A DNA stretch of 64,000 bases, from positions 1,071,501 through 1,135,500 of the forward strand of contig NC_020188.1 of NCBI RefSeq assembly GCF_000315915.1, in the 5' to 3' direction. The DNA is from Henningerozyma blattae CBS 6284. Lineage: Eukaryota; Ascomycota; Saccharomycetes; Saccharomycetales; Saccharomycetaceae. Every line of letters begins with the position of its first letter. Position 1 is the first letter of the stretch. The notes under the pieces are model-generated. The model made no database searches. It had not been told where the DNA came from and was given only the letters and a program-made list of their open reading frames with translations. Both the position numbers and the translations under genes were made by a program. Shown here piece by piece: positions 1 to 64,000 of the stretch.

Positions 1-222
1 AAAGTTCGGGGACCCCCCAGGTCACGGGTCACGCGCGCGTGACGCCCAGAACGTTACGCGCGGAGCACATCTGGCGGGTACGGAAAGGGAATACTTCGTA
101 CGGAACACCCAATATGGAAACTGTTCCTGGCGGGTGCGGGGAGTGCTGTGAAGCGTGGGGGGGCTAACCATTCGTCCGTGTGGTGTGAGGGCGCATAATG
201 TGGATCCTGACATGTAAATCAC
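1..222. other. GC-rich flank of tRNA-Asn, possible LTR relic
   Basis: This stretch is visibly far richer in G+C than the rest of the window. It contains a perfect 16-bp palindrome at 28-43 (GTCACGCGCGCGTGAC) and two copies of a TGGCGGGTRCGG-like word near 72 and 128. The words at 110-122 (CAATATGGAAACT) and 162-168 (GGCTAAC) recur in the same relative order on the minus strand near 56.4-56.6 kb, which suggests a shared, decayed LTR. It lies just upstream of a tRNA gene, a usual Ty insertion zone. No coding sequence is apparent. The LTR reading is an inference. Confidence 0.3.
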
Positions 223-296
223 GACTCCATGGCCAAGCTGGTTAAGGCGTGCGACTGTTAATCGCAAGATCGAGAGTTCAATCCTCTCTGGGGTCG
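223..296 (+). tRNA. tRNA-Asn (GTT)
   Basis: A 74-nt cloverleaf. The acceptor stem GACTCCA pairs with TGGGGTC, the discriminator is G, and anticodon GTT is at 257-259. The T arm is GAGAGTTCAATCCTCTC. It is nearly identical to the S. cerevisiae tRNA-Asn as I remember it. It has no intron and no encoded CCA, as expected in eukaryotes. A T-rich stretch (TTTATTTTCT) follows at once and can serve as the Pol III terminator. Confidence 0.96.
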
Positions 297-526
297 TTTA
301 TTTTCTACAATTTTTTTCCGGAATTTTTCTCTGGATTCGTACAATGTGAGCTAGAATTCCCGAGGCAGTCAAGTATATCATGCGGAATAAGTATATGTTA
401 AAAAATAAGGACAAGTACTGTAGGGATATATAAATATATAATAATAATGATAATATTAATAATAATAGTAGGCTATGTATAAAAACTAGCACTAGTACAA
501 TTGTCATGCAGTGCAATTGGTTATGT

Positions 527-1327
527 TCATTTATACCCCAAGGCACAGATGTCCAGACTGGACATCTGTTGCAGGAGATCGGAAATCCGGTCGTCCAATA
601 ACCCATTGGCATAATCATCTCTTGATTGTTGATCTAAATACTGTTGGATTTGTGCCAGCCTCGTGTACCCATCAGTACAGAATCTCATCTGGATCTTGAC
701 CAATGCTTCGAAACTAGGGTCGTAATATGGCACTCTTAATGAGATTAGTTGTGGCAATTCCAATTTTAATTGATCGTTCAAATTATCAAACACGTCTTTG
801 CATAGGGCCAATTCCTTTTCAGCCCTTGGCAATTTAGATGCATCTTTCGCAGGCTTCTCGATTAGTCGACGTACTTTAGCCTTGGATGCATCATAATCTT
901 GTTTCTTGTGGTCTCTTTTCTTTATAGCGTCGTCGATTTCTTTGAAATAACTCGAGAATTTAGTAACAGGGTCCAAGACAGTCTCTCTAAAGGGACCATC
1001 CAGTTGTTTAACTGTTTCAGAATCAAAATCCTGTACAGATTGTAAATAATAATTACCCACGTTACTGTTATTATTGGAATTGGCATATTTGGAATCATCA
1101 TATAGATTAGAAATTACTTCAGCAATGGTCACTTGTGAAGCAGTCACGGCTCTGATAGAATCCAAATACCCCTTAGCCTCCTTCTGTAATGAATCCCCGG
1201 CTTTTTGAAGAACTTTATAACGACGTTCCTCCATATTATATTCTTTATCAATAGTCTTGTCAACATTCTTGACAATGACACTATTACCTGCTCGGTTGAT
1301 AGCTTTTTTAAACCCTTCCCACGACAT
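527..1327 (-). CDS. RVS161: BAR-domain amphiphysin Rvs161
   Basis: A 266-aa protein, almost the length of S. cerevisiae Rvs161 (265 aa). It begins MSWEGFKKAINRAG and ends LDICALGYK, both diagnostic. The BAR domain fills nearly the whole chain, with long coiled-coil helices and the conserved stretch FDSETVKQLDGP. Rvs161 forms a crescent heterodimer with Rvs167 that bends and helps cut endocytic membrane tubules at cortical actin patches. It also acts in cell fusion with Fus2. There is no SH3 domain, which separates it from Rvs167. The start is the ATG at 1327; the in-frame GTG just upstream is not a plausible yeast start. An ACGCGT (MCB-like) word lies about 115 bp upstream. Confidence 0.96.
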   Translation of the reverse strand: MSWEGFKKAINRAGNSVIVKNVDKTIDKEYNMEERRYKVLQKAGDSLQKEAKGYLDSIRAVTASQVTIAEVISNLYDDSKYANSNNNSNVGNYYLQSVQDFDSETVKQLDGPFRETVLDPVTKFSSYFKEIDDAIKKRDHKKQDYDASKAKVRRLIEKPAKDASKLPRAEKELALCKDVFDNLNDQLKLELPQLISLRVPYYDPSFEALVKIQMRFCTDGYTRLAQIQQYLDQQSRDDYANGLLDDRISDLLQQMSSLDICALGYK

Positions 1328-2337
1328 CACGAATATTTATTGTTTAGTTTGCTTGCTTTATTAGGTGTGGTTAAATCTTTGTGAAATCTTGTGGAATCTT
1401 GTAGATATTATATTTATTTTTTTTTTTTTTTTATTTAAAAACGCGTAACAAGAATGCAATTTCTTTCTTTTTTATTTTCTTATTTCTTGTCGTTTTTTTT
1501 ATTTTTCAAACTTGTTTAGGAAATTTTGGAAATCGCCTAGGGGGAAACAATCCGATGACATTCGGATAACATACCCATCACACACCATCAAAAAGTCTAC
1601 ATTCTTTCCAAAACATATATATAAAAAAATGAAATACAATTCCTTAACTCTTATTCATTTACTAAAACAACTCTAAAACACTTTTCAAAATCTGGATTCA
1701 GATCTCATATTGCCTTTGAATTTTATTATAAGCTAAACTCTTTGTCATAGGAACTCCCTTCTAAAAGGGTAACGGCAAACGGATCTCAATCCTTCAAAAT
1801 TGTCTCGGAACAGTTTTCAGTTTGCCGAGGCATTAAATTTTTGAAACGGATTATACTGGGGAAGCTTCCCGGAAATGTCACAAAAAAATAAAACTGCCTT
1901 TATTACTTGCTGCCTTTGTTCTCGATTATTCAATGTTGGAAAATCGATATATGTTCAAATAAAGTATCATAAACTTGTTATTTTATTAAATAATACTACT
2001 ATAATTAGAGATATCAATACTTTTACGGATGATCGGAACTGCATTGCGTGAATAAATCATTGTTAAACTTTTTCTTCCTATGGATTTCCACAATTGAATT
2101 ATTCTTGTCTGTTTATTTGCTTGCTTGTATTTATCAATATCAATTTTAAGATTTTATATATATATATATATATATACATATATATATTAAAATGCTGTTA
2201 TGCTGTGGTCCTACTTAGAAAGCCTTAAAACATTACACGAACATAAATAATTTTTGAATGACGCTAACTAAACTACGATAAAGTTTAATTATGTATTAGA
2301 AGTACGTTATGAAAAAAAATTAATTTTTTTGATTTTT
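1328..2337. other. Intergenic, RVS161 promoter side
   Basis: No gene seen. The region holds an ACGCGT word at 1441-1446, homopolymer T runs near 1415-1500, a small inverted repeat TCCGA-N6-TCGGA at 1551-1566, and a TA dinucleotide tract near 2155-2190. The short open frames here have no recognisable protein. Confidence 0.7.
2155..2190. repeat. (TA)n microsatellite
   Basis: An imperfect run of TA dinucleotides interrupted by one CA. It lies between the promoter of RVS161 and the 3' side of the ATO-type transporter gene. Confidence 0.85.
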
Positions 2338-3210
2338 TTATACATGAGCATCATTACTTGGTAATGGTATGGATCCAAGAACAACGTATGAGTTATGTTT
2401 ATCCGTCAAACCTGCGAATGCATTATACCATGCTACAAAAGCCACTATTATACCCAATATACCTCCAGCCTGGGTTACTTTCTCCTTCCCAGTGAAGGAT
2501 CCAATGGATAATAATAGAAATGTATGACCTAATAAGAAAAATAACGTGAAAAACATCACTGTGGATTTCATTGTACACAATGCTAATCCATATGTAAATA
2601 TACACCAACCTAATAAATAAAATCCAATAGCATTCCCCAATTCCTTTTCATGACCTTCATATGCAGCTTGAATACCAAACCATGGTATATATAATGATGC
2701 AAAACTCATCCAAAACCCACCATATGAACATAATGCTGTACCACCGAATGTATTTTCCACCGCTATTTCCCAAATACCGGCAATGACTTGAACAATCCCA
2801 CCATAAAACATGGCTGGTCCAACAACTACATTGGGGATATGAATACCTTGTGCTTTGGCATTATATGCACACAATACAAACGTGGTTAATGCAAATGCAC
2901 ATAATCCTAATGGTGCTGGATTACCAAATCTATGAGCAGGTGGAGGTTGCCAACTTGGATTTAATGTACCCCCAAATGCATGAATTAATTCTTGTTTTAA
3001 AAATTTTTGATTACCAATGACGATAAATTCTTGATTATCACCAACGGTATATACTCGTTCTATCGTGGGCGGGCTATTACTAGTAGATTGTCTCAAATAA
3101 TGAGATGAATGATAACTAATATCTTCTCTATCTGTATCAGTATAAGTTTTTGGTGGTTCTTCAATTTTGTCACTCAATGAGGAATCTTCTAAACTTGATG
3201 CGTCTTCCAT
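2338..3210 (-). CDS. ATO/ADY2-type acetate or ammonium plasma-membrane transporter
   Basis: A 290-aa GPR1/FUN34/YaaH (AceTr) family protein. The family signature NPAPLGLCAFALTTF is at about residues 98-112. It is followed by about six hydrophobic membrane spans, including NTFGGTALCSYGGFW and a YLLGWCIFTYGLALCTMKST segment. The charged N-terminal tail (about 85 aa) is cytosolic in the family. S. cerevisiae Ady2 (Ato1) and Ato2 carry acetate and are linked to ammonia export under carbon limitation. The sequence resembles Ady2 closely, but I cannot tell Ady2 from Ato2 by eye, so no symbol is given. It has a long 1.6-kb upstream region, consistent with a regulated gene. The ATG at 3210 is the first in frame. 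Confidence 0.92.
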   Translation of the reverse strand: MEDASSLEDSSLSDKIEEPPKTYTDTDREDISYHSSHYLRQSTSNSPPTIERVYTVGDNQEFIVIGNQKFLKQELIHAFGGTLNPSWQPPPAHRFGNPAPLGLCAFALTTFVLCAYNAKAQGIHIPNVVVGPAMFYGGIVQVIAGIWEIAVENTFGGTALCSYGGFWMSFASLYIPWFGIQAAYEGHEKELGNAIGFYLLGWCIFTYGLALCTMKSTVMFFTLFFLLGHTFLLLSIGSFTGKEKVTQAGGILGIIVAFVAWYNAFAGLTDKHNSYVVLGSIPLPSNDAHV

Positions 3211-4843
3211 CTTGAAATAATTATATTAATATTATTTTATTGCTATTCAAATGCTATATCTCCTTAACTCAGAAATAAGACACACTATCTGTATGTTGAG
3301 ATGCCTTTAATGCTTTTTTATTTTTGTTGTTATAAAATTCTTATTGGATTATTATTGGGGTAAACTATACAAAGGTTAAATGCTTAACTAACAAATTATT
3401 ATTTCAATGCTATTATCCCTAGAGTAATACTATACTGATGATCCTAGAAATTTTCAAGAAGCAATTAGGTTTTACTTGAGACATTGAAGGTAGGCACCAC
3501 AAATAGTTACAAAAAAAGAGATTTTTGTTTACTTTCATCTGGTATGTTGACCGCCAATCGGATATACAACTTAATGCTAGAGATTAATTTAGATGTTCAA
3601 TTCTAATCAAAATTTCCCCCAGGCTAAAATTTGAAAGGGGAGTTCCTGTTTTTTTTTATTTTTACTTTACCAATTATTAAACCTAAATCCAATTGTTTGT
3701 CAATTAAAAGGTTTTACTATTGGGTAAACCTCATCATTATACAGAAGCAGTAATCAACATTTAGATATCTGGGTTTCATAAGAAAATTGATCGTCGACTA
3801 TAATGCTTATTACCCTAAAGTTTGTCGTAGCACCCATCTTGTCCGTAGGTAAATAGCACTGATTCGACAGTATAAACATGTACCTAATTTCAATGTGCCT
3901 TTACCAATATGGAGATATTTGGGCTCCAGTTTTAATAGAATATCATATCCCACTTTATTTGCCTAAAACAATAAGCTTATCTTTAATATTATCAACCAGT
4001 ACAATTTGATAAAACCCTTCAAGCCAGCTTTTCTAGATAACTTTACCAAGGATGCGATGGCTTAACCCAGGTTTCCAACATTGTTACAGGAAAATATAGG
4101 AATCGGGCTTGACGGATTCCGAAAATATCTACGGCAAATAAAGACTTTTTAACTAGCAACCACCGATGATGAAGTTCGGTTGTATGGGAGACGGAAACTT
4201 ATGAGCCGGCTGCTTTTAATCTGGGACTAAAAGGGAAATTCTACGCGATTGAAAAAAATTGGAAACACTAAAGACTCGCATGAATGGAAATGCCAAGTTA
4301 TATCCGTCGGAGCTAACCTAATTCTAGGTCTAACTGCATTGTGCTAAGAATTTAATATTTTGCTGGACAAAGAAGAATACAGTTTCCGAAGATTACCCAG
4401 CTGAAATACTGTAAGTGACAAATGAAATGGTATTCGGTTGGTAACTATACTGTAGAAGTTATTAACCGATGTCGAAGAGACAATGCCAAGAATTCGAATT
4501 GCAGTAATAGTTTTGGAAAAGTAATCTTGTAAAAATGTAAATCCAAACAAAATTCGTGAACGTCTAAAGTTTAGAGACTCTAAAAAGAATTCTTATATAT
4601 TCAGTTCTATTTCTATTATTAGATAAGAATATCAAATAATTGAAAAAGAAACGCACTCAAAATATAGGAACCTATTAATAAGTATACAAATTTTTTTTGA
4701 ATTGTAATATTATAGAACAAACAGGAAAAGTTCCTACTGAGAAATCGTCAGAAACTGCTTTGACATTTATAAGTTAACATTAGTTATTTTTTTTTTTTTA
4801 AATTTTATTCTTAATTTTTTATTTTATTCTGTAAAAGGCACAA
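3211..4843. other. Long intergenic, upstream of ATO-type gene
   Basis: About 1.6 kb without a credible gene. It would include the transporter promoter (minus strand) and the 3' flank of ADP1. One CCAAT word occurs near 3555. The stretch 3780-4330 is less AT-rich than typical spacer but has stops in all frames and no recognisable domain. I see no tRNA or LTR termini. Confidence 0.6.
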
Positions 4844-7800
4844 CTATTTTTGTTCAACAACAATAAACTTCAATCCTAGGTAACCCAAAATCAAAAATAT
4901 TACATTGAAAAGAGAAAGTATTTTGATATCGAAGTATAAGTTTTGCACAATAAAACCGAATGTACTTAAAATTGTAGCACCCGGAACTTCAATATTCAAT
5001 CCATATTTCTTTTCCTTCAAGATCAATGTTTTGACTTCATTGATTAATAAGGATTCATATGCATAATAAAATATGGAAATATTCTTGAAATATTTGAGTG
5101 CAAAATTAGTAATTTCTTGTGTATTAATAAACAACCCACTAAATAGTAATGATCCCAACAATACAAGCACACTTAAAATGATAGAGCTGTTTAAATCTTT
5201 CACCACAATACCAATTGTCAAAATCTGTAAAGCAATGGCTGTATTGAAGGATATTAAAATTAAAATACATTTAAAAAAGGCATGGCTTCTCATATTCAAT
5301 CCAACCATTGGATAGATAACAACTGATAATAAAATAGGAGGGAAAACTCTCAAAGGTATAATTTCGCTTAATATTTTACTAATATAGTAAGCAATTGGCG
5401 AGTAATAGTTATTAGAACGTTCCTTAATGAAAATATTTCTCTCTTGAGCAAAAGAACTCAATCCTGTAAATGTAATAAAACCAAAATAGGTTAATATGAA
5501 AAAGAATAACCCCATTCTATTTTGAAACCCACTAATATTGTTTGCAACGTCATAATAAAGAGTCCCTAGGAATATACTTAATAAAATTGTCAGAATATAA
5601 TTAGCCAATAATAATTTTGGATTTCTATAAACATTCTTAAACGTTCTAGAGCATAAGATTAATAATTGTTGTAAAAAAGATGCCCCTCTTTGTAAATCTG
5701 GAATCTCAAACGATAAGGTGGATGTTGAATTTGAATTACTTGAATTTGGTACTTGATTAACAACTTCGGAAATTTCTTGATTCAAATCCATGAAATATGC
5801 ACCTTCTTTAAATCTTGTATGTAATAATTGCGTATTAACTTTCCCAATGGAAATTCCACGTTTACGATTACCAATTTTTGATTGCTGTTGTATATTTGCT
5901 GAATCATTAGCCGTGTTTTCATTGGTGAGTAAATGGCTTAATTCATCTCTATGGCCTGCAAAATGTTCCCATTCTAATTGTGTTTGAGTTCGTTTAAATC
6001 TATTGATATCATCACCGAAGTTGATACCAGTGTTTAATGGAAATGATGTGCTTGAACCTGAACTTTCATTTAATCCTTCTTCCAAATCTCTATGAGGGAA
6101 ATCAACTGATTTGATTTCTTTATCAAATGTTAAATCTATTAGATAATCAGCAATGTTATAATCAGTTGGACATCTATAACCATTTGTTTTTAAAAATTCT
6201 CCTACTCTACGAATTTCACCAGAATAAACCATCTCACCTGAGCTTAGTAATACTAATTTACTAAATAAATGGAAAATATTAGATCTTGGCTGATGAATAG
6301 TCAATACTAATGTTCTATTATAATTTTTTGCCAATCTTACTAAACATTCAACCACGTTATTTGCGTTATTTGAATCTAAACCTGAAGTTGGTTCATCAAG
6401 GAATAAAATCAATGGAGATGTTACTAATTCGCATGCAATGGAAACACGTCTCTTTTCACCACCACTAATCCCTCTTTCAAAATCATCACCGATGAGTCTA
6501 TCTTTAATATTATAAATTCTTAATTCCTCTAGGACTTGGAAAACTCTTTGTTGCTTTTGATAAAAAGTCATTGAATTTGGTAATCGTAATAATGCACTAT
6601 TTAAAACTGCTTCATACACTGTTAAGGTGGGGAAAAGGAAATCATCTTGGTCTACAAACCCAATCATTTTAGAGATAATCTCCCTTGAAACATTCTTACC
6701 ATTAATTTTAATATCACCTGAAACATGACCTGATTTTCTCTTAAATGCTAAAATATCTAAAAGAGTAGTCTTACCTGCACCTGAGCCACCCAGAATAGCC
6801 ATGATTTCACCTGGTTTTACAATACCCGAAACATTCTTTAATATATCTCTTTCTGAATTATTATCAGAGATGGATGGTACATTATAAGAAATATTTTCAA
6901 AGGATAATGCTGCTACATGTTTTGAAGTTAAGAAATCATCATCTCGTCCTTGAATGGATGTATCAGCTACGGCTGTAAGACCAAATATAGTTGTAATAAC
7001 TTGTGTTAGTTTATTAGTAAATGATTGAGTAGTAGTTCCATTTAAACCGGCGTGTGCAACGTCTTCATTTGAATAATACATATCATCATCCTCATCATCT
7101 GATAAATGTATAGAAGAAGTCTTAAACAAGGGAGAGTTTGCGATGTATAATACTAATAAAGTTGCACAAGTTAATACAGCTAGAGCAGTTAAAGTTAGGA
7201 TAATAGTTTCACTCCAAGTCATCTTTTCACGATCAGTTGGACTCTTATAACCTGGTATTTCACTAAAATGTAAACATTCACCTGATTGACAATTCAAAGT
7301 GATATAAGGATCACCGAATATTGTTAAAATCAAATCATTCATTGAAGGTTCCGTGAATTGACAATCATGAGTATTTAAATCACACGTAAAATCACCTGGA
7401 CCTTTAATTGTTTCTGTTAAAAATTCTGAAATATCAATAGAACCATTTTTCCCACAAAGCATTGTACCTGGGACACATTTACATTTTGCATTTTCACAAT
7501 TATAATGAGTTGTATTTTTATTTAAATCGTACTCAAAGGTACATGCATCTAATCCACAATAAAAACTTTCAATCTCATCTATCCAAAATTGGAAATTGCA
7601 TTCTTGCTTTTTTTTATCGCAAGAAAATGATATTTGTGGTAATTTACCATTTAATATTTCAATAATTTTTTCATTAGTGACATTACAACCTTCAAAGACT
7701 CTATTAACAATCATCCCATTTCTATAACATGTACCTTTGATCGATGAATCCGGCATAAATGAATCACATACAGAATCCATCTCACAAATATTACAATTAA

Positions 7801-8278
7801 TACCTGACCAACCATCATCACATTGACCTTTACACGTATTTGTCTCGTTGGATCTCATTGGTCTATTCGAATTGTCATCAGCTAGACTCCCACATAAAGG
7901 TGTCAAACAATCATCACCTGCAAACCCTTCACGACAGTCACATCTTCCTGTATTTGGGTTACACTCTGAAAATTGCTTACATTCAAATATCGGTAACATA
8001 CAATTAAAGCAAGGAGGGCATTTGTCATTGTCTGTATTATTATTTCTATTATTATAGCGCGTTAAGGATATAAATTCGTTAAAATTATTATCATCATTGT
8101 CATTGTATCTATTAAATGTATTTAACGGAGAAGACCATTTATTGAAATCCTTCATTAGGGTATCCTTTAGCCATGTTTCATCAATTACTAAATCATTGGG
8201 CATATTTTTCAATATGATATCCTTTGCAAGGATTGAGGTACCAAATGATAAGGCACTTATCAGATAATTTAGTAACAT
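4844..8278 (-). CDS. ADP1: ABC transporter Adp1 (ABCG half-transporter type with EGF-like region)
   Basis: An 1144-aa protein (S. cerevisiae Adp1 is 1049). In order: a signal peptide (about 1-18); a Cys-rich luminal region with EGF-like modules (about 85-340; for example CNPNTGRCDCREGFAGDDC); a membrane span near 355-380; an ABC domain with Walker A GGSGAGKTTLLD (about 496-507), signature ISGGEKRRVSIA (about 606) and Walker B LILFLDEPTSGLD (about 627); then a C-terminal ABCG-type six-span membrane domain. The nucleotide-binding motifs are intact, so it should hydrolyse ATP. The substrate is unknown. It sits next to PGK1 as in S. cerevisiae (YCR011C-YCR012W), which supports orthology. The extra length lies in acidic and Asn/Ser-rich linkers. 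Confidence 0.95.
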   Translation of the reverse strand: MLLNYLISALSFGTSILAKDIILKNMPNDLVIDETWLKDTLMKDFNKWSSPLNTFNRYNDNDDNNFNEFISLTRYNNRNNNTDNDKCPPCFNCMLPIFECKQFSECNPNTGRCDCREGFAGDDCLTPLCGSLADDNSNRPMRSNETNTCKGQCDDGWSGINCNICEMDSVCDSFMPDSSIKGTCYRNGMIVNRVFEGCNVTNEKIIEILNGKLPQISFSCDKKKQECNFQFWIDEIESFYCGLDACTFEYDLNKNTTHYNCENAKCKCVPGTMLCGKNGSIDISEFLTETIKGPGDFTCDLNTHDCQFTEPSMNDLILTIFGDPYITLNCQSGECLHFSEIPGYKSPTDREKMTWSETIILTLTALAVLTCATLLVLYIANSPLFKTSSIHLSDDEDDDMYYSNEDVAHAGLNGTTTQSFTNKLTQVITTIFGLTAVADTSIQGRDDDFLTSKHVAALSFENISYNVPSISDNNSERDILKNVSGIVKPGEIMAILGGSGAGKTTLLDILAFKRKSGHVSGDIKINGKNVSREIISKMIGFVDQDDFLFPTLTVYEAVLNSALLRLPNSMTFYQKQQRVFQVLEELRIYNIKDRLIGDDFERGISGGEKRRVSIACELVTSPLILFLDEPTSGLDSNNANNVVECLVRLAKNYNRTLVLTIHQPRSNIFHLFSKLVLLSSGEMVYSGEIRRVGEFLKTNGYRCPTDYNIADYLIDLTFDKEIKSVDFPHRDLEEGLNESSGSSTSFPLNTGINFGDDINRFKRTQTQLEWEHFAGHRDELSHLLTNENTANDSANIQQQSKIGNRKRGISIGKVNTQLLHTRFKEGAYFMDLNQEISEVVNQVPNSSNSNSTSTLSFEIPDLQRGASFLQQLLILCSRTFKNVYRNPKLLLANYILTILLSIFLGTLYYDVANNISGFQNRMGLFFFILTYFGFITFTGLSSFAQERNIFIKERSNNYYSPIAYYISKILSEIIPLRVFPPILLSVVIYPMVGLNMRSHAFFKCILILISFNTAIALQILTIGIVVKDLNSSIILSVLVLLGSLLFSGLFINTQEITNFALKYFKNISIFYYAYESLLINEVKTLILKEKKYGLNIEVPGATILSTFGFIVQNLYFDIKILSLFNVIFLILGYLGLKFIVVEQK

Positions 8279-8690
8279 TCGTTTTCTTATAATTATGGCA
8301 AATTTATTTTAGGTTTTAGGTATCTTGAACAATTAAAAGCAATATTTTTTTACCTTTTTTATCTTTACTTTTCTTTAATAGTGTTGTATATTTTATTCAT
8401 AGATAGAAGTTAATTCATTTAACGAGCCAGTTATAGGTGGCTACACTTAAATTCAGAGTCTTGCCAAGAAATAATGATCTACAAGATAAACTTACCACAC
8501 ATACTCTATTCTGGGCGGTAAAATACGAGAATCCATTTTGGTTGATTATGGAATAATAAAAGAAACACGTTAAAGAAGGGGTAATGCTCAGAATTAACCG
8601 TTATCCGTAGTTCGAATCCGCGCTGCATCCAACAAATAAAAAACAAGTTGCATAAATAAAACCAAAAAAAAAGACACCTAGGCACGTGTG
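8279..8690. other. ADP1 promoter side, tRNA-like scrap
   Basis: No gene seen. A GTTCGAATCC word near 8610 looks like a tRNA T-loop, but no cloverleaf can be folded around it (see rejected items). The rest is AT-rich upstream DNA of ADP1. Confidence 0.5.
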
Positions 8691-8723
8691 AGAATGTTGG
8701 CCGATCGAAACGTCATTTCATAT

Positions 8724-8763
8724 AACCCTAAAAAATACCGACCCTAAAGCGACATAACCCTAA
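8724..8763. promoter_or_regulatory. Cluster of Tbf1-like sites (AACCCTAA)
   Basis: Two exact AACCCTAA words (8724-8731 and 8756-8763) and one ACCCTAA (8741-8747) occur within 40 bp. AACCCTAA is the reverse complement of TTAGGGTT, the core bound by Tbf1. In S. cerevisiae Tbf1 is known to activate many snoRNA genes, which makes the structured stretch just downstream more interesting. An E-box/Cbf1-like CACGTG is at about 8684. These sites could equally serve PGK1 or ADP1. Confidence 0.45.
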
Positions 8764-8899
8764 CAAACCGAGATGTTAGTGAGTAAACGAATGTCTTTCC
8801 TAAAGGGTAGTGTCTATGGTTTATGGATATTCTAAGATATTACATATTCTCAAATAAATGGGCATGCTTGTGTAATGTATTTCTTACTCGAAATGTATT

Positions 8900-9262
8900 T
8901 TTTTTTCAAGTAGAGCATTAGCTTCAATTGTGACCTAGCATCCACTAATTCCTAATCAGGAAAGACACGATGCTAGCAACTGGAAGAGCACGTGTTAAAG
9001 AAGCTGAGTAACAGGTGGTGATGATGACGCCTACAGTTACCCTGGAGTTCCTAACTACCTGCAGGGCTTACCGTGTACCTCTAGCACCTTAGCTCACGCT
9101 GTGGCCTTAACCTTTATTTGCTATGTTCCAGATGGTTCGAACAAAGTTCCTACAATGGTGAGTTAGCTCTGCATGAGCCACACAACGTATCTCGTAGTGG
9201 CTGCTCTGTCTGTCTACTATCTTGCTATCTACACTCATACGGTGTATGCCAGAAAAACAAGT
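8900..9262 (+). ncRNA. Candidate structured RNA, H/ACA-like (unassigned)
   Basis: A GC-richer stretch with no long ORF. An 8-bp perfect stem (CTAGCATC 8935-8942 with GATGCTAG 8969-8976) encloses a short upper stem (TTCCT/AGGAA) with unpaired segments on both sides, like an H/ACA pocket. AGAGCA (8985-8990) fits the H box ANANNA. A second stem pairs AGCCAC (9176-9181) with GTGGCT (9197-9202), and ACG/CGT sits inside it. An ACA lies at 9257-9259 after a small hairpin. Tbf1-like sites lie 140-210 bp upstream. I could not match it to a known snoRNA. It may instead be PGK1 promoter DNA. Ends are approximate. Confidence 0.35.
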
Positions 9263-9739
9263 GAAGCTAGTCTAGAGAATTAACTAATTCTCCAAGGTAC
9301 TTACGTGCTCACCCCTTTAACTTTTTAATTATTAGAATGCCGCCTCTACATAGATGCCTTTCCTTAGCTATCTTCATTGTTCTTGTTTTAGCTTTTGCTA
9401 ATTGGTCCTCTTGGTGCTATTTGTAACATCTTACAAACCTTCATAATATTCTGTCCCATTCCAATATCTCTTGAGTTGCTGAATCAAGCTATAACCACTT
9501 CCACTAAGGCTACTTTCTCTACCTACAATTGTTACTCGTTATGTGTAACTTGTTGTTTCTCCAAAAAACTAGTAAGGTTGGATCTTGGTTGTGTATCGTT
9601 GTATATTCCTATATATATAATACTTAGTTTTCCATCTGTTGGAAATTAATATTTTCTTGTTCTTCTCATCTTATTCGATTTATTTTTCAATTGTATTCTA
9701 AATCCCCAAGAATAGTTTCTGCTATATCTACAACCAAAA
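9263..9739. other. PGK1 proximal promoter and leader
   Basis: This region is T/C-rich upstream of the start codon and holds the motif CTATATCTACAACCAAAAATG at the start, typical of a highly expressed yeast gene. An 84-codon open frame at about 9395-9649 has no recognisable protein and is probably chance. Confidence 0.6.
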
Positions 9740-10990
9740 ATGTCTTTATCTTCCAAGTTAACCGTCAAGGATTTACAATTAGAAGGCAAGCGTGTCTTCA
9801 TCAGAGTCGACTTCAACGTTCCATTGGATGGTGAAACCATTACCTCCAACCAAAGAATCGTTGCTGCTTTACCAACCATTCAATACGTTTTGGAACACAA
9901 ACCACAATACATTGTCTTGGCTTCCCATTTAGGTAGACCAAACGGTGAAAGAGTTGCCAAATACTCTTTGAAGCCAGTTGCCAAGGAATTAGAAAAATTA
10001 TTGGGTCAAAAGGTCACTTTCTTAAACGACTGTGTCGGTGCTGAAGTTGAAGCTGCTACTAAGGCTGCTGCTCCAGGTTCTGTTATCTTATTGGAAAACT
10101 TGAGATACCATATCGAAGAAGAAGGTTCTCAAAAGGTTGACGGTAAGAAGGTCAAGGCCTCTCCAGAAGCCGTTACCAAATTCAGAAAGGAATTATGTTC
10201 TTTAGCTGATGTCTACGTTAACGATGCTTTCGGTACCGCTCACAGAGCTCACTCTTCCATTGTCGGTTTCGACTTACCACAAAGAGCTGCTGGTTTCTTA
10301 TTAGCTAAGGAATTGCAATACTTCGGTAAGGCTTTGGAAAACCCAACCAGACCATTCTTAGCCATCTTAGGTGGTGCCAAGGTCGCTGATAAGATTCAAT
10401 TGATTGACAACTTATTGGACAAGGTTGACTCTATCATCATTGGTGGTGGTATGGCTTTCACTTTCAAGAAGGTTATTGAAAACGCCGAAATTGGTGACTC
10501 CATCTTCGACAAGGCCGGTGCTGAAATCGTTCCTAAATTAATGGAAAAGGCCAAGGCTAAGGGTGTCAAGGTCGTCTTACCAGTCGATTTCGTCATTGCT
10601 GATGACTTCTCTGCCACTGCTAACACCAAGACTGTCACTGACAAGGAAGGTATCCCAGCTGGCTGGCAAGGTTTAGACAACGGTCCAGCTTCTAGAAAAT
10701 TATTTGCTGCCGCTGTCGCTGAAGCTAAGACTATTGTCTGGAACGGTCCACCAGGTGTTTTCGAATTCGAAAAGTTCTCTGCCGGTACCAAGGCTTTGTT
10801 AGACGAAGTCGTCGAATCCTGTTCCAAAGGTAACACTGTCATCATTGGTGGTGGTGATACCGCTACTGTTGCTAAGAAGTTCGGTGTCACTGACAAGATC
10901 TCTCACGTCTCTACTGGTGGTGGTGCTTCCTTAGAATTATTGGAAGGTAAGGAATTACCAGGTGTTGCTTTCTTATCCGAAAAGAAATAA
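9740..10990 (+). CDS. PGK1: 3-phosphoglycerate kinase
   Basis: A 416-aa enzyme, the exact length of S. cerevisiae Pgk1. It transfers phosphate from 1,3-bisphosphoglycerate to ADP in glycolysis, in the cytosol. Visible signatures: the N-terminal substrate loop RVDFNVPLD, the basic-patch motif SHLGRPNG, the ENLRYH segment, the hinge and nucleotide region [13 protein letters not shown], and the C-terminal [13 protein letters not shown] and [18 protein letters not shown] motifs. Codon use is strongly biased (GGT, GCT, TTG, AAG, TCT), as in very abundant yeast proteins, and is unlike that of its neighbours. The start context AAAAATGTCT is optimal. Confidence 0.99.
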
Positions 10991-11113
10991 GTTAGCACTT
11001 GATATTTGATGATTAATTATTTCTTTACGATCCTATCTACTATCATGTATACACTTTTATAAACAATATAACGCTTTTTAATGAAATTAGTTAAAAGATC
11101 CACTATTTTGTAA

Positions 11114-12955
11114 TTAAAACTTTAACTCTTGTCTGTCTGGAGGTTCAATAAAGGGGATATCAAGTAGATCAAATATACGTTTTTCATTAAATGATTCCAA
11201 TAAAATATCGTTTTGATATAAACCATGCTGTGTTAGCTTCATTCCTTTCGAAATTGCTATCTTTCTTACTTCCCTGTTAAATTCACCAGAACCCGTATAA
11301 TGAAGTTTACTGGCACCAATCTCGGACCATTTACAAATAAAGAAATCTATTCTTCTACAAGGGTATTCTTCTAAAGCATGAGAGACAGAATTTGCTTGAA
11401 CACTACTTGACATATATTTATCTTCTGAATGTAATTTAACATCTATTTCAGGATTAATGGTATATAATGATGTATCAAATTCTGGAATCGTAGTAGATAA
11501 TTTAGCTCCTAAGAATAACTTAGGTCTATTTGTTAACGATATTGAACGGAATTCATTGTTACTTATCCCTGCTTTCTGAAGTGTGGTTTGAATTTCATTA
11601 TCAAAGACCAGATTAATATTCTTGCTGAGTTGTAAAAAACATTTGATATACTTTTTCTTATAAAGCTTTATTGCTAGCATTTCCAGGACAACATATAAGT
11701 CAGAAATATCGTCACATTCCTTTTTATAAAATAGAATATCAATATCACCGCATAATGCACGATTACGTCGAAAACTACCTTGAATTTCACATTCAATGCT
11801 ATCATCAAGAAGTTTCAATTCTTCTTTTATTATTTGCATATGCTTAACACATTCTGATCTGGGGATTTTTTTGTTCCAGTCTTCGTAATACTTCCATCCG
11901 AATAAGATTGACCAATCATGCTGAAATATTTTAGGAAATCTTTTAAGAGCTTCATTTAAACTATTTATTTGAAGAGAATCCCAATTTTCTGCCGTTACAG
12001 GCCCTATGCCATAACAGCTTGAAAAATATTCCTTTCTTGACTCTAATTTCGAAGCTATTTCTAATCCTGGTAATTTGCCGGTTTTTAATAAAGTTTCTAT
12101 TTTTTTAGCAATACTTGCTCCAATATGAGGTATTTTTTCCTGAGCCTCTTTGGCAGATTTTATCTTGTGGGGATATTTAGAGACTGATATTTTTGCTAAT
12201 TTATAACCTCTACTTCGAAATTCATCTCCACGTATAGTATGTATTTTCGATAGTTTATCCAGAGTCTTAATTAATAATTCATTTCCATTAGTATTTCTTG
12301 CAAGTGAAGATGCACTTATTGATTTATTATCTTCTTCAATCTCATTATTATACTGTGGTATAACTTCATTTTTTAAACCATGAAGTGTGCCTGATGAACT
12401 TACCTCGCCTACATTATCTGCATTGTTTAGATTGGAATTTAAATTTTTTGAAGATCCAGAATTACATTTAACAAGTTCATTTATTATATCTCCTATATCT
12501 GTTTCGCATTCACTAGTACTTTGATTGCAACTATCAGATGTTGAAATTTCTTCCAAATGTAGACCTGGATCCTTTGTGATAGTTATTATATTATCTTGAT
12601 TTATTAATATTTTTTTTACCTTCAACCAAAAACTTACAGAACTAATATTTACTAACGTAATATTATTTTTCTTTACAAATTCCCATAATTTCCTTTTGTT
12701 TAAGTCCATTTCATTCAAGAGTAAATTATTTTCATAAATCTCATACTTATTGTTATTTAATGTTAAATATGAATCATTTACCAAACCTATGATATGACTG
12801 TATCCGTAATTTATATCAGGGCTTGCATTAGTGATATCATGTTCATATTCAATTATTTTACCGCCATTATTCTTGATCAAGTTTTCAAAAATATTTATCG
12901 ATGACACTTCATTATTTGGAAATAAGATAAATGATCGTCCTTTAAAAATGGCCAT
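11114..12955 (-). CDS. POL4: DNA polymerase IV (family X)
   Basis: A 613-aa protein (S. cerevisiae Pol4 is 582). It fills gaps during non-homologous end joining and base-excision repair in the nucleus. The N-terminal third looks like a degenerate BRCT module followed by an acidic, Ser/Asn-rich linker. The polymerase core has two helix-hairpin-helix elements (IPHIGASIAKKIETLL and CYGIGPVTAENW). The catalytic pair of aspartates is in CGDIDILFY (about residue 403) and the third aspartate in RRIDFFI (about 535). All three metal ligands are therefore present. It is tail-to-tail with PGK1, matching the YCR012-YCR014 neighbourhood. The sequence is fairly diverged, as is usual for Pol4. Confidence 0.93.
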   Translation of the reverse strand: MAIFKGRSFILFPNNEVSSINIFENLIKNNGGKIIEYEHDITNASPDINYGYSHIIGLVNDSYLTLNNNKYEIYENNLLLNEMDLNKRKLWEFVKKNNITLVNISSVSFWLKVKKILINQDNIITITKDPGLHLEEISTSDSCNQSTSECETDIGDIINELVKCNSGSSKNLNSNLNNADNVGEVSSSGTLHGLKNEVIPQYNNEIEEDNKSISASSLARNTNGNELLIKTLDKLSKIHTIRGDEFRSRGYKLAKISVSKYPHKIKSAKEAQEKIPHIGASIAKKIETLLKTGKLPGLEIASKLESRKEYFSSCYGIGPVTAENWDSLQINSLNEALKRFPKIFQHDWSILFGWKYYEDWNKKIPRSECVKHMQIIKEELKLLDDSIECEIQGSFRRNRALCGDIDILFYKKECDDISDLYVVLEMLAIKLYKKKYIKCFLQLSKNINLVFDNEIQTTLQKAGISNNEFRSISLTNRPKLFLGAKLSTTIPEFDTSLYTINPEIDVKLHSEDKYMSSSVQANSVSHALEEYPCRRIDFFICKWSEIGASKLHYTGSGEFNREVRKIAISKGMKLTQHGLYQNDILLESFNEKRIFDLLDIPFIEPPDRQELKF

Positions 12956-14094
12956 ATCTAAATTAACACTAGAGTGAATGAACAGACCTTGAAATTATTT
13001 AATAAAACTAAAAAGTCGACAAGAATTTAATCACCAAACTATCTAACTAGCCGACATTATTTTATAGTAATCTGCCCATACTTGTAAACTCTCTATCATA
13101 TTCCCGGTCTATTATCAGATCTTTGCCGATAAGGGAAATATGTAAGTGATAATCACGAATTACATAATAAATTAAAATAGTGACAAGAAATACCCCTAAA
13201 AACATAAGTATAAGGTGTTCACACACTTCTATATCAATCCAAAGTCTGAATTTTAAGGACCGACTCAAACTGGTGTAAATTATTAATCTATGTAACAACC
13301 TAACTCAAAGAGCCTCTAAAGGACATCAATTAGAGAAAAAAAAACTCACATCCACATTTTAGAGATTTGTTACAATCGAAGTAATGGTTTCTTAAAAAAA
13401 AAGAGGAGAAGAATTATAGAAAATTTCAAAATTTTTTGTTAACAGCGTACGGTATCTTTTTATAGATCAAATTTCAAAAGTAAATTCGGACAGAAAATTA
13501 AAGATTTTTGGAAATATACAATACGACATGATGATCAAATAATATTAGGGCTTAAAAATCACATATCACAAATATAGAGTTATAGATAAGAGACAATTAA
13601 TAAATGCATCCATATAAGATGTTACGGTTCTACAATATATAGGCATATGAATATTAATAAGTTTGAAATGCATTTCACAAAATATAAATATTGGTTTGAA
13701 AACTTCGTCATTAGTGACTCTAAAATACAGTTAGTTATTCATATTCTATCTAGAAGGCAATATAAATATTTTTAGCAACAGAAAATCCAGGATTTATGGG
13801 AAAAATAACAAAATTAGGCGGCCAATGTTCCTATATTTTTGCTAATGCTAATTGTTTTTATTATTTTTGGATAAAAATTGAACTTTTTCTGGTGAATGAA
13901 AATTTATATATCGTTAATCTTTCAAACTCTAATACTCTCATTAGTTTTATTAAATTATCAAATCTTTTACTATTTCATTCTAATATTGATGGTATAAAAA
14001 TATATCTTTCACAGCGTTCTTATTAAATTTGCTAGCGCCTTATTGCAGCTTAAACATCACGTGATACATCAGAATCCGGCCAAAAAAATTAAAC
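12956..14094. other. Intergenic, AT-rich
   Basis: POL4 upstream DNA and the 3' flank of the tRNA pair. An open frame of 78 codons on the minus strand (13062-13298) starts at TTG, not ATG, and is probably spurious. A palindromic ATCACGTGAT (Cbf1-type) word lies near 14057. No LTR termini recognised. Confidence 0.6.
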
Positions 14095-14165
14095 TGCGCA
14101 AGCCCGGAATCGAACCGGGGGCCCAACGATGGCAACGTTGGATTTTACCACTAAACCACTTGCGC
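14095..14165 (-). tRNA. tRNA-Gly (GCC)
   Basis: A 71-nt cloverleaf on the minus strand: acceptor GCGCAAG, D arm with TGGTTTAGTGGT, anticodon GCC (complement at 14131-14133), T arm CCCGGTTCGATTCCGGG. It matches the yeast tRNA-Gly(GCC) closely. No intron. It lies only 4 bp from the next tRNA gene. Confidence 0.97.
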
Positions 14166-14169
14166 TAAC

Positions 14170-14242
14170 TGGACGAGTCCGGAGTCGAACCGAAGACCTC
14201 TCCCATGCTAAGGGAGCGCGCTACCAACTACGCCACACGCCC
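14170..14242 (-). tRNA. tRNA-Ala (AGC)
   Basis: A 73-nt cloverleaf on the minus strand: acceptor GGGCGTG (first pairs with the GTCC end), D arm TGGCGTAGTTGGTAGCGCG, anticodon AGC (complement at 14207-14209), T arm ending TTCGACTCC. It is very close to the yeast tRNA-Ala(AGC). It is upstream of and in the same direction as tRNA-Gly, with a 4-bp gap. This is too short for a normal T-run terminator plus start, so the pair may be transcribed as a dimer. Confidence 0.97.
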
Positions 14243-15725
14243 ATATGCTTTCGTTAAACTTTAAAATAAAAGTCATAAGACACTTCATACTTTTGAACTT
14301 AGCTAAACCAGTATTAGTTTTTTGTTTTTCACTGAAGCTGGAGTACTACTTGTACTTACAATACGTCTACAACAAACTTTTGATGGTTGTTAAAAAGAAG
14401 ATTATGTACATAGTATATAGTCACCGTTACTAGTAACTAGCTTCTCGTATTTACTTTATAGGAATAGTTGGTCAATTTTAATTTCAGTTTTGAAATTCAG
14501 AATTTATTAATAGTGACAAAGTAAATAAATAACAAAGAATAATTAAATATGAAGTATTATTTTAGCACCATATTTTCTTATGTTTAAGTCTTAGTAGTTT
14601 ATGTTAACATTATTCCATATACTTCAAAAATTCAATTCAGAGAAAAAGGTTTTGAATAATACTAATCTTTTAGAAAACTTGAGCGATTTTACTCTCGCTT
14701 GTAAAATACTTGTTGGCATATATATAAGATATAATTATATAAACTTACTGAACCTTTATTTATTCAAACAGATATTTTGATTGTACTGGGATTCAAGAGA
14801 GTTAGACATTGTTATACAGTGTTTAAGATGTAAAGACGATTACTTTATTTAGAAATATATAGTAAATACTATAACTAAAATGAATATATTTCTTAAATAG
14901 TGTTTTTCGATATAATAAGAAAAACACATTTTAAATAATAAGTCACGTGATAAAAGTCTTTTACCACTTAATAGAAAATGATATAATCATATTCCAGCAG
15001 ATTGTTTTCAAAACTGTATTAAAACAGACTGCTTTCTTGATTTTCAATATAGTCAGCACAAAGTGAAATAGTCTATTAATGAGGTAAAAAAGAAACTAAC
15101 AATTTAAAGTTCGATTTCAACTTCAAACTAGAAAATAAGAAGGAAAAATAGTAACTCTTTGTTTTACAATAGTATATTGCATACTATTGTGGAGATTGAC
15201 AGGATTACAGGAAAATATCAAATAAAACTATTACATAATTAATTGACCTTTTTGATTCTTGTTTGTATTATCAGTACTATTCGCTACAGTAATTTAATAT
15301 CATTTTCAATCTGGAAGTATTTCTCACTGAAAAGAGACGCTTCTTTTTGGTTCTCATCGAAATTTCTTATACCAACTTTTACATAGAGAAAAAGAAAAAT
15401 GATCAACATAAGTGTGTTGTAAAGTACACTGCATGCAACTAATAGTTCATTAAAATATCTAAAATATTTTTTTTAAGAACTAAGCAATTGAAGTAAATAA
15501 AATAAAATTTGTATTGAATGCAATACTGGAGTCTGCTTTTAATATGGATATATAAATTTTATAAATAATAATTGTACATAAAATATAAGGTTTCTATCAT
15601 CTGTTGAAAAAGGAAAAGAAAAGAATAATAATCAGAGGCAAGAGGAGAATAATGCATAAAATAATTCAAATAATGAAGTAAAATATTGTAGTAACCTATT
15701 CACTTTTTTGACGATTATTTTTAAA
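14243..15725. other. Long AT-rich intergenic
   Basis: About 1.5 kb with no gene supported. It holds a GTCACGTGA (CDEI/Cbf1-type) word at about 14942, poly-T/A runs and short open frames without identity. No CDEIII-like TTCCGAA element lies within 200 bp of that word, so I do not call a centromere. Confidence 0.6.
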
Positions 15726-16448
15726 TTAGTTTTCCATTAATTCCTTAACTGTTTTTTCTCCATTCAAAACAGCCTTCATGCTTCTTAAAATATCATCCCA
15801 AGTATTGAATTCATGATAAGGAACATTTTGCTTTTTACAGAACGTAATCAAATCTTTACCTGCCTTAGCAAATAATAGATCACACTCTTTAGCGGCTGTT
15901 AAATCAGAAATACCATCACCACAATAGAAATATACTGGTCTTTCTTCACCTTCAACTAATTGAGATTCGTATTTCGATTTATAATCATCAATAGTTTTTG
16001 ATTTATCATGACCATGTGGAGTACTATCTCTGTAGAGGACAGTCCAATGGTTACTTTCATTTACTTCTAAATCATTTGAAACAATATCCAACTTTTCGAT
16101 GTCAGAACCAATCATCTTTGTTAACAAGGCTCTAATAACTGGGACGGTACCACTTGAAACAACAATTAATGGAACATTGTTTTCTTGTGCCCACAAAAAA
16201 GTTTTTTTAAAGCCTGGATCTAATTCAATATTTTCCTTTAGAAATTCAATACCTTCTTCTTGAGTTAGATTTAAAGATCCCAACATATCAGAGAAAATAT
16301 CTCTGAAATTTTTTGTACCATTTAGGACACCTTCGAACAATTTCAATCTGTCATTTTTGCCCATACCCTTGTTGTCAACTAAGAAATCGTTAGAATCTTG
16401 TAAAGTGATGGTACCATCGAAATCAGAGAAAATAACAGCTTTAACCAT
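15726..16448 (-). CDS. CTO1: HAD-superfamily phosphatase Cto1 (YCR015C family)
   Basis: A 240-aa HAD hydrolase. Motif I is FSDFDGTITLQDSND (about residues 7-21), with both nucleophile-region aspartates. Motif II is VVSSGTVPV (about 97-105). The C-terminal acidic motif is CGDGISDLTAAKECD (about 177-190). It belongs to the MtnX/PHOSPHO-like group. The S. cerevisiae protein is linked to cold tolerance, and I know of no proven substrate. The remembered S. cerevisiae product is longer (about 317 aa). The ATG at 16448 directly precedes the conserved domain, so the extension may be absent here. It follows POL4 as in S. cerevisiae (YCR014C-YCR015C). An ACGCGT word lies about 110 bp upstream. Confidence 0.88.
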   Translation of the reverse strand: MVKAVIFSDFDGTITLQDSNDFLVDNKGMGKNDRLKLFEGVLNGTKNFRDIFSDMLGSLNLTQEEGIEFLKENIELDPGFKKTFLWAQENNVPLIVVSSGTVPVIRALLTKMIGSDIEKLDIVSNDLEVNESNHWTVLYRDSTPHGHDKSKTIDDYKSKYESQLVEGEERPVYFYCGDGISDLTAAKECDLLFAKAGKDLITFCKKQNVPYHEFNTWDDILRSMKAVLNGEKTVKELMEN

Positions 16449-17610
16449 TTTTAAAGATATGAATTAGTTAATATTATTTAGTTTAGAAGTTATTAAGATT
16501 TATTAGTCAGTAAAAATATTATAGGCCATACAAAAATAATTAACGTCAAATACCACGCGTTATATTAGATTTAATGAGCCTATATACTTTTTGGAGCGAT
16601 GAGATGTTTATGAAAAAAATCTTTACAGCGCATTCGCTCAAACATGAAAAATTTGAAAATTACTAAAAAGGTTATACTACTATTTTCAAAGATACGGTGT
16701 TATAGCGTAAGCTCTTTTGCGATAGGCTTAGAAGGCATCCTAGAATTATTGAACTAGTTTTTTGACATTGACAGTATACTTGTATTATTGTAAAACACTA
16801 TTATCGCAAAATATATTAGATGCTAATACTTCTGATTAATACTGAAGTTTTATGGCTTTATAAGCTCATCACTGTGTATAAATCAAATAGCCGTCCTAAT
16901 AAGAATAAAATATTATCATCATTTATAATTATTTTACACCCATATATATATTTTATGACAATCATATTTAGTCTTGATACTAGTAGATCAAAACAATATT
17001 ATCGTTTAACTATATCAAGCTTCCCTTTTCTCAGGAATAAGCAGATCTAATCAGAAAACTATTCTCTGTCTCGAGCCTAGGATTACAAGAATGGTCTTGA
17101 CATCGTCAAGGAGTTGTATAACTTGAGTTGTGGGATTAGGCTTAATGTAGTAATAATTATTTCTACTCCTGAGAACTAAATGAATTAGTATTGCACGATT
17201 TGAAACAATTGTTTTTCTGGCATTGATTGTAAGCAAAGATTTATGGTAGTGGAAAACCGGCAATGATAAAATATTAGAAAGATACTAGGGCTAATGTTTC
17301 AAAGGATTATTAATGCTTAACTAAGAATGGCAGTCACGTTTTAATTAATTCGGTGTTATAATTCTTGAGCGGCATTATATCGCACTTTGTTTTCAAAACA
17401 CATCCATATATTGGAAGTCCAATGAAACAGTTATTTGAAGAAAGAGAGCCACAGTAGTTGCATTTTAATACTTTTAATAATTGACAGTAATCTCAGCCTA
17501 ATGGAATTTTAAAAACTAAGCATGGCAGATTTTTATATATTAGCGCTATATAGTTATAAATTCATTTATACTATCATTATAAATGAGATATGAATATGCA
17601 TGAAATTATT
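16449..17610. other. Intergenic between CTO1 and SSP120
   Basis: About 1.2 kb. I see an ACGCGT word near 16555, short unremarkable open frames and no RNA gene that I can fold. This is the synteny break between the YCR012-015 block and the YLR248-250 block. Confidence 0.6.
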
Positions 17611-18321
17611 TCAGAAATAACCATTTCTGTATTTATTTGGAATAGCTTCTAAATTAATACGAGATTCCAGTTCATCATCTGTAATGACTGTACCCTTAGC
17701 TGCACCTCGTTGAATCATTTCTTCATGCTCGATTTCATGGTCATGATGCAGTAATTCATGTTCGATATCCTCTTTATGAACATTTTCAACATCTGGATCT
17801 GAATCCTTGTGGTACTTATTCCAATGGTGAATTTCATACTCTAATTCGAAATCAGCATGATGGCCAACACCAACACCTAAGTCAGGGAACTTACCACCCC
17901 TACTTGCAAAGTCTAAATATTCTTTTTTAGTAATGTGTGAATCATCATCCATGTCTAATAATTTCTTAATAAACTTAACAGCTCTTGTAGCAATTTCATC
18001 GTCAATTTTTTCGGAATTATCATGCTGTCCCATACCATCACCAGAGCCAATGACTTCTTTACGACTCAAACCATACAATGCTAGGATATCATCATCATCC
18101 AAGTAACCTTGTTTCTTAACATCATGTAACGCAAAAAACGTTTCTGGGGTATAATCTTTTAGCTGATGTTCATTTTCCATATGCCATTCTTCCCAGGTTA
18201 GTCCCTCTGGCAACTTAGTATCTTCATGATTAATCTCATTGTTAATATCACCAGATGGAACAGCTGCAGAATATTGACTGAAAAAAAAAATAGACGTTAT
18301 CAATGGAGTGTAGAATTTCAT
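17611..18321 (-). CDS. SSP120: EF-hand secretory-pathway protein Ssp120
   Basis: A 236-aa protein (S. cerevisiae Ssp120 is about 234). It begins with a signal peptide (about 1-20, MKFYTPLITSIFFFSQYSA). Two EF-hand-like loops are visible: DVKKQGYLDDDDI (about 68-80) and DMDDDSHITKKEY (about 122-134). A His/Glu-rich C-terminal segment (HDHEIEHEEM) follows. The family resembles nucleobindins. Ssp120 is found in COPII vesicles with the cargo receptors Emp46/47 and probably works in the ER-Golgi lumen. In S. cerevisiae it neighbours YEF3 (YLR250W-YLR249W); here SPO1 lies between them. A stretch of A8-9 in the signal-peptide codons is a possible slippage site, but the frame is intact. Confidence 0.9.
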   Translation of the reverse strand: MKFYTPLITSIFFFSQYSAAVPSGDINNEINHEDTKLPEGLTWEEWHMENEHQLKDYTPETFFALHDVKKQGYLDDDDILALYGLSRKEVIGSGDGMGQHDNSEKIDDEIATRAVKFIKKLLDMDDDSHITKKEYLDFASRGGKFPDLGVGVGHHADFELEYEIHHWNKYHKDSDPDVENVHKEDIEHELLHHDHEIEHEEMIQRGAAKGTVITDDELESRINLEAIPNKYRNGYF

Positions 18322-18717
18322 GGTGTATATATGTGATCCAACTTATTGGCTAATCAACCTAATTTAATCAATAGTTAGTAGAGATTTTACACTTTACTTC
18401 AAACAAAGACAAATTATCCGCGATGATATGATAATGCTGAATTATTTTAACCTTCTTGTTACAACCTAGAATGCTTTCAAATTCTTACTATCTATTTAAT
18501 TGATCTTTTACCATATCCAACGTATTTTTCAAATTTCACTTCCCGTTTTCCTTTTCTCAATTGTTCAATTTCGGAATTTACTATTGGGGAAATTCTATAA
18601 ATAAACTAGGAATAATAGAAGCATAGCGAAATTCTATTAAACATATCAATACTTTATTAATCTACTAAACTGAAGCATACTGGATATGCTCTGTTCCCAT
18701 TATAAAAAACTAACAAG
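18322..18717. other. Intergenic SSP120-SPO1
   Basis: SSP120 upstream DNA and SPO1 3' flank. A TACTAAC word occurs on the minus strand near 18373, but no matching 5' splice donor was found, so I do not propose a leader intron. Nothing else seen. Confidence 0.6.
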
Positions 18718-20846
18718 TTACTGGCTTGCATAACAATATCTTTTATAACATTGTGAACAAAAATATGGCAACTTAGTTACCTCGGGGGATCTATACAGAC
18801 TCCCACTTAAGAAGAAACATCCTAGGCATTGTTTAAACTTAATATCGGATTTGTGGTTATAATTTGAGGTTAGTATCGCTCTTCCATTTGCAAGCATACC
18901 ATCCACCTCCTTTTGGCTATATTGGACTTTAAAGGTGGATGTATTAGCTTCAAACGTTTGGTGTGAATTCGTAAAATATAATAACAATGGTAATCGTGGT
19001 TTATGCGAGTTTTCCTTTTCTCTGTATTTTGGGCTTACTTTCCTATATAATTTACTTCTTTTCTTAGAGTCTTGAAAATAGAATTCACAGCCTATAATTA
19101 GCACTGGCTTTTTTTCTGGCATCTGTATAAATTCGTCGACTTGAGGTATCAAATACTCTACTCCAAGCTTTTCCTTTAGTTGCCTATTGATAGTACACAA
19201 TTTACTTGCATTTGGATAATTATTGCTATCAGAACTTGAATCTAATACAATGATAGTATCTAATTTTCTTTCAGGTTGAATTAGCGATCTCAAAGGAATA
19301 TTTTCGCCATCCTCGCCACCGTCAACTAGATATATGTGGTCTTTGTCAACATATTCATTCGTTTCTTGAGCTACCTGACTTATATTTTTATTTTTAGTTG
19401 GATTATCTCCTATTGTTTCATCATTTTTTCTCAATTGATAAAATGGATTAGGCTTTATTATGGCATAATAAGTATTGATTGGCAATTTAATAGGTAAGTG
19501 GGTGTTTGTATATAGATTTAAATCTATATTTGAAGGTTCATTACCATTTTCTAAAGTATTATAGTCAGGCTTTAGCCCAAAAACATCTAGCATAATATTC
19601 GTAGCAAAAATAAATTCAGTTGATATTGTTGAGATGGTTTCCCAAAAGTATATTAGAATATTATTAAAAACTGATGATGAAGTGGCTGATATAAACCCAA
19701 TATCGTCGAATCCACAAACACATTTTACTGATTTGCCATTGATGAACTTTGAGCCAATATACTTTATGTTAAAAAATTTCTGAACTGGTAATTCCCAGGA
19801 TCCAAATTCAAATGGAGTAAATTCAAATATTATATTTTTTACATTATTATTTCGTCCATTAGATATAAAAATTGGAAGTGGAAATTGAAATTTTTGAAAC
19901 CCAGTTGAGTTTGCTATCATTTGGCTTAATGATGATGAGTTTTTTGTTCTTAAAAACTCAGAAGAAATTCTTTCTATTAACACTTTAGACCAATAATCTG
20001 TAAATGAAATATCAAATCCCAGAAATTTTTTTGGAATCACACTCTCATGAATGTGAATATAAAACTTTAATAATTCTTGAGCTTTTTTAAAAATATCATT
20101 TTCTTCTTTCGATCCCTTATTTGTCTTACCATTATCTAAAATATATTTCAAAAAATATTCCTTAAACTTAGTAAAGACAGAATTGTCTTCTTGTTTCATT
20201 ATGTCATTTTCAAAAGATCGTTTCTCAATAGATATGATTTCATTTTCTTTTAAATTAAGCTCCTTTATCCCTCCAATTAAACTGTCATTTAAATTCCAGT
20301 TAGCCAATAGATTATTAACTTGGAAATCGTTTAATATCAGGTCAGTTAATAGCCAACTTCCTCCAGAGAGGCCTGATATATAGCTTAAGGTATTAAAAAT
20401 ATTATCATCATTTAATTGCTTTAAAAATCCAGCACCAATTAACATTGAACGATATCCACCGCCAGATATTGACATACCAATTATTGGTGGATATTTATAT
20501 ATTATATCTGCCCACCATTCATTGTTATTTGAATTATTTCTTGAATACTTTGGAGACATTGAATTAAATTCGGTAAAATTAGCTATATATTTCAAAATAT
20601 TGCTCTTTACATGATCATTGATATGATTATATATATAATTTTCTTCTAAATTAGAAAGGGTATTCTATTGACGAAAGTTAGTAATCTAATACATTATTTT
20701 TGTTTTAAAAAACAAAAAAATCTAACTTAAAAACATACATTTGCTACTCTTGGTTTTAAATCTCTAGGACATTCAACACTTTGGATATCAATGGTATAGG
20801 AATTTTCCAACAAAAGGAATAAGCAACAGATACTAAGTACTAACAT
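18718..20846 (-). CDS. SPO1: Meiosis-specific phospholipase B-like protein Spo1, spliced gene
   Basis: Two exons. Exon 1 is 20739-20846 (36 codons, signal peptide MLVLSICCLFLLL). The intron is 20665-20738 (74 nt, donor GTATGT, branch TACTAAC at 20677-20683, acceptor TAG). Exon 2 is 18718-20664. Both junctions are in phase 0. The product is 684 aa (S. cerevisiae Spo1 is 631 and also has an intron). The PLB/cPLA2-like fold shows SGGGYRSML, the nucleophile motif GLSGGSW (Ser about 136), GFDDIGFISATSS and the acid motif DGGEDGENIPL, so the lipase dyad is retained. Spo1 works in spindle-pole-body duplication and prospore membrane formation in meiosis. An Ndt80-type site lies 158 bp upstream. There is no GPI-type tail. 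Confidence 0.9.
20665..20738 (-). other. SPO1 spliceosomal intron
   Basis: A 74-nt intron on the minus strand: 5' GTATGT, branch site ATTACTAAC (core at 20677-20683), 3' CAATAG. It separates a signal-peptide exon from the lipase-domain exon and keeps the frame. Without splicing, exon 1 stops three codons after the donor begins (GTA TGT TTT TAA). Confidence 0.9.
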
Positions 20847-21534
20847 TTTACAAATTGATGAAGCTAGATTCCAAATATGGTGTAAGCCGATAAAGTATAT
20901 ACATATTTGATACCATTATTTTTAACTATTTAATGAATTATTTGAAAATCATGGGTGAAAGATCTGTATTAAGCTGTGCATCTAATTCTTTTTATTGGTA
21001 AGAGACACAAAAACAAAATGAAAAAAATCTTCAAAAAATAAGGCAATAGTTGGAAAAATATCTTACTTTATGAAATTCTTAATAAAAATCAACTATACAT
21101 AAATTTAAATATCTTCTTGAAGATATATTAAGAGAAGGATTTTACAATTTCCTAATTAATAAATTATAGTTAAATAATTGTAATTCATTAATTATCTGAA
21201 AGTTAATTTTAGCTATAATAACATAAAAAAATAAAAGAAAGTATTATTAATTATACAATTTATAAGGTCAAATATAGATATCTGTATATATTTATCAAAT
21301 CATTACTATGACGCTTCTATATATATCCGCAACCTTTGCAAAATGTATTTTCTTAGATCACTATGCTAATTTATTATCCGGTTAATAGAAGTTGAAACTC
21401 TTGATTAGGCATACGAAAATCTTAATTGTTAAAAGTATATGAAATTAGATCTTAAATTTATTTTTATAAATATACAACAAATATATAAAAAATAGAAAAA
21501 ATATTATATAAATGTACTGCTAGGCTAGCAATGC
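20847..21534. other. Intergenic SPO1 promoter / YEF3 3' flank
   Basis: AT-rich. It contains the GACACAAAA word listed separately. No gene or RNA seen. Confidence 0.65.
21004..21012 (+). promoter_or_regulatory. Middle sporulation element (Ndt80-type) upstream of SPO1
   Basis: GACACAAAA fits the MSE consensus gNCRCAAAW exactly and lies 158 bp upstream of the SPO1 start codon. MSEs act in either orientation. It fits the meiosis-specific role of Spo1. A 9-bp AT-rich motif can occur by chance. Confidence 0.45.
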
Positions 21535-24500
21535 TTAAAATTCTTCATCAGAAGAAACGTAGGCATCACCTAATTCCTTCTTCTTCTTCATTCTTTCCTT
21601 CTTCTTCTTTCTTAATTCAGCAGAAGACAACTTCTTCTTCTTCTTACCACCAGCAACCTTGTTACCCATAGCATCGAATTTGTCACCTTCATCGTCCTTC
21701 TTTTCAATACGTGGACCAGAACCTTGACCAGTGACCCAGTTGTGACCGGATGGAGTCATTTGACCGTTGTTAACAGCCCAGACTTCTTCAGTTAAATCTT
21801 TGGTGAATTCAGCAGAGTGAGTAATGATAATAACACCACCTTCGAAAGCCTTCAAAGCCTTAGACAAAGCACCTAAGGAATCTCTATCCAAATAGTTGGT
21901 TGGTTCATCTAAAACGATTAAATGTGGTCTCAACCAAGTACCAGCAGCCAAAACTAATTTAACCTTTTGACCACCAGATAAACCTCTGATTCTGGAGTGG
22001 GAAACTAACTCAGCATCTAAACCTAACATAGCACAGTGTTCTTCAATTTCCTTTCTAGTTAAAGGTCTGAATTGACCAGAAGCCAAAGCTTCCTTCATAT
22101 CGACTTCAGCAACTAATTTAGCGTGAGATTCAATCAATTCACCTCTTGGTAACCAAGCGTTGTCAACGGACATCATTGGAACCCAACGTTCAGATTTCAT
22201 ACCGATGTTTTCACCTAATAAGAAAGAACATTCATATTCATAGGAGTTCTTGAACTTACGACGAGCATGGATACCTTGGATTCTACGTGGAGTACCTTCA
22301 ATCTTGAAGATCTTGTTCATAGCTTGGGCATCATCTTCGTTAATTTGACGGTTAGCTCTGTCCATAGTTTCACGATCTTCACCTGTTTGGAATCTCCATT
22401 GGATATATTCAGATGGAGTCTTGTCTAAGTGGGATTCGATATGGGCGAAAGCGTGTTGTTTAATGTAGGCAATTCTACAGTTTTCGTGAGTGTAAATTTC
22501 ACCAGTGGTTGGTAATAATTCACCAGTTAAGACATTAATCAAAGTAGATTTACCAGCACCATTTGGACCAATGACAGCAATTCTGGAAGATAAGGAACAT
22601 TGGAAGTTAATGTTGGAGATTTGTGGTTTGTCGGTACCTGGGTATTGGAAAGTCATGTCAGAAACCTTGACGATAGCCTTTTGTTTGGTCTTAACACCTT
22701 CTAAGTAACCTGGTTCTGGGAATCTAAATTCTAAGTCAGAGGCACCTAATTCGTAGTAAGATTTAGCAGTTGGACATTTCTTGACGAATTCAGACAAGTT
22801 ACCCTTGTATTTTCTTAATTTCAAACCTTCGTAATGGATAATGTATTGACAAACGTTGTCTAAGAAACCAGAGTCATGGGAAACAATGATGGAAGTAATA
22901 CCACAAGTGTTTAAGTAGTTGACTAACCAAGCGACATTGACGGTATCCAAATGGTTAGTTGGTTCATCTAATAATAAGATATCAGCGTTCTTCAAGACAG
23001 CTCTAGCTAAAGCTAATTTCATCTTCCAACCACCAGATAAGGAAGCAATTGGCATGTTGATCATTTCTTCAGAGAAGGAGAATTCCAACAATTTAGCAGT
23101 GATAACTTCTTTAGTACCGACATTACCTTGGAAGACGAAGTCCAAGACAGAAGTTTCAGAGTGAGTACCATCGATATCGTGTTCGACGTAGACGGTTCTA
23201 CATTCTTCTTGGGTTGGGAAACCATCAACTTGACCGTTAGCAACAGCTCTCATCAAAGTAGATTTACCAGCACCATTTGGACCACATAAACCGTATCTTC
23301 TACCTCTCTTCAATCTCAATTGAGTCTTGTTCAATAAGATCTTAGCACCATAAGCCAAGGAGAATTCACAGTTACATAAATCTTCACCTTCATCTTCTTC
23401 GTCATCGAAGTTTGGACCAACTGGAATGTTGTCAACAGCTTGCTTTCTGAAGTCATCCAAGATGTCCTTGGCAGTTCTTTCATGTAAGAAAACAGTCATG
23501 TATGGTAAGATGTGAGTGAACCAAGCTTGTTGATCAATAACTCTTTCATCGATCAAGTCACCGGCAACAGCAGCAATATATTCAACGACAACTGTGAATC
23601 TTGGAGCAACAGTTTCAGATTTCAATAAACCGTTCAAGACACCCAAAGTAGTGGCAATGTCACCAGCGTGAGAAACTTCTGGTAATTTGTCATCGTCAGT
23701 AACGTTACCAACTCTCTTCAAAGTCTTCAAACCTCTTAAGGTAACTTCTCTAGCTTCTGGATCAGCAATGGTAGCGAAGTTGTTTTTCAAACCTGGCAAT
23801 AATTTACCCATGAATGGAGCAACAACTTGTGGATCTTCGACCAACTTACACATGTTGTCAATAATAACAGCAGCTTTACGTTTGATGGAAGTTTCTCTTT
23901 CAGCCAAACCTCTAGACAATAATGGGACCATAATGGACAAAGTAGCTGGAGTAACTTCAGCAACGAAAGTAGTAGCACCTAACAAATGGACGGTTTCTGG
24001 AACTTCACTTGGGTCAGCGATACATTCAATCAACTTTGGAATAAATCTTTCAATATCCTTGTTGTCGACGGTTTCAGTAGACTTGGTGATAGTGGCAGTA
24101 GCAGCTTGCTTGACTTCCTTCTTAGTATCCCACATAGCTTCAGATAAGACTGGGATCAATTCAGGCATTCTTAAAGCGACTTGTTCCTTAGCAGCGTCAA
24201 CTAATTGGGAGATAGCAGCCAAGATAGCGACCTTTTCGTTCCACTTGGAAGTGTTTTCTAAGGCAGTAGTTAAGTGAGGTAAGACAGCCTTAACAGCGAC
24301 TGGGTTAACAGCCTTAACGATGGCAATTAAAGTGTCGGAAGCTAATTTTTGAACATCCTTGTCTTTGTCACCAGCTTTTTCACAAACTTGTGGAAGAATT
24401 CTAACAATGAATGGTTCAACAGATGGAGATAAGTTAGATTCGTTAGCAATGTGAGCAACAGCAGATAAAGCGTTAGCAGCGGTCTTCTTATCTTTCAAAG

Positions 24501-24669
24501 CCTTTTGTAAATCTAAAAAGAACTTTTCTGGAGCATCGTGTTCAATGATGTTACCGTTTAAGAAAGTGGAAATTTCAACAGCAATTTCAGATCTAGTTTC
24601 TGGAGTAGCGATTGTTAATTTTTCTAACAGTTCATTTAGAACCTTGATAGATTGGTCTGAGTCAGTCAT
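21535..24669 (-). CDS. YEF3: Translation elongation factor 3 (eEF3)
   Basis: A 1044-aa fungal elongation factor 3, the same length as S. cerevisiae Yef3. It is a ribosome-bound ATPase that drives release of E-site tRNA. Order: HEAT repeats (about 1-320); a four-helix region; ABC1 with Walker [15 protein letters not shown] (about 463), signature [10 protein letters not shown] and Walker [17 protein letters not shown]2 with [14 protein letters not shown] (about 700), an inserted chromodomain-like segment (about 775-870), signature [12 protein letters not shown] and [12 protein letters not shown]; then a Lys-rich tail. Codon bias is strong. It could be called YEF3 or HEF3; the SSP120/RCK2 neighbourhood points to YEF3. 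Confidence 0.98.
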
Positions 24670-25813
24670 TTATGATATTGAAATAACCAATGGTTGATCT
24701 GGTCTCTTGAAAAGAGGTATAAAAACAAGAAAAAACCCAAACGGAAAAACGTGTAAATGAACAAGTGAGAATTTTCGAAATACTGAGAAATAAATAGCTG
24801 TATATATATGATTTTTCTAAAATTGAATTAGAAAAAATCAATCAAGATGGATAAGATGAAAAAAAATTTTTTCCATGAGTATCTCTCGGACTGCGTTTTT
24901 CCTTTTTGCCGGCGATGCGTGAAAAAAATTTTTCATTGCGAGACCGGCTACGGGTATTTCTGAGGAACTGTTGCGATGAGCCGTGAAAAAAAAATTAATA
25001 CGAAAATGGCAATTCTTAGTGGAAGACCAGCGAGGTGTGACACGAAGATAGGACGAAAAAGAAAAGGGAAGGTTACGAAGTGGTGTTAGTAAAGACATGA
25101 TTAGATGTGATGGTTAAGACTAGATGAGAGATGGTTAAGAAAGACTAGGTGGAACGAGACTGGATGGATTTGTATTTGAGAGGGAATGTTAATGGGAGGA
25201 TGAAAGACTGTGAAACCAACGTTTTGCGCTACAAGGCTAATGTGCTTTTATTTTTGGAGTTGGACAAATACAGTAAGTTTTCAAATCTAGTATGTCCAGG
25301 CTCATAAGAACAAAGGAAACTATAGCGGAAGTATTTTTTTTTTTCGTGGTATGCTTTCTTTTTTTGTTTTTTAACTTTTTATTTATTTTTTCGAGCATTA
25401 CGTTTCTTCTTTTGATGTCATGGAAACAGAAAGCATAGCTTGTAATAGGGTAACTGAATAGTTGCCGTTTTTGTCTTGGAGTGATGAGTTTCTAGTTGTA
25501 TATCTTGAAATGATGAGCTAAGATTTGAATCTCAAAATTCAACTTGCTATTTCACCGTTTTGGGTATGCATTGCATGAGTGATTTGATTACACATATAGA
25601 TATATATATAGTGATACACTACCAACTAGGTACACTTGGGTATTGAATATATTGAAATTATAAAAGTTATAGATATATACTCTAGACGCCTGGATTACCA
25701 TGCACGAGTGTGTGGGATCTGGTTGCAATGTAAGGCAAGATAAGGGGGTTTTGCTAATATTATTATTATTATTATATGTTACTATTATTATTAATTGTAT
25801 ATTTACTATCTTG
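24670..25813. other. Intergenic, YEF3 promoter
   Basis: About 1.1 kb. It holds the PAC/RRPE cluster listed separately, poly-T tracts near 25330-25390 and an ATT triplet run near 25761. No gene seen; the 86-codon open frame at 24838-25098 is spurious. Confidence 0.65.
24857..24997. promoter_or_regulatory. PAC and RRPE elements of the YEF3 promoter
   Basis: Three RRPE-like blocks (TGAAAAAAAATTTTTT 24857-24872, TGAAAAAAATTTTTCA 24920-24935, TGAAAAAAAAATT from 24984) are paired with an exact PAC word GCGATGAGC (24973-24981) and a near-PAC GCGATGCG (24912-24919). They lie about 190-330 bp upstream of the YEF3 start. PAC (bound by Dot6/Tod6) and RRPE (bound by Stb3) mark ribosome-biogenesis genes under TORC1 control. 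Confidence 0.65.
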
Positions 25814-27856
25814 CTAATCTTTGATTATTGGAGCTGTCGTGACATGAGATAACTTGGAAGGAGTATTGTTGAGAGAAATGCCAGTTCTTGTCTTGTCTTT
25901 TCTTCTCTTGACAATGGTGGATGAATCTAATGATAGTTGGAAGACATCATTTGAATGAGTGATGGAAACACAAGAGGAGGAGGGGCTTGCAGAATATTCC
26001 TCATTTTCCAATAGAGAATCCAATTGGAAATTACCATTTTTACTAGTTGGAGTATTTGTAGCTGTGTTATTTACTTTTTCTTCTTCTTGTCTCTGTACTG
26101 CATTACTTATATCGAATGCATCTCTCATAGCCACCGCTGCTGGTGAGTATAGCAGAGCACTGTCACGCTGTAAGAATGCCAATTTTTGTTTTTGGTCCAC
26201 TGGTATGGTATTATTCTTTTTATGATGAGTTGCGGTTTCATCATCTTTTTCATAGGGGTTCTTGGTTGATATAGGTTGTGTTGACTCTTGATCGATTTTA
26301 GATGATGCAAAATTATTATTTTCTTGAATGTGGACATTGGATATGGAAGTGGAGATATTACTGATTGCTCTAATGATATCCAGGTTATCGTTTTGTTGCC
26401 TTTCTTGTTCAGTGAAACAATCATAGTTTTTCAACCAAGGATCATTCAAGAATTCATCAACGTCATATCTTTTGTTTGGATCTACTTCTAGTAATCTCCT
26501 AACAGCATTCTTTGCCCCATCACTAATTTCATCCCACCAAGGTTTTAAAAATGTATATTCACCATTAGCGATTTTTTCAGTCAAAATATCAATACGTTCA
26601 TCATAAAAGGGTGGGAACCCACATAGCATGGTATAAAGAACACAGCCGACCCCCCACATATCTACTTTCATAGAATACCTTTCATCTTTGACCACTTCTG
26701 GAGCCGTATAACCTACTGTACCACAAGGCGTCTTTGTATTTGTTGAATATATTTGTTTGGAAAGACCGAAATCTGCCAGCTTGACTATCCCAATTCCGCC
26801 ACCTCCCACACCGTATATAAATTTCCCTTCATCTTTTTTCGTTGTTGGATCATCTGATTTCCTTAAAGTGGCTTTAAAATCTTGTTGTGACAACGGTGAA
26901 TATTCAATCTGTTGGAATAACAAGTTTTCTGGCTTAATATCTCGATGGACAACACCCATCGAATGCAAATATTTAACAGAGATAGCCAATTGAGTGATAA
27001 CATGTCTACACAGATCTTCACTGAAATAGGTTAAACGGACAATCTCTCCAAAGATTTCACCACCATTCAGCAGTTCTTGGACAATGTAGTAATAGTTTGA
27101 TGATTCTTGGAAATCAATGAATTTGACAATGTTATTACATTGAGAGACCATTTTTTGTAAAGTGACTTCTTTAAGGACTTGTTGTCTTGATGATGATTTA
27201 GCAGCTGCAGCTGAAGGTGTTGTTGTATTAGATTCGTTATTTTCTGTCACGATTAAATCGTTTTTCTTTATGCATTTGATAGCCACTTCTTTATAATTTT
27301 GTTTAAGGACTATTGTGTTTGATCTTAATGGGATGGCACGGAATACCGTGGAAAAGGCACCTGTACCAATTTTGTTAATAAGTTTAAACCCGTTTAATTC
27401 TAATTGTTCTGTATATAATCTATCTGGCATTTCTTCAGGGAGTGAAAATGATAATGAAGCAGAAGATGATGGCGAAGGTGAAGGCGAGGGTATGGATGAA
27501 GCAGAAGGAGAAGATACAACGTCGTTTACCACGGTAGTGTTTGTAGTTGCATTATTTGCAGTATTTATAGCTGTCAAATTTGAGTTTGTAGAATGGGGGA
27601 TTGGCGATAAACTTGTTGCTGTGCTTGTTTCACTTAAAACGTAGATAGATTCTTCTTGAGTATTAGACATGGTAGTATGATGAAGATCCTTTTGAACTTT
27701 CTTCTTTACAGGTTTCGATTGATGGGGTTTTATTGGATTTGTTACTTTAGAATGTGTATTTGTATTTGTATTTGAATTTTCAATAGTCGTTGTATGGTGA
27801 CTTTCTTCATCATCGATTGATTTTTTCTTTGATAACCAATTTTTTAACTTATTCAT
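25814..27856 (-). CDS. RCK2: Serine/threonine kinase Rck2 (CaMK-type MAPKAP kinase)
   Basis: A 680-aa kinase (S. cerevisiae Rck2 is 610). The N-terminus [13 protein letters not shown] is basic, followed by a long Ser/Thr/Asn-rich tail. The kinase domain spans about 155-490: a glycine-rich loop [10 protein letters not shown], the catalytic loop [20 protein letters not shown], the activation-segment [14 protein letters not shown] and [17 protein letters not shown]. An insertion with the glycine run GVGGGGIG lies just before DFG. Rck2 is phosphorylated by Hog1 in osmotic stress and inhibits translation elongation through eEF2. Its neighbour YEF3 is the same as in S. cerevisiae (YLR248W-YLR249W). 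RCK1 is the other family member, but synteny and length favour RCK2. Confidence 0.92.
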
Positions 27857-28193
27857 CAGATCCTTTTTGTGTTAAATGGATTCAAGCAGGATTGCAAAGT
27901 GGTAGTATCAGTTATGCCAGTCGAAGAATACTGAGTGTTAGTGGGGGATATGAAAATTTGTATAAAATTTAGAAATGTACAGCATTATAAATCAAAATGG
28001 TCGAGTTGGAATATGGTATTGGAATACGGTATTGGAGGAAGATCAGGGACAAGGGCGAGATGGGGCCGAAGCCGAGCACGAGCGAGAAAGAGCGAGACTA
28101 TAGAAAGAGAAAAGAGAAACAGAAACTGGGAAAGTGAAAAGTGAAAATGAGTAAAAAAGCGGACCAGAGCGAACACGGCGATTGCCGGCCGGA

Positions 28194-28367
28194 GGGCCAA
28201 AAAAATCAAGAAAAAGAAAAAAAGATAGTGGGGGGGGAGGGGGAGGGTCAAACACAGGCAAAGGACCAAAAAGAGCTAAGCTATGCGGGGCCAAATTTTG
28301 TATAGGGTCAAATTACTAAGATTAGGAGGGCCAAATTTCTAAAGGGCCAAAAATGGATTGGGTCAAA
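28194..28367. repeat. Eight-unit GGGYCAAA motif array
   Basis: GGGCCAAA, GGGTCAAA or a one-base variant (GGACCAAA) starts at about 28194, 28245, 28263, 28288, 28305, 28328, 28344 and 28360, all on the same strand, at 15-50 bp spacing. The unit is short and the spacers differ, so this looks like a cluster of binding sites or an old decayed minisatellite. The bound factor is unknown to me. Confidence 0.7.
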
Positions 28368-28447
28368 TATGCATATATATATACATATAGAAGGCATAGG
28401 CAAAAAAATTGAGCCGGCTCGGCAGCCGTGCGAAGTGAGGCGGTGAA

Positions 28448-28576
28448 TTAGGGTTAGCAAGGGTAAACAAGGGCTAGGGTTAGAAGGAGTGAGGGTTAAA
28501 AGGATTTTTAGTAGGGTTGAAAGGGTTACGATTATAGGGTTGACTAGGGCTATTGAACAGATGAAATAGGGTTAAA
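28448..28576. promoter_or_regulatory. Array of AGGGTT (Tbf1-like) motifs upstream of PRE1
   Basis: Seven AGGGTT-containing units in about 130 bp, all in one orientation: TTAGGGTTAG (28448), CTAGGGTTAG (28474), GAGGGTTAAA (28491), GTAGGGTTGA (28511), AAAGGGTTAC (28520), ATAGGGTTGA (28534), ATAGGGTTAA (28567). The first is an exact Tbf1 core; the others differ by one base. Similar T2AG3-like words are normally found at subtelomeres or in snoRNA and insulator promoters. Confidence 0.6.
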
Positions 28577-28604
28577 GTCTAAGCAAGGGCTGGTTTTCCC
28601 GTGC

Positions 28605-28613
28605 GGTGGCAAA
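28605..28613 (+). promoter_or_regulatory. PACE (Rpn4 site) of PRE1
   Basis: GGTGGCAAA is an exact proteasome-associated control element, 176 bp upstream of the PRE1 start codon and in the usual orientation. Rpn4 binds PACE and coordinates proteasome subunit genes. This agrees with the identity of the downstream gene. Confidence 0.92.
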
Positions 28614-28788
28614 CTATTAAAAACTATATATACATATATATATATAATTATATATAATGAATATAATAATACTAATAGAAGCTATTAACCCTGTAAAAAG
28701 CCAGAAGAGTATATTGTTGACCAATTACCAAACACCTTTGTTCTTCTTCTTACACACATAAATACAAACATACAAGTATACATTGATA

Positions 28789-29376
28789 ATGGATATTATT
28801 CTAGGGATTAGAGTACAAGATTGTGTCATCATGGCCACTTCCAAGGCAGTTACTAGAGGGATCTCCGTATTGAAAGATACCGACGACAAGACTAGACAAT
28901 TATCTCCACATAGTTTAATGGCTTTCTCAGGAGAAGCCGGGGACACTGTTAATTTCGCCGAATATATTCAAGCAAACGTACAATTGTATACTATCAGAGA
29001 AAACAATGAACTATCACCTCAAGCTGTATCAAGTTTTGTAAGAAAGGAATTGGCCAAATCAATAAGATCAAGAAAACCATACCAAGTAAATGTATTAATC
29101 GGTGGTTACGACTCCACTTCGAAGAAACCACAACTGTATCAGATCGATTACTTAGGCACTAAAGTAGAGTTACCTTATGCCGCCCACGGTTATTCAGGGT
29201 TCTACACTTTCTCATTATTAGATCATCATTATAGACCAGATATGACCAAAGAGGAAGGTCTGGATTTATTGAAGAAATGTATTGAAGAATTGCAAAAGAG
29301 AATGCCCATCGATTTCAAAGGTGTCTTGGTGAAGATAGTAGACGAAAACGGGGTCTCCACTGTAGACGACTTCTAA
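28789..29376 (+). CDS. PRE1: 20S proteasome beta-4 subunit
   Basis: A 195-aa protein (S. cerevisiae Pre1 is 198). It is a non-catalytic beta subunit of the 20S core, with no N-terminal propeptide or Thr1. Visible signatures: MDIILGIRVQDCVIMATSKA at the start, DDKTRQLSPH, GEAGDTVNFAEYIQANVQLY, YQVNVLIGGYD and HGYSGFYTFSLLDHHYRPDM. The start is the ATG at 28789; the in-frame TTG two codons upstream is not a plausible start. A CTG codon encodes the conserved Leu of EEGLDLL, which shows the standard genetic code. Promoter: PACE and an AGGGTT array. PRE1-PRP22 order is as in S. cerevisiae (YER012W-YER013W). Confidence 0.97.
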   Translation: MDIILGIRVQDCVIMATSKAVTRGISVLKDTDDKTRQLSPHSLMAFSGEAGDTVNFAEYIQANVQLYTIRENNELSPQAVSSFVRKELAKSIRSRKPYQVNVLIGGYDSTSKKPQLYQIDYLGTKVELPYAAHGYSGFYTFSLLDHHYRPDMTKEEGLDLLKKCIEELQKRMPIDFKGVLVKIVDENGVSTVDDF

Positions 29377-29582
29377 TTGCACTTACGTAACCATATACTG
29401 TTTATTCCTTTCATATTTTTATAATAATTATGTATATTTCTTTTATTTCGCTTCGCCTTTAAAGTATACAGATATATACATGCACTTTTATATATATACA
29501 TAATGAACGCATTAATGGGAAAGAAAAAAAAAAATTGAAATAAGATTAAGATTTCTATATATACATATATAAGCCATTAAAG

Positions 29583-32396
29583 ATGGATCTACATGGAAAA
29601 ACGATACAACAGATTATTGGAACGGATGATCCCACTGTAAAAGCTTTTATTACCGATATTTTCACTACTAGTTCGAGTATTTTCCAATTCACTACTTCTG
29701 TATTAAAACTAGACGTCGGGTTAGATATTAAATCCATCCAACAACTATATCATCTATTAAAACAAGAACAGACACCAGCTAAACCAAATGACAACTCAAA
29801 AGATAATGATACAAAGCATTTAAAAAAGAATAACGATACAAGGTATAAGGACCCCTCACCAACAAGAGGTAGACAACAAACTCAATCCACGGTGAAAAAG
29901 AGAAAACTTACATCTCCAGAGAGATGGGAGATCAAACAACTTATAGCTAGTGGTGCTGCAAATATAAATGACTATCCTGAACTGATAGAGAACGAAGATA
30001 AATCAGAAACATCTGCACAGGAAGATGATCTAGATATAGAAGTCAATACCACTGATCATCCGGATTTCTTGAAACAAGAATTTAAACCAGGTTTTAAAAA
30101 ATATGAGATGCCCAAGATCGTAAAGGCTCCCAGAGGTCCGATGAATAGACAAGCCAGGTATGGTTCCAATTTAATTAAATCACATCGTGAAGAGAAACTT
30201 CATCAAAAGAAAAATTTGGAAAAGATTATGAGACAAAAAAATGTTTCTGAGGATCCAACTTTGAATTCTAATAAATTTAAAAAAAAATTTAATAATTTTA
30301 ATGAAAAAAATTTAGTAGTAACAGATTGGGAAAGGAAAAATTTAAATGAGAAAATCACTTTTGGTAAACATACTACACTTTCCTTAACAGAGCAACGTAA
30401 ATCCCTGCCTGTATATAAAATGCGGTCTGAATTGATCGATGCAATTAAGCAAAATCAATTTTTAATTATTGTCGGAGAAACAGGTTCAGGGAAAACCACC
30501 CAAATTACTCAATATCTTTATGAATCAAATTTCACCAAGAATGGTATAATAGGGTGTACTCAACCTAGAAGAGTGGCCGCCGTCTCTGTGGCTAAAAGAG
30601 TCTCCGAAGAAGTCGGTTGTAAATTAGGTGAAAAAGTTGGTTATACAATTCGTTTTGAAGATCATACTTCTTCACAGACTAAAATCAAATATATGACTGA
30701 TGGTATGCTTCAAAGAGAAGCATTGATCGATCCATTGATGTCTAAATATTCAGTCATTATGCTAGATGAAGCGCATGAAAGAACCGTCGCTACAGATGTA
30801 TTATTTGCTCTATTGAAAGACGCAGGCCAAAAGAGACCTGACTTGAAAATTATAGTGACTTCTGCCACTCTAGATTCAAAAAAGTTTTCTGAATATTTTC
30901 TTAATTGCCCTGTCATTAATATTCCTGGTAAGACTTTCCCCGTAGAAGTACTATACTCACAATCCCCTCAAATGGATTATATAGAAGCAGCATTGGATAC
31001 CGTAATGGAAATTCACATTAATGAAGAACCAGGTGATATACTAGTGTTTTTAACAGGTCAAGAAGAAATTGACTCATGTTGTGAAATTTTATATCAAAAA
31101 GTGAAAACTCTTGGTGATGCTATAGGAGAGTTAATCATCTTGCCCGTATATTCTGCATTACCAAGTGAAGTTCAGTCGAAAATTTTTGAACCTACTCCAA
31201 AGGGGAAAAGAAAAGTAGTCTTTGCTACAAATATTGCCGAAACTTCCATTACAATCGATGGAATATTTTATGTCATAGATCCAGGCTATTCAAAAGTTAA
31301 TACTTTTAATCCAAGAGTAGGTATGGAGCAATTAATTGTGACACCAATTTCACAAGCTCAGGCAAACCAAAGAAAGGGTAGAGCAGGTAGAACTGGTCCA
31401 GGGAAGTGCTATCGTTTATACACGGAATCAGCTTTTTTCAATGAAATGCTACCTACAACAATTCCTGAAATTCAAAGACAAAATTTATCAAATACAATTT
31501 TAATGTTAAAGGCAATGGGGATAAATGATTTATTGAATTTTGGATTTATGGATCCACCACCAAGAAATTCAATGGTTAGAGCATTAGAAGAATTATATCA
31601 TCTAGAATCATTAGATCAAGATGGGAATATCACACAATTAGGATTGAAAATGTCTCAATTCCCTATGGACCCTAAACTATCAAGATCTCTTTTGACTTCA
31701 GTGTCTAATAATTGCTCACAAGAGATGATCATTATTATGTCCATGTTAACTGTTCAAAATATATTTTATAGGCCAAAGGGGAAACAACAAGAGGCTGATT
31801 TGAAAAAATCCAAATTCCATCACCCATACGGTGATCATCTAACACTTTTAAATGTTTATAACCAATGGGAGATAGCTGGTTGTTCAGAACAATTCTGTAC
31901 AGTAAATTTTTTACATCAAAGACACTTGAGAAGAGCAAAAGATGTTAAGAAACAATTGGAGACGATATTTAAAAATTTGAAATTACCTCTAATAAAATGT
32001 TATGGTGATCCAGATTTGATTAGAAAGACTTTAGTAGCTGGATTTTTTATGAATGCTGCAAAGAGAGATTCAGAAGTAGGTTACAAGACAATCTCAAGTA
32101 ATACAGAAGTGGGCATTCATCCTTCCAGTTCTTTATTTGGTAGGGAATATGAGTATGTTATATATCATTCATTAGTATTGACTTCAAGAGAATATATGTC
32201 TCAAGTGACAAGTATAGAACCTAATTGGTTATTAGAAGCCTCGCCTCACTTCTATAAACCTACTGATGAAAATAGCCATTCTCGTAAAAAGGCAAAGATT
32301 GTTCCCTTATACGATAGGTTCGCTAAAGATCAGAACTCTTGGAGATTGAGTTCAATTAGACAAACCCGTGAAAGAGCTCTTGGGATTAAAAGATAG
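29583..32396 (+). CDS. PRP22: DEAH-box RNA helicase Prp22, lacking the S1 domain
   Basis: A 937-aa protein, about 200 aa shorter than S. cerevisiae Prp22 (1145). It releases spliced mRNA from the spliceosome and proofreads 3' splice sites. Seen: an N-terminal helical segment (1-65), a low-complexity stretch (66-108), the conserved [17 protein letters not shown] element (about 109), then the helicase core with [10 protein letters not shown] (about 300), DEAHERT (about 395), VTSATLD, and the motif VI run [20 protein letters not shown], followed by the winged-helix, ratchet and OB-type C-terminus ending RERALGIKR. The S1 RNA-binding domain normally present before the SPERW element is missing. 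The core is intact, so function is expected. It lies directly after PRE1 and before HEM14, as in S. cerevisiae. Confidence 0.95.
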
Positions 32397-32754
32397 TTAC
32401 TTCTTTAATAATAAAAAGATACAAATCTTTTCGCTTAAAATCTCGTATGCGGCTAAACGATTGAATAGCCAATCGCATTTGCAGGGATCTGTACGGATTC
32501 GGTATATTATCTCGGCGAGAATGTTGGAATGCTTAAAAAAACAGCACCAACCTATAAAGTTAATGATATCCAATATACATTTATATTTATAAATTAGATT
32601 AATTGACTCGAAATCAAACTACAGATGCTTATTTTATTTGGTGAGGACTAATTGGTTTAAATTACAGATTAAATAATCCCCTTCTATTAAAAAAATAAAG
32701 GAGAAGGAAACAAAGAATATAGAAAAAAAAAGAATTACAGAATATAGAAAAATA
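32397..32754. other. Intergenic, HEM14 promoter
   Basis: A CCAAT word at 32469-32473, in the TAGCCAATCGC context, is a possible Hap2/3/4/5 site, about 285 bp upstream of HEM14. No other feature seen. Confidence 0.5.
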
Positions 32755-34416
32755 ATGTTAAAGTCAGTAAGCAAATTACCCAGCAATGCCAATGTTGCAG
32801 TCATTGGAGGTGGATTTACAGGCTTAACCTTTACGTATTTTTTAAATAAGTTACGGCCAGACGTTAAAATTACAATATTTGAGGGTCAAAATAGAACTGG
32901 AGGTTGGATCGAATCTAAAAGATTACAATTAAATGACAATGATAATAATGTGATTCGATTCGAAAAAGGCCCTCGTACTTTAAGAGGTGTTTCTGACGGT
33001 ACTGTATTGATGGTTGACATGTTAGAAGAGATTGGCAAAGATACTGAAGCTCAATTGTACCATATAAGTAAGAATGCAAAAGCTAATAAACAATTTTTAT
33101 TAGATACCAATAACCGATTAATTCAAGTGCCAAATTCGTTAAAGACATTATTGAAATTCTCTTTTAATCCATTGGGGAAAGGACTTTATAAAAGCCTTAT
33201 TGGTGAATGGAAAAGAAATGGACCCGCCAACCCACAGATGGATGAAAGCGTGGCTAGTCTATTGACAAGAAGGTTTGGTAGTGATCAAATAAGTAAGAAT
33301 ATCATGAGTGCATTATATAGAGGGATTTATGCAGGCGATGTAAAGGCTTTAAGTGCACAAAGGACTTGTAATCGAATGTTTTTAAATGATCGTAAGTACG
33401 GATCATTTACTAAAGCTATATGGAACAATATCTTCCACAAGAAGTCAAAAAAAGAAATAGATCCATCGAACTCACCATTATTAAACCCAAGATTAAGTAT
33501 TTACCAGAAGGCGTTTCATCGTGATAAAACAAAGATTCATGAGTTAGCTAATACATTAAAAAACTACCCATTACTAGGTTTCAAAAATGGTATTGAAACT
33601 TTTCCCAAATTAGTTCGTCAGTATCTAGAAAAATCATCAAATGTTAATATCCACTGTGGTAACCCAGTTTCATCTGTAATAAAGAATAAGAAAGATATGA
33701 ATAAACTGATAGTAGAATTACAAGATGGTAAACTGTATGATACTTTTGATCATGTTCGTTTTACTATCAACCCTGAAGCTATTGGCCAAATTATGAATAA
33801 ACAAGATGTAAGTTTATCAAAGGAGTTATCAAAAGTTAATTCAAGTACTACTGTTGTTGTCAGTTATTATCTACCAAATAAAAATGTGATTAAAAAGGAG
33901 TATGAAGGATTTGGGTTTCTAGTTCCATCATCAACTGATAAAAGTAATTTGGGAAAAGTCTTAGGGGTTGTATTTGATTCATGTGTGGAACACAGTTTTA
34001 AACCGCTAGCATTAAATAAGTTCTTTGATGATAACAAGACAACTCAAACTGAAATCAGAGAAAAAGCTAAAGAATATACAAAATTAACTATTATGTTAGG
34101 TGGATATATGTTGAAAAATAAGGATGATCCATTATTCGATAGATCTAAAGCTATTGACATAGCCAAAAAAACTTTGCATAATGTAATGGATATTTCTGAA
34201 AAAGACCTTGACCAAGGATTATGGGATTATTCAGTTGCAACCAATTCATTACCACAATACTTTGTAGGTTATGATGATTGGCAAAAGGATGTCGAAAAAA
34301 AGTTCAAGGACAATTTTGATAACCAAGTATCTCTGGGTGGTATGGGGTTTGCAAGAACCCCTAGTCTGTCAGATTTGGTTCTAAATAATTGCCAAGCTTC
34401 TATCGACCTATCTTGA
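32755..34416 (+). CDS. HEM14: Protoporphyrinogen oxidase
   Basis: A 553-aa FAD enzyme (S. cerevisiae Hem14 is 539). It oxidises protoporphyrinogen IX to protoporphyrin IX, the penultimate step of heme synthesis, at the mitochondrial inner membrane. The dinucleotide-binding fold is at the N-terminus: VAVIGGGFTGLTFTYFL (about 14-30), then FEGQNRTGGWIESKR (about 46-60), with FEKGPRTLRG (about 74-83). The C-terminus has the second flavin motif NQVSLGGMGFARTPSLSDLV. It is syntenic with S. cerevisiae YER014W, between PRP22 and FAA2. MSL1 is inserted between it and FAA2 here. Confidence 0.95.
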   Translation: MLKSVSKLPSNANVAVIGGGFTGLTFTYFLNKLRPDVKITIFEGQNRTGGWIESKRLQLNDNDNNVIRFEKGPRTLRGVSDGTVLMVDMLEEIGKDTEAQLYHISKNAKANKQFLLDTNNRLIQVPNSLKTLLKFSFNPLGKGLYKSLIGEWKRNGPANPQMDESVASLLTRRFGSDQISKNIMSALYRGIYAGDVKALSAQRTCNRMFLNDRKYGSFTKAIWNNIFHKKSKKEIDPSNSPLLNPRLSIYQKAFHRDKTKIHELANTLKNYPLLGFKNGIETFPKLVRQYLEKSSNVNIHCGNPVSSVIKNKKDMNKLIVELQDGKLYDTFDHVRFTINPEAIGQIMNKQDVSLSKELSKVNSSTTVVVSYYLPNKNVIKKEYEGFGFLVPSSTDKSNLGKVLGVVFDSCVEHSFKPLALNKFFDDNKTTQTEIREKAKEYTKLTIMLGGYMLKNKDDPLFDRSKAIDIAKKTLHNVMDISEKDLDQGLWDYSVATNSLPQYFVGYDDWQKDVEKKFKDNFDNQVSLGGMGFARTPSLSDLVLNNCQASIDLS

Positions 34417-34715
34417 TCACACGCACATACACACATACATACATACTTGTATATTCCTTCACATTTTATTTATCCATTTATATATGTAATTCTTATTTAT
34501 TAATTTTTTATAACATGTTTGTATAAAAAGACTCTCTTGGCTTCAAACCCCGATCAAATTCGCTCTTTTCTTTTTTTTTATTTATTTTTTGCCGCATTCT
34601 TAACTAAGGCGAATTCTACAAGAAAATCTTTTTTTACTCTAAATTAACTAGCAGATCTCAGAAAAACTCTAAATACCAACTGTTATCAATTGGCCATCGC
34701 CTACCAATTCTTGAA

Positions 34716-35117
34716 ATGGTTACAAAGAACAAAAATCCTAAGAGCAAACGCTCTACCAAGAAATCTAAAAAGGCTTCTGTTATTGAGAAACTAGTTAAAG
34801 ATGTTGCTACGCCAGAGTCCACCTCTGAAAACCTTCCAACCAATGAAACATTATATATCCGTAACATCCCTGAGAAACTATTACCGTCGCAAGTTAGAAT
34901 TAATTTATACCTTCTATTAAGTACTTTTGGAGAGATAATATATATCAAAGTTGGTAAGCCAAGAAGTTCCTTGCGAGGCCAGGCATTTGTCACGTTCCGT
35001 ACCATTGATGAGGCACATGTGGCCAAAACTGCTCTTGATCAAGAGCTATTTTTTGGACAATCATTACATCTGGAATTTAGCCGCCAACCTTCAAGGATTC
35101 CAGATGCTAGCAGTTAA
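34716..35117 (+). CDS. MSL1: U2B''-like U2 snRNP protein Msl1
   Basis: A 133-aa protein (S. cerevisiae Msl1 is 111) with a Lys/Ser-rich N-terminal extension (about 1-40) and one RRM. RNP2 is LYIRNI (about 47-52) and RNP1 is LRGQAFVTF (about 85-93). The segment LPSQVRINLYLLLSTFGEI matches the U1A/U2B'' family. Msl1 binds U2 snRNA stem-loop IV together with Lea1. In S. cerevisiae its neighbour is DSN1 (YIR009W-YIR010W). Here it is 12 kb away from DSN1, between HEM14 and FAA2, a local rearrangement. Confidence 0.92.
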   Translation: MVTKNKNPKSKRSTKKSKKASVIEKLVKDVATPESTSENLPTNETLYIRNIPEKLLPSQVRINLYLLLSTFGEIIYIKVGKPRSSLRGQAFVTFRTIDEAHVAKTALDQELFFGQSLHLEFSRQPSRIPDASS

Positions 35118-35530
35118 CTTTGAATTACCAAGAATTACCCTGTTGGCGGCTAATCTCGGGGTTAATGGACTTCTTATCACCGAAATATATCACGTCAGAA
35201 GTTACAGGAGTTCTTCTACCCCGCGTTTATGATGTGCAACCGGAATGCCCTAAGCTCCGGGAGTTGGGGTAGTGCACGCTCCAAGAAAAGGTACACCCGC
35301 AAAAAAACATAAAAAAAGGGTTATGAATGGCCCTGACTCAATCTGGAATTTGCATAAAGTGAATGGTATAAATAGGCATGTTGAATTGGCTTTGAGAAAT
35401 CCAAGGATCGTTTGATGTAGATGGAGATTCTCAGGTTGAGAAAACTTCGAAAATTTTTGTATCTATATCATACTAATATTCACAACTCGTTACGGTAAAA
35501 CAAAAAAAAGTAAATCCTATTATTACATAC
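35118..35530. other. Intergenic, FAA2 promoter
   Basis: GC-richer than most spacers here. It contains the CCGGA inverted repeat listed separately and a TGACTCA (Gcn4-type) word at 35334-35340, about 190 bp upstream of FAA2. A TATAAATAG-like box is near 35369. Confidence 0.6.
35240..35260. promoter_or_regulatory. Zinc-cluster-type inverted repeat in the FAA2 promoter
   Basis: CCGGA and TCCGG are separated by 11 bp, about 270-290 bp upstream of the FAA2 start. On the minus strand it reads CGG-N3-T-N-A then CCG after 7 bp. This resembles the oleate response element of Oaf1/Pip2 (CGG-N3-TNA-N9-12-CCG), but the spacing is too short. The fit to a peroxisomal fatty-acid gene is suggestive only. Confidence 0.35.
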
Positions 35531-37792
35531 ATGGAAGAACCTGATTATTCGTTAGTGGACCTTATTGAGAGCAATTCACGTTATGCAAGCTTGAAAGAAT
35601 CACTTTCCGGTTATGTCCGTGGTTCTGATGAATATTTTATCGAATTGTTCAAGTTGCTACCTTTGAGCAGTTGGCCCACTTATAAGACATTCCTTAGGAA
35701 ACAGGCCATTCAAGTAGAAAATTCTCAATATAATGGGTTCAGTCCCGTTTATCGAAGTTCGTTATCCCCTGACAGATTGGTTACTTGTGTTGATCAAGAA
35801 GTTTTCCCCAGTGCATACCATCATTTTAAATTTGCAGTTAGAAATTGGCCTGATAACGATTGTTTAGGTTATAGACCTTTTGATCCGTTAACTGGGAAAT
35901 GGGAATCTTACTATCAATTTGAGTCATATGCAGATGTAGATAAACGGATTCAAAATATAGGGTCAGGTATATTGACACTTGTAAATTCTAGAAATAGGCA
36001 TCAGGATTCAAATAAGGACGTTACCGTACCCTTAGATTCAAATGATTTTATTGTATCAATATTATCGCATAATCGAATGGAATGGGTCCTTACTGATTTA
36101 GCATGCCAAGCTTATTCATTGGCAAACACAGCGTTGTATGAAACTTTGGGACCTACTACCTCAGAATATATTTTAAACTTGACTGAATCCCCAGTCTTGG
36201 TCTTTGCCAAATCAAATTTTTTTAAGATCATCTCTATCTTACCAAAATTAAAGTTTTTGAGAACTTTAATTTGTATGGACGATTTATCGAATGAAGAATT
36301 AACAATTTTAAATGATTCAATTTTGTCTCAAAAGTTGAATTCTAATAAGGAATCCGTTAAATTATTTTCTTTAAAACAGGTGGAAATGATTGGTTCCTTA
36401 AATCATATCCCAGAGATTCTACCATTACAAGATTCACTGTACACAATATCATTTACTTCAGGCACTACAGGTGTTCCCAAAGGTGTGGAAATGACCCATC
36501 AAAATGTTACAGCTGGTATAGCATTTGGCTATTCTACGTTTAAAATACCAACACATAAAGTGGGTCTACAATTACATGATATGTGCTTCTTACCATTAGC
36601 ACATATTTTCCAAAGAATGATCGTTTCTTATGATATTGCTACTGGAACAGGTATTGGCTTTATTCATAAACCAGACCCAACGGTTTTAGTGGAGGATTTG
36701 AACCTCTTGAAGCCAGACACTCTTTCTTTAGTTCCAAGAGTATTAACTAAATTTGAGGCAGGAATTAAAAACTCCATGGATAAATCATCTTTCCAAAGGA
36801 ATGTTGCAACAAATATCTTGGAATCCAAACAAGCAAGGTTCACATCAAAAGGTGGGCCAGATAAGTCAGTGATTAATTATCTAGTATTCCATAGAGTTTT
36901 AATAGATAAGATCAGAGAATCATTAGGGCTTGTAAATGCTTCATATTTAGTCACTGGTTCTGCTCCAATATCTAATGAAACACTATTATTTTTAAGAAGT
37001 GCTTTAGATGTTGGTATGAGACAAGGTTATGGGTTGACCGAAACTTTTGCTGGTATTTGCTTGTGTGAACCTCATGAGAGAGACCCTGGTACTTGTGGGG
37101 CCATTGGTATATCTTCAGAATGCAGATTAAAATCGGTCCCTCAAATGGGTTATCATGCTGATAAAGATTATAAAGGTGAGTTACAAGTTCGTGGTCCTCA
37201 AGTATTTAAACATTATTATAAGAATGATGTGGAAACTAAAAGAGTCATTGATGAAGAAGGCTGGTTTTCAACAGGTGATATTGCATTCATCGATAAAAAG
37301 GGAAGAATCTCGGTTATTGATCGTGTAAAAAATTTCTTTAAATTGGCACAGGGTGAATATGTTGCTCCTGAAAAGATTGAAAATATCTATTTATCTTCAT
37401 GCCCACATATAACACAAATATTCTTATACGGAAATTCATTGAAGACATATCTCGTTGGTATCGTGGGTATCGATCCAGATTCTGTACAATTACTCATATC
37501 AAAGAAATACCCTCAGGCAAAGGCTTGGACTCCTGCTCAGTTGATCGAGAACATTAATTCAGATATCGCATTAAAACGCCATCTATTAATCTTACTAAAT
37601 AAAGATGTCAATGCATTACAAGGATTTGAAAAATTACATAACATTTATGTGGATTTAGAACCCTTGACTGTAGAGGATGACGTGATCACTCCAACTTTGA
37701 AAATTAAAAGACACAAGGCTACAAAACATTTTAAGAAAACTCTAGATGCATTGTATGAAGAAGGTTCCATGATTAAAAATGGGAAATTATAA
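35531..37792 (+). CDS. FAA2: Medium-chain fatty acyl-CoA synthetase, peroxisomal
   Basis: A 753-aa ANL-superfamily enzyme (S. cerevisiae Faa2 is 744). It makes acyl-CoA from fatty acid, ATP and CoA, feeding peroxisomal beta-oxidation. Motifs: the P-loop [15 protein letters not shown] (about 308-322), [16 protein letters not shown] (about 495-510), the hinge [16 protein letters not shown] (about 577-592), [21 protein letters not shown] (about 596-616) and the catalytic Lys in [11 protein letters not shown] near the end. The last residues are NGKL, similar to a C-terminal PTS1. Faa2 of S. cerevisiae also uses a non-canonical PTS1, as I recall. It is followed by BIM1 as in YER015W-YER016W. Confidence 0.95.
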
Positions 37793-38315
37793 GGTATGAG
37801 AAATGATTAAATTTAAAAAATTTAAAAAGAATTTAATATATTAAAATATTTAACTTCTATAAATAAATAAAGTTTATATCCCACTTTTATATGTAATGAA
37901 TAATTTTTTTTATGTTCCATAACATTTTCATCAAAATTTTCCTGATTATTACCTATCACGTGTAGTTTTGGAAATTTGGTATTATTGACGTTTTTATTTA
38001 TTTTTTCGCGTAACTCAGAAATATACGCAACCTGTTTTTAAAATACTGATCAGATAATTAAAACCACTAAAAGTAAGATCTGTTTCATTTTACTTATACT
38101 TTATTTTATTTTTATTCAATAATAGTATTGACAATTATAGGCATAATTTGATATTGAAAAAAAAAGAAATTATTAGAAAATCTTTAACAAATTTATCGGT
38201 CGAGAAATTAAAGCATTTAAAGTAATATTTCCTTTTTTTTATTTTTTTGCTAAATATTCATATCTTATTCATATTACAAAACAATAACAAAGTAATTTGT
38301 CTTTAACTGATAGAT
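37793..38315. other. Intergenic FAA2-BIM1
   Basis: AT-rich promoter of BIM1. An ATCACGTG (Cbf1/CDEI-type) word lies near 37957. I found no CDEIII nearby. Nothing else. Confidence 0.6.
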
Positions 38316-39473
38316 ATGAGCGGTATTGGAGAATCAAGAACAGAACTTTTAAATTGGTTAAATGAAATCCTACATTTAAATTACAAAAAAGTCGAAGAAT
38401 GTGGTACAGGTGCTGCTTATTGTCAAATTATGGATTCGATATATGGTGATCTACCGATGCATAGAGTTAAATTCAATACAGGTCTAGAATATGAGTACCA
38501 GACAAATTATAAGATCCTACAATCTTGTTTCACAAGACATCATATTGATAAGACTGTGTACGTTGAGAGATTAATCCGTTGTAGATTTCAAGATAATTTA
38601 GAATTTTTGCAATGGATTAAAAAATATTGGTCTCAAAATAAGGATGCTTCAGAATATAATCCTGAATCAAGAAGACATATGAGCGCGAATCCTACTACAT
38701 CTTCTCACACAAGAAATATATCAAACCGCCCCACTTCAAGATCAACTTCAACTAATTTTAATAATAACAATAATAATACTGGTAATAACACCTTATCGGT
38801 ATCTAAAAGAAGAGTGAGTGGGAATGTAACAGGTGCTTCGCGGGGTTATGGCTCCTCTCAATATAACAACAATACCAATAATTTACGAAGCTCGAGTGGA
38901 TACAATAGCGCTAGTAATAATAATACTAATAACAATAGAAATTATTCAACTGAGCAAATAACTAAATTACAAACTCAATTATCTACAGCCCAAAGTGAAA
39001 TAAAGGATTTGAAGAATGATAATGAAAAATGGAAAGAGACTGTAGAAGTAGCTCAAAGAGAACGTGATTTTTATTTCGGTAAATTAAGAGATATTGAAAT
39101 TTTTACTCTTGCAACTTTAGATTTAATTAAAGAAGGTACCCAACCATCAGAAACAATTGATTTAACTAATGCATTAACAAAGATTCAAAATATATTATAT
39201 GCTACAGAGGAAGGATTTTATGAAGCACCAATTGAAGAAGATCTACCATCAGATATTAAAACAAATGATAATGGCCATACTCATCTCAGTGAACAACCTA
39301 CATCAAACTCATATTCCATAAATATTCAACCTGAAAATACAGCCCCTAATGAAAGCACTAATCATCTAATTATAAATAATAATGATAATCAAAACATTTT
39401 TAATGACAGGGCAACAGATCCTGGAAGTCTCACAAGTGGAAATATGCCTCTAAATGATGATGAAATGTTTTAA
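38316..39473 (+). CDS. BIM1: EB1-family microtubule plus-end protein Bim1
   Basis: A 385-aa protein (S. cerevisiae Bim1 is 344). The N-terminal calponin-homology domain (about 5-115) contains ELLNWLNEIL, GAAYCQIMDSIYGDLPM and the EB1 signature QDNLEFLQWIKKYW. A Ser/Asn/Arg-rich linker (about 125-215) includes Asn runs. The EB1 homology coiled coil (about 215-300) includes REDFYF-like RERDFYFGKLRDIEI. An acidic Asn-rich tail ends DDDEMF. Bim1 tracks growing microtubule ends and recruits Kar9 and Bik1. The terminal aromatic after acidic residues resembles the EEY/F-type ligand of CAP-Gly domains. It is syntenic with YER016W and followed by AFG3 on the opposite strand. Confidence 0.95.
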   Translation: MSGIGESRTELLNWLNEILHLNYKKVEECGTGAAYCQIMDSIYGDLPMHRVKFNTGLEYEYQTNYKILQSCFTRHHIDKTVYVERLIRCRFQDNLEFLQWIKKYWSQNKDASEYNPESRRHMSANPTTSSHTRNISNRPTSRSTSTNFNNNNNNTGNNTLSVSKRRVSGNVTGASRGYGSSQYNNNTNNLRSSSGYNSASNNNTNNNRNYSTEQITKLQTQLSTAQSEIKDLKNDNEKWKETVEVAQRERDFYFGKLRDIEIFTLATLDLIKEGTQPSETIDLTNALTKIQNILYATEEGFYEAPIEEDLPSDIKTNDNGHTHLSEQPTSNSYSINIQPENTAPNESTNHLIINNNDNQNIFNDRATDPGSLTSGNMPLNDDEMF

Positions 39474-40011
39474 ATTCGTATTAACGTATCTATTAATATT
39501 TAGATGTAATACAAATTAAAATATAACTTTCATTAAAAGTAAGAAATCTGATAAACACTAATGTAACTCGCCGTTGTAACTATTCTAATAACATATATAT
39601 AATAATGATAATAACTTGGGCATATATAATTCTACTTGTTATAACTTGGCATATGTAATATTATAATATACATAATAGAGTTTAATAATATTATACTCTC
39701 ATGAAAATTAAAGATATTTTTTTACAAGTATATATTCAGAGCCATAAAATAGCTAGCGAAATATGGAAAATGGATTAAATGCACGCATCTAATATGATAA
39801 GAAGAGTGAAATATTTGTAGGATTAATAATTTTCATTAAGAATATATAATAATTTATGGGGAGATATTTAAAACTGTCTTGCCATGGTCCTATAATTAGC
39901 TGTAGGGGTCATTTGCTGTTCCCAATTTCCATGCTGTTTTATACTTTATTTTTATTTTTTACAAATTATTACTCAACTAAACTTGCTGATGTAGGAATAA
40001 TAACATAATAA
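39474..40011. other. Convergent 3' intergenic BIM1-AFG3
   Basis: AT-rich convergent spacer with two related copies of a TAACTTGG.CATATATAAT-like word near 39613 and 39645. No gene seen. Confidence 0.55.
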
Positions 40012-42363
40012 TCATATAATAGATTGAGGGTCAATGTCTAAATATTTTGCAAAAGATTCGTTTTTTTCAGGGAATGGTCTTGGCCCTAATAATCTTATCA
40101 TATCTGCTCGTGTAATTTTTTCTTTCTTCAACAATTCTTTGGCAACTTTATCGACGTTTTCAATATTTTCCATTAATAACTGTCTACATTTTGAATGAGC
40201 TTCATCCACAAATTTCTTGACTTCTAAATCAATCTTTCGAGCGGTCTTTTCACTGAATGGTTTATTTACTTGGAAGAAAGAATTTTCTGGATCATTATGA
40301 TAGGAAACATAGCCTAAATCTGGTGACATACCCAATGCTGTTACCATGATACGGGCCATATCAGTGACTTTTCTAAAGTCATCATGTGCCCCACTTGTTA
40401 CCGAGGGAAAATGTAATTCTTCTGAAACACGTCCACCTAAAGCCATAATCATCCTATGTTTATATTGATCTTTTGTAACTAAGTATTGATCAGCTGGTAA
40501 ATATTGAGCGTAACCTAGAGCACCTTGCCCACGAGGAATAATTGAGACTTTTAAAAGAGGGTCTGCATGCTTTAAGAACCAACCACAAACAGCGTGACCA
40601 GCTTCATGATAAGCTACTGTTGTTTTTTCAGTAGGAGATAAAACTTTTGACTTCTTTTCTAAACCAGCAATTACTCTTTCAATAGCTTCTTCAAAGTGTG
40701 TGAATTGAACGTATGGGTCCATTTTTCTTGCTGCAATTAAGGCAGATTCATTACAAGCATTTGCAATGTCAGCACCAGTAAAACCGGGAGTTAAGGCAGC
40801 TAGTTTCCCAGCTAATAATTGTTTTTGCTTGTCTTCAGAATATAGAGGATCTAAGTTCAATTTTTTCAAGTGAACCAAGTATATCAGTTTTCTACCTTCG
40901 ACATCAGGAGCATCGATTTGAACATGTCTATCAAATCTACCTGGTCTCAATAGAGCTTTATCAAGAACATCAGGTCTATTAGTACCAGCAAGAACAACAA
41001 CTTGATCACTTGTTGAAAACCCGTCCATTTCAACTAATAGTTGATTTAGAGTGGCTTCTCTTTCATCATTTGAACCTCCTAAGCTACCATTTTTACCTCT
41101 TGCTTTACCAATAGCGTCAATTTCATCAACAAAAATAATTGAAGGAGCCATTTTACTTGCTTGCTCAAATAAATCACGAACTCTTGAGGCACCAACACCC
41201 ACAAACATTTCAACAAATTCAGAACCAGATACTGATAAAAATGGTACCCCAGCTTCACCAGCAACTGCCTTGGCTAATAAAGTTTTACCTGTACCTGGTG
41301 GACCAGATAAGATAGCACCTCTGGGGATTTTAGCTCCTAATTCTGTGTATTTGTGAGGATTTTTTAAGAAATCAACGAATTCCATAATTTCTTGCTTTGC
41401 TTCTTGACAACCGGCAACGTCTTTAAATGTGACCTTAACATCCGTCTCTTTATTAAAGAGATGAGCCTTTGACTTACCCACTCCAAATATTCCGTTGGTA
41501 CCGCTGCCACCACCTCCATTTAAGTTGGATGCTCCATTTGCAACTTTTCTTGTTATCAAATATAAACCACCTAATAATAAGATAGTTGGTACAAATGGTA
41601 ATAAAATCTGGGACATTGAAACTCTAGTAACATAACTGATTGGGATTCTATCAAATTTTGAAATATTTAATTGATCTTGTAATTGCTTTAATTGTTCTTC
41701 TAAAGCATCAACAGAACCGATAGTAAAAGAAACAACTGTATTAGTATTAATTAATTCGGCTTCAACATAATATTTGTTTATTACAGTAATTTTTTTCACC
41801 AAACCTTTTGAGACATAGTTGTTCTTGAAATCTTGAAAATTCATTTCATTACCCATAGGATCAGAGTTTGATGATGAATTTGAATTGAATAAAGTAAATA
41901 AGACAGTAAAACCAATCGTCCAATAAATGGTATTCAAGAATTCTTTAGATTTCAAATAATCACCGAGCGAATTATACTGTGGTTGATTGTTATTCTTCTT
42001 TGAAGGGTCTTGATCAGATCCATCATTTTGTTGTTTTTGATTATTTTTTGTACTGTTGTTTCTGGAATTCTTTTCGTTTTGTTGGTTGAAACACTTAAAA
42101 GTAGACTTAAATTGTGAACAAGGTGAAGAATGAAATAGTTTGATTTGAATTTTGGAAGGGTTTCTAGTAGAACCTAAAATGTTGCTTGTACTCCTATTAT
42201 TAATGCATTTTCCCCTAAGATTATTATCATTATTTATACGTTGGTGATACGATCGACTTATTATAGTCTTAGTGGGGTGTAATATTGGTAGTGAAGAGAA
42301 TGTAGCTAATTTTTTACTATGTATGGCATTAGCTTTAATAGTTACTCTGGTAGTTAACATCAT
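40012..42363 (-). CDS. AFG3: Mitochondrial m-AAA protease subunit Afg3
   Basis: A 783-aa FtsH-family protein (S. cerevisiae Afg3 is 761). It forms the hetero-hexameric m-AAA protease with Yta12 in the mitochondrial inner membrane, degrading unassembled membrane proteins and maturing MrpL32. A long basic presequence occupies about 1-100. Two membrane spans flank an intermembrane-space domain (about 147-163 and 255-270). The AAA core has Walker [20 protein letters not shown] (about 353), Walker [12 protein letters not shown] and the second-region-of-homology [19 protein letters not shown]. The zinc protease site is [13 protein letters not shown] (about 590). YTA12 is the alternative, but BIM1 adjacency (YER016W-YER017C) supports AFG3. 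Confidence 0.95.
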
Positions 42364-44511
42364 CTTGATTATTTAATGATATTCCTGTAAAAATAGAGAA
42401 GCCCCTAAATTAAAACAGAGGCAGTTACTTTTCACTTTTCAAAATAATTTTTCCCACGGTACAGCTGGTATTATTACAGAAGAATTTTTGTTAATTAATG
42501 TTTGATCTGTCACCTTTACTAACTACGCGATAGTTTATACATTCATCTAAAGCTTTTAATTATTTGCCTCTCTTAAATAACTAATATTTGCAATTACTAA
42601 AATTACGACCTTCTGGAATAATGAATATGCCAGTATTACCGAAAAAAAATCTGAGATTTTAGATTTTAGATCATGTGAAAAAAGATTAACAGAGTAAGCA
42701 ATTAATGTACTGTTGTTAATTTCCAAAAATAGTATATAAGATTATATATACAATGGTAACTTTAATATCTAACAAAATATATTCGAAGACATATAATGAT
42801 ATGATCATGAACTGAATGGAGTTATTACTTATAACAATATTATATATTTATTTGGTTATTTAGAAAGGAATAAAAGACAAATACACATTAAAAAATTGTT
42901 ATAGAATTTTTTTGAAGTAAGGTAGTATACGGATGAATTTTGTTCATAATAAGTTTTCCTTTTATATGCTGAATTGGAAACAAAGTCTTCAAGTCTTCGA
43001 CTTTTTTTTCTCTTTTTCTTTTTTCTCTATATTCAATTAAAAAAAGTTTATAGTATTTAAGGCAAGGCAATTCAAAAACTTCATCTGCTGAACTCAATAA
43101 AATCTCTTGGATATATAAAATATAAATGAGAAAGTTACAATCTTACTTTCACAAAAACTTAATGTTCTATCGTACTATATTCTATAAAAAGGACAGGACT
43201 AACTAATTTCACATCTTACAACGTCTTATTTCTCATATGGAAGAAATACATAATTAGGTATCGAGACTTAGTATAAACTAAATTTGAAAACTCGTAAAAT
43301 ATCTTTACGTATTTTGAAGAATCAAGATGTATATCAAATACCTTCTATATTTATGTCAAAATTATTTTATCAAAATAGCATCCTATATCTAAAAAAAGGG
43401 GTTCTACTGTAATTACCCCCAGAGTCATTATTTACTGCTATTACCCGAATAAACGAATATTTTTTATCAAAATAATAGGGTTATCTAGTTACAAAATAAG
43501 TTTTTGAATTATTAAATCAAATACTATGTCTACTAATTTGTTAAATATATTTTCATTCCCATTTTGATATATTTTCAACAACTTATTTGACATTTTCTAC
43601 ATAATTAATGCATGCTTGCCAGATAAGACAAGCAAGATGCTCTAGGGTTTAAAAACTTTACTTAGTTAGAAACAAACTAACTCTAGCTGTTTCTCTGTCT
43701 TTATGTAATAATTCCAAAAATATCTTTCACATAGCTATTCATCAATTTTCTGAAACTTCTACATCTAATATCTAATTGATGGTGTTGTAGAAGAAAAATT
43801 ATCTATTTAAAATTTTATAATTAGAGAAAATTTTAAACACTTTATTATATATAAACATGTTTTGCTATCCTCCAAGTTAAACAAATGTGTCATTTAATTT
43901 TATTACAAGCTAGATATTTGATTTACTTGCTAAGTAGCCCACAGAAAAGTTTCTCGAAAGAATAACTCTTAGTAGCCACGATTAAAGTAAACTGAAATAG
44001 AAATACCACTTTTATAAGTTCAACTACAGCATGTTAAAACAAAGATTGAATGGTATACAACTGTGTTTTATAACTGGAGTTAGCCGGGTAATGCGACTAC
44101 TCTAAGGGTTTCGCGTTAGGAAATTACCTTGGCGATATCATCTACGACGGATGTTTTTTGAATCCTGCAATTTTCTATTGAAATTTGAAATTTCGATACT
44201 CATTGGGATAATGGAACGTCAAATGGAAAAACTAAATAATGACTGAAGCAAGAATTTACTCATTCATTTATAAGAAAAATGAGCTAGCGTCTATCATTGT
44301 TTATTAATCATTGATACTACTTCTTTCCTATTACGTATAAACTTTTTTTCCATTGTTCCTTACAACTTTTTTTACCTTAATTTTATACCACTTATTTTTA
44401 CTATTTCTTGTTTAAAAGAATTGAGTAATTTAGTTAACATAAGCCCGTTTTATACCTAGGTTATTAAACAACTCACAAAAGCATAAATACACATCCAATA
44501 ATCGTTTCACA
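42364..44511. other. Long intergenic AFG3-VMA1
   Basis: 2.1 kb, the longest gene-free stretch in the window, between divergent AFG3 and VMA1. It holds a TTACCCG (Reb1-type) word at 43441-43447 and a CGGGTAA word at 44085-44091. The rest is AT-rich. Open frames do not exceed about 70 codons and lack identity. I looked for a tiny ribosomal-protein gene (RPL41 is beside VMA1 in S. cerevisiae) and saw none. Confidence 0.6.
44085..44091 (+). promoter_or_regulatory. Reb1-type site upstream of VMA1
   Basis: CGGGTAA, in the context TAGCCGGGTAATGCG, matches the Reb1 core. It lies about 420 bp upstream of the VMA1 start codon. Reb1 is a general regulatory factor that clears nucleosomes. Confidence 0.55.
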
Positions 44512-46365
44512 ATGGCTGGTGCTTTAGAAAATGCTCGTAAAGAAATCAAGAGAATTTCATTAGACGACCATGCTGAATCCGAATATGGTTTCATCTATTC
44601 TGTTTCAGGTCCTGTTGTTGTTGCTGAACATATGATTGGTTGTGCCATGTATGAATTAGTTAAAGTTGGTCATGACACATTAGTTGGTGAAGTTATCAGA
44701 ATTGATGGTGATAAAGCTACTATTCAAGTTTACGAAGAAACTTCTGGTATCAGTGTTGGTGATCCTGTTATTAGAACCGGTAAGCCTTTATCAGTTGAAT
44801 TGGGTCCAGGTTTAATGGAAACCATTTATGATGGTATTCAAAGACCATTAAAGGGTATTAGAGAAAAGACTGAATCTATTTATATCCCAAGAGGTGTTGA
44901 TGTTCCAGCTTTAAGTAGAACTATTAAATGGAATTACACTCCTGCCAAACTTAAGGTCGGTGATCATATCTCAGGTGGTGATATTTTCGGTTCTATTTTC
45001 GAAAATTCTTTACTTGATAACCATAAAATCTTGCTACCACCAAGAGCAAGAGGTACTATTACCTGGATTGCTGAAGCTGGTGAATACACAATCGATGAAA
45101 AATTATTAGAAGTTGAATTTGATGGAAAGAAATTCGACTACACTATGTACCACACATGGCCTGTTCGTGTTCCAAGACCAGTTGCTCAAAAATTATCTGC
45201 CAGCTACCCTCTATTGACTGGTCAAAGAGTTTTGGATGCTTTGTTCCCATGTGTTCAAGGTGGTACTACATGTATCCCAGGTGCTTTCGGTTGTGGTAAA
45301 ACTGTTATTTCTCAATCATTATCAAAATATTCTAACTCAGATGCCATTATTTACACTGGTTGTGGTGAAAGAGGTAACGAAATGGCCGAAGTCTTGATGG
45401 AATTCCCAGAATTATATACTGAAATTAGTGGCCGTAAAGAACCTATTATGAAACGTACAATTTTAGTAGCAAATACTTCTAATATGCCAGTGGCAGCCAG
45501 AGAAGCTTCTATTTATACTGGTATCACGTTAGCTGAATACTTCAGAGATCAAGGTAAGGATGTTGCTATGATTGCTGACTCCTCATCTAGATGGGCCGAA
45601 GCTTTAAGAGAAATTTCTGGTCGTTTGGGTGAAATGCCTGCTGATCAAGGTTTCCCAGCTTATTTGGGTGCCAAATTGGCTTCTTTCTACGAAAGAGCTG
45701 GTAAAGCTACTGCCTTAGGTTCACCAGACCGTGTTGGTTCTGTTTCTATTGTTGCTGCCGTTTCTCCAGCTGGTGGTGATTTCTCCGATCCAGTTACTAC
45801 TGCTACTTTAGGTATCACACAAGTATTTTGGGGTTTGGATAAGAAATTAGCACAAAGAAAGCATTTCCCATCTATCAACACTTCTGTCTCTTATTCTAAA
45901 TACACCACTGTCTTGAACAAATTTTATGAATCAAACTACCCAGAATTTGCTACTTTGAGAAATCGTATTAAGGAAATATTGTCTAATGCTGAAGAACTGG
46001 AACAAGTCGTTCAATTAGTCGGTAAATCTGCCTTATCAGACAGCGATAAAATTACTTTGGATGTGGCTACTTTAATTAAGGAAGATTTCTTACAACAAAA
46101 TGGTTACTCTTCATACGATGCCTTCTGTCCTATTTGGAAGACCTATGATATGATGAGATTATTTGTTTCTTACTACGATGAATCCCAAAAATCAGTTGCC
46201 AATGGTGCCATTTGGTCTAAATTAAGTGAAGCTACAAGTGATGTTAAGCATTCTGTCTCTTCATGTAAGTTTTTGGAACCAAGCAGAGGTGAACAAGAAG
46301 TTCATTCTGAATTCGAAAAATTAATGTCTAATCTTCAAGAGAGATTTGCCGAATCTACTGACTAA
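44512..46365 (+). CDS. VMA1: V-type ATPase catalytic subunit A, intein-free
   Basis: A 617-aa protein, exactly the length of mature S. cerevisiae Vma1 after protein splicing. It is the ATP-hydrolysing subunit of the V1 sector that acidifies the vacuole. Motifs: Walker [15 protein letters not shown] (about 257), [18 protein letters not shown], Walker [27 protein letters not shown] and the C-terminal helical domain. The site where S. cerevisiae carries the VDE (PI-SceI) intein, between Gly and Cys of [10 protein letters not shown] (45360/45361), is uninterrupted. Codon bias is moderate to strong. The neighbours differ from S. cerevisiae. Confidence 0.98.
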
Positions 46366-47432
46366 AGGATAGGTGATTGATAAAGTTGATTTATTGAACA
46401 TTCACACCTTTATAAACTCTATAGATAAAACCTAATTCAAAAAAATAAAATAATATATAACGAAGTAGTTAAACAAGTATAACCTAATTTAAATAACACC
46501 TTGAAGTATCAATCCTAATTTCCTGTAATATATGTGGTAAGTTATAGATATTCTAGAACGCTATTTCTTTTAACTTGAATAATTTATTATAGAATCATCA
46601 GACTTGATCTATCGTAGATTTGTTGTCCAGTAATGTTTTTTTTCCCAAATTTATTAGACATATGAATGGTATATAAATAATAAAACAACTCTATAAAAAT
46701 ATTCCTTGTTTATTTTTATACTATATTCCAGAAAAAAAATTTTCTATATAATTGCCGTTTAATTTATAACATTTTAAGTATAATAAAGGTAAATTAGTTC
46801 ATATGTTATGTTATTGCTCTTTTTAAAAAGATAGGCAATTATTCTCAGTTCTTTTCTTTTTAGATTTAGAAATATCTTTTTATTTTATAGAATTGAAAAA
46901 TAATAAAAATTAATTTAAGACTTCTTTAATTCTCTCCTTAATAACTTCTTTTTTGGAGTTCTATGTATATTTATATATATCTATATGAAGCATATGTTAA
47001 CAATAAGGAACTGATCTACGTATCATTTGATTCTTAAATATAGCTGAGTTTGCATAAATAATTTGTGAAAGAAATTACCTTCTCCAAATATTGTCACCAA
47101 TTTTTCCCATAGCTTAATAAGGCTCTCCAAAGTTACATTCTTTGGCGTTACTTTTTCTAGAATTTAAAGTTTTACGGACTTCAATATTTCCCTTGGGGCT
47201 ATTTGTGAGATATTTTAGGGCAACAGAAAATATGCTCGGCAATGGAATTTGAGAAAAAAGCACGCAAAACAAATCTTACAAAAGATAAACAAAACATATT
47301 TTATTGTTAATCAATGCAGGTTTTGACTAAAATGCTAATACTTTCATCAGTAATAGTAGCATAGTTCGTCAGCTTAAAGAATACTTACAATAATTTGTAT
47401 ATGAAACAAATATTAATATTTTGAATTATTAA
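46366..47432. other. Intergenic VMA1-DSN1
   Basis: About 1.1 kb, AT-rich with poly-T runs. I see nothing but the presumed VMA1 terminator region and the DSN1 promoter. Confidence 0.6.
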
Positions 47433-49118
47433 ATGAATAATCATAATTCAAATAAAAACGATGCTTCGATGCAGCTCGAAGATCAAAATTTCACCTCTAG
47501 TGATAATCAAAATACAAAAGAGAATAATGAAAGTGATTTTCAATTTAAGAAAGTTAAGACATCAAAATTACATGGCATACCCACATTAGGGGAGCGTTTA
47601 GCTGAAGCCCAGAACGTTGTAAATGCAAGAAAAATGGAAAATTTCGATTCTACTCTTGATGCAGAAAGATTATCATCCCAACCCATAAGCAATATGCAAA
47701 GTAATCCCGTTTTTTCACAATCATATCAATTACCAAGTTCTCAGCATATTCCACTATCAAGCTCTCAACAACCGATTCATATTTCGAATTCACAACCAAT
47801 TCCTCTAACTTTACCTAATACCCAACCATTTCAAGTATCAAATACACAGCCTGTTTTCTTATATTATCCTACACAGTCGTATCAAAATGCTGCGAACATT
47901 GCTACCCCAATTAACCAGGCTAGTACAGCGGTTGCACAAGCTGTACAAACTACAACCAACAACAACAACAACAATAATAATGCTCAAGAACATCATCCTC
48001 AACTAATGCCTGCACCAATGGTATATTCCTATGCTAACACAAACATGAATGTGGACACAGATAATAGAAATAATAATATTCCCATACAGTCTCAAAATCA
48101 ACTTAGAAACTTCCGGAAAATCGAGAGAATACCTCAAAACAACTATAACCATGCAGGAATATCTTCTCCTCATAAAGATATTCCAACTAATGAATTCTAT
48201 AAATATGTTAATACTAATAATAATACCAATAATATGAATACTATTAGTAAAAATGGAATAGAAAATACAGAACAGGATATTAATTCAGAAGCATTATTAA
48301 GAAAAAAACTATTCATTTGGTGCTTAATACGCTGTTCCAAAAAATATAAGATAAAAAAACTAAAAAACAAGAAAAATGCCATAAATTCAAAAGTATTTTC
48401 AATTCTAAAAGAATTTGTTAAGAAGGTACGTTTACCACCACCTTCTTCAACAGTGGATGATACATCTATTAATATTGATTGGAAGCTTGACTCTATTAAA
48501 GAAAGAGAATCCAGAAACTTTGACGGAAGTACTGATTCTGATCTGGATGCCGATAAATCGTTTAACGAAGTATTTGGTGATACTACAATTGATGAATCAT
48601 TGGCTCAAAAAATTTCATCGATACAACCTACTGCAGCAAACTCTAAATTTAATGCTGAAAATTATACAACTTTATCAGCCAACATAGTACCGAATAAAAG
48701 AAATTTCAGTAATAGAAAACAATTAGAATTCTTGAGTAGTAAGATTGAATATTTGAATAAAGAACTTAATGAGTGGACCAACTTTCTAAAGCCTGATAAT
48801 TTCAATAAAATTATAAATGTTTATTCAACAAAAGATTTCAAGATAAATAAAAGGGACAATGAAAGGGTTTATCTACGACAACAGGAAGAAATTAAATTCA
48901 ACGAAAGTGTACTAAACATTAAGCAGAAATTTAATAGCTTTGAAAAGGAATCAGTCCAATTAAATAAATTTTCAAAATTACTGGATAAAATAACAAAGTA
49001 TAAAATAGAGCTGATAAATGATAGAGTAATATTAGAAAATCATAAGAAGTTTATCACTAGGAATAATCAAGTCAATAGTAAAAAATTATTGCAAGTAATA
49101 GCAAATATAGCTATTTAG
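47433..49118 (+). CDS. DSN1: Kinetochore MIND-complex subunit Dsn1
   Basis: A 561-aa protein (S. cerevisiae Dsn1 is 576). It belongs to the Mtw1 (MIND) complex that links inner kinetochore proteins to Ndc80. The sequence is poorly conserved overall, but two diagnostic islands remain: GIPTLGERLAEAQNV (about 48-62; S. cerevisiae has GFPTLGERL) and ISSPHKDIPTNEFY (about 243-256; the S. cerevisiae counterpart has SPHKDIP). Between them is a Gln/Asn/Pro/Ser-rich region. The C-terminal half has helical coiled-coil segments, including LSSKIEYLNKELNEWTNFL. MSL1, its S. cerevisiae neighbour, is elsewhere in this window. STS1 and SQT1 (YIR011C and YIR012W) follow after other genes. Confidence 0.88.
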   Translation: MNNHNSNKNDASMQLEDQNFTSSDNQNTKENNESDFQFKKVKTSKLHGIPTLGERLAEAQNVVNARKMENFDSTLDAERLSSQPISNMQSNPVFSQSYQLPSSQHIPLSSSQQPIHISNSQPIPLTLPNTQPFQVSNTQPVFLYYPTQSYQNAANIATPINQASTAVAQAVQTTTNNNNNNNNAQEHHPQLMPAPMVYSYANTNMNVDTDNRNNNIPIQSQNQLRNFRKIERIPQNNYNHAGISSPHKDIPTNEFYKYVNTNNNTNNMNTISKNGIENTEQDINSEALLRKKLFIWCLIRCSKKYKIKKLKNKKNAINSKVFSILKEFVKKVRLPPPSSTVDDTSINIDWKLDSIKERESRNFDGSTDSDLDADKSFNEVFGDTTIDESLAQKISSIQPTAANSKFNAENYTTLSANIVPNKRNFSNRKQLEFLSSKIEYLNKELNEWTNFLKPDNFNKIINVYSTKDFKINKRDNERVYLRQQEEIKFNESVLNIKQKFNSFEKESVQLNKFSKLLDKITKYKIELINDRVILENHKKFITRNNQVNSKKLLQVIANIAI

Positions 49119-49311
49119 TCGTCTTCTGCATTGCATATTGTCTTTCATATATATATATATATATATATTTATGAATAATGTATTTTTTCAAATTCAATGT
49201 CCCATATTTATAGAAACGCTACTACTGTTAATTAGTTAAATTAATGGGTATATTGCTTATCTAATGTACAAATATATAAATACAAGTGATATCTATAAGT
49301 ATAAAGTTCTT
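49119..49311. repeat. (TA)n tract in DSN1-TRS20 spacer
   Basis: The 193-bp convergent spacer holds a TA dinucleotide run at about 49147-49168. No gene. Confidence 0.7.
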
Positions 49312-49923
49312 TTATTTTAATAGGTATTTCTGCGCCAAGTCTTTAACTTTTTTATCAAAAACTTCACTATTTATTGCTTGATCCATCTTATAAAAAGGAT
49401 TCATCAATGTTTTGATAAATAATTCATGAACACCAATATAAAAAGATTTTAATTGAGCGTTATCCGGAGGAGTTGTGTGATGTACAGTTATCAATCTAGC
49501 GCCTTGATAAGTTACATATGCAGTGACCTGTGATCCATAAAAGTGATCCACGCAGCCTAGAAACAGATTATCCGGTCCATTAGCTCCTCCAGAATTGTTA
49601 CTATTTGAATTATTGCTAGCATTACCACGGAGGAGTAATGCACCAAAACCCTGTGATGTATTGCTGTTAGCGGCTGCTCCGCCACCCCATTCAGTATCTG
49701 ATACTATATCTAAAGCAGCATGTGCGATGAACGGTGACATATTTAAAGGATCATTTAAAAGGTTCCCAGAAGTAGTCCCACTGCTAGCTATACTGAGATT
49801 ATTTAGATTGGCACCGTTGGAACTGGTATTGGTGTTACTATTTTCGATATCGATAGGTGAGCCTAGATGTACTTCATACAAAGGAGTGTCATTGTGCCCT
49901 ATTATAACAAAATATGTTGACAT
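49312..49923 (-). CDS. TRS20: TRAPP subunit Trs20 (sedlin)
   Basis: A 203-aa protein (S. cerevisiae Trs20 is 175). It is a core subunit of the TRAPP tethering complexes in ER-Golgi and Golgi traffic and the ortholog of human sedlin. Conserved parts: the N-terminal longin-fold strand MSTYFVIIGHNDTPLYEV, FIAHAALDIVSDTEW, LGCVDHFYGSQVTAYVTYQG, and HELFIKTLMNPFYKMD near the C-terminus. The extra length comes from two Asn/Ser/Gly-rich insertions (about 26-55 and 95-117). It is syntenic with the YBR254C-YBR256C group. Confidence 0.95.
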   Translation of the reverse strand: MSTYFVIIGHNDTPLYEVHLGSPIDIENSNTNTSSNGANLNNLSIASSGTTSGNLLNDPLNMSPFIAHAALDIVSDTEWGGGAAANSNTSQGFGALLLRGNASNNSNSNNSGGANGPDNLFLGCVDHFYGSQVTAYVTYQGARLITVHHTTPPDNAQLKSFYIGVHELFIKTLMNPFYKMDQAINSEVFDKKVKDLAQKYLLK

Positions 49924-50380
49924 CCTTTTTATTTTTTTTATTTTTTTTTTACGCCTCAGATATTTATATGTACTTTATATTATTGAATAATATTGTTCCT
50001 TCGAAAAGTATTGCTTAATTTACCTATTTTTCTTTGATATAGGCTATATTAACAGATAAATTGAAACGAATGTTTCTTTGATTTTTCAGACTTCGGAATA
50101 ACAGTGAATTGAAATTTCAAGGGTTTAAAGGTTTAATAATTAGGGTAATATGTATATATAGCTAATTGAAATTTCACGAAAAAACATGAAAATTCCATCA
50201 AATTGTTGCTATCTAATTTAATAAACCAGGAAGAATACTTGTCATAATAGACTGATCTTATGACAGCTGACATGGTTTCAACTACTGCCTTTTTTTGAGT
50301 CTTGAATAAAACTTGAACGTTTATAGAAATTTTGTAAGGATTTTTATATTCTAGTAAATTGAAACGATAGTTTTTAAGCT
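49924..50380. other. Spacer between TRS20 and the pol-derived ORF
   Basis: Divergent spacer of about 460 bp. Two copies of AAATTGAAACGA (near 50058 and 50355) and two of AATTGAAATTTCA (near 50109 and 50164) occur. I found no TGTT...AACA LTR ends, no primer-binding site and no TACTAAC branch point. Confidence 0.55.
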
Positions 50381-52392
50381 ATGAACTTTGAGAATTTCAG
50401 AAATAGTCATCCTAATGTTAATTTGAATACTGATTTGAGAATTACAAACTTGGGACTGCCTAATAGTAACACAAACAATCTACTAAATACAGCATTATTG
50501 AGAAATGAAGACAATTCAAATTTCACCACAAATATTAATTTGAGTGATAATGAGATTGAAGAAGAAAATGAATGGTACAATGGTACAAAGGATAGAAGAG
50601 GCCCAGTAACCCCTCACGATGGATAGTTTATTCCACATCCTTGTGCGAACAATCAATATTGGGATGGCCAGGGATACAGAACTTTACATCATTATGGAAC
50701 TACTATCCACGTCCCAATAAAAATTACCATTCTATTAAGAATGCAGAAGCTCTGAAGAATGAGATTGTACCAACTAAATCTTCTGAAGAGGGTAGTGTCG
50801 AAGCTTCTCTACGTGGACCAAAGGCTAGTAAGTGGAGACAAATTTGCCAAGAAGAAATAAATGCATATACAAATACTGATTCGTTCGACCTTGTACTACC
50901 TCCATCTTCTCAACCTGTATTCGATTCATCTTGGAAGGTTGAGCAACGCGAAGTGGCTAGACATGGTGATAATGTAATGATGACGAACATTGCAAAGTTG
51001 CATGTGAAAGATACCTCCAAAGATACTACTTACATTCGCCCCTTTTCAACTAAGTTTGATTATGACTTATTTCGTTCATTTTTAGCTCTTTCTGCTAAGT
51101 TAGGGTTTCATATCAATCACTTACAATTTACTGACCCATGCCATGATGCAGTGCTCAGAAGTACTGATGAAATTTATGTGAAACAGCCCCCATTATTCAA
51201 TTCCTCTACATACCCAAACCATGTTTGGAAATTGAAGAAGCCAATTCCTGGATTAAGGATTATTCCATTACGTTGGGCTGAAACAATAAAAGAAACTTTA
51301 ATTTATCTTGGGTTTAAAGAAGCAACTGCTACAAGATTTTTTTTCAAGCACATTCCCAATGACATTATACTTGCATTTCCATATGGTGAAAATGTATTAT
51401 TTGCTTCGTCAGAAACTAGTATCCTAACTGAACTAAAGAAGAAGTTAAAAAAACGTTTTTCTTATAAAGATCAAGGCGAATTAAAAAAAATCTTTGATTT
51501 AAATATTATGAACAAGCCTAAACACTATATTTCAATCACATGTGATGATTATGTGAGCACTTTAATTGAACATTTCGATATGACTGTTGAAAAACCAATT
51601 TTAAAACCATTGCCATCAAAATTTGATTTTACTGATAATTCTTCACCATATTTAGAAAAAAATACTGAATACCATATTGTACTAGGTTATTTAACACATA
51701 TCTCAGATATCGCTCGACCTGATATCTTAAGTTATGTTAATTTACTATCAAAATATGCGAAAAAGCCTCGTGCAATTCATTTTAATGCAACTCTTCAATT
51801 GTTAGGGTACGTTTTTACAACGAGAAACTTATCAATTAGATATACATATAAATCTCCGGATACAATTAAATTATACAGTAGTGGTTCTGAAATTTTAGCT
51901 CTAAATAAAACGTCGTTCACTTACAGTAATATGATACTTTTAGGAGACTCACCAATATCTTGGTATTCCAAACAAATTTCGGTCTTTAAATGTACATCAT
52001 TGCCTGATGCTGAAATATTTGCTGCTGGTGTGGCTGTAAGGGAAGTTGACTGGCTAGATTATTTGATAGAGGAAATAAATTATCACTCATTAGGATTGAT
52101 GAAAAAGGTGTCCATTATGACAAACAAACCTGAACTGAGATTTAAGGAGAGCAATTCTTACGAGACATTTTCATATAAAGTAAAAGTACGTTACGCGATT
52201 GTTCAAGAGGCACTAATACTTAAAACTATTATATTAATTAATATTCCGGATTCAGAACATATCGCAAAAATACTGACAGACGTTATTCCTTACAAAAAAT
52301 TTTTAACTTTACGTAAAAAGATCTTGGTAAAGGATAGCCAAAACAGGCCATTGTATTTCATGGAGGATTTGAGTTCCGAAGGCCTTAATTAA
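50381..52392 (+). pseudogene. Ty1/copia pol-derived coding region, catalytically dead, one frame break
   Basis: An 81-codon Asn-rich ORF (50381-50626) overlaps, in another frame, a 583-codon frame that opens at 50596 and ends at 52392. The large frame follows copia pol: WRQICQEEINAYTNTDSFDLV, then DEIYVKQPPLF and WKLKKPIPGLRIIPLRW in the RT, an RNase H part with SPISWYSKQISVFKCTSLPDAEIFAAG, and the pol-end pattern IPDSEHIAKILTDVIPYKKF. RT aspartates are lost: the QLDV position reads QFTD and the YVDD position PYGE. The RNase H SDA motif reads SSG. Gag, protease, integrase and LTRs are absent. The long open frame argues for retention as a host gene, while the frame break argues for decay. The first in-frame ATG of the large frame is at 50977. 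Confidence 0.75.
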
Positions 52393-52683
52393 TATACTCA
52401 TTCTTCTCCTTTATTTGTGTAGGTCTTTAGCAACTGTATTGGAGTTGACTACTTTATTTAGTTTACTAGGAAATGGCGCATAGCTGACAGTAAAAATTAT
52501 ATTTTATTTAATCGTTATTTTATTCATTTTTCACTTCAACGGGGTTATAACAATAATCTCTTGGATAAAAAATAAGGGCGTTAGTTAAAAAATGTTAAAA
52601 ACTTCTCATTGTAGAAGGGATGCAAACAAAAAAATAGAAAAAAAAGCAATTTTCTCAAGATTAATGTTTACAATATTTCAACT
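52393..52683. other. RCF3 upstream region
   Basis: 291 bp of AT-rich DNA. Nothing seen beyond A-rich leader sequence before the RCF3 start. Confidence 0.5.
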
Positions 52684-53077
52684 ATGAATATTGGACATCA
52701 ATCTACCTCTGAAAAGAAGAGGCTAAGAAAATCTTTAAATTTTGAAGTATGTATGATTCTCAAAATATTTCTACACAATTTTTTTTTACTAACATTTAAG
52801 CATCCTCTAAATCAAAAAATCAAAAAAATCAAAAATGATTATTATTGCTATTTTCTTTCAGTTAACAATTGCATGCTTAGTAGGCACAATGAAAGGTGGG
52901 CTATGTAGTTCCACTGCACATTACATTTTGAAGAAATACTCCCGAAACTTTCGTAAACTAAATATTCCTATATTAGTTATGTTCCATGGTTCATTTATGA
53001 TATTAGGTATGTACTTCGAAGCTGAAAATCAATTGCAATCCTTCAAAGTAAACCAGTTAAGGTTAAGAAATGAATGA
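52684..53077 (+). CDS. RCF3: Respiratory-supercomplex factor Rcf3, spliced gene
   Basis: Exon 1 is 52684-52746 (21 codons, ending NFE). The intron is 52747-52861, with GTATGT donor, TACTAAC at 52787-52793 and CAG acceptor. Exon 2 is 52862-53077. The phase is 0 and the product is 92 aa. The pattern LTIACLVGTMKGGL (about 22-35) and VMFHGSFMILGMYFEAENQL (about 66-85), two short hydrophobic hairpin segments followed by a basic tail, matches S. cerevisiae Rcf3 (YBR255C-A) as I remember it; that gene also has an intron. Rcf3 is a HIG1-like inner-membrane protein that associates with cytochrome c oxidase. It neighbours MTC4, as in S. cerevisiae, but the pair is inverted relative to TRS20. Confidence 0.82.
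52747..52861 (+). other. RCF3 spliceosomal intron
   Basis: A 115-nt intron: 5' GTATGT, branch TACTAAC, 3' TTTCAG. The AAG at 52798-52800 lies only about 8 nt past the branch adenosine and is too close to be used. No other AG occurs before the CAG at 52861. Confidence 0.88.
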
Positions 53078-53218
53078 GTGGTGAAGCGTTCTTAACATCA
53101 GCGTTTGGCTTAATTTCTTTACACTTTAAGACAAGCATTATTTAATATGGAACAGAAATTATAATCTATTTATCATATATTTAATGATTTAAAGTACATA
53201 AACTTAGGTTAAAGGGAG

Positions 53219-53835
53219 TCACCATAATAACCATTTAATTAATTCCAGTATATTTCCACAGTACTTCAAGATGTGAACAAGGAACCAGACTGTCCATAAG
53301 AAGCCTATTATGATAATCTCTAATATTTTGTAAAATAACTTCCAAATTCTCTGGCCTTGTAATAACTTTTCATTATAATACCTTTCATTCCTCTCTTGAT
53401 AGAGTTTCAACTTCAAAGTCAAGGAAGTATTGATATCGGTCAATATTCTATCAGTAGCAGCTAATAAATTTTCAACTTTCACAATATTTTGATTTATCCA
53501 GCCTGTAGTCCAATCATTTGCATTCACGATAACCTGAGTTAATTTTTGGTTATATTTGTTAATCACAGCGTAAGTATCATCTATAAACCCATCAATGTTT
53601 TGATCAATATGATATTTATTTCTCTTTTGTAACTTTTTTCTCTTCAAAGAATTAAACGCAACTCTTCTGTGATTCATGACATATAGAGTAGCTGATATAT
53701 TTCGAAGTTGTCTCCAATTATTAACTAAATCAGCATCGATCTCATATTTAGCAATTGGCAATTCATCATCATTATTAGTTTGTGAAACGCTACTATATTC
53801 TGAAGCGGATATATAGTCACGGGAAGAATGGGCTG

Positions 53836-53866
<31 letters not shown>

Positions 53867-55987
53867 AGCTGCGTGAATTGCACGGAATGATGTTGACTGT
53901 GGTGGAGTTAAATAGTCGTTATCTGTTTTTCTAGTAGCCTTGTAATTTTTAAAAATTGGAGACGCAGCATATGTTCTACTTGTCAAAGTACGGTCCATTG
54001 AAGCAATTAGATTTATGTTTTTTATCTTTTTTATCTTTTTTATCTTTTTTATCTTTTTTATCTTTTTTATCCTTCTTATGCTTCTTTTTATCTTTCTTGT
54101 CTTTCTCTTTCTCCCTTTTTTTTTCTTTTTTGTCTTGGATTTACTACTTAAATGATCATGAATGTTATTATTAGTTTTAGTATTTATTATAGGTGGTGTG
54201 GTAGCAATAGAATTAGTAGTGTCTTTTATTGTGTTGCTTTTACTCATATTCATTGATTTAGAATTTTTTGAAGCCTTTTTAAACAACTTTTCTAATTTTT
54301 TAAAATCTTGAGAATTCAAACTGTTGGAGTTACTATTATCAATACTAGTGGTACTATTATTAAGTGACTTTGGATCTTTTGTTTTTGAGTTTGGGGGACT
54401 TAACAAAGCCTTATCTTCTATTTTATTTTTATTTTTTTTGGAATTTAAAAGTCTTGCTTGTTTAGTACTTCCTGAGATATTTGTGGCTACAGAAGGATAC
54501 CTATAGTTGTTACCCCTGGTACTTACTGTACTTGGTGTAATACTTTCATTTGGGCTTATAGTTGTATCAAAACTTCTGGCTGTATCATCAATTGTGAGAT
54601 TGTCGGCAAAACCAGAAGCATTATTAACAGAAAGATTTGTTGGAATTAAACCTATATGGGTGGATAAATTATCTTCCTCTAAGAGAAGCCCTTCAGGCAA
54701 TGCAGAAAGATCATTGGAGGCTATTGGAGAAGATAATTCAAATACAGGCGGTAATCTATCATTTAAAGCTTTTCTCTCTCTTTTATTTTGAGCAGAGTTA
54801 GTTGAGTCTTCAACATTAATAATTGGAGTAGAAGTTGAATTTGTTTTTCCAGATTCTATACTGAATGTTGTTGTGGTGGCATCATCTCTTGGTAGTAGAG
54901 TGCTACTATTTTCTTGAGGTTCGCCATTTACATTACTATTGGGTGCTAGTGTAGTTGGCGTAATTTGCATAGTGTTTGTACCATTAGAAGTAGGAGTGGA
55001 AAATTCAAAATTATTGAACATATTTTTCTTGTTCATTGTAAACCACGGCTTATATAAGGGATCTAGCAATTCATCCCAATGGCTAGATCTCCATAACAAC
55101 TCAGATGATTTCTCATTTATGTCTACAAACCAATAGTTGTCCTGTTGTTCTTGTGACTTACTATATTGATTTTGTTTGGAGAATTCCAAGATTGGAATCA
55201 TTGGTGGATTCTTAAAGAAGATGGACATGGGTAAATCTGCACGATCTCTCTTTCTCAATCTTCGGTCTCTGATAATTTGTAAAGGATTGTAAACCCCTTC
55301 GACATGGGGATGGGAAATGATCTGTGCAGATGTTGATGCAGATCTCGATAAAGTTCTAGTCAGAGGATTGTTATTACGAGTTTGTTCAGTATCAGATTCA
55401 TGGGAATTTATAAATATTTCCATTAACGAATAATAATATTCTAAGTAAGTTCTAATACTGTTCGCTCTTTTCTTTGTCTGTAAAAGACGATCTCTTTCTT
55501 TATTGAGCAGTTTCTTACGAAGAGAACCACCATCAAGAGAAAAATGTTTATCCAAGTTTAAGCTGTCATCAAGCTTTTCAATTTGGCCATGAATCCCCTG
55601 TTCTCTATTTCTTTCTGAAGTGAAAGAATCCAAATTTAAATCGTTCATGAGGCCATACTTTCCATCCATCAATAATTCAACCATTAATTTAATCCGCTCC
55701 TGTGATGGCTCATCCTTCTTTGCATTATTATAATCTTGAGTCCGCCGTAATTTATCATCCCAACTCACCACACTATGAACTTCTTTCTTCCTTTGTTTTT
55801 TTTGTTGTGGTGCTGGCTCGTAAGAGTAGCCATCATTGGTAATTTCCAGATCTATATCAGAAGAATTTGGGCTATCAGAATCCTCCATATAGCCAGCATC
55901 TTCCTGATTCGATGAAAAGTTCATCTCATTTGCTCGTCTCTCTAATAATATCCCTCCATCATAAACTGTTGGCAAATTAGTTGTCAT
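53219..55987 (-). CDS. MTC4: Mtc4-like protein (large, C-terminal membrane anchor)
   Basis: A 922-aa protein. The assignment rests mainly on position: in S. cerevisiae MTC4 (YBR255W, about 694 aa) lies between TRS20 and RCF3/RIB5. Visible: an acidic N-terminus, a conserved-looking basic and helical region (about 60-300, for example VVSWDDKLRRTQDY and RKRDRADLPMSIFFKNPP), a long Asn/Ser/Thr-rich middle, a Lys-Ile-Lys repeat near 620-680, an Ala run (about 703-718), a second conserved helical region, and a C-terminal hydrophobic segment (IIIIGFLWTVWFLVHIL) suited to tail anchoring. MTC4 of S. cerevisiae is known from a genetic interaction with cdc13-1. Its biochemical function is unknown to me. 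Confidence 0.65.
53839..53872. repeat. GCT/GCA triplet run encoding poly-Ala in MTC4
   Basis: On the plus strand a near-pure GCTGCTGCT run; on the coding strand it gives about 13 consecutive alanines followed by Arg-Ala-Ala. It lies within a variable region of the protein. Confidence 0.85.
54012..54072. repeat. 9-bp tandem repeat encoding Lys-Lys-Ile in MTC4
   Basis: TTTTTTATC (coding strand GATAAAAAA) repeats about six times, giving Lys-Ile-Lys periodicity. This Lys-rich stretch adjoins a further basic stretch (KKKKKGRKRKTRKIKR). The unit length keeps the frame whatever the copy number. Confidence 0.9.
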
Positions 55988-56375
55988 TGTTGTGCATGCA
56001 TCTATTATTATCTCTTGAAGGTTTGCTTTGATACGGGAGTAACTTCATTTCTAACCATATAGCAAATTAAACAATAAAAAGAATTAGCGATTAATCTTTT
56101 TTTGTGAAATATTCACAAGATAAATTTCTCACAAATCTCTTTTACAAATCATTCATTCGATATATATTTCTAATCAGATGATAGTAAACTCCTCCTTGGA
56201 ATTATCTCCATTGGGGTTACTCCACAGGCCCCTCATCGCGACAGATTCCCGACGGACTTAAGCTTCAAACAGAAATACCCGAATCTTTAATAAGACCTGG
56301 AATGTGTCCTGCAGGTTCTCTCTAGGGAGTTCCATTTTTGGGTAGATATTTCCTGAATAATGAGCCTAGACATTC

Positions 56376-56626
56376 TGTTAGCCAATACTATCCTAAACAG
56401 GAAATATGATGGTACCCCTGACAAATTGTGCACCAGAAATCTTTATCATTTGGCACGGAACTCGGCTTTCGGGATTACTAAGACGGCATTCAGAAAACGG
56501 AAGTGAGTTCCGGTTTCCGAGTTCCGGTTTCCGAGTTCCGGTTTCCGGATCTCATCAATTATTAGGGAACTTTAGTAGTACAACCTAGGAAACTCCGACT
56601 CAAGTTTCCATATTAGGCATATAACA
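56376..56626 (-). mobile_element. Possible solo LTR relic (TGTT...AACA ends)
   Basis: A 251-bp segment bounded by TGTTA and TAACA, the usual inverted ends of yeast Ty LTRs. Read on the minus strand it starts TGTTATATGCCTAATATGG and ends TTGGCTAACA. The inner words AATATGGAAACT and GGCTAAC recur in the same order at 110-168. No 5-bp target duplication is present (CATTC on one side, ACGAT on the other), so it is old, mis-bounded or not an LTR. Orientation is inferred from the match. Confidence 0.3.
56505..56546. repeat. Three perfect 14-bp tandem copies
   Basis: GAGTTCCGGTTTCC occurs three times head to tail (56505, 56519, 56533) without a mismatch. It lies inside the possible LTR. Related words (GGAACTCGGCTTTCGG) lie just upstream near 56457. 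Confidence 0.95.
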
Positions 56627-57109
56627 ACGATGCAAGAATGAAGAGAGCTACTGTATATAAATAATACATAAATGCAATAGATATCTCTGAATATACTTAT
56701 CTAACTATATTTTAAAACTCAATACAAGATGAAAAAAAGAGTAGGAGAAAAAAAGGGAAAATAGCGTTAAAAACACAAAAGACATTATATGAGGAATTAT
56801 GGAATTTTATGAATAAGTAAAAATAATTAAAATATAAAGGGATGAATTGAATAAGAATAGAAGATAAAAGAAGAGGGGAAAAAATGTAAAGGTTACTTAT
56901 TTCCGTTTTATCTCTTGAAAAAACTGACTCATTTTAAATTAAAGATGAATATAAGTTTGATAGGTATACGTGATTATGGTATGGTGTGATGTATATGTGT
57001 GCTGTGAGATGAAGTATAGTTGTAGTTTCATTTATCTGTTAATAAAAAATATTACAAAATTAGAGGAAATAAATATGAAGAGGTAGCATGATTGTAGCTG
57101 TTCTATCAT

Positions 57110-57911
57110 TTAGATGGTTGGGTTGGTTGGATTAGTTGAAGTAGTTGCTGTAGCATTGGGACTTGTGTTAGTATTTTTATCGTTGAATTCATAATTGATG
57201 CTTTCAACAAGATTCCCTAGTTCTTGAATGACCTTGTTATACATTCCAGTAATTTTATTGAAAAGGTTCAGTTTTTTCTCAATTTCAAATAGAAAATCTT
57301 TAGAATTAATTAGAAATTGGATTTCACCGTTCAATCTATTGATTATTGATAACCAGATATGAGTTAATTGTTCTAAGCATTTATCATAATAGTAATTATT
57401 TGAAGAATCTGAAAATCTTGGTAAACTTATCAGTAATTCGTTACAATAAATTAAAAACTTAATAGATGTTATAATATTTTCTTGAATAGGTGGCAAATTA
57501 TTTAAAATACAATCAATTAAACAGTTCAAAAAATCTAGGATGTACGGTTTTAGTCTATTGAATGAATAAGCATTTAAATTATTAATGATATAATTAGAGT
57601 CCGAGCTTATGGAGATTTGATTATTATACTTATCATATGGAATATTATTCTTAATTAATTGTAGTTTTTCGTCTAGTAATCTTTTATAGTTTTCAACACT
57701 AAAGTTAATCGTTGAAACATGATTAATAATGTCATTATTTAAATGTGGATACTTGACAGCTAAGGATAATAAAAGGTCACTTATTTGCTGCTTGTTCATT
57801 AATTCCATTCCTCTTTGAATCGGTAATGATTGACCTTCAATATTCGAAGCTATATAATGTTTCCTCTTGATAACTGTAATTTTACGATGGTTTTGGCTTA
57901 AGTTTTGATTG

Positions 57912-57953
<42 letters not shown>

Positions 57954-58258
57954 ATTCTTAAGAATAAATTATTATTATTAGGATGACTATTATTTGAAAT
58001 GTTATTCAGTTCGGGTGTATTAGTTTCATATATTAGTTTTCTTTTCTTGCTCACTTGTGTACTTGAGTCAATCATCATTAATGAATTTGATGCTATTGAG
58101 TTGTTATTTGAAGAGATAGCGTTGTTATCATGATTACTATGAAGATTATGACCTGTATTACCGCTACTATTAGATGAAACGTTTTTGAAGGTAGATGTTC
58201 TTCTTGTTGTAGAAATTTGTGGTTGGAAACCCCATGAAAATCCGATGTTTTGTTGCAT
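57110..58258 (-). CDS. STS1: Proteasome nuclear tether Sts1 (Cut8 family)
   Basis: A 382-aa protein (S. cerevisiae Sts1 is 319). It binds karyopherin (Srp1) and proteasomes and targets proteasomes to the nucleus. The N-terminus MQQNIGFSWGFQP matches the family start (GFEWGF). A Lys/Arg signal (KKRKL) is near 73. A poly-Gln run (about 14 Gln, 105-118) follows. The Cut8 core begins SLPIQRGMELMNKQQISDLL (about 148) and includes KPYILDFLNCLIDCILNNLPP and SLPRFSDSSNNYYYDKCLEQLTHIW. A Thr/Asn/Pro tail ends the chain. It is divergent from SQT1, as in S. cerevisiae YIR011C-YIR012W. Confidence 0.93.
57911..57954. repeat. CAACAG hexamer run encoding poly-Gln in STS1
   Basis: On the coding strand CAA and CAG alternate for about 14 codons. 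The mixed codons make it less prone to slippage than a pure CAG run. Confidence 0.9.
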
Positions 58259-58743
58259 GCCAAAACCTATTCTATTACCCTAAAATAATTTGTTATAATT
58301 GAAATAAAGGATTACCTATTCTTATATTAGATCCTAAAATAAAATATTAGTATTAAATTTATAAAGGCTTTAATTTTTAAAGATTCTTCTTTATTTGAGG
58401 AAAAAGGCTCCATCTATGTTTTTATTTGTCTTCTAGTATCATTTGCTAAATTCTATTTAGGCCACATCAAATTTTCTAGCTCTCAAATTAAAATTTGCCA
58501 CAGAGCCAGGGTAACTTACTAGAGATTTCAGGTAATTTTCAAGAAATCCGATGAGATATAAAAAAAAAAAAAAAAAAAAAGTGTACGCATGAATAATCGA
58601 AAGTGGTTATTAGATTATTTGTAATTAATAAGCAGGTCTGTAGTATCTGATATAAAAAAAATTACATATTAGTTCACTCATTCATACAAGGTCTCCTATA
58701 ATTATATAAAATTCAAAAAAGAAAAATATATCAATAAATCCTA
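58259..58743. other. Divergent promoter STS1-SQT1
   Basis: 485 bp. A 21-bp A run is at 58560-58580, about 165 bp upstream of SQT1, likely nucleosome-excluding. Nothing else seen. Confidence 0.65.
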
Positions 58744-60084
58744 ATGGACGGCCAAGAACAACAATTAAATAACGCTATTGGTGGGAATCAACCTGTTGCA
58801 GATGAAACATCTCCACATGAAGATTTCATTGATTCTACTGAAGTTGCACAAGAAGTTGTAGTTAATGATGAAGCTCCACCTGTAGATGATGATGAAAGCG
58901 AAGATGATGATACTATGGGCATGGAAGGCCAAGATGATATGGATAATGGTGAAGGTGAACAAATCGAAATTGATATGACTAACAATTCTATCACTTATTT
59001 CGATAAGCATACTGATTCAGTGTTTTGTATTACTCATCATCCAAAATTACCATTAATTTGTACAGGCGGTGCTGATAATATTGCCCATTTATGGACTTCT
59101 CACACACAACCTCCAAGATTTGCTGGATCTCTTGAAGGCCATAAAGAATCTGTTATTGGTTGTGCTTTCAGTAGCAATGGTCAATTTTTGATTACAGCTG
59201 ATATGGTCGGTCATGTCTTAATTCACCGTGCTAAGCAAGGTGGTGCTCGTTGGGAATTGTCTTCCGAAATTGCTGAAGTTGAAGAAGTGGTTTGGTTACA
59301 GGCCCATCCTACTTTACCAGCAGTCTTTGCCTTTGGTGCTTTAGATGGTTCAGTTTGGTGTTATCAAATTGATGAAAACTCTGGTACTCCACAATTATTA
59401 ATGTCAGGATTTTCCCATACTTTGGACTGTACTCAAGGTAGATTTGTTGAGACAAACGATTTAAATGTTTGTGAATTAATTACAACTTCCTTAGATTCCA
59501 CTATTGTTCGTTGGAACTGTTACACAGGTGTTGCAACTTATAGAATAAATACTGATAAACTAAGTATTCCAATAAATGAAGCACCATGGGTTTCTATTGA
59601 TATTTCACCAAAGGAAGATTTATTTGCAGTTGGTGCTAGTAACGGTATTATAGTAGTTGGCCGTACAAGTGATGGTGCCATTTTACACTCAGCACGTGTA
59701 GCTGAACCAACTGACATTAATGATCCAGAAGATATGGACGCGTCTGTAGAAGCTTTATCGTGGGCAAAGGATTTCCCATTACTGGCAGTTGGTGTTGTTA
59801 ATGGTAATGTAATTACATTGGCTACAACAAATTGGCAAATTAGACATAAATTTGAATTAGGGGAGGCTATTACAAAATTAAAATTTGATGGTTTAGATTT
59901 ATTTGCTTCTTGCATCTCAGGTAAAGTACACCAAGTTGATGCTCGTTCAGGTGCAGAGAAATTCGTTTGCTTAGGTCATAATATGGGTGTCATGGATTTC
60001 GTAATTGTCAGCCAAGATGGTAAACGTAGGGTGATCACTGCTGGTGATGAAGGGGTTTCGTTAGTTTTTGATGTTCCAAACTAA
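58744..60084 (+). CDS. SQT1: Ribosomal protein uL16 chaperone Sqt1 (WD40)
   Basis: A 446-aa protein (S. cerevisiae Sqt1 is 431). An acidic N-terminus (about 1-80, DDDESEDDDTMGMEGQDD) is followed by a WD40 propeller, with repeats seen at HTDSVFCITHHPKLPLICTGG (about 93), LEGHKESVIGCAFSSNGQFLITADMVG (about 130), WLQAHPTLPAVFAFGALDGSVW (about 184), ELITTSLDSTIVRWNC, and GHNMGVMDFVI at the end. Sqt1 binds the N-terminus of nascent Rpl10 (uL16) and delivers it to the 60S subunit. It is divergent from STS1. Codon use is fairly biased, fitting a ribosome-assembly gene. Confidence 0.95.
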   Translation: MDGQEQQLNNAIGGNQPVADETSPHEDFIDSTEVAQEVVVNDEAPPVDDDESEDDDTMGMEGQDDMDNGEGEQIEIDMTNNSITYFDKHTDSVFCITHHPKLPLICTGGADNIAHLWTSHTQPPRFAGSLEGHKESVIGCAFSSNGQFLITADMVGHVLIHRAKQGGARWELSSEIAEVEEVVWLQAHPTLPAVFAFGALDGSVWCYQIDENSGTPQLLMSGFSHTLDCTQGRFVETNDLNVCELITTSLDSTIVRWNCYTGVATYRINTDKLSIPINEAPWVSIDISPKEDLFAVGASNGIIVVGRTSDGAILHSARVAEPTDINDPEDMDASVEALSWAKDFPLLAVGVVNGNVITLATTNWQIRHKFELGEAITKLKFDGLDLFASCISGKVHQVDARSGAEKFVCLGHNMGVMDFVIVSQDGKRRVITAGDEGVSLVFDVPN

Positions 60085-60346
60085 AATGCATATAAATCTA
60101 TACCCATTCAATTCTATTGAATGGCAATCTTCCACACTAAACATTTATAAACATTCATCCTATGTATTTTATTTAAATTCAATTTTCACTTTGTATATTA
60201 CTGTCATTCGTTTAAAACAATTACTAATAAGGTCAAAATTTTCAGATAAAGGTTTTAAGTTATCTAATTTAGCAGGACACAACTTAAGACATTATAAGCT
60301 TTTAGGTAAAAATGCTTGTATAAATTTGATTGAATAAAATTAAGTT

Positions 60347-60381
<35 letters not shown>

Positions 60382-60415
60382 TATACTGAAAACTAAATAT
60401 ACAAGTTTGTTTTCT
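60085..60415. other. Convergent spacer SQT1-RIB5 with (TA)n
   Basis: A TA dinucleotide run lies at about 60350-60378. An 89-codon frame (60068-60337) overlaps the SQT1 end and has no identity. No gene. Confidence 0.65.
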
Positions 60416-61132
60416 TTACTTCTTACGAGAAACTACTTCTTCAACCTTCTTTTCGATCAAACTTTCCAATAGATTATATAAAGGACTATTTTTATTTTCT
60501 ATTTGATCTTCTAAAGTAATTTCGATCTGTTTCTCAATAATTTTACCAAATAAATCCACTTCTATATTAACTAAATCATTCAGTTGTTTTAATGGCATTA
60601 CCACATTATCTTGAGTATGCTTAATCATCGAAATATAGAAAGATTTTTCAACATTATCTACTTTGATAACAGTTAAACTTGTACCATCAACGCAAATAAA
60701 GCCTTTCTCTACAATGTATTTCATATATTCTTTGTCCCTTAACTTGAAGCCAAAAATAATAGAGTTATCCTCATTTTCCCTGCTAATAATATTAGCTACG
60801 GTATCTACATGGCCTTGAACATAATGACCTCCAAATCTAACATCTTGTGATACTGCCCTTTCTAAATTAACCTTTCTACCTTTTGTCCAGTCTTGTACGT
60901 TAGTACGTTTAATAGTTTCTGGGGAAATGCCGACTTTAAATGAGTCCTTATCAAATTCTGTAACAGTTAAACATATACCGTTAACAGCAATTGAATCACC
61001 AATATGACAATCCGTGAGAATCGAAGAGGCATCTTTAATTGTTATAGAAACTCCTTCACCACCAGATTTTGTGGTATCCATAGCAATATATGATTCGATT
61101 GTACCAATGTGTTCTACTATACCTGTAAACAT
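60416..61132 (-). CDS. RIB5: Riboflavin synthase
   Basis: A 238-aa enzyme, the same length as S. cerevisiae Rib5. It dismutates two 6,7-dimethyl-8-ribityllumazine molecules to riboflavin, the last step of the pathway, as a homotrimer. The two lumazine-binding repeats are visible: the first from MFTGIVEHIGTIE with GDSIAVNGICLTV (about 64-76), the second from GGHYVQGHVDTVANI (about 101-115) with EKGFICVDGTSLTVI (about 140-155). The C-terminus is Lys/Glu-rich (KKVEEVVSRKK). It is syntenic with YBR256C. Confidence 0.97.
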   Translation of the reverse strand: MFTGIVEHIGTIESYIAMDTTKSGGEGVSITIKDASSILTDCHIGDSIAVNGICLTVTEFDKDSFKVGISPETIKRTNVQDWTKGRKVNLERAVSQDVRFGGHYVQGHVDTVANIISRENEDNSIIFGFKLRDKEYMKYIVEKGFICVDGTSLTVIKVDNVEKSFYISMIKHTQDNVVMPLKQLNDLVNIEVDLFGKIIEKQIEITLEDQIENKNSPLYNLLESLIEKKVEEVVSRKK

Positions 61133-61722
61133 TTTCTTGTAAATCCCTATTATGATTTTGTTAGCCTATATTTTTTTTTAATAAATTTGATATCTCAAGT
61201 TTAATCAGATAGCCCCTTTTTGTATTATTGTTTTAACTTCTGTCTCAAGCATTTTCATTAGATAATTTCAATTGCCATTTCTAATCATACCTGATTAAAT
61301 TTATCAGAAGTTCCACAATTTTTACAACGCCTAATACATTTTCCGTCTTTCTTACTAAGCGGAATTTTTACCATTAGCGCCATCCTTTTAAGTGTATATC
61401 TGAAATTGATCTGGATTTTCTGTGATAGTAGACGGAACATTAGGGATAAGATGATTTTAAAACTTTTTCAATATAGCATATAGAATCAGTAGCTAACATT
61501 ATTATTTAATTATATAATTCTGTGATGTAAATATTACTGTATGCATGATATATGAAAGTATAACAAAGAATTATGAATATAAAGGGAAACAAAGGTAAGT
61601 AGAAACGTATATTCTCTATATAATATTATTGTGAAAAAATCATACATAATGAAAGAACGATACAATCTGAAAAATGTCCGTTAAAAAAGAGAAGAGGTTA
61701 TGAGAATAATGGAAATAATTTA
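61133..61722. other. Intergenic RIB5-BAR1
   Basis: 590 bp of AT-rich spacer: RIB5 promoter and BAR1 3' flank. No feature recognised. Confidence 0.6.
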
Positions 61723-62910
61723 TTATGAAATCCAAGTAATTTCCCTTTCATTAGAAGTAATATTTTGATTCGACAATCCCAAGGATATCGTATAGTTATC
61801 TAAATTGAAAATTGTGTAAACATGTGGTAGAAAAATATCACCCAATACAAATCCGGTATTAACATTTTTAGTGGGTAAGATGGCAAAGACATAACTGTCA
61901 TCATAAGGGAGGATGAATTCCAACATATTAATAGGAACATTGAAATCCATGAACTTGAAATTTATTATCATATCTTTGTACAATGTAAGATCGGTCTCAG
62001 AAGGTAATAAGTACATATGTGTAGTATTGTCAAAAGTTGCATTAAGAAGACCAGCAATTTTTGAAACATAATGATCTGGAGCACTTAGTAAAGAGGTACC
62101 TGAATCTAATACAACGGAATACTTTTCATCATTTGAAATATAAATATTATCACTTTGGTTATTATCCATTGAAATGTACATTGAATCCAACGTAATAGCG
62201 AAAGTTGCTGGCTTGTCGGTAACATTTGGATATTGGTTAACCATTGGGAAATTATGCAGGTCTCCTATATATCTAGTTTTATCATAAGCACCAAACATGA
62301 TAGAGTTATATGTTTCATTACTTCCTAAATACATAGCAATAGTCACATTATCTGAATATCCATGTTGTTTAATTAATTGCGGTAAATTTGGATAAAATTT
62401 ATTAGTAGCCAACTTATAACCATTTACAGCTTCTCTACGAGGAAATCCAAGCCCTAATACTGCTTGAACTGGAACATTTGAATTTGTAGCAATAGCGAAT
62501 TGCGCATTTGGGATATTTGCATATAACCCAGTGTCTTCATTACTATCGGAATAAGAACTATTAATCGATATACTGTCAACTCCCCATTTACCAAATGTAT
62601 ATGATGCATCTTGGTAACCTATTTGGAATATAGAATTTTTATAAATATTAGAAAAAGTTTTGGAATTTGATTTATTGAAGAATGTAAAGCCTGTACAATC
62701 TATATTGCCATTATAACAATTAGGATTATTGGGAGAATTAACCCATAAATCACTAGAACCTGTATCCACCAGCACCCCAATATTTTGTGGTGGATTACCA
62801 ATTAATATATTAGTTTCATAATAGCTATCGTCGATAAATCTCAAGGGCAATTCAATTGGGATTCTTGTAGATGGAATCCCATGAGAAATTTTGGAAATTA
62901 AAAAAAGCAT
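61723..62910 (-). CDS. BAR1: Barrier-type secreted aspartyl protease Bar1
   Basis: A 395-aa pepsin-family protease. The two catalytic motifs are VDTGSSDLWVN (about 48-58) and VLDSGTSLLSAP (about 265-276), so it should be active. Several NxT/S sites fit secretion. There is no Ser/Thr-rich or GPI tail, unlike yapsins. S. cerevisiae Bar1 is longer (587 aa) with a C-terminal extension absent here. Bar1 cleaves alpha-factor outside MATa cells. The identity is supported by the SNL1 neighbour (YIL015W-YIL016W) and an a-specific operator upstream. The signal peptide from this ATG is only about 11 aa; a T7 run just after it may hide a 1-nt frame difference (see findings). Confidence 0.85.
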   Translation of the reverse strand: MLFLISKISHGIPSTRIPIELPLRFIDDSYYETNILIGNPPQNIGVLVDTGSSDLWVNSPNNPNCYNGNIDCTGFTFFNKSNSKTFSNIYKNSIFQIGYQDASYTFGKWGVDSISINSSYSDSNEDTGLYANIPNAQFAIATNSNVPVQAVLGLGFPRREAVNGYKLATNKFYPNLPQLIKQHGYSDNVTIAMYLGSNETYNSIMFGAYDKTRYIGDLHNFPMVNQYPNVTDKPATFAITLDSMYISMDNNQSDNIYISNDEKYSVVLDSGTSLLSAPDHYVSKIAGLLNATFDNTTHMYLLPSETDLTLYKDMIINFKFMDFNVPINMLEFILPYDDSYVFAILPTKNVNTGFVLGDIFLPHVYTIFNLDNYTISLGLSNQNITSNEREITWIS

Positions 62911-63346
62911 GAAATATAAGATAAAATATTTGTCATTTTTAGTTGATGTTATTTTGGTTTAGTCTAGGAGTCTAGTTTAAGAATAGTCATTCTTAACAAT
63001 GATTTCTGAAGTATTTATATCTTTAGAAGATCTGCATTTTTTTTCTTTCAAATTATTATATAATATGTGATGCCATGTAATTGACCGAATCGGGTAATTA
63101 ACATGAAACAAATTTCAAAATGAGGTTTAAAAAGAGTTGCTCCACATGTAATTTAACCTTTTAGGAGTCAATGAAAAGTAAAAAGCTTCAGGTATTACCT
63201 ATAGCGTAATTATTTATCAAGTAAAAACATAATTATATGAAACATAAAAGATATTGTATGGCATTACGATTATAAAAATGTATTAAAAAATATATATTAA
63301 AGTCCAATCAAAAACAGAAAGGCAACTCCTTTGATAGTCAGTCAAG
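62911..63346. other. BAR1 promoter and SNL1 3' flank
   Basis: 436 bp holding the operator at 63074-63105 and a short upstream ORF (ATG 26 nt upstream of the BAR1 start, 12 codons, in another frame). Nothing else seen. Confidence 0.65.
63074..63105. promoter_or_regulatory. alpha2-Mcm1 operator of an a-specific gene
   Basis: A 32-bp near-symmetric site. CATGTAATT at the left and ATTAACATG at the right are alpha2 half-sites in opposite orientation. Between them CCGAATCGGG supplies the CC-N6-GG core of an Mcm1 site. This is the architecture of S. cerevisiae a-specific operators (such as those of STE2 and BAR1), one base longer. It lies about 165-195 bp upstream of the BAR1 start. It also contains CGGGTAA, a Reb1 core. 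Confidence 0.88.
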
Positions 63347-63883
63347 TTATTGTTTCAAAGAATCCAATCTTTTCAAATCCTTTTGAATTAATTGGATAAA
63401 CCCACGTCTCATATCTTTTAATTCCTTCTTCTTCGTAGGTTCTAAATTTACTAAATCTACATCATCTAATTGAATTAATAATTTCAGTAGCATTTCGTTG
63501 AAATAATTCCGTTGATATTCTTGCTTTTCATCATTATGATCGAAATTTGAGCACAACTCTTCAATGCCTTTTTGGTATTCTTTTTGAAATTTTTCGTAAA
63601 CAGCTTGTAATCTTTCACCATGACCTAGTTCTGGGACAATTGGAGTTCCATTTTTAACCTTTGAGGCTTTCAAATTTAATTTTGGTGGGGCTCTAGTCAT
63701 AGGAATGGTAGACTTACCGGTGATAGAAATGCCTGCAGCCCATAATAAGAACGCAACCGATAAGACACCTACAGAGATGACCGAAACAGTGATAAAGATA
63801 GAATCACGGGTACGACTTTGGTAGATATGATTCATTCTACTCAAATATTCGTCATGCGAATTAAAATCGTAATTGTTGGACAT
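63347..63883 (-). CDS. SNL1: BAG-domain ER/nuclear-envelope protein Snl1
   Basis: A 178-aa protein (S. cerevisiae Snl1 is 159). A single membrane span lies at about 28-52 (DSIFITVSVISVGVLSVAF). A BAG domain fills the C-terminal half, with GHGERLQAVYEKFQKEYQKG (about 92) and YFNEMLLKLLIQLDDVDLVNLE (about 127-148), which match Snl1 closely. Snl1 is an Hsp70 (Ssa) nucleotide-exchange partner anchored in the ER/nuclear envelope, and it also associates with ribosomes. It is adjacent to BAR1, as in S. cerevisiae YIL016W-YIL015W. Confidence 0.94.
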   Translation of the reverse strand: MSNNYDFNSHDEYLSRMNHIYQSRTRDSIFITVSVISVGVLSVAFLLWAAGISITGKSTIPMTRAPPKLNLKASKVKNGTPIVPELGHGERLQAVYEKFQKEYQKGIEELCSNFDHNDEKQEYQRNYFNEMLLKLLIQLDDVDLVNLEPTKKKELKDMRRGFIQLIQKDLKRLDSLKQ

Positions 63884-64000
63884 TGAGTCAAGTATATCGT
63901 TGCGTTGATAATTACTTTTAAAAGGTTACGTTTTTTTATATTTTGTAGGCTACCTTTCAATATAGTAAAGCTTTAATTCGTCATTCTTCCACCTTCATAG
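63884..64000. other. Window end, SNL1 leader
   Basis: 117 bp of AT-rich DNA upstream of SNL1. No feature seen. Confidence 0.5.

Follow-up and report, generated by a model that had tools for sequence, protein, structure and literature searches.

The window, a stretch of 64,000 nucleotides from Henningerozyma (Tetrapisispora) blattae CBS 6284 that forms part of contig C4, contains a long open reading frame that most likely derives from the pol gene of a Ty5/Tkp5-like copia element. All of its catalytic carboxylates are replaced, and its connection region and the hydrophobic core of its RNase H are well kept. Comparison with simulated neutral decay and with related relics suggests that the frame is probably a host gene, which has been selected for a folded reverse transcriptase (RT)–RNase H protein; with less certainty, this protein may serve as a non-catalytic scaffold.

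The locus and its reading frames

The positions of the pol frame, its domains and its neighbors are collected in Table 1. The first-pass annotation had described nearly 600 codons uninterrupted by stops, located between TRS20 and RCF3, and both points agree with the present data: the upstream gene has a Sedlin_N domain, and the downstream gene, named after that annotation, contains a spliceosomal intron (GTATGT at 52747 and TACTAAC at 52787). The openness of the pol frame is beyond chance, because none of 2000 dinucleotide-matched random draws was open across 598 codons; such random sequence had on average 42.7 stops per 598 codons (500 draws). The only credible Pfam domain in this frame was RVT_2 (residues 97–338, E 1.6e-26). 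Elsewhere in the window, a 561-aa ORF at 47433–49118 matched Pfam MIS13 with E 5.8e-12, which by name is the Dsn1/Mis13 kinetochore family.

Table 1. Coordinates in the window of the pol-derived frame, its parts and the adjacent genes
Feature	Position	Strand	Remarks
TRS20, upstream neighbor	49312..49923	-	Pfam Sedlin_N
81-codon ATG ORF (ORF1)	50381..50626	+	other frame, Asn-rich, 31 nt overlap with pol frame
Copia-type RT, connection and RNase H open frame	50596..52392	+	598 codons plus stop
RT fingers-palm-thumb	50809..51630	+	residues 72-345, borders approximate
471-aa ORF from first in-frame ATG	50977..52392	+	would lack ~55 N-terminal residues of the RT homology
Motif A of RT, Q177 in place of aspartate	51124..51126	+	from alignment with relatives
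Motif C of RT, YGEN in place of YVDD	51382..51393	+	residues 263-266
Connection region	51631..51855	+	residues 346-420; 9/9 conserved columns kept
RNase H-fold domain	51856..52326	+	residues 421-577; 30/30 hydrophobic columns kept
RCF3-like gene, downstream neighbor	52684..53077	+	end set by eye

Copia origin and relatives in the genome

The searched genome (14.04 Mb in 10 contigs) contains at least 24 RVT_2 matches, and the nearest relatives of the window ORF among them are the four copies of family A, all of which carry stops. The window ORF is ~27–29% identical to three of these copies, and to the copy on contig C2 in short pieces at 23–31%; the identity to the nearest relatives overall is ~27–33% in the top BLAST rows. 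The relatives of family A include proteins named Tkp5 from Vanderwaltozyma polyspora, which we took as Ty5 type by this name only. BLAST scores favored the Ty5-like rows, with 214 bits for protein P0006, while families B (C6:869k) and C (C2:1272k) were more distant from the window ORF than family A, with tblastn scores of 75 and 46 bits, respectively. In a 40-row tree the window ORF grouped with 16 Ty5/Tkp5-like rows with a support of 100/100, and its end branch of 4.24 was about nine times as long as the median one (0.45). AU tests did not reject two alternative placements of the window ORF, next to the long-branched family C (p 0.325) or next to the long-branched family B (p 0.07). Taken as a whole, these comparisons suggest copia pol of the Ty5/Tkp5-like kind as the most likely origin of the window ORF.

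Two of the family A relics are located at contig starts (G000:C6:1-3000 and C8:2800-6100), one is on C2 at a distance of 19 kb from the contig start, and one is internal. Ty5-type elements target silent chromatin, and the location at contig starts fits this preference. Family C looks recently active. At its locus L039 (G000:C2:1268000-1277900) two open frames overlap, one of 401 codons at 307–1509, gag-like in its position, and the 1475-codon pol frame at 1391–5815; related pieces are present in L042, L043 and L044. In the window itself, 18 residues encoded at 14779–14832 on the minus strand are 83% identical to the start of the 401-codon frame of family C (E 8e-4), and this stretch, 36 kb from the pol ORF, is perhaps a scrap of a family C element. 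L044 (G000:C1:30000-39900) contains, at 1137–3267 and beside the family C pieces, pol remnants that by eye look like gypsy/Ty3 type (PFGLCN...YPDD). As a second candidate, L041 (G000:C1:2233000-2242900) was considered, in which 220 codons at 5355–6014 form an isolated RNase H-like frame that is not preceded by an in-frame RT. The motifs TDAS, SEAE and TDSKP of this frame seem to be intact, but it has no Pfam match.

Loss of catalytic residues and retention of the core

The window ORF was aligned with 121 relatives, and the columns conserved in at least 85% of them, of which there were 91, were used for comparison. The columns called catalytic carboxylates here are those generally assigned this role in RT and RNase H. 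The motif A aspartate is present in 100% of the 121 relatives, while the window ORF has Q177 in this column. The earlier report of lost RT aspartates is upheld by this residue and by the changed YVDD motif; its reading of the latter as PYGE was one residue off register, and the aligned motif is YGEN. The first RNase H aspartate, reported there as lost from SDA, corresponds to S429 in the alignment. The losses go further than had been noted, because E is replaced by D471, D by T509 (DN to TN; placed by the tblastn alignment, while MAFFT puts a gap at this column), and D by K558 in the ADxxTK motif; the RNase H histidine is also changed, to A534. Hence, none of the seven catalytic carboxylates is unchanged: E265 and D471, in place of D and E, are still acidic, the other five residues are not, and the set expected of an active Ty5/Tkp5-type element, D and YVDD in RT and D, E, D and D in RNase H, is absent. 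None of five conserved lysines and only one of five conserved glutamines is kept relative to the relatives.

The losses are unevenly distributed along the protein. Of the 91 conserved columns, 39 are kept in the window ORF, 50 are replaced and 2 are gapped, while every one of the 121 relatives keeps at least 76% by the same measure. Within RT, the N-terminal fingers keep 5/8 columns, the RLVA-APV stretch 4/15, motif A 3/12, the GLKQ region 6/10, and motif C with the thumb 4/10; two parts of RNase H keep 6/14 and 2/9. The worst-kept parts of RT are thus the catalytic and nearby polar motifs, and the best-kept parts of the protein are the connection, with every conserved column retained, and the hydrophobic core of RNase H. 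The difference between apolar (29/54 kept) and polar (10/35 kept) columns was weak in a Fisher test (p 0.028) and is given no weight here. Searches of solved structures by sequence returned no credible relative, with one ParB chain at E 0.036. The good structure model depends on an alignment of relatives that retain the motifs, as the ORF sequence alone gave a pLDDT of 36. Foldseek TM-scores against the 50 RTs among the matches listed were only 0.28–0.46.

Comparison with neutral decay

To compare the window ORF with neutral decay, relatives were back-translated with host codon usage and allowed to drift by substitutions only, up to the point at which the loss of conserved residues equaled that of the window ORF. 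The first-pass annotation had argued that neutral decay should leave many stops, and the simulations support this argument: the matched runs gave 20–24 stops (370 runs under three mutation models with P0010 as the ancestor; minimum 10), compared with none in the window ORF, and runs from four different ancestors agreed with this. Conserved W and Y residues are kept at 10 of 12 positions, a number not reached in any of the 370 runs, which had means near 5. Hydrophobic positions are kept at 109 of 124, while the simulated means were 93–95 and the maximum in 370 runs was 109. Relative to the near-complete relatives P0006, P0007 and P0010 the window ORF has 10, 10 and 11 indels, respectively, all of which preserve the frame, as is implied by the frame being open.

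The family A relics provide a second comparison. Their RT–RNase H pieces, which are 41–56% identical to P0006, contain 4, 3, 3 and 1 stops, one copy has an additional inverted piece with 2 stops, and three of the four copies have frame changes. The window ORF, at 28.6% identity to P0006, has no stops over 503 aligned columns; thus all four relics carry stops though they are closer to intact elements than the window ORF is. These data suggest that the frame was kept by selection after the function of the element was lost, as judged by simulation on one sequence and within one family of neutral models. The purifying selection is deduced from a single sequence because the searches described below returned no ortholog.

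The 5′ end of the gene

The pol frame has no in-frame ATG upstream of 50977, and the protein database entry corresponds to the 471-aa form that starts there. The coding signal begins upstream of the frame given in the first-pass annotation, in the 81-codon ORF1 (50381–50626), which is in another frame; hence, the long frame of that annotation stands, and its simple single-frame gene structure does not, as the 5′ end changes frame. The codon score follows the ORF1 frame from 50381 and switches at ~50600 to the pol frame, which it follows until about 52100; over the final 300 bases it fades. In leave-one-out scoring, 23 host genes had values of 0.072–0.48, and none of their wrong frames was above -0.015. 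The score of ORF1 was host-like (0.232), and that of the pol frame was 0.112, near the low end, with 2 of the 23 host genes lower. Only 0.6% of random flanks contain an ORF such as ORF1, and the 127 ATG-less codons at 50596–50976, which encode the RT fingers residues W80, E87 and W113, were open in none of 5000 random draws. The codon signal and the openness beyond chance of the ATG-less fingers stretch suggest that a longer protein, ORF1 followed by pol, was probably encoded, and that the full protein probably began in ORF1; a start at ATG 50977 would cut the fingers. No homolog of ORF1 besides itself was found in 32 loci, and Pfam gave nothing credible.

Several ways of joining the two frames were considered. 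An intron is opposed by the lack of GTATGT and of a CTAAC branch site in 49930–51100, and the only GTAAGT in this region (50828) falls inside the RT homology, which does not help the intron reading. The pol frame is -1 relative to ORF1. Ty1-type frameshift sites are +1, and such a site does not apply because pol is in the -1 frame. For a programmed frameshift, the overlap offers no strict X-XXY-YYZ heptamer, and RNA folding is unremarkable (z 0.63); the lone X-XXY-YYZ site, at 50518, is upstream of the overlap, where the pol frame has stops. An 8-base tandem duplication at 50572–50587 lies just ahead of the frame change; this duplication alone was rejected as its cause, since a pol-frame stop follows it. 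The explanations that remain for the 5′ end are an unrecognised frameshift, an assembly error at the junction, which is only a possibility, a non-ATG start or recent damage. The -1 frameshift is worth testing because KAT1 of K. lactis, a domesticated yeast transposon gene, is reported to have a programmed -1 frameshift (PMC5499181).

Copy number, flanks and orthologs

When the flanks of the ORF (49940–50760 and 52393–53250) were searched against the genome, they matched only themselves, and the longest direct repeat between them was 11 bases, mostly T, a comparison which a very diverged long terminal repeat (LTR) could escape. This is in agreement with the earlier statement that no LTR is nearby. 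The accompanying statement on gag, protease and integrase was also borne out, as eight pieces of these regions from families A, B and C found nothing near the ORF at E ≤ 1, with the sole exception of a chance-level match of 27 residues at 54225 (E 0.16). No second copy of the window ORF was found in the genome. The ORF is thus single copy and devoid of the mobility signals searched for, as would be the case for a domesticated retroelement gene.

Orthologs were searched for among ~5.77 billion proteins by requiring shared 5-residue words, a measure that a distant ortholog (below ~50% identity by our estimate) could escape. The whole-ORF query, with 7999 candidates scored, returned the ORF itself and a plant copia protein at 25%, and a query with densely spaced words from residues 203–308, with 101 candidates scored, returned only the ORF itself; neither gave an ortholog. 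The genus Henningerozyma consists of one species in the NCBI taxonomy. No description of a dead copia RT–RNase H kept as a yeast gene was present among the literature matches listed, with subscription journals mostly outside the scope of that search.

Possible function and alternative explanations

The neutral-decay test, the difference from the relics, the kept core and the single copy with no LTR found together lend good support to domestication with lost catalysis, which had been proposed in the first-pass annotation. In the explanation we consider likely, the copia element would have died as an enzyme and the host would have gone on selecting for the folded RT–RNase H protein; with less certainty, this protein may work without catalysis, as a protein-binding scaffold on the RT–connection–RNase H shell. 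The p51 subunit of HIV-1 RT and the RT-like core of Prp8 are structural in this sense. A scaffold fits best because what is kept is the RNase H shell, the connection and the core on which packing depends, while the catalytic groups are lost along with many conserved polar residues of the surface; it is the leading, still tentative, function of a domesticated protein. A dominant-negative block of Ty elements comes second and is distinctly less probable. RNA binding, which the earlier reading had suggested, received no special support, because motif A and the RLVA-APV stretch are the worst-kept part of RT, although the protein is basic (pI 9.1 compared with 5.5 and 7.4 in two relatives). The basic pI would also suit nucleic-acid binding, and RNA binding by a basic surface ranks after the scaffold and the Ty block. 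The unclean 5′ end, the low and fading codon score, the dependence on a single sequence and the weakness of the structure model weigh against the preferred explanation. The strongest version of it, in which the dead RT–RNase H would be an important or defensive host protein made from two frames by a -1 frameshift and acting as a p51-like scaffold or a restriction factor, seems improbable.

The main rival overlaps with this explanation, as domestication is common to both and the job of the protein differs: the dead RT–RNase H would co-assemble with live Ty RT or displace it and thereby block reverse transcription, as a pol counterpart of the gag-based DRT2. The precedent of a yeast Ty gene domesticated as a restriction factor (PMC10951436), the abundance of RVT_2 matches in the genome together with the stops in each family A copy, and the fast divergence, which suits an arms race, are consistent with such a role. 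We nevertheless consider it rather unlikely, because DRT2 is reported to act through Gag and not pol (PMC10951436), the low identity to the nearest relatives makes hetero-assembly doubtful, and both the gag-like and the pol frame of family C are still open in this genome, so that restriction would not be general.

It is also improbable, to a greater degree, that the ORF is an old relic whose openness is accidental, or that it served the host for long and lost its function, by damage at the 5′ end, only recently. The late in-frame ATG, the unjoined ORF1 and pol frames and the 8-base duplication by the junction would all suit such a history. Both the matched simulations and the dinucleotide-random sequence make such an accident very unlikely, while recent death is compatible with the data, yet needs a long functional phase after the loss of catalysis. 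A changed enzyme with new acidic positions in place of the old active sites could make use of E265 and D471 and of D180, which is close to motif A; this reading is very improbable in view of the non-acidic residues at the other five catalytic positions and the loss of all five conserved lysines and of four of the five conserved glutamines. The copia origin and another copia family with long open frames in the genome might point to a mobile copia element, divergent or non-autonomous, to which the ORF would belong. This reading can practically be dismissed, unless a strongly diverged LTR pair escaped the comparison, as no LTR, repeated flank, second copy or adjoining gag, protease or integrase piece was found, and an element with such a pol, its catalytic residues replaced, could hardly function.

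Relation to known systems

If the preferred reading is true, a whole RT–connection–RNase H unit would have been retained only as a fold, and a dead RT with a structural role, to be compared with p51 and Prp8, would have arisen here independently. The host is an ordinary yeast, in which deletion and expression tests could decide between Ty blocking and a role in a host complex. The Ty5/Tkp5-like elements, such as V. polyspora Tkp5, P0017 and P0030 and family A of H. blattae, share with the window ORF the order of RT, connection and RNase H; unlike in these elements, no gag, protease, integrase or LTR was found with the window ORF, and its catalytic carboxylates are all replaced.

Among domesticated genes, DRT2 of Saccharomyces cerevisiae is reported as a domesticated Ty1′ GAG with restriction activity (PMC10951436). 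Like the window ORF, it is a truncated piece of a yeast copia element that persists at a fixed place as a host ORF. The two differ in that DRT2 is a gag capsid C-terminal domain with tested restriction, while the window ORF is a strongly diverged pol RT–RNase H known from its sequence, and is not derived from the Gag capsid C-terminal domain. The rvt genes of fungi, bacteria and rotifers are likewise single-copy, RT-derived host genes under selection; their proteins are reported to require intact catalytic residues, which are replaced in the window ORF (PMC10680173). Thus, the domesticated yeast Ty gene of these accounts is gag-derived and their domesticated rvt RTs need catalysis, and the window ORF would be neither. 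KAT1 is similar as a domesticated yeast transposon gene with the -1 frameshift that a joined ORF1–pol reading would need, and it is different as an active hAT transposase, the window overlap being one without a strict slippery site (PMC5499181). The Cbp1 family of fission yeasts offers a parallel for the loss of catalysis, since it is reported to consist of domesticated transposases, some with degenerate catalytic residues, in which the gene is conserved; these proteins differ from the window ORF in that they derive from a pogo transposase and their orthologs are known (PMC10085805).
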